IMG/VR virus record: IMGVR_UViG_3300035034_000715 | Coordinates: 1-34,780 of that record | Strand: one strand, 5' to 3' | Length of the DNA: 34,780 bases | Source: a virus | Shown: positions 1 to 34,780 of the stretch, one piece after another | Layout: every line of letters starts with the position of its first letter | Numbering within the stretch: the first letter of the stretch is position 1 | The notes under the pieces: generated by a model | Seen by the model: the letters and a program-made list of their open reading frames with translations, nothing else | Told to the model about the DNA's origin: nothing | Databases searched by the model: none | Made by a program: the position numbers and the translations under genes

Positions 1-105
1 CCGCGAGATTGGCACGTGCGAGATCGGCACCCGTGAGATCGGCACCCGCGAGATTGGCACCCGTGAGATCGGCACCCGCGAGATAGGCACCCGTGAGATC
101 GGCCT
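1..105. repeat. Seven 15-bp tandem units encoding pentapeptide repeats
   Basis: Units of the form CC(G/C)(C/T)GAGAT(T/C/A)GGCAC repeat every 15 bases from the window edge. They are the DNA image of the ADLTG/ANLAG repeats on the minus strand. They are coding, not a CRISPR array: there are no unique spacers. Confidence 0.85.
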
Positions 106-313
106 TATTTTTCACAGCCCACTTAACCGCCAACCCGACCTTCAACGACGCTGAAACATCTTCGCCGCAGTCGATTTCCGCCGTGAACTGAACGTTTCCT
201 TTGAAGCGGTTTTTGATTTTGTATTTCATGCCGCGCACTCCACGTCGTCCGTGACGGTCTTGCAGCGACACCACACGCGCGTCGCCAATAGTCAGGTCAT
301 CAAGATTCATCAT
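1..313 (-). CDS. Pentapeptide-repeat protein (C-terminus beyond left edge)
   Basis: The visible part starts with about 70 non-repetitive residues and then runs into tandem A(D/N)LxxA units, for example ADLTGAYLAGADLTGANLAG. This is the signature of pentapeptide-repeat proteins, which fold as a right-handed quadrilateral beta helix; some mimic DNA and bind gyrase, but nothing here shows a target. The ATG-ATG at 313/310 has a strong AAAGGAG about 9 bases upstream. A second in-frame ATG at 229 begins MKYKIKNRF, which looks like a more natural start for the domain. It has only a weak GTGGAG. The extra 28 residues begin NLDDLTIGDAR, which resembles the start of other small phage proteins, so the gene may be a fusion. 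It is the most distal visible gene of the leftward operon. Confidence 0.8.
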   Translation of the reverse strand, partial: MMNLDDLTIGDARVVSLQDRHGRRGVRGMKYKIKNRFKGNVQFTAEIDCGEDVSASLKVGLAVKWAVKNKADLTGAYLAGADLTGANLAGADLTGADLARANLA

Positions 314-352
314 GTCTTAGTACTCCTTTGGTCGTCATTGTTCTCTTGGGGT

Positions 353-589
353 CTAGAATCGCCAGCCATCGCGAAGCTCCCGAACGAAAGCTTCGGAAGT
401 CAAAACGCCAGTGGCATCTGGCGCACATCCCCGCAAATCATCCCAATCAGTCTCCGGCATAGCCCCTATGGCGGCTCGGGCGGCACCTTCGTAGTATTTC
501 CAGCGCGGCCCGTCATTTGCCATGATCTCGTCCGGGTCAAACCCGCCTTCGGAGCAAAGCGCCCGCGAGACTTTCTCAATCTTGTTCAT
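353..589 (-). CDS. Small hypothetical protein (78 aa)
   Basis: The protein starts MNKIEKVSRALC and is soluble and mildly acidic, with no transmembrane segment. I do not recognise a family with a known role. The ATG at 589 is fixed by an AAAGGAG about 6 bases upstream. The longer in-frame reading from 670 has no such site and overlaps the upstream gene. Together with the gene at 610-885 it shares the leader ACAAAGGAGCCGA just before the start codon, so both probably derive from the same accessory gene pool. GC content is lower than in the phage body. Confidence 0.7.
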   Translation of the reverse strand: MNKIEKVSRALCSEGGFDPDEIMANDGPRWKYYEGAARAAIGAMPETDWDDLRGCAPDATGVLTSEAFVRELRDGWRF

Positions 590-609
590 GGTCGGCTCCT
601 TTGTGCGAA

Positions 610-885
610 TTATGCGGCAATCGAAGGGGGAAGCCCAAAATCCCGCACCACATTGCACGCCAATAAGCAATCTCTTGATTGCAGCACATCAACCAAAGCG
701 TCCTCTGGCAACTGCGCCAAGGCGGCATCATAAACCCTGTACGCTTTGCCGATTGGGACACCTGGATTGACAACCGAAGCGCCTTCCATCTCCCCATCCC
801 AAAAGCGGCCCATCATATGTGATCTAAGTTCTCCCCACGTGGTAGGCCGTTGGGAGATTAGGGCTTGGGCTGTGTGATGGTCCAT
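610..885 (-). CDS. Small hypothetical protein (91 aa)
   Basis: The protein starts MDHHTAQALISQRPTTW and contains a VYDAALAQLPEDALVDVL helix near its middle. No domain is recognised. The ATG at 885 follows ACAAAGGAGCCGAGC, a consensus ribosome site. It sits 44 bases after the stop of the methyltransferase gene in the same leftward operon. Confidence 0.7.
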   Translation of the reverse strand: MDHHTAQALISQRPTTWGELRSHMMGRFWDGEMEGASVVNPGVPIGKAYRVYDAALAQLPEDALVDVLQSRDCLLACNVVRDFGLPPSIAA

Positions 886-929
886 GCTCGGCTCCTTTGT
901 CAGACAATTTCGTGCGCGGCGCGGGTAGG

Positions 930-1802
930 TCATTTGGGTTCGTCCAACTGACCAATCATCTGAATCCGCTCACCGATCCACCGCAGGACCGGGACCGCCA
1001 TTGAGTTTCCGAGCGCCTTGTAGCGTGGGCCATCGGCCGCCGGTTTGTTGCGGTGCTGAACCTGCGTGTATCCGTCTGGGAACCCTTGCAATCGCTCGCA
1101 TTCGCGCGGGGTGAGGCGCCTGACGGCGGAGCCGTATTGAATGGCCCCGACGCCTATCCCCGCACGCCCGCCGTTCGGCGTCAGCAAGGCGTTGGCCGTG
1201 CCGTCGAACCTGTATTCGAGGTTGCTTTCATCGCCTCTGCCACGGATCGCGAGTGTCGCTACCGCCATCTGCCCACCCCCATTTGGGCACGACGCTGAGG
1301 GACGGTCCCAGCCTCTAGAATTTGCAACAACGAACACACGGCGGCGTCGCTGGGCCACTCCGAAGAACTGAGCGTCAAGCACTCTGTAGGCGAACCCATA
1401 CCCGAGTTGGACCAGCGCCCCGAGAAAGGCACCAAAGTCCCGTCCGCCGCCTGATGACAGGACGCCGGGGACGTTCTCCCAAACCAGCCACTCGGGCCGA
1501 TATCTGTCAGCAATTGCAAGATAGGTGAGGGCGAGGTTTCCCCGCGGGTCAGCAAGGCCCTTTCGAAGTCCCGCGACGCTGAACGATTGGCAGGGGGTGC
1601 CTCCAACGAGAACATCGACATTTGCATCTGGCCACTCCTTGAACCTGGTCATGTCGCCCCAATTCGGGACGGCCTGGTAATGGTGCGCAAGAACCGCTGA
1701 CGGGAACGGTTCAATCTCGCTCACGGCGATCGACCGAAAGCCGAGCGGGTGCCAGGCGCACTCCGGGGCGCCGATGCCTGAACAGACCGAAAGGACGTTC
1801 AT
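930..1802 (-). CDS. DNA (cytosine-5) methyltransferase
   Basis: All diagnostic motifs of the C5-methyltransferase family are present in order in 290 residues: SVCSGIGAPE (AdoMet loop, about 5-14), GGTPCQSF with the catalytic Cys near residue 71, WENVPGV (about 108-114), QRRRRVF (about 151-157), TPRECERLQGFP (about 231-242) and ALGNSMAVPV (about 263-272). The target-recognition region between about 160 and 225 is short, as in many phage orphan enzymes. No restriction endonuclease is adjacent, so the likely role is to protect phage DNA from host restriction. The ATG at 1802 overlaps the TGA of the upstream gene by 4 bases, which fixes the start. The site recognised cannot be read from sequence. 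Confidence 0.95.
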   Translation of the reverse strand: MNVLSVCSGIGAPECAWHPLGFRSIAVSEIEPFPSAVLAHHYQAVPNWGDMTRFKEWPDANVDVLVGGTPCQSFSVAGLRKGLADPRGNLALTYLAIADRYRPEWLVWENVPGVLSSGGGRDFGAFLGALVQLGYGFAYRVLDAQFFGVAQRRRRVFVVANSRGWDRPSASCPNGGGQMAVATLAIRGRGDESNLEYRFDGTANALLTPNGGRAGIGVGAIQYGSAVRRLTPRECERLQGFPDGYTQVQHRNKPAADGPRYKALGNSMAVPVLRWIGERIQMIGQLDEPK

Positions 1803-2125
1803 CCGCTTTCGCCCTTGTCGTCCAACTGACCACGAATAGCCGCGACCGCTTCGAAGTATTCGACCGCGGCCATAACCTCGCGCCGATTCGGCTTTTTTGC
1901 CCAATACCACTTTCCGTCCGAAAGCGACTTGTTCCGGCACCCGACGCGGACCCACGGCTTGCCGTCTATCCACCATCCTACCGCCGTCCATCCGTCTGGC
2001 GTGCCTAGCGGCACAACGCGCTTGGTTTTGAACTGTCGGCGGATCCGTCGGCCGCCGGGCGCGTACCCGTCGACCACATAGGCGGTCCGCTCCGGGTCAC
2101 CCCAGATTCGTTTTTTTATGTCCAT
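1799..2125 (-). CDS. Small hypothetical protein (108 aa), paralogue of the right-edge gene
   Basis: The basic, Trp-rich protein starts MDIKKRIWGDPERTAYVV and contains the block VRVGCRNKSLSDGKWYW. It is preceded by AAGGGGATCGAA. The gene overlaps the methyltransferase start by ATGA, so the two are probably co-translated. A diverged copy lies at 34646-34780: 34 of 40 aligned residues are identical, but the C-terminal tails differ (GQLDDKGESG here, AEDE there). Function unknown; a small DNA-associated accessory protein is a guess from the charge. Confidence 0.75.
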   Translation of the reverse strand: MDIKKRIWGDPERTAYVVDGYAPGGRRIRRQFKTKRVVPLGTPDGWTAVGWWIDGKPWVRVGCRNKSLSDGKWYWAKKPNRREVMAAVEYFEAVAAIRGQLDDKGESG

Positions 2126-2414
2126 TTCGATCCCCTTGATTGGCTTCGCGGGATCCGTCGTTCTGTCGGGCCGCATCCAATCTTGCGGCCTCGACATATG
2201 CGGGCGCAAGGATGGTCAATTCGGCCCCGTCGAGATCGAAGCCCGCCGCCAACATCCGGGCGATCACGTCGTCCGCCGCCGCCTTCGCGTTTGCGGCTTC
2301 TGTCCCGACTTGTCGGGACCTTCTGGCAAGCCTTGGCGGGCGCAAGCCCGCCGCCTTATCCCCTTCCCTTCCCCCGGAAGCGGTCGCCCCCCTCCCCCCG
2401 ACCCCCTGGGTCAA
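2097..2414 (-). CDS. Hypothetical protein, start uncertain
   Basis: The C-terminal half (around AADDVIARMLAAGFDLDGAE) looks like genuine protein with helical periodicity. The N-terminal third is Gly/Arg-rich and may not be translated. The only candidate at the 5' end is TTG at 2414, overlapping the previous TGA as TTGA. The end overlaps the next gene by 29 bases. Two strong dyads (2302-2319 and 2335-2352) lie inside the reading frame, which raises the possibility that part of this stretch is regulatory. Family unknown. Confidence 0.45.
   Translation of the reverse strand: MTQGVGGRGATASGGREGDKAAGLRPPRLARRSRQVGTEAANAKAAADDVIARMLAAGFDLDGAELTILAPAYVEAARLDAARQNDGSREANQGDRNGHKKTNLG
2302..2352. other. 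Two adjacent perfect hairpins
   Basis: GTCCCGAC-TT-GTCGGGAC (2302-2319) and GGCGGGC-GCAA-GCCCGCC (2335-2352) are perfect dyads 15 bases apart. Neither is followed by a T tract on either strand, so they are not simple terminators. They could act as operator or mRNA-structure elements in the leftward transcript, or be chance structure in GC-rich coding DNA. Confidence 0.4.
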
Positions 2415-2682
2415 GATGCCACCATCAGGTGGGGGCGCGGGTCGGTCGGTCTTGATGTCCCGCGCGCATTGGGTGCAGCCGGTCCGGTCGACCGCTGCAT
2501 CTTTTCAAGCGCGCCGGTCGCGAGATCGTCAATCATCGCGTCGAGGTCCTTCTGACGGACCGCAAGCCCGCCGCCCAATAGAATGTGGGGATCCGGTTTT
2601 CGTTGTGCATCCGGGTCACGGTCGCGGCCGAAACGCCCATCGCGTGCGCAATCTCTTTGCGGCCTTTGATAAGATCTTCCAT
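2411..2682 (-). pseudogene. HTH/excisionase-like DNA-binding protein with an internal frameshift
   Basis: The start is ATG 2682 with GGAGG about 9-10 bases upstream, inside the end of the HD gene. The first frame gives MEDLIKGRKEIAHAMGVSAA and then TVTRMHNENRIPTFY, a compact helix-turn-helix, but runs out at a TGA (2533-2535) after 49 residues. The -1 frame continues exactly where a winged-helix protein should: LGGGLAVRQKDLDAMIDDL, ending at 2411. A single missing base near the TTCTATTGGGC equivalent explains this; no good slippery heptamer is visible. It may be a sequencing error, a broken gene or an unusual programmed shift. If functional, it would be a control protein of the leftward operon. 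Confidence 0.6.
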
Positions 2683-2685
2683 GTC

Positions 2686-3342
2686 CTACCCTCCGGAGGT
2701 TTCGATGTCTGGCATATGATCCGCGCCCGCTTTCTTGTTCTGTTCGGCGGTCGAGGTTGCCCGCTGTCGGGCGGCGTTCAGGTCGGCGATCAGACATTCG
2801 ACGACCGCGCTGATGAACCGGCCTTCGGAGTCCTCCGACGACCATGGGGTGATCTGGAAATCGAACGGGTCCGCCATGGTCGGCCATTCCCACGGTCCGG
2901 GCGGCATCAGGTCGCGGATTTCGGTCGCGAACATCCTCTGGTCGATGGCGTGAACGGTCGGATCTTCGAACGCCCCGCGCATCAGACCGAAGCGGTCACA
3001 GATCGCCTGATCAATCGGTCGGGTCACCGCTTCGAACATCACGGGTCCGATGAACCGCTTGACCGACGACGGGATGTCACCGGTCACGCATTCGTGGGCA
3101 TCGTGCAACAGGCACGCGAGGCGGCAACCCTTGGGTGCGACTTCCGACGCGATCACCGAATGTTGGGCAACGGTATAGATCTCTGATGTCGCACCGACGA
3201 ACCGGGGGATCCGCGATAGGCTGCGCGCGATCGACCGGACATCCCAGCGGGTGCGGATCGGGTTCTCTAGATCGTGGATGATCCCGAACGGAAGCTGAAT
3301 CCAGTTCTTGTGGTCGGGCTGGAAGCGGCGGGGGGCGATCAT
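2686..3342 (-). CDS. HD-domain nucleotidase/phosphohydrolase (YfbR-like)
   Basis: Over 218 residues the protein shows VAQHSV (His near 61), the metal-binding LLHDAHECVTGDIPSSVK (HD near 80-81) and a downstream Asp-rich stretch (AIDQRM). This is the pattern of the HD superfamily and is particularly close to 5'-deoxynucleotidase YfbR, whose equivalent reads HDASEVLTGDLP. Established YfbR enzymes dephosphorylate deoxynucleoside monophosphates. In a phage this could recycle or bias nucleotide pools, or deplete them in competition with host defences; that is inference. The ATG at 3342 overlaps the upstream stop by 4 bases. Confidence 0.85.
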   Translation of the reverse strand: MIAPRRFQPDHKNWIQLPFGIIHDLENPIRTRWDVRSIARSLSRIPRFVGATSEIYTVAQHSVIASEVAPKGCRLACLLHDAHECVTGDIPSSVKRFIGPVMFEAVTRPIDQAICDRFGLMRGAFEDPTVHAIDQRMFATEIRDLMPPGPWEWPTMADPFDFQITPWSSEDSEGRFISAVVECLIADLNAARQRATSTAEQNKKAGADHMPDIETSGG

Positions 3343-3536
3343 GCCGCACGCCCTGCGATCGGGCGGATGTCATCAGCGGCGACGGCGGCGTCGACGTCGG
3401 CACGCGGGATCCATTCGGCGGGTCGGCATCCGCGCCGCACAAGGGCGAAGCGACAGACCGGCACGGATAGGATGATTTCGGCAAGGTCACCGCCGGGCAA
3501 GCGGCGGATGTCTCTGTTTTCGACGTTCAGCATCAT
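3339..3536 (-). CDS. Small hypothetical protein, first gene of the leftward operon (65 aa)
   Basis: The protein starts MMLNVENRDIRRLPGGDLAE with no recognised domain. Tandem ATGs at 3536 and 3533 follow AGGGAG. The stop overlaps the HD gene start by ATGA. It lies just downstream of the promoter/operator at 3558-3588, so it should be the first product made leftward. Confidence 0.6.
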   Translation of the reverse strand: MMLNVENRDIRRLPGGDLAEIILSVPVCRFALVRRGCRPAEWIPRADVDAAVAADDIRPIAGRAA

Positions 3537-3557
3537 GCGACTCCCTGTGGTTGCCGC

Positions 3558-3588
3558 ATGATAAGGGGCTCTTTCCCCCGTTCGTCAA
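3558..3588 (-). promoter_or_regulatory. Leftward early promoter with embedded operator
   Basis: On the minus strand, TTGACG (3588-3583) and TATCAT (3563-3558) form a sigma70-type promoter with a 19-base gap; CTTATC at 17 bases is the alternative -10. The palindrome GGGG-N6-CCCC (3565-3578) fills the spacer, so a bound repressor would block polymerase. It lies about 22 bases upstream of the first leftward start codon. The same order, TTGAC then operator then TTATC, recurs at 33789-33818. Confidence 0.6.
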
Positions 3589-3735
3589 GTTTATTTCGCT
3601 TTTAAAGTCCGCGGCGTTCAGGCGGGAATGATGCAACAGATCCTATAGACCGCCGCGATCGTCGCGCGGGCAAGGCTTTGGCGGTCCGTTTTCTCGGCAT
3701 CGGTCGAATCCTTGTGTCGTCTGAACATTAGAGGT

Positions 3736-3749
3736 GGGGAAATATCCCC
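3736..3749. promoter_or_regulatory. Operator-like palindrome GGGG-AAATAT-CCCC
   Basis: This is the central copy of three in the 338-base divergent region 3537-3874, which carries no convincing gene. The surroundings are unusually AT-rich for this genome (for example 3776-3799). No clear promoter of its own could be assigned. Confidence 0.55.
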
Positions 3750-3839
3750 CTTTGTCCATATTCTGCAGGTTTGAATAGTTAATTTTCCGTAAGTTTAGAC
3801 GTTTTGATCCCGCTTGCGCCCGATTGGCTGATTTCGGTC

Positions 3840-3869
3840 TTGAATAAAGGGGTTTTTTCCCCCATTGTC
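3840..3869 (+). promoter_or_regulatory. Probable rightward early promoter with operator
   Basis: TTGAAT (3840-3845) precedes the palindrome GGGG-TTTTTT-CCCC (3849-3862). A weak -10 (ATTGTC) falls at 3864-3869. Position relative to the operator matches the other sites. If correct, the transcript would begin at or within a base or two of the ATG at 3875, giving leaderless mRNA. The -10 match is poor, so confidence is limited. Confidence 0.4.
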
Positions 3870-3874
3870 GGAAC

Positions 3875-4102
3875 ATGACCAAAAGCGATCACGATCTTCT
3901 GTTCGACGAATTCACCGCATGGTGTGGCCGCCACCGGATTTCAGCCCGTCGGGCGGGGTTGAAACTGGCGGGCGATCACAAGCTGCAGTCGCGGATCCTG
4001 TCCGGTTCCTTGAGCTATGCGACGGGCGCGCGGATCCGCGAAAAGATGTCCGATTTCGATCGGTCGCCCGAAGGTCGGGACGGGTCCCCCCCGCCGTCCT
4101 GA
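3875..4102 (+). CDS. Small HTH-like regulatory protein, first rightward early gene (75 aa)
   Basis: The protein starts MTKSDHDLLFDEFTAWCGRH. The segment ISARRAGLKLAGDHKLQSRI looks like a short helix-turn-helix of the kind seen in small Cro-like phage regulators of alphaproteobacteria. Its position, directly behind an operator and divergent from the leftward operon, is where a Cro-like protein is expected. There is no good Shine-Dalgarno (only GTCGGAAC), consistent with a leaderless message. Binding to the GGGG-N6-CCCC sites is inference. Confidence 0.65.
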   Translation: MTKSDHDLLFDEFTAWCGRHRISARRAGLKLAGDHKLQSRILSGSLSYATGARIREKMSDFDRSPEGRDGSPPPS

Positions 4103-4167
4103 CCCGAACCCGCCCCGGACGAAGCGCTGGAGCGGTTTTTCCACCACCACCGATCGGAGGGGGTCGC

Positions 4168-5310
4168 ATGGCGCACAGAAGACCGACATCCGACGACATC
4201 CGGGCCGAATTCGACGGTCAAGGGCTGGTCGACCTGATCGGCGGCCGGAAGGGTCCGGGCGGGCTTCCCGCCGTCGACCTGAAACACCGGTCCGGTCGTC
4301 TCTGGGGTCTCTGCCCATTCCATAACGAGAAATCCCCGTCGTTCACGGTCGACCTGGACCGGACGCCTTCAAATTGGAAATGTTTCGGCTGCGGTCGCGG
4401 CGGATCCGCCTTCGATTATGTGATGCAAGCGTTCGGCTGTTCGTTCGTCGAAGCTATGGACGCCCTGCGCGGCGACATCACGCCCACGACCGACCCGGCC
4501 GTCGCCGCCGAACGCGACCGCAAGCGGGCGGCCTGGGCGGCGCGGGAAGAACGGGACAAGGCGCGGCGGATCGAGACCGCCCGCGCGCTCTGGAAAGCGG
4601 CAAAGCCCGCCGCCGACACAATCGTTCCCGCCTATCTGACGTCGCGCGGGATCCGCACCGCCCCGCCGCCGACCTTGCGGTTCATCACCCCCGAAGATCA
4701 GGCGCGAGTGTGCCGCTGGGCGGATCCGCTGGATACATCGGAAGGTCTGGGGTCGTTTCCCGCCATGATCGGCGGTTTTCAGGACGCGACCGGACAGGTC
4801 CGCGCGGTTCATCTGACTTATCTGCGCCATGACGGGAGCGGCAAGGCGGCGGTCGGCAAGGCGAAACAGATCTTTGGTCTGTTCGGCGCGGCCGCGATCC
4901 GGCTGTCGCCGCCCGCGCCGACCATGGCAATCGGCGAAGGGATCGAGACCTGTCTGTCGATCCTCGATCGCTTCCCCGGCTGGTGCGTCTGGTGCGCGGG
5001 GTCGCTGGGCAATATGGCGGGACCCGGCCGCGGCCCTTCGACCCCGCACCCGGACAAGCCCGGATCGACGATCCCGTCACCCCTCCCCGACATGCGGACC
5101 CCGGCAATCGTCCCGCCGCCGGTCGCCGAACTGTTCATTCTGGGCGACAGCGACGGCGATGTCGCAACCGCCCGCGCGCTTGTAGACCGGGCGGTCGCCC
5201 GCTATCGCCGCCGACAGATCCCGACCGCCGCCGTCTTCGCGGCCGAAGGCATGGATTTCAACGATATGGCCCGCGCCCGCGCCGCCCGCACCGATCAGGT
5301 GTCGGCATGA
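4168..5310 (+). CDS. DNA primase, CHC2 zinc finger plus toprim
   Basis: The 380-residue protein has an N-terminal CHC2 zinc-binding domain (CPFH at 49-52, CFGC at 72-75). Its toprim catalytic domain shows GEGIET (about 256-261) and the acidic DSDGD (327-331). This is the DnaG-type primase core without the helicase-binding tail, as in many phage primases. It would make RNA primers for phage replication together with the ATPase at 6034. The ATG at 4168 has GGAGGGGG upstream; readings that extend further 5' run through the preceding HTH gene. The stop overlaps the next gene by ATGA. Confidence 0.9.
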   Translation: MAHRRPTSDDIRAEFDGQGLVDLIGGRKGPGGLPAVDLKHRSGRLWGLCPFHNEKSPSFTVDLDRTPSNWKCFGCGRGGSAFDYVMQAFGCSFVEAMDALRGDITPTTDPAVAAERDRKRAAWAAREERDKARRIETARALWKAAKPAADTIVPAYLTSRGIRTAPPPTLRFITPEDQARVCRWADPLDTSEGLGSFPAMIGGFQDATGQVRAVHLTYLRHDGSGKAAVGKAKQIFGLFGAAAIRLSPPAPTMAIGEGIETCLSILDRFPGWCVWCAGSLGNMAGPGRGPSTPHPDKPGSTIPSPLPDMRTPAIVPPPVAELFILGDSDGDVATARALVDRAVARYRRRQIPTAAVFAAEGMDFNDMARARAARTDQVSA

Positions 5311-6071
5311 CGGCGCGGCGGATCGAGACAATCGGATCCGCGACGCTCTATCTGGGCGACGCGGTCGACATCATGCCGACCCTGGGCGGCCTCGATCTTA
5401 TGGTCACCGATCCACCCTATCGGCTGACGTCCGGCGGCGGGAGTCCGTCATGGGCGACGAACGGGTCATTTGCTGGGTACGACAACAAAGGATCACCGGT
5501 CGCGTGCGATCTGGATTGGTCGGATTGGCTTCCGGTCGCCTTCGCCTGTCTGCGCGCCGATGCCGACGCCTATGTGATGGCGAACGATCGCCAAATGTTC
5601 CCGGCGTTCGAAGCGGCGACCGATGCCGGGTTCCGGTTTCACAGGATCGTCACCTGGGACAAGGGGTCCGCGACCCCTAATCGCTGGTATATGCCGAACG
5701 TCGAGTTCGGGCTTTATCTGTTCAAAGGCAAGGCGAAGACTATCCGGTCGCCCGGGTCCTTCGCGGGCGTCCGGATCCCGCACCGGGATCAGACCCAGCA
5801 CCGCACCGAAAAGCCGACAGCCCTGTTCGACTACTGGATCCGCAATTCATCCGACATCGGTCAGACCGTGATCGACCCGTTCATGGGGACCGGAACCGCC
5901 GGGGTCGCAGCCGCCCGCCTGGGGCGCCCTTTCATCGGAATCGAAATCGAAGACCGCTGGTTCGATGTCGCGTGCGAGCGGATCCGCCGCGCCCAAGATC
6001 AAGCCGATTTATTCGCAATGTCCGGGGGACAGAATGACCGACCAAGATCCTACATCCCAAGACCCGATTGA
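5307..6071 (+). CDS. Beta-class DNA methyltransferase (N6-adenine or N4-cytosine)
   Basis: The 254-residue protein has the catalytic DPPY at 35-38 near the N-terminus and the AdoMet motif DPFMGTGT at 190-197 near the C-terminus, with HRTEKP between. This order defines the beta class (CcrM, and N4-cytosine enzymes such as PvuII). DPPY favours adenine N6 but does not settle it. It is coupled by ATGA to the primase and overlaps the helicase start by 38 bases, so it is an early gene, probably anti-restriction or regulatory. No partner endonuclease is present. Confidence 0.92.
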   Translation: MTARRIETIGSATLYLGDAVDIMPTLGGLDLMVTDPPYRLTSGGGSPSWATNGSFAGYDNKGSPVACDLDWSDWLPVAFACLRADADAYVMANDRQMFPAFEAATDAGFRFHRIVTWDKGSATPNRWYMPNVEFGLYLFKGKAKTIRSPGSFAGVRIPHRDQTQHRTEKPTALFDYWIRNSSDIGQTVIDPFMGTGTAGVAAARLGRPFIGIEIEDRWFDVACERIRRAQDQADLFAMSGGQNDRPRSYIPRPD

Positions 6072-7803
6072 AGCCGCCTTCGCCGATGCCCAGCCCGAAC
6101 CGGACTGCCCGGTCACGGTGCTGGGGAACAACGCGGGGATCATCTATGTCCTGCAGACCGACGGTCAGATCCGGGCGATCGCGAACCGGGATCTGTCGAA
6201 GCTGCAGATCAGCGGGATCTTCGCGGGTGATGTCGATTGGCTCTGGAAGCGCTTTCCCCGCACCGATAAGGACGGCTTTCCGGTCGGCTGGGACGCGGGT
6301 CGCGCGGCTGAATACCTTCAAGGCGAGGCGTTCGCCGCCGGTGTGGTGTCCCCGGGCGACGTGATCCGCGGCGCGGGCGCATGGCCCGCCGGATCCGCCG
6401 ATCCGTTCAACGGTCTGGTGATCCATGCGGGCGACGCGGTGCTGGTCGGTGGCGAATGGCGCAAGCCGGGCCGCTACGGCGCGCACATCTATCCCGCGAT
6501 GGGTCCGGCGCCGCGGCCGTCCGCGAAGCCGCTGACATCGAAACAGGCTTTGACGCTGCTGTCGCTGTTGGGGAAATGGGCGTTTCGGGATCCGGCATCG
6601 CCCCGGCTCTTGCTCGGCTGGATCGCCGCCGGGGTCGTCCCCGGTGCGCTCGATTGGCGGCCCCATATATGGCTGTCGGGTGATCGGCAGACCGGCAAGA
6701 CGACTCTGATGGATTTCGTCCGGTCGGTGCTGGGGTCGTCGCTCCTGCATCTGGCGGACGCGACCGAAGCCGGGATCCGGCAAGCGCTTGGGCCGTCGGC
6801 CCGGCCGGTGGCGATCGACGAAATCGAAGCCGAAGCGATCAACGATCGCGCGCTGTCGATCGTCAAGCTGGCGCGGCTGGCGTCAAGCCGGATCGGCGGT
6901 CGGGTCGCCCGCGGATCCTCCGAAGGTGTGGCGTCGATCGTCGGGCTTGACACGATATTCCTGTTTTCCTCGATCAACCGCCCGCCGCTGTCGCCTCAAG
7001 ATCTTCAGCGGATCACGGTTTTGGACATGCAGAAACTGCCCGGCGGCGCCGAAGACCGGAACGCGGTCAAGAAAGCGGTGCGGGATATGGCGGGGATCGG
7101 CCCCGCCCTGCGCGGCCGGGTGATCTCCGAATGGGATCGCTTCGCCGACATTCTGGAACTGTTCCACGACGCCTTGACCGATCGCGGTCACGGCACCCGG
7201 GCGGCCGACCAGATCGGCACGCTGTTGGCACTGTCCGAACTTCTGATCAGCGACGGGATCCCGGACGCGGTCGACATACAGATCACCGCCGAAATGTTCG
7301 ACCCCGAAGAAATGGCGGCCCTTGCTGATGACGCATCCGACCACGACCGCTGTCTTGACCATCTGCTGACCTCGACGCTTCCGACCATCCGGCGCAACGA
7401 AGCCCGCGTCGTGTCGTCATATCTGGCGACGGTGATCAAGACGAACGATATGGACGATCATAACGCGCTTCGCGGCTGCGGGATCACCGTGACCGAAATT
7501 GGCGGCCGCCGGTTCCTGGCGGTCAGCAATTCGCACCAACAGCTTGCCCAGATCTACGCGGGGACCCATTGGGCCGCCCGATCGGGGTCGTCCGGCGGCT
7601 GGATGCAAGCCCTGCGTCGGATCGAGGGGGCGACCGCGCACAAGGATCCGGTGCGCTTCGGGTCGATCAAACAGCGCGCGACCCTGATCGCGGTCGAACG
7701 GCTGCAGGTTCAAACCGGCGCCTACGAGGGCGCGGACATAGAAACCGTTCCCAGCGTTCCCGCGACCGTCCCGCCGCATGATGATGAAAACATTGACTTT
7801 TAG
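6034..7803 (+). CDS. Phage replicative helicase-like P-loop ATPase
   Basis: The 589-residue protein carries a Walker A motif (SGDRQTGKTT, about 215-224) and a Walker B (AIDEIEAE, about 260-267), followed by FLFSSINRPP, which fits a sensor-type Asn. The N-terminal 160 residues look like a primase-helicase accessory domain. The arrangement resembles DUF927/virulence-associated-E-like ATPases that accompany primases in phages and mobile islands. The ATG at 6034 follows GGGGGAC; earlier in-frame starts lie inside the methyltransferase. The 3' end of the gene (7744-7772) contains three copies of the iteron found just downstream, encoding Val-Pro rich residues. Confidence 0.8.
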   Translation: MTDQDPTSQDPIEAAFADAQPEPDCPVTVLGNNAGIIYVLQTDGQIRAIANRDLSKLQISGIFAGDVDWLWKRFPRTDKDGFPVGWDAGRAAEYLQGEAFAAGVVSPGDVIRGAGAWPAGSADPFNGLVIHAGDAVLVGGEWRKPGRYGAHIYPAMGPAPRPSAKPLTSKQALTLLSLLGKWAFRDPASPRLLLGWIAAGVVPGALDWRPHIWLSGDRQTGKTTLMDFVRSVLGSSLLHLADATEAGIRQALGPSARPVAIDEIEAEAINDRALSIVKLARLASSRIGGRVARGSSEGVASIVGLDTIFLFSSINRPPLSPQDLQRITVLDMQKLPGGAEDRNAVKKAVRDMAGIGPALRGRVISEWDRFADILELFHDALTDRGHGTRAADQIGTLLALSELLISDGIPDAVDIQITAEMFDPEEMAALADDASDHDRCLDHLLTSTLPTIRRNEARVVSSYLATVIKTNDMDDHNALRGCGITVTEIGGRRFLAVSNSHQQLAQIYAGTHWAARSGSSGGWMQALRRIEGATAHKDPVRFGSIKQRATLIAVERLQVQTGAYEGADIETVPSVPATVPPHDDENIDF

Positions 7804-7979
7804 GCGGTAGGGGAACGTTGGGAACGCTGGAAACGGTCAAGGGAAGATACACATGCGGGTGCGTGCGTGCGTGTAGGTATGACCACTGTTCCCACCGTTC
7901 CCACTGTTCCCTAATTATAATTCAATAAATAAATCAATTAGTTAAATGGGAACAGTCGGCGGGACGGTCTGGGAACGGT
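7744..7979. repeat. Iteron array with AT-rich core: candidate replication origin
   Basis: Nine-base units of GGGAAC(A/G)GT type occur in alternating orientation. Three are inverted at 7744-7772 (inside the ATPase gene), three direct at 7811-7837, three inverted and abutting at 7885-7911, and two direct at 7948-7956 and 7971-7979 with a degenerate GGGACGGT between. Between the last two clusters, 7912-7947 is 36 bases of almost pure A/T in a GC-rich genome. A GTGC-repeat tract lies at 7858-7874. Iterons flanking an AT-rich segment next to replication genes is the classic form of an initiator-dependent origin. Function is inferred. Confidence 0.6.
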
Positions 7980-7996
7980 CAAGGAAAGGGCAGAAT

Positions 7997-8650
7997 ATGG
8001 CGAGCAAGACGGCAAAACGGCGGGCGGCAAAGCGGCGGAAGCCGACCCTTCCCCCTTTGGGCAGCGAAGCCGCCCGCCCCCGCTCTGGTCTGGTGCGGGA
8101 CCCGGTGACGCTGGTCGAGGTCGACCCGATGGGTCGGGCGACCGAAACCGACGAACGCTCGCAACATGGCGACATCGGACCGACGACGGTGTTCGACGGC
8201 AAGCGGCGGCTGACCGTGCGGGCGACCCGCACCACGATCGACGCGCTGGAAGCCTCGGGCCTGATCACCCCGGCGGAAGCCGCGGCCGGTGTCGACTTCG
8301 CCGATCACTTCCAGCGGGGCGCGCTGGACCCGCTGGGGTCGTCGCTGGGACGTGACGAAGTAAGGGGCGGCGACAGTAAGGTCGGACATATCACCGAAGC
8401 GGCCCGCGCATCGCGTGCGGTCGTCGAAGATGTCGTCGACATGCTGGGCGGATACGAGTCGCGGGGTGCGCGGGCGATCCTCGACGTCTGCGGTCTGTCG
8501 ATGTCGATCAGGGAACACGTCGCCAAACAGCGCGCGATCGAGGGGACCGGGCGGTATCAGATTGATATGGCAAGGGGAATTATCCCTTTATCTTTGGCGA
8601 TCATGGCGCGGCGGCTGCGCCTGAACAATGATCGGAAGAAATCCGCTTGA
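7997..8650 (+). CDS. DUF6456-like protein
   Basis: The N-terminus is strongly basic (MASKTAKRRAAKRRK), suitable for nucleic-acid binding. The C-terminal 110 residues, including ARAILDVCGLSMSIREHV and IPLSLAIMARRL, resemble the DUF6456 domain of alphaproteobacteria; I give this from memory of the pattern. The ATG at 7997 follows AAGGAAAGG; an upstream ATG at 7946 falls inside the iterons and lacks a ribosome site. Position between the putative origin and the HNH gene would suit an origin-binding or control role, which is a guess. Confidence 0.65.
   Translation: MASKTAKRRAAKRRKPTLPPLGSEAARPRSGLVRDPVTLVEVDPMGRATETDERSQHGDIGPTTVFDGKRRLTVRATRTTIDALEASGLITPAEAAAGVDFADHFQRGALDPLGSSLGRDEVRGGDSKVGHITEAARASRAVVEDVVDMLGGYESRGARAILDVCGLSMSIREHVAKQRAIEGTGRYQIDMARGIIPLSLAIMARRLRLNNDRKKSA
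8574..8587. promoter_or_regulatory. Operator-like palindrome inside a coding region
   Basis: GGGG-AATTAT-CCCT differs from the dyad by one base and is followed by TTATCT, as at the other sites. A TTGATA lies 20 bases upstream of that TTATCT. It sits in the 3' part of the DUF6456-like gene and could drive the HNH gene, but the coding context makes a chance match more likely here than at the intergenic copies. Confidence 0.3.
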
Positions 8651-8675
8651 CAGCGTCCGTACAGATACTTAGCTT
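8647..8675 (+). promoter_or_regulatory. Possible promoter upstream of the HNH gene
   Basis: A perfect TTGACA (8647-8652) spans the end of the previous gene and a weak TAGCTT follows 17 bases later. The 88-base gap to the HNH start also holds a GC hairpin (CGCCCG/CGGGCG near 8698-8714). Confidence 0.3.
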
Positions 8676-8738
8676 TCTCGACAGTCCTGATCCCTGCGCC
8701 CGCCCCCCCGGGCGAACGTTTGGCTTTAAGGGGATTTC

Positions 8739-9176
8739 ATGCCGATCCGTCCCCCTCGCATATGCCGCGCGCCCGGGTGTGGGAAGACAACGCCCGACGG
8801 CGGATATTGCGCGGGCTGCGATGCGGTCCGCCGCAAGCGGGTCGCGGCAAGTCGGCCGACCGCCGCCGGTCGCGGATATGACGGAAGATGGGCGAAGGCG
8901 CGGATCGGGTTTCTTCGGAAACATCCGCTCTGCAGATCCTGCGATGATCTGGGGGTGACCACGGCGGCAACCGTCGTCGACCACGTCACCCCGCACAAGG
9001 GCGACAAGGTGCTGTTCTGGGATCGGTTGAACTGGCAAGCGCTCTGCAAGCGATGCCACGACCGCAAGACCGCCTTCGAAAGCCGGTTCGGCCGCGCGCC
9101 TTCGCCGACGACCCCCGGCCGGGTTACGGATGTCCCCATCAGTGCCCTACCGATAGAAGTTGACGATATGCCCTAA
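8739..9176 (+). CDS. HNH endonuclease
   Basis: The 145-residue protein has an N-terminal zinc-ribbon-like Cys set (C9, C14, C24, C27). The HNH core follows: CRSC (65-68), VVDHVTPHKGD (His 82), LNWQALCKRCH (Asn 98, His 107). Phage HNH proteins encoded directly before terminase genes are known to assist the large terminase in cos cleavage, and this one lies immediately upstream of terS. The ATG at 8739 lies 9 bases after AAGGGGA. A free-standing homing nuclease is the alternative. Confidence 0.92.
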   Translation: MPIRPPRICRAPGCGKTTPDGGYCAGCDAVRRKRVAASRPTAAGRGYDGRWAKARIGFLRKHPLCRSCDDLGVTTAATVVDHVTPHKGDKVLFWDRLNWQALCKRCHDRKTAFESRFGRAPSPTTPGRVTDVPISALPIEVDDMP

Positions 9177-9429
9177 GTGTCACCCCACTGTAACCCCTGG
9201 CGTAACCCCCTAAGCATCTGAAGTTAATGGTGTAATGGGCGCTGGGAACAGTGGGAACGGTTGGGACGGTAATAGAGACCTATTACATGTGTGCGCGCAC
9301 GCGTAGTCCAATCTCTCTATTCTTCTGTAACCCCTGTAACCTCTTAATATAATTTCATATAAATCAATATATTAAGAGGTTACAGACGGGGTGACAGCGG
9401 CAAATAAGGTGTCACCCCACTGTCACCCC
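9177..9429. repeat. Non-coding repeat region with TGT(A/C)ACCCC iterons and a 17-bp inverted repeat
   Basis: No gene is seen from 9177 to 9568. GTGTCACCCCACTGT occurs at 9177-9191 and again at 9409-9423. Related TGT(A/C)ACCCC units lie at 9178, 9189, 9201 (CGTAACCCC), 9326, 9335 (ends CTC), 9410 and 9421, with inverted copies at 9376-9384 and 9388-9396. TGTAACCTCTTAATATA (9335-9351) and its exact reverse complement (9368-9384) flank a 16-base A/T-rich loop. Three GGGAAC(A/G)GT-type units (9244-9270) and an alternating purine-pyrimidine tract (9286-9302) are also here. Candidates: origin, cos/terminase recognition, or both. Confidence 0.6.
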
Positions 9430-9516
9430 CCTCAAACGAGATGGACTCCGAAGGGAGGGGGGGTCAAATCACTGGCGATCGCCCGACCTGGGACCGTGTG
9501 TGGGGTCACATTTTTC

Positions 9517-9547
9517 CCGGCGCGAAATGGCGCGGAACTTTTTTTTT
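9517..9547 (+). terminator. Terminator-like hairpin just upstream of terS
   Basis: CCG(G)CGC and GCGCGG form a short stem with one bulge, followed by AAC and nine T residues (9539-9547). The terS ribosome site begins a few bases later. It would end early transcripts before the late genes, or attenuate them. Confidence 0.5.
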
Positions 9548-9568
9548 GTCGGAGTGGAGGTTTAACCC

Positions 9569-10198
9569 ATGGCTGGACGGCGCCCCAAGCCCGCGGCCTT
9601 GCGGGAAGCCCAAGGCAACCCCGGCCGCCGGCCGATCGCCGCATCCGATGCGGATCCGGTTGAAGCCGAAGCCGCTGACGCGGCGACCGGTGCGCCGACC
9701 TTGCCGAGCGTGGCAAGCGACGCGGTCCCCGAAGAACTTGTCGACACCCCGGACGCGGTCGCGGCCTGGAAGCTGACCGCCCCGGCCCTTGCCCGGATGC
9801 GGATCTTCCGCGAAACCGACCGGAACGGGCTGATCCGATACTGCCTGAAACTCGCGCAATACAACCGGGTCCGGCTGGATCTGGCATCGCCGAAGGAACA
9901 GGGGGGCGGGGAGGTCTATCAGACCGACACCAATCACGGCAAAATGTGGCGGATCAACCCGCGCTTCCAGGTTCTGGAACGGATCGAGCGATCGCTTATC
10001 GAGTATGAAGACCGCTACGGGCTGAACCCGATGTCCCGTCAGCGGATCCTTGCGGCCTATGCAAGCGGTCAAGCCGCCTTGCCGCTGAACAATCCAAACC
10101 AACAGCCGACCGCCCCCGCCGGTCCCGCGTCAGATAAAGCGCACCCGCCGGGCCGATCGCGTCCGGTTGTGGGGGCGCTGCGCAGTGCTGTCCACTAA
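9569..10198 (+). CDS. terS: Terminase small subunit, P27 family
   Basis: The 209-residue protein starts MAGRRPKPAALREAQGNPGR, the typical N-terminus of P27-type small terminases. A helical core follows (ARMRIFRETDRNGLIRYC) and a section (MSRQRILAAYA) that matches the family C-terminal region. The small subunit binds the packaging site and recruits the large subunit. The ATG at 9569 follows GTGGAGG. The long 3' Pro-rich tail overlaps the large-subunit start. Confidence 0.88.
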   Translation: MAGRRPKPAALREAQGNPGRRPIAASDADPVEAEAADAATGAPTLPSVASDAVPEELVDTPDAVAAWKLTAPALARMRIFRETDRNGLIRYCLKLAQYNRVRLDLASPKEQGGGEVYQTDTNHGKMWRINPRFQVLERIERSLIEYEDRYGLNPMSRQRILAAYASGQAALPLNNPNQQPTAPAGPASDKAHPPGRSRPVVGALRSAVH

Positions 10199-11756
10199 AG
10201 ACCCGACCCTTCCCGGCGCTTGGTTCGATGATGCGGCCGCCGATGTGGCGTGCGCCTGGATCGAGACGAACTGTCGTCACACCGAAGGGCGCTGGTTTAA
10301 CAAGCCATTCATCCTGTCGCCCTGGCAACGCGACATCGTCCGGCAGATCTTCGGATGGAAGCGGCCGAACGGGTTCCGGGTCTACCGCGAAGCGTGGCTG
10401 GAAATCGCCCGGAAAAACGGCAAGTCTGAATTCGGTGCGGCGATCGCGCTGCTGTTGATGGTCGCCGAAGGCGAACCCGCCGGTCAAGTCTACTCGATCG
10501 CGGGGTCCGACTCGCAAGCCCGGATCGTGTGGTCGAAGGCGTCGATCATGGTCGCACTGTCGCCTGAGTTGTCCGAATCGGTCGAGACGTTCAGGACATC
10601 GCTGTATTGCCCGGAGATTCTTAGCAAATATGCGCCGCTGTCGGGGTCGCCCCGGAATAAACACGGGCTGTCCGCGTCTGGCGTGATCGGTGACGAAGTC
10701 CACGAATGGACGAACCGCGAAGCCTATGACGCGGTCCGAACGTCGACCGCCGCCCGCGATCAGCCGCTGGCGGTCTACATCACGACCGCGGGCATGTACG
10801 GCCTGGGGCTTGCGTGGCAGTTGCACGACTACGCGGTCAAGGTCTGCCAAGGGGTGATCGACGACCCGGGCCTGTTCGTCGTGATCTTCGCGGCCGACAT
10901 CGAAGACGATTGGGAAGACCCGAAGGTCTGGGCGAAGGCAAACCCGAACCTGGGCATATCGCCGACGTGGGAATACTTCGAAGCTGAATTCGCCAAGGCG
11001 AAAGCGTCGCTCGCTTATGAAAACGTCTTCCGGCGGCTGCACCTGAACCAATGGACCGAGTCCGTCACGAAATGGCTGGATCTGATCCAATGGGACAAGG
11101 GCAAGGACCCGTTCGATCCGTCGGTCCTGAAAGGAAAGCGCTGCTGGGGCGGCCTCGATCTTGCCCGGGTCAAGGATCTGTCGGCGCTCTGTCTGGCCTT
11201 CCCGCCGGAAGAAACCCCCTGGAACTGCTGGGCGGTGCTGGTCTGGTATTGGCTTCCCGAAGACAATATGGGTGCCCGCGTCGAATACGATCGGGTACCT
11301 TACGATCAATGGATCAAGGCGGGCTGGATCAGTACCACGCCCGGCAATACGACCGATTTCACGTTCCTGGGCGACGACATCATCCGTCTGGCGGGCGATT
11401 TCGACCTGCAGGAACTGGCCTACGACCGCACCTTCGCGGGTGAGTTGGTGACCAAGCTGACCGACGAAGGGATCCCGCTGGTCGAACACGGTCAAGGGTT
11501 CCTGTCGATGGCGGCGCCGACCGCGGAAGTGGAACGGATCGTCCTGGGCGGCAAGCTGCGGCACGGCGGCAACCCGGTCTTGCGCTGGAACGCGGCGAAC
11601 ACGGTGGTCCGACAGGACCCGGCGGGCAACCTGAAACCCGACAAGGAAAAGTCGATCGAGCGGATCGACGGCACGGTCGCGATGATCATGGCGATCGGTC
11701 GCGGCGGGGTTCGGGTCAAACCGAAGAAGATCAGCGGAGAGGTTTACGCGCTATGA
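10185..11756 (+). CDS. terL: Terminase large subunit
   Basis: The ATPase domain shows Walker A (ARKNGKS, about 75-81) and Walker B (GVIGDEVHEW, with DE at about 170-171). The nuclease domain starts at WGGLDLARVKDLSAL, with metal-binding Asp near 325. This matches the Terminase_1/HK97-type large terminase that translocates and cuts DNA at the procapsid portal. I chose the GTG at 10185, which overlaps terS by 14 bases; a TTG at 10167 is the alternative. The stop overlaps the portal ATG by 4 bases. Confidence 0.95.
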   Translation: MLSTKDPTLPGAWFDDAAADVACAWIETNCRHTEGRWFNKPFILSPWQRDIVRQIFGWKRPNGFRVYREAWLEIARKNGKSEFGAAIALLLMVAEGEPAGQVYSIAGSDSQARIVWSKASIMVALSPELSESVETFRTSLYCPEILSKYAPLSGSPRNKHGLSASGVIGDEVHEWTNREAYDAVRTSTAARDQPLAVYITTAGMYGLGLAWQLHDYAVKVCQGVIDDPGLFVVIFAADIEDDWEDPKVWAKANPNLGISPTWEYFEAEFAKAKASLAYENVFRRLHLNQWTESVTKWLDLIQWDKGKDPFDPSVLKGKRCWGGLDLARVKDLSALCLAFPPEETPWNCWAVLVWYWLPEDNMGARVEYDRVPYDQWIKAGWISTTPGNTTDFTFLGDDIIRLAGDFDLQELAYDRTFAGELVTKLTDEGIPLVEHGQGFLSMAAPTAEVERIVLGGKLRHGGNPVLRWNAANTVVRQDPAGNLKPDKEKSIERIDGTVAMIMAIGRGGVRVKPKKISGEVYAL

Positions 11757-13018
11757 AACTCTGGCCTTTCCTCCGTCGATCCGCCCCCGCACCCGAAGCC
11801 CGGTCGTTCGAGAATCCGAGCGTATCTCTGAACGACGCAGCCGGGATCCGGAACCTGTTCGGCGTGGTCGCATCATCGTCTGGGGTCAATGTCACAATTG
11901 AAAACGCGATCGGGATCCCCGCGGTTCTGCAAGCGGTCCGGCTGATCTCTGAGACGATCGGAACGCTTCCGGTGTCCGTCGTCAGAGGACGCGGTGCGAA
12001 CGCGACCCCGATCGAGGCGCACCATCTGGAACGGCTGCTGACCCTGGAACCGAATCCCTGGAACACCGCCGCGCAGTTCTATTCGACCGCCCTGGTCTTC
12101 GCGCTGCTGTGGGGCAACGGGTATATCTCGATCGAGCGGGACGGATCCGGCAAGCCGACCGGGCTGTATCTGGTCGAACCCTGGACAATCGCGCCGGATC
12201 TGCGATCGCCGACCCCGTCCTATATCTGGCGGAATTTGAGCGGGCAACAGATCCGGATCCCCGGCGAAAACATCATCCATATTTCGGGCGTGTCTCTGAC
12301 CCCGAAGTCGGGCTTGCCGCTGATCAGTGCCGCCCGGAACAGCCTGGGCGCGGGCATCGCGCAGATCGATTTCACCGGCCGGTTCTATTCCAACAGCGCG
12401 ACCCCGCCGTTCGTCGTCGAAACCCCGATCGAAATGGACGAAGAACAGGCGGCGATCATGCGCCGCAACCTTGCCGAAAAGGCGACCGGCCTGGGAAACG
12501 CGTTCAAGATGCTGTTCTTGCCCCAAGGGGTGACCGTCAAAGAAATGCAGATGTCGCTTCGCGACGCGCAGTTCATAGAGGCGGCCCGCCATACGATCGG
12601 CGAAGTCTCGCGAATCTTCAACGTCCCGCCCGACATGCTGTTCGATCTGGAACGGGCGACTCTTAGCAATATCGAACACCAGACGATCAGGTTCGTCCGC
12701 CATACGATCCGCCCTTGGGTCGTCAAGCTGGAACAGGAATTCGAACGCAAGCTGTTCAAGGCGGGGATCCGCGCCGAATTCGACATGGACGGTCTGATGC
12801 GCGGCGACTTCAAGTCCCGCGCCGAAGGTTACAACCTGGGCATCAGCGCGGGATGGATGACCCGCAACGAAGCCCGCGCGAAGGAATCGATGCCGCGGCT
12901 TGACGGCCTCGACGACCCGCTGGTCCCGCTGAACATGGGGGACGTCGGCGGCGACGAACAAACCCCGCCGGTCCCCGCCCCAGCCGCCCCCGCCCCAATC
13001 GATGACAGTGAGGTCTGA
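11753..13018 (+). CDS. Portal protein, HK97 family
   Basis: The 421-residue protein begins MKLWPFLRR. It contains the family core: AVLQAVRLISETIGTLPVSV, an LLTLEPNPWNTAAQFY segment, YLVEPWTI, and FNVPPDMLFDLERATLSNIE. Portals form the dodecameric ring through which DNA enters and to which the tail attaches. The C-terminus is Pro/Ala-rich. It is coupled to terL by ATGA, and the protease begins 3 bases after its stop. Confidence 0.95.
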   Translation: MKLWPFLRRSAPAPEARSFENPSVSLNDAAGIRNLFGVVASSSGVNVTIENAIGIPAVLQAVRLISETIGTLPVSVVRGRGANATPIEAHHLERLLTLEPNPWNTAAQFYSTALVFALLWGNGYISIERDGSGKPTGLYLVEPWTIAPDLRSPTPSYIWRNLSGQQIRIPGENIIHISGVSLTPKSGLPLISAARNSLGAGIAQIDFTGRFYSNSATPPFVVETPIEMDEEQAAIMRRNLAEKATGLGNAFKMLFLPQGVTVKEMQMSLRDAQFIEAARHTIGEVSRIFNVPPDMLFDLERATLSNIEHQTIRFVRHTIRPWVVKLEQEFERKLFKAGIRAEFDMDGLMRGDFKSRAEGYNLGISAGWMTRNEARAKESMPRLDGLDDPLVPLNMGDVGGDEQTPPVPAPAAPAPIDDSEV

Positions 13019-13021
13019 GCC

Positions 13022-13639
13022 ATGCCCAACACAAGCGCCCCGGTGATCCGCCGACAGATCAACATGGACGAAATCGAGGTCCGCGCCGATGACGCGGCCG
13101 TCGGCACGCTGGAGGGATATGCGTCGCTCTTTGGGGTCCGGGCCGATCTCGGCTGGTTCACCGAAGAAATCAAACCGGGCGCGTTCGCGGCCTCGATCAC
13201 GACGGACGATCAGCGCGCGCTGTTCAACCACGACACCGGTCTGGTTCTGGGCCGCCGGTCGGCCGGGACCCTGCGCCTGTTGGAAGACAGCCGCGGGCTG
13301 CAGTTCGAAATCGATCTTCCGGATACCCAAGTCGCCCGCGATCTGGCGGTCAGCGTCGGCCGCGGCGACATTCGCGAAATGTCCTTTGGCTTCCGGGTCA
13401 AGGTCGATCGCTGGGACGCATCGGGCGACATCGAACATCGCACGATCGAAGAAGTCGAACTTCTGGAAATCTCCCCCGTCACCTTCCCGGCCTACACCGA
13501 AACATCGGTCGGGCTGCGCTCGGCTGATCAGGTCGAGGCGGAAGCGTCGCTTGTCGCCTTCCGCGATCATCTGGCGATCCCCGCCCGACAGATCCGCCGG
13601 TCCATGAAATCCCGTCTGATCGGATCGCTGGGCGCCTGA
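13022..13639 (+). CDS. Prohead maturation protease, HK97 (U35) family
   Basis: The 205-residue protein has the expected order of features: EGYASLFGV near 31-39, IKPGAF near 50-55, FNHD with the catalytic His near 70, EMSFGFRV with the nucleophile Ser near 121, and ELLEISPVTFPAY near 146-158. The enzyme cleaves the scaffold-like N-terminus of the capsid protein during maturation. It sits between portal and capsid genes as in HK97. Confidence 0.95.
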   Translation: MPNTSAPVIRRQINMDEIEVRADDAAVGTLEGYASLFGVRADLGWFTEEIKPGAFAASITTDDQRALFNHDTGLVLGRRSAGTLRLLEDSRGLQFEIDLPDTQVARDLAVSVGRGDIREMSFGFRVKVDRWDASGDIEHRTIEEVELLEISPVTFPAYTETSVGLRSADQVEAEASLVAFRDHLAIPARQIRRSMKSRLIGSLGA

Positions 13640-13684
13640 CCCCGGTCTGAAATCTCTTTTCGGGGCGCCGCTCCGGAAATCGCG

Positions 13685-13717
13685 CCGATCACCCCATGCG
13701 GGGCGGTCGGTTTTTTT
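13685..13717 (+). terminator. Rho-independent terminator upstream of the capsid gene
   Basis: An 11-bp stem (13685-13695 with 13700-13710, one wobble and one mismatch), a 4-base ATGC loop and seven T residues (13711-13717) are followed 13 bases later by the capsid AAAGGAG. It lies inside the late operon, so it must be partial, be bypassed by antitermination, or be paired with an unrecognised capsid promoter in 13640-13740. Confidence 0.75.
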
Positions 13718-13742
13718 ACATCCGCAACAAAGGAGTCTACTC

Positions 13743-14996
13743 ATGGCTTACGCGGAATTGAAGGATCTACGCGAGCGGCGTGCAAAAGTCGCCGAAGACG
13801 CAAAAGCCGAACTGGCGAAGATCACCGACAAGACGACCGAATCGGAGGCGGCCGAAATCGAAGCCCGCTTTGATGCGATCATGGTCGAGGTCGACGCCAT
13901 GGCGCCGAAGATCGCCCGGCTGGAAAAGCTGGACGGCGTGACCCGCACGGTCAACCGGACGGTGTCCGATCCGGTCCCCGGTCGGGATCCGGCCGAAGAC
14001 ATGCCGGCCGAAGCCCGGACCGCCGAATATGCCGAAGTCTTCGAGGTGTACGCCCGCGAAGGTCGGGCCGCACTCGATCGCGATCAGATCGCGGTTCTGC
14101 GATCCGGGTATCAGTCGGTCGAAGCCCGCGCGCAGACCACCACGACCACGGCGGGCGGGTTCACCATCCCCGAAGGGTTCGGCGGAACGCTGTTCCAGGC
14201 GGTCGCCGATTATGGCGGCGTTCGTCCGGCGGCGACGGTGATGTCGACCGCGTCGGGCAACGCGATGCCGTTCCCGACCCTGGACGATACGTCGAATGCG
14301 TCGGTCCTGGTGTCTGAGGGATCGACGACGACCGCGACCGATATGGTCTTCGGATCGAAGACCTTAAACGCGTACACCTTCCGGACCATGGCGACCGCGT
14401 CGTTCGAATTGCTGCAAGACACCGCGATCGCTCTGGATCAGGTGATCGGCACCACCTTCGCGCAGCGGCTGTTCCTTGGGACCAATGCCTATTTCACGAC
14501 CGGAACCGGATCCAATCAGCCGAACGGAATCGTCACCGCATCGGCCGAAGGTGTGGCGACGGCCGGGGTCGCGATCGATTTCGACAACCTGATCGATCTG
14601 GAACACTCGGTCAAACAGGCGCACCGCCGGAACGCGTCCTATATGTTCCACGACAGCACCCTGAAGGCGCTGCGGAAACTGAAGGACAACGACGGGCAAT
14701 ATCTCTGGCAAGCGTCCCGCGTGATGGGCGAGCCGGATATGTTGAACGGCCGTCCGTACACGATCAACGACGACATGGCCGAAATCGGCCCGCTGGCGAA
14801 ATCGGTCCTGTTCGGCGATCTGTCGCGCTACATGATCCGCGATGTCTCCAATCCTCTGATGATGCGGTTAGAAGAACGCTTCGCGGATTCCGGCCTTGTC
14901 GGTTTCATCATGTTCAGCCGCCACGACGGCGAACTGATGACCGCCGCCGCCACGACCTACAACCCGGTCAAACATCTGATCAACGCGTCGGCCTGA
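13743..14996 (+). CDS. Major capsid protein, HK97 fold
   Basis: The first 80 residues are a charged coiled coil (ELKDLRERRAKVAEDAK...), the delta-domain scaffold. The mature shell protein follows, with GGFTIPEGFGGTLFQ, AYTFRTMATASFELLQD and LFLGTNAYFTTGTGSNQP, hallmarks of Phage_capsid family members. The protease upstream should remove the delta domain. The gene has one of the best ribosome sites of the late operon (AAAGGAG at 13730) and is bracketed by hairpins at 13685 and 15014. Confidence 0.96.
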   Translation: MAYAELKDLRERRAKVAEDAKAELAKITDKTTESEAAEIEARFDAIMVEVDAMAPKIARLEKLDGVTRTVNRTVSDPVPGRDPAEDMPAEARTAEYAEVFEVYAREGRAALDRDQIAVLRSGYQSVEARAQTTTTTAGGFTIPEGFGGTLFQAVADYGGVRPAATVMSTASGNAMPFPTLDDTSNASVLVSEGSTTTATDMVFGSKTLNAYTFRTMATASFELLQDTAIALDQVIGTTFAQRLFLGTNAYFTTGTGSNQPNGIVTASAEGVATAGVAIDFDNLIDLEHSVKQAHRRNASYMFHDSTLKALRKLKDNDGQYLWQASRVMGEPDMLNGRPYTINDDMAEIGPLAKSVLFGDLSRYMIRDVSNPLMMRLEERFADSGLVGFIMFSRHDGELMTAAATTYNPVKHLINASA

Positions 14997-15013
14997 TCGC
15001 CGACCTGATCCAG

Positions 15014-15037
15014 CGGGGTCGCCTTCGGGCGGCCCCG
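15014..15037 (+). terminator. Stable UUCG hairpin after the capsid gene
   Basis: A 10-bp stem (CGGGGTCGCC / GGCGGCCCCG, one wobble) is closed by a TTCG tetraloop. Only TTCCTT follows, so termination would be weak. It may instead protect the 3' end of capsid mRNA. Confidence 0.55.
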
Positions 15038-15066
15038 TTCCTTGCGACCTGATGATCGGAGTCCCG

Positions 15067-15327
15067 ATGCTGATCAACATGAAGACATCGATCGCGCGGC
15101 GCGGGGAAACCCTGGAAGCCGGGCGCAATTACGACATGAGCGACCACGAAGCGGGCCGCCTGATCGCGTGCGGATATGCTGTTGCCGCCGATCGGCCGTC
15201 GTCCGAACCCGCCCGCACCCGCGGCCCCGATGGCGATCGCGGCGGGCTGTTCGAAGTCAAGACCAGACCGGGGGCGCCGGAAACCCGGCCCGCCCCCCGC
15301 AACCGGCGCACCCGCGCCAAGGGGTGA
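15067..15327 (+). CDS. Small structural-operon protein (86 aa)
   Basis: It starts MLINMKTSIARRGETLEAGR, with the ATG at 15067 five bases after GGAG; the ATG at 15052 lacks this. The fold is probably a small beta-rich domain followed by a long Arg/Pro-rich disordered tail. Its place between capsid and gp6-like connector suits a head decoration or connector accessory protein, but I do not recognise the family. Confidence 0.7.
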   Translation: MLINMKTSIARRGETLEAGRNYDMSDHEAGRLIACGYAVAADRPSSEPARTRGPDGDRGGLFEVKTRPGAPETRPAPRNRRTRAKG

Positions 15328-15330
15328 CCG

Positions 15331-15993
15331 ATGGATCTGCGCGCAACGACGACCATCATCACCGACCCAGCCGCTGAACCGGTGACCCTTGCCGAACTGA
15401 AAGATCATCTTCGGATCGAGGTCGCCGACGAAGACGATTTTCTCGACGCGCTGATCACCGCGGCCCGCGAATGGGTCGAGGGCTGGACCGGCCGCGCGTT
15501 CGTCACCCGAACCCTGGAAACCCGGCTTGACCGGTTCCCGGTCGCCTTCGACCCGGTGTCGCTCGATTACATCGCCCCCGGACAGGCGGCCCCGAAAACC
15601 ATCGATCTTCCGGTCGGCCCGGTGCGGTCGGTGACGTCAATCACATATATCGCGGGCGACGGCACGCTGACGACCTGGGCGTCGTCGGGGTATCAGGTCG
15701 ACACGGTGTCGCCGATCGCAAGGATCGCGCCCGCCTTCGGGTCGTACTATCCCGCGACCCGTCACGGCGACTTCGGCGCGGTGCGGATCCTATACGAAGC
15801 CGGATATGCGCCGGGCGACGGGTCCCCGGCCGACTACGCGGAGAATGTCCCGAAGCGGGTCAAACAGGCGATCAAGCTGCTGGCGGGGCATTGGGAAGCG
15901 AACCGGACCGCGGTTCTGACCGGAACGATTTCGAAAGAAGTCGAATTCAGTCTGGCGTCGATCCTCTGGTCGCTGCGCACCCGTGCCAATTAA
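15331..15993 (+). CDS. Head-tail connector protein (gp6 / phiE125 gp8 type)
   Basis: The N-terminus PVTLAELKDHLRIEVADEDDF with the following LITAAREWVEGWTGRAF is the helical signature of the gp6-like connector family. A beta domain (VGPVRSVTSITY, GAVRILYEAGY) and a closing helix complete the family length. These proteins form a ring below the portal. The end overlaps the first sugar-cassette gene by 11 bases. Confidence 0.88.
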   Translation: MDLRATTTIITDPAAEPVTLAELKDHLRIEVADEDDFLDALITAAREWVEGWTGRAFVTRTLETRLDRFPVAFDPVSLDYIAPGQAAPKTIDLPVGPVRSVTSITYIAGDGTLTTWASSGYQVDTVSPIARIAPAFGSYYPATRHGDFGAVRILYEAGYAPGDGSPADYAENVPKRVKQAIKLLAGHWEANRTAVLTGTISKEVEFSLASILWSLRTRAN

Positions 15994-16609
15994 CGCGGCA
16001 TCGATCGCGGTCCCGCGTCTCTGGCGGGGGGCGACCGTCGCGATCCTGGGCGGCGGTCCTAGCCTGACCTTATCCGCGATCGTCGAGGTCCGGCGCCGCG
16101 GCTGGCAGATTATCGCGATCAATAACGCCTACACCATCGCCCCCGATGCCGATCTGTTGTGGTGGTGCGATCGGAACTGGTTCGAACTACATCAGGCGCG
16201 GCCCGCGTTCAAAGCCTTCGGAGGGATCCGCGCGACCCTGGAAAACCCGGGATTGCCCGCCGATTATCATCTGGCGAATACCGGCCCCGACGGGATCGAG
16301 GTCGACCCGCGCGGGGTGCGGACGGGGACGAATTCGGCGCATCAGACGATCAACCTGTCGTGTCACCTGGGCGCGGCCCGGATCGTGCTGTTCGGGATCG
16401 ACGGGTCGTATGATGCGGGCGGCCGGTCACACTGGCACGGCGGACACCCGTTCCCGCACAAGGAAGGGTACTATGCCGAAAAGATGATCCCGCTTTTGCG
16501 CACCGCGGTCGCCCCGCTTGCCGATCTGGGGGTCGAAGTGATCAACGCAAACCCGAATTCGAAGGTCGACGCCTTCCGTCGGATGTCGCTGGACCGGATC
16601 CCGGTCTGA
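15983..16609 (+). CDS. Rossmann-fold glycosyltransferase-like protein (DUF115/GT42-like)
   Basis: The 208-residue protein has a nucleotide-binding start (GATVAILGGGPSLTL, about 16-30). IINNAY-type and ADLLWWCDRNWF segments follow, then TNSAHQTINLSCHLGAARIV, GIDGSY and HWHGGHPFPH. This combination recalls the MptE-like/DUF115 and GT42-like proteins that handle nucleotide-activated sugars. It overlaps the connector gene and is coupled as TGATG to the next cassette gene. It is the first of six sugar-related genes embedded in the structural operon. The exact reaction is unknown. Confidence 0.6.
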   Translation: MPINAASIAVPRLWRGATVAILGGGPSLTLSAIVEVRRRGWQIIAINNAYTIAPDADLLWWCDRNWFELHQARPAFKAFGGIRATLENPGLPADYHLANTGPDGIEVDPRGVRTGTNSAHQTINLSCHLGAARIVLFGIDGSYDAGGRSHWHGGHPFPHKEGYYAEKMIPLLRTAVAPLADLGVEVINANPNSKVDAFRRMSLDRIPV

Positions 16610-17421
16610 TGCCGCGCAAGGCGATCGCCTGGGTTCTGATCCATTCGAAGGTGCTGACCCGGATCGATGCGTTCGAAGCCGGGTTCCGCCGCTGCGGATA
16701 CGATGTCAGCCGCCGGACCCCGCACAATATCCAAGCCGACGACGCGCTGGTGATCTGGAACCGCTTCGGCAATGGCGCCCGCTTCGCCGAAGCCTTCGAT
16801 GCGATCGGCGCCCCGGTGCTGATCGTTGAAAACGGATATGTGCCGCACCCGTCGGGGGCGGATACGCTTGCGGCGGCGTGGTCGCGACATCTGGGCGCCG
16901 GGATCTGGCCCGAAGGCGGCCCCGATCGCTGGGACCGCTGGGGGGTCGCTCTGTCGCCCTGGCAAGGCCGCGACCCGGGCGCCCCGATCCTGTTGGCGCC
17001 GCAACGCGGGATAGGTCCCGCCGACACCGCGCCGCCGTCCGATTGGATCCGGCGGACGACCGACTATCTGAAAGCCCGCACCGACCGGCCGATCCGGGTC
17101 CGACCGCATCCCGGCGCAACCAAACCGGCCCGCCCGCTGTCCGACGATCTGAGCGAAGCCGCGGCCGTCGCGGTTCACGCGTCGCGGGTCGGGATCGAAG
17201 CGCTGATCGCGGGCGTTCCCGTCCTTTCGACGTGGCCGCACTGGATCGGGGCGTCGGCATCGTCGGCCCTCTGGTCCGACCCGCTTCCGCGCCCGGACCG
17301 GCTGGCAATGCTTCAACGTCTCGCCTGGGCGCAATGGACGGTCGAGGAAATCGCGAATGGTCCCGCAATCGCCCGGCTTCTACATTGCGCCCCGGAAGGG
17401 CTTCGGCCGCCGGATCTGTGA
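16609..17421 (+). CDS. GT-B glycosyltransferase-like protein, copy 1
   Basis: The C-terminal half has RPHPG (165-169), HASRVGIEALIAGVPV (190-205), LWSDPLPRP (221-229) and QWTVEEIA (242-249). The HxSxxxIEAxxxGxPV stretch resembles the donor-binding region of capsule-polysaccharide and GT-B enzymes, where a conserved small/acidic loop contacts the nucleotide sugar. The gene downstream has the same block layout, so the pair is a tandem duplication. The start overlaps the previous stop as TGATG. Confidence 0.65.
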   Translation: MPRKAIAWVLIHSKVLTRIDAFEAGFRRCGYDVSRRTPHNIQADDALVIWNRFGNGARFAEAFDAIGAPVLIVENGYVPHPSGADTLAAAWSRHLGAGIWPEGGPDRWDRWGVALSPWQGRDPGAPILLAPQRGIGPADTAPPSDWIRRTTDYLKARTDRPIRVRPHPGATKPARPLSDDLSEAAAVAVHASRVGIEALIAGVPVLSTWPHWIGASASSALWSDPLPRPDRLAMLQRLAWAQWTVEEIANGPAIARLLHCAPEGLRPPDL

Positions 17422-18151
17422 GCGGTTCGCGCAAGTGGCGGGCGGCCGGGTTCTGGGCGCCCCGCCGAAACTGGATCCGCGACACCTTCCCGCGTTCTGG
17501 GGGGTCGATCACACCACGACCGCCCTGTTCGCCGCCGCCCGATCGGGCGGTCGGTTTCTGTATCTTGATCACTGTTACTTCGGCCCCCGCCGCGCACATA
17601 TCCGCATTACCTGGGATCGGATCCAGCACCCCGGCACCGGCCGCGGTGATCCGGATCGGTTCCGTCGCCTGGGGATCCCGATCGAGCCATGGCGCGGGTC
17701 GGGCGGTCATATCGTCATCGCGCCGCCCGGCGATCCGTATCTTTCGGCGACCGGTGCGGGGTTCACGTCCGACGCCTGGGGTCGGCGGGTCAAGGCGCAG
17801 ATCTACGCGCAGACCGACCGGCCGTTCGTCTATCGCTTCAAGCCGACCGAAGCGCAACCGGGTCGACCGCTGCGCTGCGATCTGGCGGGCGCGCATTGCC
17901 TGATCACACATCTGTCGGCGACCGCGATCGAAGCTGCTTTGATGGGGATCCCGGTGTTCGTCACCGCGCCCGATGCGGCGGCGGCCCCGGTGGCGGCGGA
18001 TCTCTGGTCCGGCGATCTGGAACGCCCCCGCACCGATGTCGACCGGGAAATCTGGGCGGCCGTGCTGGCGGCTAATCAATGGACGCAAGACGAAATAGCA
18101 AGCGGCCGCGCCGGGTCTGATCTGAGGGCAAGCGATGGGGATCGGCGATGA
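17357..18151 (+). CDS. GT-B glycosyltransferase-like protein, copy 2
   Basis: The 264-residue protein has HLSATAIEAALMGIPV (185-200), LWSGDLERP (216-224) and QWTQDEIA (241-248), aligned with the same blocks in copy 1. Its N-terminal half (FYIAPRKGFGRRI, FLYLDHCYFGP) has diverged more, as expected if the acceptor differs. The start at 17357 overlaps copy 1 by 65 bases and follows GAGGAAA; the length matches copy 1. The RPHPG of copy 1 is RFKPT here, so one copy may have altered activity. Confidence 0.65.
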   Translation: MVPQSPGFYIAPRKGFGRRICERFAQVAGGRVLGAPPKLDPRHLPAFWGVDHTTTALFAAARSGGRFLYLDHCYFGPRRAHIRITWDRIQHPGTGRGDPDRFRRLGIPIEPWRGSGGHIVIAPPGDPYLSATGAGFTSDAWGRRVKAQIYAQTDRPFVYRFKPTEAQPGRPLRCDLAGAHCLITHLSATAIEAALMGIPVFVTAPDAAAAPVAADLWSGDLERPRTDVDREIWAAVLAANQWTQDEIASGRAGSDLRASDGDRR

Positions 18152-18896
18152 AATCATGGCGATCGGGCAAGCCCGCGCCGCGGGTGCGACCCCCGACCGC
18201 CGTGCGGTTGTGCTGGATCGCTCCGGGTTCGCGCGGTGGCATCCGCAATTCAATGGGGTTCCGTTCCTGGCAAAGTCGGCCGACGGCGCCGATCTGTCGG
18301 TTCTGAACGGCCCGGGGGCGCGGCCTTATGTGGATTATGCCCGCACGACGTCGGACCGCTGGGCGTATACCGAATGGTCCGCGTCGGTCGGTGTGATCCC
18401 CGGGATCCGCTGGGTCGGCGGCCGCCGCGGCGATGCGCCGACGGTCCTGATCGAGCCGACGATAAAGCCGAACGCGTCCCCGAATAAGCAATGGGGGCGG
18501 GCGCGCTGGGAAAAGCTGGTCGCCTTGTGCGGCCGGTCGGTTCTGTTTCTGCAATGTGGGGCGGATCCGCGCGAAGCGATCGACGGGGTCCGGTTCTGTC
18601 AGACCCGCGACTTCGCGGCTGCGGTCAAGGTGATGGCACGCTGCGATGCGGCGATCTTGCCCGAAGGCGGCTTGCACCACGCGGCCGCCGCGATCGGGTC
18701 CCCGGCGGTCGTGCTGTTCGGCGCGATGACCCGTCCGCAAAACACCGGATACCCGGCGCACCTGAACCTTGCGGTCGACGACCCGGAGGCAACCGGATGG
18801 CGGATCCCTCACCCCGCCTGTTCCGCCGCCTGGGCGGCGATCACCCCTTCGGTCGTGGCGGACAGCCTCGACCGGATCCTGAACCCGAACAGATAG
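18135..18896 (+). CDS. GT9 (heptosyltransferase)-like glycosyltransferase
   Basis: The N-terminus MGIGDEIMAIGQAR matches the GxGD loop of GT9 enzymes. The C-terminal PEGGLHHAAAAIGSPAVVLF followed by GAMTRPQNTGY corresponds to the GT9 donor site (normally GGxxHxAAAlGxPxvxlFG). GT9 enzymes transfer ADP-heptose or related sugars. At 253 residues it is shorter than cellular heptosyltransferases (about 320-350), with a reduced N-terminal domain. It overlaps copy 2 by 17 bases. Confidence 0.78.
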   Translation: MGIGDEIMAIGQARAAGATPDRRAVVLDRSGFARWHPQFNGVPFLAKSADGADLSVLNGPGARPYVDYARTTSDRWAYTEWSASVGVIPGIRWVGGRRGDAPTVLIEPTIKPNASPNKQWGRARWEKLVALCGRSVLFLQCGADPREAIDGVRFCQTRDFAAAVKVMARCDAAILPEGGLHHAAAAIGSPAVVLFGAMTRPQNTGYPAHLNLAVDDPEATGWRIPHPACSAAWAAITPSVVADSLDRILNPNR

Positions 18897-18904
18897 GCTT
18901 CCCG

Positions 18905-19606
18905 ATGCCGAAAGTCTCAATTCATCCCGGCACCCCGCCCGGCGCCAAACTGCATCGCGGCGTATGGCTTCCCGAAACCGAAACCCATTTCGTCAAGATG
19001 ATGGATCCGAGCGGGAAGCGGTATGCGGAACTGCCCGACGGTCGTGCGACCTATCAGCGGCACAAATATCTTGCCGCGCTGGGGTTCGTCAAAGATCCGA
19101 AGATCTTTGTCGACATCGGCGCGCATGTCGGTCTGTGGGCGTATCAGGCGGAACGCGACTTCGACATGATCATCAGCTTCGAGCCTGTCGAGGATTTCCG
19201 CGAAATCTATCCCTTCAACATGCGCACGACCAATTGGGAATGCTACCCGTGCGCGCTGGGATCCGCCGAAGGATCCGTCGCCCTGACCGTCAACCCGACC
19301 GACACCGGATGCACTCATATCACCGGGGACGGCGACGTTCCGGTCCGGACTCTGGACAGCTTCGAATTCAGCCGGATCGATCTGATCAAGATCGACGTCG
19401 AGGGCTTCGAACGCCATGTCGTCGAGGGCGCCCGGGAAACGCTGTTGCGCACCCGTCCGGTCGTGGTTGTCGAACAGAAAGGGAATGATGCCACCAATTT
19501 CGGGGAAGACCGCGACGGTGCAGTCGATTTCCTGAAATCCGAAATCGGCATGGTCCCGCTGACGAACCCGTTGGCGGGCGATTGGATCATGGGCTGGGCG
19601 ACCTGA
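18905..19606 (+). CDS. FkbM-family methyltransferase
   Basis: The 233-residue protein has the AdoMet motif VDIGAHVGLW (69-78), FEPV (92-95), a short LGSAEGSVAL segment and the family signature LIKIDVEGFE followed by a C-terminal strand (PVVVVEQKG). FkbM enzymes O-methylate hydroxyls on small molecules and frequently sugars. Within this cassette the natural reading is methylation of the sugar being assembled. It starts 8 bases after the GT9 stop; its own stop overlaps the next gene as TGATG. Confidence 0.88.
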   Translation: MPKVSIHPGTPPGAKLHRGVWLPETETHFVKMMDPSGKRYAELPDGRATYQRHKYLAALGFVKDPKIFVDIGAHVGLWAYQAERDFDMIISFEPVEDFREIYPFNMRTTNWECYPCALGSAEGSVALTVNPTDTGCTHITGDGDVPVRTLDSFEFSRIDLIKIDVEGFERHVVEGARETLLRTRPVVVVEQKGNDATNFGEDRDGAVDFLKSEIGMVPLTNPLAGDWIMGWAT

Positions 19607-20373
19607 TGGCCCCGTTCCGCGTCTTTATCGGATACGATCCGCGCGACGACCTGGCCTATCGGGCGGCGGTCGCGTCGCTGCACAATCGCGCATCGATCCC
19701 GATCGAAATCATCGGGATCCGCGACCCCGGCCTTCGGATCGGCGGCGATTACTGGCGGCCGTATGTGGTCGAGGAAAACGGACAGATGATCGACAGCGGC
19801 GACGGCCGTCCGTTTTCGACGCAGTTCGCGTTCACCCGGTTTCTGACCCCGCACCTTGCCCGCAAGCTGGGCGCGGATCCGTATGACTGGTGTCTGTTCA
19901 CCGATGCCGATGTTCTCTGGCAAGCCGACATCGCCGATCTGCTGGAAGACCTTGAAGAGTTCGACACGGACATCGCCGCGGCTTGCGTGAAACACGAGTG
20001 GCAACCGGTCGACGACGTCAAAATGGGCGGGCTGTCACAAGTCGGATATGCCCGGAAGAACTGGTCTTCGGTGATCGCGTTTCGAACGCGGGTCGCTGAC
20101 ACGCTCACCCCGCATTATGTCAGCACCGCATCCGGTCAAGCGCTGCATTCCTTCGCCTGGATCCCCGACGCCAATCTGGGCGCGCTCGATCCCCGTTGGA
20201 ATTGGCTGGAACCGTCAAGCGATTGGGCGGTCGACCGGGCGCTGTTGCACTACACCCGCGGCACCCCCGACCTGATGCCGACCGCCGGGCTGATCGATCA
20301 AGCGGAATGGTGGTCTGCGGTCCGCGCCTTCCGCGGTGACATGGAGGTCTTGCCATGCAGTCGGGAAGCCTGA
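19606..20373 (+). CDS. GT-A glycosyltransferase-like protein with DxD motif
   Basis: The N-terminus FRVFIGYDPRDDLAYRAAVA and the metal-binding FTDADVLW (98-105) define a GT-A fold. The layout is close to GT8-like and galactosyl/mannosyl-transferase-like proteins found in other phages and capsule loci. A long C-terminal part with HYTRGTPDL and EWWSAVRAF likely holds the acceptor site. It is the last gene of the sugar cassette and overlaps the head-closure gene by 19 bases. Confidence 0.8.
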   Translation: MAPFRVFIGYDPRDDLAYRAAVASLHNRASIPIEIIGIRDPGLRIGGDYWRPYVVEENGQMIDSGDGRPFSTQFAFTRFLTPHLARKLGADPYDWCLFTDADVLWQADIADLLEDLEEFDTDIAAACVKHEWQPVDDVKMGGLSQVGYARKNWSSVIAFRTRVADTLTPHYVSTASGQALHSFAWIPDANLGALDPRWNWLEPSSDWAVDRALLHYTRGTPDLMPTAGLIDQAEWWSAVRAFRGDMEVLPCSREA

Positions 20374-20678
20374 ATCAGCGCATCCGCTTCGAAGCCGAGA
20401 CGGTCGGCGACGACGGCATGGGCGGCGGCGCGTCAAGCTGGGCGGAGTTCGTCACGGTCTGGGGCGCGGTGCGGCCGCTGTCCGGTCGCGAGCGGACCCA
20501 AGCCGATCAGGTCGAGGCGCCCGCGAATTACGAATTCACCATCCGCCGCCGGTCGGATCTGACCGAAGCGCTGCGGATCAGTTGGGCGGGGGATCTGTTC
20601 AATATCCGGTTTATCGCCCTTCCCGATCCCCGGTCGCTGACCATGACGATCACCGCCGAACGGGCGGTCGCGACATGA
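20355..20678 (+). CDS. Head closure / head-tail adaptor protein (gp16-like)
   Basis: MQSGSLNQRIRFEAETVGDD with WGAVRPLSGRER and the closing LFNIRFIALPDPRSLTMTIT form the small beta-barrel of the Phage_H_T_join/SPP1 gp16 family. It seals the DNA-filled head. Its usual place is directly after the gp6-like connector; here the six-gene sugar cassette separates the two. Confidence 0.9.
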   Translation: MQSGSLNQRIRFEAETVGDDGMGGGASSWAEFVTVWGAVRPLSGRERTQADQVEAPANYEFTIRRRSDLTEALRISWAGDLFNIRFIALPDPRSLTMTITAERAVAT

Positions 20679-21112
20679 CCCGGCGCCGGTCGGGCTTCGG
20701 CGGGGTGAATAAGCTGCGCCGCACCTTGCGGCGCCTGGATCCCGAAATCCTTAAAGGGGTTCAGGATGTCGTGACCAAGGGGGCGGAACGCATCGCCGCC
20801 GATGCGCGGTCGATCGTTCCGGTCGATAGCGGCGATCTGCAGTCCGCGATCGGCGTGCGGCTGGGCCGCGACCGGCTGACCGCCGACATCGGCATTTCGC
20901 CCGGCGGCGGCAAGAAACGCGCCGCCGCGCGGTCGGATCTGTTCTATGCTCGGTTCGTCGAATTGGGGACCAAGGGCGGCCCGAACTATCCGGCCCGCCC
21001 GGCGCGGCCGTTCATGGGTCCGGCCTTTGATCAGAACGAAAAACAGATCACCGCCGATCTGCGCGAAGCGATCACCAAGGCGGTGAAAGCGACATCCGGG
21101 GGCAACCGATGA
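20675..21112 (+). CDS. HK97 gp10-like tail completion protein
   Basis: The 145-residue protein has VTKGAERIAADARSIVPVDSGDLQSAI and then a beta segment ending FYARFVELGTKGGPNYPARPARPFMGPAFD. This is the gp10 family signature (IvPVdTGxLxxSI ... YaxfvEfGT ... arPFlrPA). It helps join head and tail. ATGA overlaps couple it to both neighbours. Confidence 0.92.
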   Translation: MTRRRSGFGGVNKLRRTLRRLDPEILKGVQDVVTKGAERIAADARSIVPVDSGDLQSAIGVRLGRDRLTADIGISPGGGKKRAAARSDLFYARFVELGTKGGPNYPARPARPFMGPAFDQNEKQITADLREAITKAVKATSGGNR

Positions 21113-21492
21113 CGGATCCGGTCGAGGCGACCCAGACGGCCCTATATCAGACTCTTTCGGCCGCGCTGTCGGTGTCGGTCTATGACCGCGTCCCGAAGGG
21201 GGCGGCGAAACCTTATGTCGTGATCGAGCGATCCGACGCGTCGCCCGACGACCCGGTCGCGTCCCGCCGCGACATCCGGTTCTTCTACCTGTCGATCTGG
21301 TCGGAATACCCGGGGCAAAAGGAAATCATCGGGATCCAGGCGCAGATCGACGCGGCGCTGCACAATGCGCGGCCCGCGATGACGTCCGGGCGATGGGTCA
21401 ATTCCAAGGTGATCCGCAAGTCGACCCAACGCGACATCGACGGCGAGACCTTTATGGGTCAAGTGACCGTCGAGGTCCGCACCGAACATTAA
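21109..21492 (+). CDS. DUF3168 tail terminator/completion protein
   Basis: The 127-residue protein has the DUF3168 layout: a helix (ATQTALYQTLSAALSVSVYD), PYVVIERSDASP, LSIWSEYPGQKEI and a final RDIDGETFMGQVTVEVRTEH. The family includes the Rhodobacter gene-transfer-agent tail terminator. It is coupled upstream by ATGA; two hairpins follow its stop. Confidence 0.9.
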   Translation: MTDPVEATQTALYQTLSAALSVSVYDRVPKGAAKPYVVIERSDASPDDPVASRRDIRFFYLSIWSEYPGQKEIIGIQAQIDAALHNARPAMTSGRWVNSKVIRKSTQRDIDGETFMGQVTVEVRTEH

Positions 21493-21493
21493 T

Positions 21494-21527
21494 CCCCGCG
21501 ACGGGGTCCCGCCGGGCGAAGCCCGGC
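21494..21527 (+). other. Two hairpins upstream of the tail tube gene
   Basis: CCCCG-CGA-CGGGG (21494-21506) and GCCGGGC-GAA-GCCCGGC (21511-21527) are perfect stems without a following T tract. They fill most of the 61-base gap before the tail tube gene and may set processing or stability of its mRNA. Confidence 0.5.
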
Positions 21528-21553
21528 ATCCATACGCCAAGGAGGTTTTAGCT

Positions 21554-22027
21554 ATGGCGATTCAAACGGCCGCGGGCGCGAAGGTCTATATCGGACCGGC
21601 AAACGCTGTTGCGAACGACGAAGCCGCATATGATGCGCTTTCGTACACCCTGATCGGTGAAGTCGAAGACATCGGCGAATTCGGCGATCAGTTTTCGGAA
21701 ATCACTTTCACCGCGATTTCCGACCGCCGGGTCCGCAAGCTGAAAGGATCGAAGGACGCGGGGACTCTCCCGCTGACCCTTGGGTTCGACCCGGCCGACG
21801 GCGGACAGGCGGCATACAATACCGCGGTGTCGTCCGATCTGGATTATGCGTTCCGGATCGAGTTGAACGACGGCACGGAATCCGGATCCCCGGCCCGGCC
21901 GACGACCTTCTACATGCGCGGTCTTGCGATGGGCCGCCGGGTCGCGATCGGCAACGCTGAAAGCGTGGTCCGCGCGAACGCGTCGATCGGTATCAATTCC
22001 GACGTCATCGAGATCACCGCAATCTAA
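21554..22027 (+). CDS. Major tail tube protein
   Basis: The 157-residue protein begins MAIQTAAGAKVYIG and contains VEDIGEFGDQFSEITFTAIS, RVRKLKGSKDAGTLPLTLGF and RGLAMGRRVAIGNAESVVRA, the pattern of lambda gpV/GTA-type tube proteins. It polymerises around the tape measure. AAGGAGG precedes the start. Both flanks carry stable hairpins, consistent with high, separately tuned expression. Confidence 0.9.
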   Translation: MAIQTAAGAKVYIGPANAVANDEAAYDALSYTLIGEVEDIGEFGDQFSEITFTAISDRRVRKLKGSKDAGTLPLTLGFDPADGGQAAYNTAVSSDLDYAFRIELNDGTESGSPARPTTFYMRGLAMGRRVAIGNAESVVRANASIGINSDVIEITAI

Positions 22028-22046
22028 TCCGGTTTCCGGCCGGAAC

Positions 22047-22078
22047 GGCGGTCACGCGTGCGGGAACGCGTGGCCGCC
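22047..22078 (+). other. 13-bp hairpin after the tail tube gene
   Basis: 22047-22059 pairs with 22066-22078 over 13 bp with a single wobble and a 6-base loop. It is the longest uninterrupted stem I found in an intergenic position. Only ACCTTCC follows, so it resembles an mRNA 3'-end stabiliser or weak terminator. Confidence 0.55.
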
Positions 22079-22122
22079 ACCTTCCCGAATTCCCGCATCC
22101 CGCAAACAAGGAATGTCCCGCC

Positions 22123-22497
22123 ATGAGTAAAGCAACAGCAAACGCCAAGACCAAGCCGGTTGAAGTACGCCTGGATCTTGGCGAAGAAGTCTATTTTCTG
22201 GTCCCGACTCTGTCGGCGATCAAGAAGATCAATCGACAGTTCGGCAACCTGCAGAACTGTTTCACGAAGCTGCGCGGCATGGATTTCGTCTCGATGGTCT
22301 ACATCGCGCAAGTCGGGTCTGATGCCCGCGGCGATTACGGCAAGGAATTGGAAAACCAGATCTATCGCGCCGGGCTTGCCGAAGCGATCGGCCCGCTGAT
22401 CGAGTATGTCGGGATCCTGATCAATGGCGGCCGTCCGCTGGAAGACGCGCCGATCGATCGCGACGACGACGAGGGCGGGCCGGAGGGAAAGGGATAA
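22123..22497 (+). CDS. Tail assembly chaperone, G-type (unshifted product)
   Basis: The 124-residue protein has TLSAIKKINRQFGNLQNCFT and a final acidic stretch (DRDDDEGGPEGKG). Size and position between tail tube and tape measure fit the G chaperone of lambdoid phages and the GTA tail chaperone. The last codons contain GGGAAAG, which allows the -1 extension annotated next. These chaperones bind the tape measure and are absent from the mature virion. Confidence 0.88.
   Translation: MSKATANAKTKPVEVRLDLGEEVYFLVPTLSAIKKINRQFGNLQNCFTKLRGMDFVSMVYIAQVGSDARGDYGKELENQIYRAGLAEAIGPLIEYVGILINGGRPLEDAPIDRDDDEGGPEGKG
22485..22491 (+). promoter_or_regulatory. Programmed -1 frameshift site GGGAAAG
   Basis: Read as G GGA AAG in the chaperone frame, this is the same heptamer that lambda uses between G and T. 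The stop of the zero frame (TAA, 22495-22497) lies two codons downstream, and the -1 frame is open from here to 22805. Confidence 0.85.
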
Positions 22498-22805
22498 GCC
22501 TGGAAGATTACTATATTGAGATCTTCCAGATCGCGACCGGCGCGCTGGGGTGGACCCCGGATGTCGCCGAGGCGACCCCGATCTATCAGATCCTCCAAGC
22601 CTATGACGGCCTGATCGCGTGGACGAAAGCGTCCACGCCCGGCGCGGCTGACGACAAGCGACCGGCGCGGTCGAAGGGAAAGCGCAAAACCCCGCCGCCG
22701 GATAAGACCCCGACGGTCGTCAAGCCGAAGACTCAATCGAACCGACAGGATGTCGCCCGCGGTCTGGGCGATTTTCTGCGGTCCCGTAAATCCCCCAAGC
22801 GATAA
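22488..22805 (+). CDS. T-type extension of the tail chaperone, made by -1 frameshift
   Basis: The -1 frame reads GISLEDYYIEIFQIATGALG, then IYQILQAYDGLIAWTKAS, then a basic Pro/Lys-rich tail, ending at TAA 22803-22805. There is no ATG, GTG or TTG start with a ribosome site at its head, so it is expected only as the GT fusion from 22123. The helical segment and the 10-base gap to the tape measure match the T domain, which recruits tail tube subunits in lambda. Confidence 0.85.
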   Translation, partial: KGISLEDYYIEIFQIATGALGWTPDVAEATPIYQILQAYDGLIAWTKASTPGAADDKRPARSKGKRKTPPPDKTPTVVKPKTQSNRQDVARGLGDFLRSRKSPKR

Positions 22806-22814
22806 GGCGGCCCG

Positions 22815-25800
22815 ATGGCAACAGTCGAAGAACTGCTGGTCCGCATCGACGCGTCGACGGAATCCCTGCGCCGCGAATTGAAGCGGGCCGAAAAGGGTGT
22901 CGACGAAAGTCAGAAGAAGATCGACCGGTCGCTGGGGCGGATCGACAAGCGCTTCGCATCCATGGGCGCGGCCGTGACCAAGGTCACCCGCGCCCTGGGT
23001 CCGCTGGGCGCGGCCCTGTCGGTCGGTGCGATGACGCGGTTTGCGTCGCAAACCCTGAAGACCGGCGACGCCTTGGCGAAGACCGCCGACAAGCTGGGTC
23101 TGACGATCGAAGGGCTGCAGGAACTGCGCTTCGCGGCCGAGCGGACCGGCGTCGCGTCGGGGACCCTCGACATGGCGATGCAGCGGTTTACCCGCCGATT
23201 GGGGGAAGCCGCGAACGGGACCGGTGAACTGCAAGGAACGCTGACCCGCTACAACATCGCGGTGCGGGATTCGAACGGCAACCTGCGATCGAGCGAAGCG
23301 GTTCTGGGCGATCTTGCCGAAGCGATCAAGAATGCCGGGACCCAACAGGAACGCTTGGGCATCGCCTTCAAGGCGTTCGACAGCGAAGGCGCGGCCTTGG
23401 CTGTCACCTTGCGGAAGGGGCGCGACGGCCTCGACGCGCTGCGCCAATCGGCCCGCGACGCGGGTGCGGTTATGTCGACCGACACGGTGCGGGCGGCCGA
23501 AGCCGCGAATGACGCGCTGGCGGTCATCGGGGAAACCGTTTCGACGGCGGTGTCGAACGCGTTCATCATCGCGACCGCGAACGTCCTGGCGTTCTTTGGG
23601 GTGATTTCGCAGTTCGACCTGATCGCCGATAAGGCGGAGCGTCTGGCCGAAATGGAAACCCGGATCGCTAGTCTCACGGCGAAGCTGTCGGAAGACCGCG
23701 TTCACAATCGCATGGGGTTGAGCCGCGAACTTGACGAATTGACCGCATCGGCGGCCGATCTGAAAGCCGAACTTGAAGATCTGGCGAAGCCGGGCGGCGG
23801 CGGCGGCAACGGCGGCGCGCTGGACGATTTCAACGATGCGGTTGAAAAGGCGTTTCTCGGACTGGAAAAACAGAACGTCGCGGTTCAGAACGCGGTTCTG
23901 ACCTTCGGGCAATCCGAAGGGGCGATCGCGCGGGTCAAGGCGGAACAGGAATTTCTGAACATCGCCCGTGAGCACGGGACCGTTCTGATCGAACAGCACA
24001 AGGACCGGCTGCGCGAACTGCTGGACGAATACGAACGCAACGTCGACGAAGCCGAAAAGGTCGAGGCGGCGGAAACCGCAGCGAACAAGGTGCGCGAAGA
24101 CGCAGCCAAGGCGGCGGAAAAGGCGGCCGAAGCGACCAAGGAATATAACGACAAGCTGGCGGAATTCCGGGCCGAGCCATTCCTGAACGCGCTGCGCGAT
24201 ATGCAGACCCTGTTGACCGATAAGATCGAGTCGGCGCTGTCTGGGTCGCTGGATAGTCTCGACGATTGGGCGGATGCGTTCCTGTCGATCGTCCGGCGCT
24301 TGGCCGCGAACCTGTTCGCGCAACAGTTGATCATTCCTATCATGTCCGCGGGCGCGGGCGCTTTCGGGATCAGCGCGTCGTCGGCCTTTGGCTTGCCGCA
24401 AAACCCGAACGGCGGGGCGGGTGGGATGGCGGGCGGTATTCCGGGCGGAATCAACCTTTCCGATCTGGCGTCGCTGTTCACTGGCGGCACGACCGGCGGC
24501 GGGTATTCCCTGATCGGTGCGGGCGGCGGCACGCTGGGGACGACGCTGTTCGGCCCGGCGACGGCGGGCGCGGTGCCTTACGGCACCGGGACGGCGCTGA
24601 TCGGCGGCGGTATGTTCGGGTCGAACGCGGTGCTGCAGGGGGCGTTCAACAATCTGTCGAACCCGCTGAACGGTCCGGCCGGGTTCGCGGGCAATTTCCT
24701 CGCATCGCAGTTTCTGGAACAGTCGACCGGATCCAGCATCGGCGGCACGATCGGCGGCATCGCGGGTGGTGCGGCCTTCGGCCCGGTCGGCGCGTTCCTG
24801 GGTGCCGCGGCCGGGAATTTCATCGGCGGACAGTTCGGCACCAATCCGGCGTCGGTCGGCCCGACCGGGGTCGCGATCACAAGCGACATTTTTCGCGACG
24901 GTCTGCCCGACATGCTGACCGGTGTCGACAATGGCGGCGACGCGACCGCCGCCGTGATGGCGCTGGAAGCGATCAATTCGGCGGTGGTGTCGCTGACCGA
25001 CGACCTTCCCGACGCGGTCCGCGCGACCGGTCTGTTCGGCCTGGATGTCAGCTATTACCCGAACCCGGAACCCGGAAGCGACGGCGACCGGTCGGCCGGG
25101 TTCGGGCTGAACGAAATGATCGACGGCGTCAAACGCGAGTTAAATATTTCCGGGCTGTCGGGCGACGAAGTGCTGTTCGAAGGGGTCAAGCGGACGCTGG
25201 AAAACGCGTTCGAAAGCCTGGGCGATTCCCGGCTGGATCTGGCCTTGGAGAACACCGCCGCCGAAACGCTGGAAGACCTGCTGGAAGATCTGAACTTCGC
25301 GCAGACGATCGCGGATTTCGTGAACGGTGTCGAAGCCGATGCGCCGCTGACCGCGGTCGAACAGGCGTTCGAAAATTTGTCCGATGCGATGGCCGACGGG
25401 ATCGATAAGGCGGAAGATCTGGGTCTGTCGGTGCAAGAGACGACCAACTATTTCAACAGCCTGTCGGATGCACTGTCCGAAGATGTTCAAGCCGGGTTCG
25501 ACGAAGCGATCCGGCAATCGACCGGACAGGGTTTTCTGACGACGGCGGGCGCCCTGCTGGATGCCCGAGATCAGAACAGCCGCGACGCGACCGCCGCGGG
25601 TCTGAACCTGAACGATACCGCGGGCGAACTGTTCGACGCGGATTTCAAGAATTTCGTGAACGGTCTGTCGCTGTCCGATCTGGTCACCCTTGCGTCTGAC
25701 GCGACCGTCGCCGCCGATGCCCATGCGTCCGCGATCGTCCGCAATGAAATCGTGTCTCGATCGGCGGCAGTCGGGATCGAGGCGCTGACCGACAGCTATC

Positions 25801-26756
25801 GCGAACAGGCAACCGAAGCGCAGCGGCTTGCGACCCAAGCGGCGGGCAATGCGCGCACCCTGCGCGCGGCGGCGGCGGGCTTACGGGTCAATACATCCTT
25901 GTCCCCGCTGGGTCCGGAAGCCCTGATGATGGAAGCCCGCGCGCAGTTCGACGCGGCCCTTGCCCTGGCGAACGACGACGATCCGACCGATGCCGAATCC
26001 CAGCGCGCGATCGAAGCCCTTCCGGCTTTGGCGCAGAGCGATCTTGAAGCGGCCCGCGCGTTCTATGGCTCGTCTGTCGCATACAACGCTGAATTCGAGC
26101 GGGTGCAATCGGCCCTTCTTTCGGTGGCGACCGATCAGGAAACGATCGAGCAACAGCAATTGTCGGCGCTGCGCGCGATCGAAGCGCTTCTGGGGGCGGC
26201 GAACGACAACGGCCCGACCTATGTGTCGGCCGGGAATGGGCAATATGTCTCGACCGCTGCAGGTGGATATGCGGCGGGCCTCGATCTGGGTTATGCACCG
26301 GACACAAACCTTGCGATCGCAACCGCCCTTCAAGCGGCGGGTATCACCTACACGGGCGCGGGCGAAGGACAGATCAACGCCCTTCGTCAATCGAATTCTC
26401 TGGCGAACGACATCATCACCGCGATGGGCTTCGCCGATGGCGGGGCGTTCGCCGCGGGAAATGTGATCCCGTTCGCGAACGGCGGGGTCGTCGATCAGCC
26501 GACCATGTTCAGCCTGGGGCTTATGGGCGAAGCCGGACCGGAAGCGATCATGCCGCTGCGCCGCGACGGCCGCGGGCGGCTTGGGGTGTCGGCCGGATCC
26601 GGCGGCGAAGGCGGCGCGTCGGTCGCGGTGCTGGCGTCCCAAATCGGGCGGCTGGAAGCCAAGCTGGAACAGATCGCGCAAAACACCGGGCGCACCGCGC
26701 GCCGGGGTGATCTGCAGACCGCCGCCCCCCGGCTTCGGGTCGGGGGCGGAAGATGA
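22815..26756 (+). CDS. Tail tape measure protein
   Basis: At 1313 residues it is the longest gene. The N-terminus is a coiled coil (ESLRRELKRAEKGVDESQKK). Hydrophobic Gly/Ala-rich segments occupy about 500-700. The C-terminus carries the typical ANGGVVDQPTMFSLGLMGEA followed by GPEAIMPLRR. Tape measures set tail length at about 0.15 nm per residue, giving a tail near 200 nm, hence a siphovirus. Upstream are the frameshifted chaperones, as expected. It overlaps the next gene by 4 bases. Confidence 0.95.
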   Translation: MATVEELLVRIDASTESLRRELKRAEKGVDESQKKIDRSLGRIDKRFASMGAAVTKVTRALGPLGAALSVGAMTRFASQTLKTGDALAKTADKLGLTIEGLQELRFAAERTGVASGTLDMAMQRFTRRLGEAANGTGELQGTLTRYNIAVRDSNGNLRSSEAVLGDLAEAIKNAGTQQERLGIAFKAFDSEGAALAVTLRKGRDGLDALRQSARDAGAVMSTDTVRAAEAANDALAVIGETVSTAVSNAFIIATANVLAFFGVISQFDLIADKAERLAEMETRIASLTAKLSEDRVHNRMGLSRELDELTASAADLKAELEDLAKPGGGGGNGGALDDFNDAVEKAFLGLEKQNVAVQNAVLTFGQSEGAIARVKAEQEFLNIAREHGTVLIEQHKDRLRELLDEYERNVDEAEKVEAAETAANKVREDAAKAAEKAAEATKEYNDKLAEFRAEPFLNALRDMQTLLTDKIESALSGSLDSLDDWADAFLSIVRRLAANLFAQQLIIPIMSAGAGAFGISASSAFGLPQNPNGGAGGMAGGIPGGINLSDLASLFTGGTTGGGYSLIGAGGGTLGTTLFGPATAGAVPYGTGTALIGGGMFGSNAVLQGAFNNLSNPLNGPAGFAGNFLASQFLEQSTGSSIGGTIGGIAGGAAFGPVGAFLGAAAGNFIGGQFGTNPASVGPTGVAITSDIFRDGLPDMLTGVDNGGDATAAVMALEAINSAVVSLTDDLPDAVRATGLFGLDVSYYPNPEPGSDGDRSAGFGLNEMIDGVKRELNISGLSGDEVLFEGVKRTLENAFESLGDSRLDLALENTAAETLEDLLEDLNFAQTIADFVNGVEADAPLTAVEQAFENLSDAMADGIDKAEDLGLSVQETTNYFNSLSDALSEDVQAGFDEAIRQSTGQGFLTTAGALLDARDQNSRDATAAGLNLNDTAGELFDADFKNFVNGLSLSDLVTLASDATVAADAHASAIVRNEIVSRSAAVGIEALTDSYREQATEAQRLATQAAGNARTLRAAAAGLRVNTSLSPLGPEALMMEARAQFDAALALANDDDPTDAESQRAIEALPALAQSDLEAARAFYGSSVAYNAEFERVQSALLSVATDQETIEQQQLSALRAIEALLGAANDNGPTYVSAGNGQYVSTAAGGYAAGLDLGYAPDTNLAIATALQAAGITYTGAGEGQINALRQSNSLANDIITAMGFADGGAFAAGNVIPFANGGVVDQPTMFSLGLMGEAGPEAIMPLRRDGRGRLGVSAGSGGEGGASVAVLASQIGRLEAKLEQIAQNTGRTARRGDLQTAAPRLRVGGGR

Positions 26757-28903
26757 GCGGTCAGCCGAAGACGATCTGGCTGATCAGTGTCGTCGCCCAT
26801 GACGGGACAGGCGAGGTCACCTTGCGCTATTCCGACGCGGGATATGTGACCAAGCCCGCCGACACCCCCGCGAATAAGATCTTCGCGCCCCGCATTGTCG
26901 ACCCCGGGTCGATCAGCCGGTCGATCTTTTCATCTGGGACGACCTTCGGGTCGGTGTCGGTCGGGTATGGTGTCCTGTCTCTGGCAAACCCCGACGGCGC
27001 GCTTGACGCGCTTCGGTCCTATGGCTGGGGTCGGTCGGTCAAGATCTATTCGCTGACCGGCCGACAGCCGAAGACCTTGGGGTTCGCGTCGGCGGTGCTG
27101 CGCTTTCAGGGGATCGTGAACCATATCGAAGCCGACTTCGACGAAATCCGGCTTGTGCTGCGCGATCAGATGGGTCTGTTGGATGCGCCGCTACAGGATT
27201 CGGAATTCGACGGATCGTCGACATCGACGACCGGGATTGAGGGGAACGACAACGTCGAGGGATCCCCGAAGCCCATGGCCTTCGGCGCCCTGTTGCTCAA
27301 TATAAAACCGGTTCTGGTCAACGCGTCGAAGGAAGTGTCGGCCTGGAATTTCGATCGGGCGGGGGCGACCAAGCCGACCGACACGATCACGGCACTTCGG
27401 AACGGCGGCGATACCTATACTCTGTCCGGCACCGATCACGCGGACGAAGCCGCACTGTTCGCGGCGACCGTGACAGCGGCGAACGCGGACACATCGCTTG
27501 CGGAAAGCCTGTTCCGGACCAACGGGTCGGTCACCAAGGATCTGACCGCCGACATTTCGGTCGCCCCTGAGGTCACCAATCTGCTGACCTATAGCGAAGA
27601 CTTGACGGTCTCGCCCTGGAACAACAGCGGGACCGTTACCATGACGGGGGATACGGACACCGCGCCCGACGGAAACGACACCGCCGACACCGTCGAGTCG
27701 ACAGGTGGACCGGCTGCAAACCGCTATCAGAACGTCACAGTCGCCAATGACTCCCTGGCCCGGACTGTGGCTATGTATGTCAAGCAAGGAACCAGTACCA
27801 AGGCGATTTTGCAGCTTGCCTATCTTGGCGGAACAGCGGTCGACACCTACGTCACGCTGACTTTCTCGACCGCAGCGGTGGCGATCAGCGGCGGCGGCGT
27901 CGCCAACGTGACGGACCACGGAGTAGAGGTCGTTGGGGATGGCTGGTATCGCATCTGGATCACCACGACAAACAACTCAAGCGGCAACACAACCTGCCGC
28001 CTGTCGATAGGTTCCGGCGAAACCGGGAACACGGTTGTCACCTGGGGCGGGATGGTGAACGAAGGCGGGGCCAAGCCCTACATCCCGACCGCGGCCGCGA
28101 CTGTCACCCGGCGGTGTGAGGCGACCGCGGCCCGGGTCGCCGAAGCAATTCTGGGTGAACACGGATACACGATCGAAGCCGACAGCCTGTTGAAACTCGA
28201 CGCGGCGATCCCGGCGCTGGTCGGCCTGTATTTCGACCGGCCGGTCACCATTCTGCAAGCCGCGCAATCGGCGCTTGAAAGCGCCGGCGGGTATCTGATC
28301 GACGGTGCGGCACCGGGGACCTACCGGGTCGGCCGGTTCAAGGCGCCGACCGGTACGGTCCGCAAGGCGATCACCGAAGACCTGATCCTGGACGAATCCG
28401 ATATTGCCCTGGAACTTGTGCCGATCGGCGACGATGGCGCTGGGATCCCCGCCTATAAGCTGACGATCGGATATTCCCCGAACTGGTTTCCGCAAGACGG
28501 CGACGCGCTGACCGGATCCAGCCAAGCGGATCGACAGAAGTGGTCGGCGCCGGGGCTGTTCACCGATCCCGCGACCGACGTGTCGGTTCAGACCAAACAC
28601 CCCGAAGCCCGGCAAGAGGTGATCGAAACCGCCCTTTCGGTCGAGGCGGACGCGATCGCCGAACAGACCCGTCGGCTGCTGTTCCTCAAATCCGAGTTGA
28701 CCCGGTTCAAGGTCCCGCTGACCGCGGCGCAAGCGGTCTGGGACAGCGACGGGGCAACCCCGCTTGCGATCGGCGACCGGGTGACCCTGCAGATGGCGCG
28801 GTTCGGCCTGGGGTCGGCGGTGGATTTCGTCGTCATCGGCACCGATCAGCGCTTCGCGGACGACGAAGTCGTTCTGGATCTGATCACTTCAAGCGGATGG
28901 TGA
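26753..28903 (+). CDS. Baseplate/tail-tip protein with inserted carbohydrate-binding-like domain
   Basis: The 716-residue protein starts MSGQPKTIWLISVVAHDGTG. The first 270 residues and the last 260 look like one tail-tip protein type seen in alphaproteobacterial phages. Between about 275 and 450 lies TNLLTYSEDLTVSPWNNSG followed by a beta-rich jelly-roll pattern ending WGGMVNEGGAKPYIPT. This matches the CBM-like domain often found in phage adhesion proteins (NLLxYSxDFxxxxW). The insert has visibly fewer GATC sites than its flanks, suggesting separate acquisition. It probably contributes to surface-sugar recognition. Confidence 0.7.
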   Translation: MSGQPKTIWLISVVAHDGTGEVTLRYSDAGYVTKPADTPANKIFAPRIVDPGSISRSIFSSGTTFGSVSVGYGVLSLANPDGALDALRSYGWGRSVKIYSLTGRQPKTLGFASAVLRFQGIVNHIEADFDEIRLVLRDQMGLLDAPLQDSEFDGSSTSTTGIEGNDNVEGSPKPMAFGALLLNIKPVLVNASKEVSAWNFDRAGATKPTDTITALRNGGDTYTLSGTDHADEAALFAATVTAANADTSLAESLFRTNGSVTKDLTADISVAPEVTNLLTYSEDLTVSPWNNSGTVTMTGDTDTAPDGNDTADTVESTGGPAANRYQNVTVANDSLARTVAMYVKQGTSTKAILQLAYLGGTAVDTYVTLTFSTAAVAISGGGVANVTDHGVEVVGDGWYRIWITTTNNSSGNTTCRLSIGSGETGNTVVTWGGMVNEGGAKPYIPTAAATVTRRCEATAARVAEAILGEHGYTIEADSLLKLDAAIPALVGLYFDRPVTILQAAQSALESAGGYLIDGAAPGTYRVGRFKAPTGTVRKAITEDLILDESDIALELVPIGDDGAGIPAYKLTIGYSPNWFPQDGDALTGSSQADRQKWSAPGLFTDPATDVSVQTKHPEARQEVIETALSVEADAIAEQTRRLLFLKSELTRFKVPLTAAQAVWDSDGATPLAIGDRVTLQMARFGLGSAVDFVVIGTDQRFADDEVVLDLITSSGW

Positions 28904-28906
28904 CCT

Positions 28907-29788
28907 ATGGCCGATAATACGATTCTGGCGTTTCCGAACTATGTGGCGGGGACGGTGGTCGCGACCCCGTCGATCGACGCGTTCGGATCCTGGGAAGCCG
29001 ATCTTCCGGCCGCAAACATCCTCGACCCACTGCTGTCGGTGGTCGCGCGTTCGACGGACGCGGCGACCGCGTCGACCAAACTGCAGGTTAATCTGGGCGT
29101 CGATCGGACGTTCCGGGTGATCGCGATCCCGTCGTCCAACATATCGCTCAACGGTCAGATCAAGGCGACGTGGTTTTCGGATGCGGCCTATTCCGTCGAG
29201 GTCGGAACGACCGGATGGGTCGACTATTGGGAAGACGCTTACGAATGGGGGGTCAGACCCTGGGGGACGCCCGACCTGTTCAGCAATAAGTTCAGCGCGG
29301 AAGATGTGGCCGGATACCCGGCGGTCTGGGCTTATTTGGCGGCCAATCTTGAGACCGCGCGATATTTTCAGATCGAGGTCGACGACACCGGGAACGCGGA
29401 CGGCTATGTCGAATTCGGCCGCCTTGTGATCGCGCCCGTGTGGCAATCCACGATCGCGCCGATTGAAGGGCAATCTTCGATCTCCTGGGAAAGCCGGTCC
29501 CGCCTCCGCCGGTCGCGGACCGGGGTGTGGTTCATCGACAGTAAGGCGGCGCCGCGGGTGGCGACCTGTTCCTTCCAGCATATTGCCACCGCCGAAGCGT
29601 TCACCTATCCCTTCGAAATGGCCCGGCTGCTGGATCGGGGGGGCGAGGTGTTCTTCATCACCGACACGACCGACACCTTCCAGCGGATGCGCCGCTGGTT
29701 TCTGGCGAACCTGCGCACCCTTCCCGATCTGACCTATACGAACGGCGGGCGGATGTCCGCGACAATCGAACTAGAGGAGATTCTTTAA
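28907..29788 (+). CDS. Minor tail / baseplate protein
   Basis: The 293-residue protein starts MADNTILAFPNYVAGTVVAT. It contains a discoidin-like stretch (ILDPLLSVVARSTDAATAST, LQVNLGVDRTFRVIAIPSSN) and an RTGVWFIDS segment. This combination recurs in siphophage tail-tip operons. Its TAA overlaps the next ATG (TAATG). Role inferred from position. Confidence 0.65.
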   Translation: MADNTILAFPNYVAGTVVATPSIDAFGSWEADLPAANILDPLLSVVARSTDAATASTKLQVNLGVDRTFRVIAIPSSNISLNGQIKATWFSDAAYSVEVGTTGWVDYWEDAYEWGVRPWGTPDLFSNKFSAEDVAGYPAVWAYLAANLETARYFQIEVDDTGNADGYVEFGRLVIAPVWQSTIAPIEGQSSISWESRSRLRRSRTGVWFIDSKAAPRVATCSFQHIATAEAFTYPFEMARLLDRGGEVFFITDTTDTFQRMRRWFLANLRTLPDLTYTNGGRMSATIELEEIL

Positions 29789-30567
29789 TGGCGACAGTTA
29801 CGGTCAACGGGGTCGAGTATGACAGCAACGGGGCTGTCTTCGCGGGCGTCGCTTACAAGGTCGGGATCATCGACTTCGCGTCCGACCTGCTGGCGGACAC
29901 CACGAAGGCGCTGACGACCACGTCGACCACGTCGGTCGCTGTCGGCACCGGATCGAAGGGGTTCACGATGGCGGCCGCTGTTCCCTTCGGGGTCGGCGCG
30001 TTCGTGCTGGTCGCCGACACGTCGGCGCCGACGACGAACTATATGGTCGGACAGGTCACCGCCCGATCGGGGACATCGCTGACCGTCAACGTCACCGCGA
30101 TCGCGGGATCCGGCACGATCGCCGCCTGGACGATTTCGGTTTCCGGTCCGACCGGCCCCGCCGGGACCCTGTCGGGGACGGCGACCGGTGCGATCAATAT
30201 GACGGACTATGAGTTCAGCCGCGCGAAATTGAAGGACTATTCCGAGACCCGCGTTCAGGCAAACACCGGAACGACCTACACGATCGACTTGGAAGACGGC
30301 AACGTCCACGAACTGACGCTGACGGGAAATGTGACCTACACGTTCAGCAACCCGCCCGCGACGGGAATAAGCGGGTCGTTCACGCTGATTCAGAAACAGG
30401 ACGGAACGGGAAGCCGAACGGTGACTTGGCCCGCGTCGGTTGATTGGGCGGGCGGTACCGCGCCGACCGTCACGGCGACGGCGTCGGGCGTGGACGTGTT
30501 CGCTTTCATCACCGTGGACGGCGGGGCGTCTTGGCTGGGCTTCACCGCCGGGCAGGCGTTCGCATGA
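29788..30567 (+). CDS. Tail fibre protein with collagen-like segment
   Basis: The 259-residue protein is Thr/Ser/Gly-rich. It has FGVGAFVLVADTSAPTTNYM and a short GPTGPAG collagen-like stretch near 128-134, typical of trimeric fibres. A beta-rich tip follows (VTYTFSNPPATGISGSFTL). It lies in the adhesion block of the tail operon. Confidence 0.75.
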   Translation: MATVTVNGVEYDSNGAVFAGVAYKVGIIDFASDLLADTTKALTTTSTTSVAVGTGSKGFTMAAAVPFGVGAFVLVADTSAPTTNYMVGQVTARSGTSLTVNVTAIAGSGTIAAWTISVSGPTGPAGTLSGTATGAINMTDYEFSRAKLKDYSETRVQANTGTTYTIDLEDGNVHELTLTGNVTYTFSNPPATGISGSFTLIQKQDGTGSRTVTWPASVDWAGGTAPTVTATASGVDVFAFITVDGGASWLGFTAGQAFA

Positions 30568-31274
30568 TCGGGGCAGCCAAGGCGGCGCTTCTAGGTGCTG
30601 CGGGAAATGGCGAACCGGCCGCGTTCCTTTACTATTTCGACGAAAACTCGACGACGACCTTCAACGATGAGGTCAGCGCAACCGCGGCGGTTCTGACGGA
30701 CAGCGGGACCGTTTCGTCGTCGACCAGCGGTGTTCCGTCTGGCGTGACGCGCTGGGTCCGCGTGGGTGCTCCCGGGGCGGGCAAGGGCTTCGACACCCCG
30801 GCGGTTATAGACGCGACGGGAGATTTCACAATCGAAATCACGGTCGCGCAAGACGACGTTTCCGCCCAAGGGACAGGTTTGTTTGTTTCCGACGGAACTG
30901 ATTCAGCCGACGGGACGGCGGAATATATCGGCGTTTTCACCGCGGCCGAAAATCTGCGCTTCAGGATCAACGGAACGAACTATGAAACCGGCGCGTCGGG
31001 CGCAAGCGACGCGACCGCCTATAGCCTCTGCCTGATGCGTTCCGGTGACGTGGTTTATGGGTTTGTCGACGGGTCCTTGATCATCTCGAAAGACATTTCC
31101 GGCCTTGGTCTGACCATCGGTTCGGCCTGTTTCGCAAGTGCGACCCGCCGCTATCCGGGCGACCCGGCTTCGTCCGGCAATTTCAACATCACCAATTTCC
31201 GCGGGTTCAACGCGGCGGTTTACGATACGGCGGGATACACCGCCCCGTCGCTCCCGCTGACGCTTGCGATATAG
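30564..31274 (+). CDS. Tail fibre protein with LamG/concanavalin-like fold
   Basis: The 236-residue protein starts MIGAAKAALLGAAG. The central part (ATGDFTIEITVAQDD, ENLRFRINGTNYETG, VVYGFVDGSLIISKD) has the strand pattern of LamG/laminin-like lectin domains found in phage receptor-binding proteins. ATGA coupling links it to the preceding fibre gene. It is a good candidate for host recognition. Confidence 0.65.
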   Translation: MIGAAKAALLGAAGNGEPAAFLYYFDENSTTTFNDEVSATAAVLTDSGTVSSSTSGVPSGVTRWVRVGAPGAGKGFDTPAVIDATGDFTIEITVAQDDVSAQGTGLFVSDGTDSADGTAEYIGVFTAAENLRFRINGTNYETGASGASDATAYSLCLMRSGDVVYGFVDGSLIISKDISGLGLTIGSACFASATRRYPGDPASSGNFNITNFRGFNAAVYDTAGYTAPSLPLTLAI

Positions 31275-31288
31275 AGACGGAGGTCCGC

Positions 31289-31951
31289 ATGATTTACGCC
31301 AACACCCCCTGCGCCCAGGTATCCGACGGCGCTGTCGAAGCGACCGGCCCCTTCGCCGTAATGATCGCGCCCGCGAGTCCTTTCCGCGAAGGGATGCCGG
31401 AAGACCGGGCGAAGACCGAATTCGGGGTTTACCGGATCGGCAAGCCCGCGCTTATCAACCCGGCCCGGTTCGCGCTGGTCGAGGCGGCCCCCTATTATGA
31501 CAGCGACGCGGACGCGGTGTTCAATGCGACGCTGTCCGCCCGGACTCTTGAAGACCGTCGGGCGGATCTGCGCGGGGCGGTCAATGCGGAACGCGATCGT
31601 CGCTGGAGGGGTGCGGTCGACGTGGTGTTCGCCGACAGCGGATCGGATCCGGTGACGGTTCCTGTCGACACCCGTGACGACACCGATCTTCGGAACATTC
31701 AGGCGGTGACCACGACCGCGCAGATCCTGGCGGCAAACCCGGCGGCGACGATCGACTTCCGCGGTGCGGACGATGTCACCTATAACCTGACCCCGACCCA
31801 GATCATCACCCTGGGGCTGACGGTGTCGGCCCACGTGAACGGGTTCTATGCGGCGGCCTGGGACCTCAAAGACCTGATCGCGGCGGCGGCCTCGCACGAC
31901 GATCTTGACGCGATCGACCCCGTCGCCGATCAGCACTGGCCCGCAAGCTGA
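31289..31951 (+). CDS. DUF4376-type tail fibre accessory protein
   Basis: After an N-terminal domain comes AVNAERDRRWRGAVDVVFAD, then DDTDLRNIQAVTTTAQILA and THE-like LTPTQIITLGLTVSAHVNGF, the order of the DUF4376 domain often found at the C-terminus of tail-fibre or fibre-assembly proteins. GGAGG precedes the start. A fibre chaperone role is plausible but unproven. Confidence 0.75.
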   Translation: MIYANTPCAQVSDGAVEATGPFAVMIAPASPFREGMPEDRAKTEFGVYRIGKPALINPARFALVEAAPYYDSDADAVFNATLSARTLEDRRADLRGAVNAERDRRWRGAVDVVFADSGSDPVTVPVDTRDDTDLRNIQAVTTTAQILAANPAATIDFRGADDVTYNLTPTQIITLGLTVSAHVNGFYAAAWDLKDLIAAAASHDDLDAIDPVADQHWPAS

Positions 31952-31982
31952 TCCGCTGATCTGTCCCTTCCAAAATGCGAGG

Positions 31983-32363
31983 ATGTCCATGACGGAAAAG
32001 ATGCGCGAACTTGCCGAGTCCGTCGGGGTGCTGTTCATGGCGCGGGCGATGGCGCTGTTCGGCGTTCCGGTCGCGATCATGCTGCTGGCCTATGGCGCCG
32101 ACAAGGTATCGACCGCGGCCGAAGACCTAGTCGAGATCCGGACCGCTCTGATGTTGGGGATCGAGCCGCGGGTCAAGCGTCTGGAAGAAGATCTGGTCGA
32201 CGTCCGCGCCGATCTGAAAGACCGCACGTCCGATCGGTTCAGCAAGACCGATGGCGAGGCGATCGACTCCCGGATCGAGCGGCTTGACGCCCGGATCCAG
32301 CGCGACCTTCTGCGGATCGAGGAATCGGTCAAGGCGATGCGCGAGCGTCACGCCCCGGAATAA
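31983..32363 (+). CDS. Membrane protein with coiled coil, possible holin or lysis regulator
   Basis: The 126-residue protein has one membrane helix (GVLFMARAMALFGVPVAIML). A long charged coiled coil follows (PRVKRLEEDLVDVRADLKDR, then RIERLDARIQRD). The ATG at 31983 (or the ATG at 31989) lies behind a short GAGG. Directly ahead of the muramidase it may act as holin, spanin-like or antiholin; the coiled coil is atypical for a simple holin. Confidence 0.55.
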   Translation: MSMTEKMRELAESVGVLFMARAMALFGVPVAIMLLAYGADKVSTAAEDLVEIRTALMLGIEPRVKRLEEDLVDVRADLKDRTSDRFSKTDGEAIDSRIERLDARIQRDLLRIEESVKAMRERHAPE

Positions 32364-32386
32364 CCCCCTTTTTCATTGAGGTTACG

Positions 32387-32950
32387 ATGACATCACCGGC
32401 ACTTTACCGGGCGGACCCGTTCGCCTGGATGGTCGATCGCGTTCTGACCCATGAGGGCGGCCCGCGGTTCACGATGGATCCCCGCGACCCCGGCGGGGCG
32501 ACCCGCTGGGGGATCAGCCTGTCGTTCGCCCGCTATCAGGCGGCGCGGTTCGATATCGACGGTGACGGCGATGTCGACCCGGACGACATCCGGATCTTGC
32601 CCAAGGACGACGCGGTTCTTGCCTATCGCGACTGTTTCTTCGATCCGGTCCGGGGTGCGGATCTGCCCGCCTGGGCGGCCTATCCGACCTTCGACATGGC
32701 GGTCAACCAAGGGATCCGGGCGGCGGCGCGGACCCTGCAGCGCACCATCGGGGCAACCGCCGACGGGGTGATCGGCCCGCGGACGCTGTCCTATGCGGCG
32801 GCGATGGATCCGGTTCTGGGTCTGTCCGATTTCACCGCCCGGCGGGCGAAGAAATACGCGGAAACCCGGAACTTCGACCGCTTCGGGCTGGGCTGGATGC
32901 GCCGGGCGATCGATGTTCATGACACGACCGCCGCGATCCTGTCCGCCTGA
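32387..32950 (+). CDS. Endolysin: GH108 N-acetylmuramidase with peptidoglycan-binding domain
   Basis: The 187-residue protein has THEGG with the catalytic Glu near residue 23, then DPRDPGGATRWGIS. The C-terminal NQGIRAAARTLQRTIGATAD-GVIGPRTL is the PG_binding_3 region. Between the two halves sits DIDGDGDVDPDD (56-67), an EF-hand/dockerin-like calcium loop. GH108 enzymes cleave the glycan strand of peptidoglycan. There is no signal peptide, so release needs the holins nearby. Confidence 0.92.
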   Translation: MTSPALYRADPFAWMVDRVLTHEGGPRFTMDPRDPGGATRWGISLSFARYQAARFDIDGDGDVDPDDIRILPKDDAVLAYRDCFFDPVRGADLPAWAAYPTFDMAVNQGIRAAARTLQRTIGATADGVIGPRTLSYAAAMDPVLGLSDFTARRAKKYAETRNFDRFGLGWMRRAIDVHDTTAAILSA

Positions 32951-32962
32951 TCCTGTCCGCCT
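32935..32962. repeat. 14-bp tandem duplication at the end of the endolysin gene
   Basis: GATCCTGTCCGCCT is present twice in succession (32935-32948 and 32949-32962). The first copy covers the last codons and the second lies downstream of the stop. It looks like a recent slippage duplication with no effect on the protein. Confidence 0.8.
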
Positions 32963-32990
32963 GATCCCCTCCCCTATCAAGGAGTCCCCC

Positions 32991-33188
32991 ATGCGACACC
33001 TGATCCTGATCCCCGTCCTGTCGATCGCGCTGTCGGGCTGCGCGAACCCGCTGCTGATCCCGCCGCTGATTTCGGCGGCCGTCGGGATCTACTGTTCGGA
33101 CGCCAATGCACCGGCCCGCGGTGCGATCCGCGACCGGGCGTTCGGTGACCCGGCGGTCTCGATCCTCACCCGGCCGGATTGCGAATGA
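32991..33188 (+). CDS. Small lysis lipoprotein (Rz1-like candidate, 65 aa)
   Basis: The protein starts MRHLILIPVLSIALSGCANP. The lipobox LSGC puts the lipidated Cys near residue 17. The mature part is short. AAGGAG lies upstream of ATG 32991. Outer-membrane lipoproteins in lysis modules usually serve as o-spanins; an i-spanin partner is not obvious, although the coiled-coil membrane protein at 31983 could fill that role. Confidence 0.7.
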   Translation: MRHLILIPVLSIALSGCANPLLIPPLISAAVGIYCSDANAPARGAIRDRAFGDPAVSILTRPDCE

Positions 33189-33409
33189 CCGGCGCCATGA
33201 GTCGGGCGGGCGATACCGGTGCGGCCGTCTCGATCGCGGTGCTGATCACCTGGGTCTGGTCGATCTGGTTTCCCGATCTGGCGATGCCGGAAGCGGTCGC
33301 GGCCTCGATCGGCGCGATCATCGGCCCGCTGGTCGACGACGTCCGGCGGATCCGCCGACGGCTGATCGGCCGATGGCTGGATCCGGACCCGGACGCGGGG
33401 GGCGCGTGA
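33185..33409 (+). CDS. Holin-like membrane protein (74 aa)
   Basis: The protein has two hydrophobic segments (VSIAVLITWVWSIWF and AVAASIGAIIGPLV) and then a basic tail (RRIRRRLIGRW). This topology and size fit a class II holin. The ATG at 33185 overlaps the lipoprotein stop as ATGA; an internal ATG at 33197 is a possible second start. It is coupled as TGATG to the next gene. Confidence 0.65.
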   Translation: MTGAMSRAGDTGAAVSIAVLITWVWSIWFPDLAMPEAVAASIGAIIGPLVDDVRRIRRRLIGRWLDPDPDAGGA

Positions 33410-33792
33410 TGGAGCGCTTCCCCGACGAGATGATCACCCGCAAGCTGAACGGATACGAGTGGGAGGTTCTGCAGCGGTTCCGGTATCGCTCGGCGCGGCT
33501 TGGCTGGATCGAGGTTCCGGCCGGGTTCGTGACCGACCTTGCGTCGGTTCCGCCGTGCTTCCGGGGTATGATCAGCCGCGACGGCGACCAGACCAAGCCC
33601 GCGGTGATCCATGATTTCCTCTATACCCGCGACAGCCTGGGGGCGTTCCCCGACATCACCCGGCGGGATGCGGATCGGGTGTTCGGCGAAGCGCTGGCGG
33701 TGCGGGGGGTCGCCGCCTGGAAGCGGCTGATGATGGTCGCCGCGGTGCGGGTCGGCGGCTGGGTATCGTTTCGTCGGGTCGGTCGGTCTTGA
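33409..33792 (+). CDS. DUF1353 protein
   Basis: The 127-residue protein has IEVPAGFVTDLASVPP, VIHDFLY and RRDADRVFGEAL, the conserved core of DUF1353. The His/Asp set suggests a metal-dependent, peptidase-like enzyme. Members are found at the end of phage lysis or tail modules, role unknown. It closes the main late operon. Confidence 0.88.
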   Translation: MERFPDEMITRKLNGYEWEVLQRFRYRSARLGWIEVPAGFVTDLASVPPCFRGMISRDGDQTKPAVIHDFLYTRDSLGAFPDITRRDADRVFGEALAVRGVAAWKRLMMVAAVRVGGWVSFRRVGRS

Positions 33793-33818
33793 CCGGCGGG
33801 GTTTAATCCCCTTATCTT
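33789..33818 (+). promoter_or_regulatory. Promoter with embedded operator at the end of the late operon
   Basis: TTGACC (33789-33794) is followed by GGGG-TTTAAT-CCCC (33798-33811) and TATCTT (33813-33818), an 18-base spacing. This is the same order as the leftward early promoter at 3558-3588, including the shared CCCCTTATC. The -35 overlaps the DUF1353 stop. Confidence 0.55.
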
Positions 33819-33824
33819 AATCCC

Positions 33825-33892
33825 TGCGGTGCCTGTGCCAGTCGTCGTTTCCTCCCTGAAACTCCCCCGGCTTCGGTCGGGGGTCTTTTTTT
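33825..33892 (+). ncRNA. Possible short regulatory RNA
   Basis: A transcript from the operator-promoter just upstream would run about 68 bases and end at the strong terminator at 33864-33892. No start codon with a usable frame lies inside. It contains an unpaired CCTCCC (33851-33856), complementary to Shine-Dalgarno sequences. The alternative is that this is only the late-operon terminator region. Confidence 0.35.
33864..33892 (+). terminator. Strong rho-independent terminator
   Basis: CCCCCGGC pairs with GTCGGGGG (one wobble) around a TTCG tetraloop, followed by TC and seven T residues. This is the best intrinsic terminator in the window and ends the late operon. Confidence 0.88.
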
Positions 33893-33898
33893 ATGCGC

Positions 33899-33934
33899 TT
33901 GACCGGCCGCCCCATTAAGGGAAATAATCCCCTT
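33899..33934 (+). promoter_or_regulatory. Operator-controlled promoter for the 33956-34571 genes
   Basis: TTGACC (33899-33904), an 18-base spacer and AATAAT (33923-33928, 5 of 6 matches) form a good promoter immediately after the terminator. The palindrome AAGGGAAATAATCCCCTT (33917-33934) covers the -10. The first start codon is 21 bases downstream. Confidence 0.65.
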
Positions 33935-33955
33935 GAAACAGATCGAGGGGACCCC

Positions 33956-34174
33956 ATGGTCATCAGCAAGAGCCAAGCGGCCCACGTCCGCCAACAGATC
34001 GCGCCGCTGGGCGATCTGATCGAGGCGGCCGCGGCCCATGTGATCGCCCTGCGCCGCGGCGGTGGCCCGAAGTCGGAATCCGGCCGGGATCTGGATCGCG
34101 CGATCTGCGATCTGATCGGCGCCGACGTGGTCGAGGGGTTCGCGCCCCGCACCCCGGACGGGGGTCCTGCGTGA
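33956..34174 (+). CDS. Small protein, first gene of operator-controlled trio (72 aa)
   Basis: The protein starts MVISKSQAAHVRQQIAPLGD, is helical and soluble, with AAAAHVIALRRGGGPKSE in the middle. Family unknown. GAGGGGA lies before ATG 33956. It is separated from the late genes by a terminator and has its own promoter, so it is probably expressed when the operator is free, like the early genes. Confidence 0.65.
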   Translation: MVISKSQAAHVRQQIAPLGDLIEAAAAHVIALRRGGGPKSESGRDLDRAICDLIGADVVEGFAPRTPDGGPA

Positions 34175-34383
34175 CCCGGGCGCTGTTCCGGGTGACATCG
34201 CCCGAAGGATCTGTTACCCGCCCGTCTGTGGTGGTCGACGTGACCGATCAGCCGCCGACCCTGCGCCGCGATGTCGCCGAAGATCGGGGCGCGCGGTTTC
34301 TGGGGGTGCGGCGGGATCTGGTCCGGGTGTCGGCGATCCCGATCCCGCGCGCCCGCCGGGCTGCGTCGCGGGTCTGGACATGA
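34171..34383 (+). CDS. Small protein, second gene of the trio (70 aa)
   Basis: GTG start at 34171 overlaps the previous stop (GTGA). The protein is small, basic and beta-rich (MTRALFRVTSPEGSVTRPSV), ending in an Arg-rich tail. No family recognised. Its tight coupling to both neighbours supports it as real. Confidence 0.6.
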   Translation: MTRALFRVTSPEGSVTRPSVVVDVTDQPPTLRRDVAEDRGARFLGVRRDLVRVSAIPIPRARRAASRVWT

Positions 34384-34646
34384 CCGCCCCCGCCCCCCGC
34401 CCCGCCGCGCTGACCGGCATCGATCGCGACATCGCGGTTCTGGAAGCCCGGATCTTCGATCGCGCCGGGTTCGCGCGCTGCGGCGATGTCGCGGGCGTGT
34501 CCTATCAACAGGCGGAATGGGTCGTCCGCCTGTTGCATCCCGTCCGGCGGGAAAAGCGTGTCGAGTGGTGACGGGTCGTCATAGCGGGGCCAAGCTTCTT
34601 GATCTCCGGCTGCGATCGCCCCCGCATAGATAACAACGTCCAACAT
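34248..34646 (-). CDS. Leftward reading frame, probably real only at its 5' end
   Basis: The start at 34646 overlaps the TGA of the upstream paralogue gene by one base (TGATG), as expected for a true downstream gene. About the first 30 residues (MLDVVIYAGAIAAGDQEAW...) read like protein. From about 34571 downward the frame is antisense to two coupled rightward genes and becomes Arg/Gly-rich, typical of a shadow. It may be a truncated gene whose original 3' end was lost at this convergent junction. Confidence 0.35.
   Translation of the reverse strand: MLDVVIYAGAIAAGDQEAWPRYDDPSPLDTLFPPDGMQQADDPFRLLIGHARDIAAAREPGAIEDPGFQNRDVAIDAGQRGGAGGGGGHVQTRDAARRARGIGIADTRTRSRRTPRNRAPRSSATSRRRVGG
34380..34571 (+). 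CDS. Small protein, third gene of the trio (63 aa)
   Basis: The ATG at 34380 overlaps the previous stop as ATGA. GIDRDIAVLEARIFDRAGFA and SYQQAEWVVRLLHPVRREKR suggest a small helical, basic protein that might bind nucleic acid. Family unknown. Its end converges with leftward genes from the right edge, with no terminator between. Confidence 0.6.
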   Translation: MTAPAPRPAALTGIDRDIAVLEARIFDRAGFARCGDVAGVSYQQAEWVVRLLHPVRREKRVEW

Positions 34647-34780
34647 CACTCGTCCTCCGCACGAATAGCCGCGACCGCTTCAAAGTATGCGAGTGCAGCC
34701 ATAACCTCGCGCCGATCCGACTTGTTTGCCCAATACGACTTTCCGTCCGAAAGCGACTTGTTCCGGCACCCGACGCGGAC
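34646..34780 (-). CDS. Paralogue of the 1799-2125 gene (N-terminus beyond right edge)
   Basis: Forty-four C-terminal residues are visible. The first 40 match 34 of 40 in the protein at 1799-2125, including VRVGCRNKSLSDGK. The tail is AEDE instead of GQLDDKGESG, and the gene that follows is not the cytosine methyltransferase. Two copies of this gene therefore exist in the leftward accessory region. Function unknown. Confidence 0.8.
   Translation of the reverse strand, partial: VRVGCRNKSLSDGKSYWANKSDRREVMAALAYFEAVAAIRAEDE

Follow-up and report, generated by a model that had tools for sequence, protein, structure and literature searches.

A glycosyltransferase and methyltransferase cassette in a phage neck operon is a candidate virion glycosylation system

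Gene content of the neck region

The viral DNA examined here (hereafter the window, meaning the whole stretch of 34,780 bases) encodes a late operon of the HK97/lambda type (Table 1). Six intact open reading frames (ORFs) at positions 15983-20373 are located between the genes for the Ad1/gp6-like connector and the head-closure protein Hc1. The original prediction gave these ORFs with exactly the coordinates and junction lengths found here. Proceeding from Ad1 to Hc1, neighboring genes overlap by 11 bases (Ad1 and the DUF115 gene), 1 base, 65 bases (genes B and C) and 17 bases, are then separated by a gap of 8 bases, and finally overlap by 1 base and by 19 bases (the GT-A gene and Hc1). The ATG assigned as the start of the FkbM-type gene resides in frame inside a longer ORF (18491-19606).

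Table 1. Late genes of the window and the cassette inserted among them
Feature	Position	Strand	Evidence or remark
Window	IMG/VR record IMGVR_UViG_3300035034_000715, positions 1-34,780		34,780 bases; possibly a fragment
TerS	starts 9569
TerL	starts 10167
Portal	starts 11753
Protease	starts 13022
MCP	starts 13743
Ad1/gp6-like head-tail connector	15331-15993	+	PF05135 4e-11, phrog_442 2e-26; upstream cassette border
DUF115/MptE-like, GT42-like transferase	15983-16609	+	GTG start; phrog_4603 3e-31
Gene B, GT-B, KpsC/WbbB-like	16609-17421	+	Predicted Kdo-transferase fold; no Pfam match
Gene C, GT-B, paralogue of gene B	17357-18151	+	Alignment with gene B; no Pfam match
GT9 heptosyltransferase-like	18135-18896	+	PF01075 4e-7, above cut-off
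FkbM-type methyltransferase	18905-19606	+	PF05050 8e-15; phrog_8156 4e-25
GT-A glycosyltransferase, DAD motif	19606-20373	+	ATG at 19606; phrog_28018 3e-41
Hc1 head-closure protein	20355-20678	+	PF05521 3e-24, phrog_25; downstream cassette border
Ne1, tail terminator, major tail protein	downstream of Hc1, in that order, before tape measure
Tape measure	starts 22815

The six ORFs are real genes and not chance occurrences, because their homologues are under purifying selection, their codon usage matches that of the structural genes (r = 0.97), and the same six-gene order recurs. Most dN/dS values estimated from close pairs of cassette genes fall between 0.07 and 0.5, like those of the structural genes. 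One pair of Hc1 genes yielded an outlying value of 5.4 with almost zero synonymous change. Sites resembling terminators or promoters occur in the cassette region only at chance level, and PADLOC gave no match to a defence function.

Enzyme families encoded by the cassette

The family assignments proposed previously hold when judged by Pfam, PHROG and fold matches, and that of gene B can be sharpened to a KpsC-like enzyme. An AlphaFold model of its 270-amino-acid product (pLDDT 94) was compared with the PDB by Foldseek, and the 12 best matches are all Kdo transferases, comprising KpsC or WbbB (10) and KrkA (2), with an E value of 4e-7 and a probability of 1.00 for the best of these. Pfam is silent on this protein and its sequence similarity to KpsC is marginal (best profile E value of 0.08), and the likeness of the predicted model to these enzymes is at the level of overall fold. 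Gene B is thus predicted to carry the GT-B fold of GT99/KpsC-type Kdo transferases, and this structural check, which had been suggested earlier, points to CMP-Kdo-type sugar transferases rather than to enzymes that modify DNA or its bases. Among viral predicted structures, the best match to the model is a protein of phage CcrColossus.

Genes B and C are homologous, and their alignment reveals conserved core columns common to both. Homologues of gene C with approximately 30% identity are present in Caulobacter giant phages. Scans with a gene B profile recovered 167 relatives from IMG/VR versus 5 from approximately 85,000 bacterial and archaeal genomes, a ratio that is approximate because the patterns differed slightly between the two scans. 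The gene B family is nevertheless strongly enriched in viruses.

The assignment of the DUF115 protein is ambiguous. It weakly matches the profile of the GT42 sialyltransferase CstII with an E value of 0.003, in a noisy search where ferritin chains scored equal or better, and its weak match to PF01973 is below the cut-off. When modeled from an alignment of the window sequence and related loci (pLDDT 95), its fold matches are split between the sialyltransferase ST8SiaIII and thiamin-pyrophosphokinase-like proteins. The GT9 protein matches PF01075 with 30 bits (curated cut-off of 22) and the FkbM protein matches PF05050 with 55.8 bits (curated cut-off of 22.7). Residues D100 and D102 of the GT-A protein, which belong to its DAD motif, are invariant in an alignment of 48 sequences, and this region gives weak DxD-type matches to WbbM and to a GT8 enzyme.

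None of the cassette proteins has a 19-residue segment above a KD value of 1.63, so no clear membrane anchor is evident. Likewise, a Pfam scan of the cassette revealed no flippase, lipid-carrier or membrane-protein families. Genes for sugar-nucleotide synthesis are also absent from the window's cassette. Some larger cassettes elsewhere include genes resembling FAD-dependent oxidoreductases and short-chain dehydrogenases.

Distribution and age of the cassette

Ad1 and Hc1 genes had been presumed to be adjacent as a rule, and portal matching indeed revealed relatives in which the neck genes are contiguous and the cassette is absent (e.g., L198 and L204-L207). Ad1 also adjoins Hc1 in a TerL relative (L274). 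No DNA match to the window was detected among phage records, and its best portal match, for the patterns used, is a 35% match in viral contigs. Within the clade of the window itself, the aligned portal proteins proved too divergent to serve as a scan query.

A search for the same six-gene order in related phages uncovered two contigs of one phage (L107 and L108) that overlap by 3,066 identical bases. Combined, they carry the six genes in the same order and at the same joint between Ad1 and Hc1 as in the window, and the same phage was recovered from other metagenomes (L272 and L273). Its cassette proteins are 45-56% identical to those of the window, and most structural proteins are 44-68% identical, with lower values for the small tail chaperone (37%) and the tape measure (41%). 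Cassette and structural proteins have therefore diverged about equally, which argues that the cassette has long been resident. Long residence had originally been deduced from the presence of 13 GATC sites at positions 17041-17640. This count is correct, but GATC density is weak evidence because these sites are frequent across the whole window (568 in total); equal divergence and codon usage provide better support for the same conclusion. The cassette is thus an accessory element inserted at a hot spot, yet an old one in the lineage of the window.

We then defined loci for comparison as the best 80 of the 167 viral gene B relatives plus the 5 genome loci. The viral scans relied on short conserved patterns, each locus extends at most 10 kb on either side of gene B, and the profiles used to locate cassette and structural genes were derived from the window and from two phages, Tetraselmis viridis virus S20 and Pseudomonas phage PMG1. 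Removal of near-duplicates left 74 loci, 59 of which have a recognizable structural neighbor. The cassette lies between the portal and tape measure genes in 56 of these 59 loci, and it is on the same strand as its nearest flank in every case (89 of 89 flanks). For comparison, the portal-to-tape-measure segment of the window, minus the cassette, amounts to 22% of the remaining sequence (6,672 of 30,390 bases). The other 15 of the 74 loci, some of which are short contigs, lack a structural neighbor because no locus reaches beyond 10 kb per side. The neck joint differs between loci, and the commonest joints include those between MCP and Ad1, between Ad1 and Hc1, and between Hc1 and Ne1. Neighbor profiles were built iteratively and might have drifted. 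Therefore, ten sampled flanks were checked against PHROGs, which confirmed every one of them as a connector, head-closure, neck or major head protein. Among 46 loci, gene B is accompanied by DUF115 in 37, by gene C in 36 and by GT-A in 38.

Most of the toolkit is also found in named phages. In the Caulobacter giant phages of the Dolichocephalovirinae (CcrSC, CcrColossus and CcrPW), protein searches of the phage records revealed DUF115, B, C and GT-A genes adjacent in that order, at approximately 30-36% protein identity to the window. A methyltransferase gene is next, and in CcrColossus this is followed by an annotated family 9 glycosyltransferase gene, whose equivalents in CcrSC and CcrPW are also matched by our GT9 profile. 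These sets are near virion genes as in the window, but the gene order after C differs, and they directly follow the last tail gene, ahead of the endolysin gene, instead of being in the neck. Most of these Caulobacter phage genes, including gene B, are annotated as hypothetical.

Phages S20 and PMG1 resemble the window in that their neck genes are interspersed with DUF115-type and methyltransferase genes. In S20, these and glycosyltransferase genes are located between the connector and Hc1 genes. In PMG1, which is D3-like, the DUF115 gene precedes Ad1 and the methyltransferase gene follows Hc1. A profile search did not detect the B/C family in either phage. PmgO and PmgP of phage P1 are relatives of DUF115 as well. 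In Pelagibacter phage Mosig, the homologues adjoin ribonucleotide reductase and RuvC genes and not structural genes.

Proposed function and comparison with known systems

The recurrence of the toolkit inside late structural operons supports the virion-linked role that had been proposed. We consider it probable that the cassette is a virion glycosylation system that acts on a virion protein with host nucleotide sugars as donors. Its genes would be expressed together with the head-tail genes, and, while particles are being assembled, the soluble cytoplasmic enzymes would decorate a virion protein with a short O-methylated oligosaccharide. Such modification is favored by the placement of the cassette, its strand, its inheritance along with the structural genes, and the absence of membrane or lipid-carrier components. 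Observations that speak against virion glycosylation include the location of the Mosig homologues away from structural genes, the DUF115 fold, which could be either sialyltransferase-like or pyrophosphokinase-like, and the negative acceptor comparisons described below.

We infer the nature of the acceptor (a virion protein), the donors, the sequence in which sugars are added and the advantage to the phage. The predicted fold of gene B and the presence of a GT9 family member suggest that the donors are CMP-Kdo and ADP-heptose drawn from the host, with CMP-Kdo or another CMP-sugar plausibly used by DUF115, B and C, and ADP-heptose plausibly used by GT9. Donors of Kdo and heptose are present in typical Gram-negative hosts, and such a supply would explain why the cassette of the window carries no sugar-nucleotide synthesis genes. 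The benefit may be altered adsorption, particle stability or shielding.

Regarding the acceptor, inspection of the C-termini of MCP, MTP, Ad1 and Hc1 revealed no common motif. Collagen-like proteins adjoin the cassette in 21 of 85 gene B loci (best 80 of 167 viral loci plus 5 genome loci) and were considered as candidates. In a portal-matched control, however, these proteins were present in 14 of 21 relatives with the cassette versus 10 of 25 without it (p = 0.085), and we judged the association not to be specific because cassette-free relatives have them as well. A bolder version of the proposal, which we regard as doubtful, is that many phages infecting Gram-negative hosts use this virus-specific module to build a methylated glycan like the LPS inner core (Kdo plus heptose) on neck or tail proteins, and thereby mimic a host surface sugar.

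Other functions were also weighed. The original prediction held that co-expression with structural genes speaks against surface modification. This is a reasonable argument, but late modification of host LPS would still be compatible with such expression. Late in infection, the enzymes might act on the LPS core or another glycan of the host surface, for example, to keep progeny virions from attaching to debris or to shut out other phages. KpsC-like and GT9-like families are LPS or capsule enzymes, and soluble transferases could have access to the LPS core because its assembly is cytoplasmic. However, late genes act near cell lysis, nearly all loci with a recognizable neighbor place the cassette in the neck operon, and the cassette lacks genes for a lipid carrier, flippase or membrane protein as well as any clear membrane segment. 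We therefore find LPS modification unlikely.

It is more improbable still that these are passenger genes with another sugar-related task that are tolerated in a neck hot spot. Variation in the joint and the existence of relatives that lack the cassette are as expected for accessory modules, but the cassette is under purifying selection similar to that on structural genes, has diverged together with the phage backbone, and often retains DUF115, C and GT-A alongside B. Finally, glycosylation of modified bases in phage DNA, which some phage glycosyltransferases are described as performing (Pyle 2024, as cited in PMC12619734), seems very improbable here: the window does encode two DNA methyltransferases and a YfbR-like phosphatase and the Mosig homologues lie near nucleotide-metabolism genes, but no base-hydroxymethylation gene was found among the window proteins scanned (from a record that may be incomplete), gene B has a predicted Kdo-transferase fold, and the cassette sits in structural operons.

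We found no description of a neck cassette of such genes in the open-licence literature. Serotype-conversion clusters of the gtrABC type include a membrane flippase and polyprenyl-linked transferases, whereas the cassette of the window has neither. Virion glycosylation is best compared with that of mycobacteriophages such as Che8, Corndog and Myrna (PMC12363180, citing Freeman 2023), whose capsid and tail tube are described as glycosylated by phage glycosyltransferases (PMC12363180 and PMC12619734, citing Freeman 2023). As in these systems, the phage of the window encodes several glycosyltransferases and a methyltransferase; a glycan on a virion protein is reported for Che8-type phages and is proposed here from the genes. 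The Che8 proteins gp108-110 (GT2 plus methyltransferase, GT2-like and GT25) are encoded at the right genome end, unlike the cassette, and our cassette profiles all score below 6 bits against them, with no usable similarity. The Che8 enzymes are not homologous, and therefore the cassette may work alike but is no member of that group by descent.

Because culturable Caulobacter phages carry most of the toolkit, the question is open to direct test. If the proposal is correct, gene B could serve as a marker for virion glycosylation. Documented cases so far comprise a few mycobacteriophages, and a broad spectrum of proteobacterial phages would then accomplish the same task with an unrelated enzyme set encoded at a specific hot spot within the neck operon.

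DNA methyltransferases, GATC and GANTC counts

Two DNA methyltransferase genes lie in the window (table), the second of which overlaps the primase ORF. GATC occurs 568 times, compared to about 115 expected from base composition, and GANTC occurs 58 times. The tRNA with an undefined anticodon that ARAGORN called within the tape measure gene (window 24542-24636) is probably spurious.

Feature coordinates (collagen-like proteins are examples from a longer set)
Feature	Location	Strand
C5-cytosine methyltransferase	window 930-1991	-
N6/N4-type methyltransferase	window 4983-6071	+
Collagen-like (GXY)n protein	L112:1846-2751	
Collagen-like (GXY)n protein	L175:3682-4863	
Collagen-like (GXY)n protein	L182:7765-8754	

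Sugar cassettes and their neighbors at other loci

In many cassette-related phages, collagen-like proteins are encoded directly 3′ of the portal gene, and the DUF115 gene sometimes starts where the collagen-like gene ends. Larger cassettes add FAD-dependent oxidoreductase-like and short-chain dehydrogenase-like genes (L116:12657-14242, L173:14059-14649), which possibly function in sugar-donor synthesis. The cassette on a 394 kb Kiloniellaceae MAG contig (L191:9346-12025) is flanked by tail terminator and tape measure genes and apparently resides inside a prophage.

Relatives in phage P1

Homologues of the DUF115/GT42-like cassette gene in phage P1 are pmgO and pmgP (L012:3956-5139), both labeled “putative morphogenetic function.”
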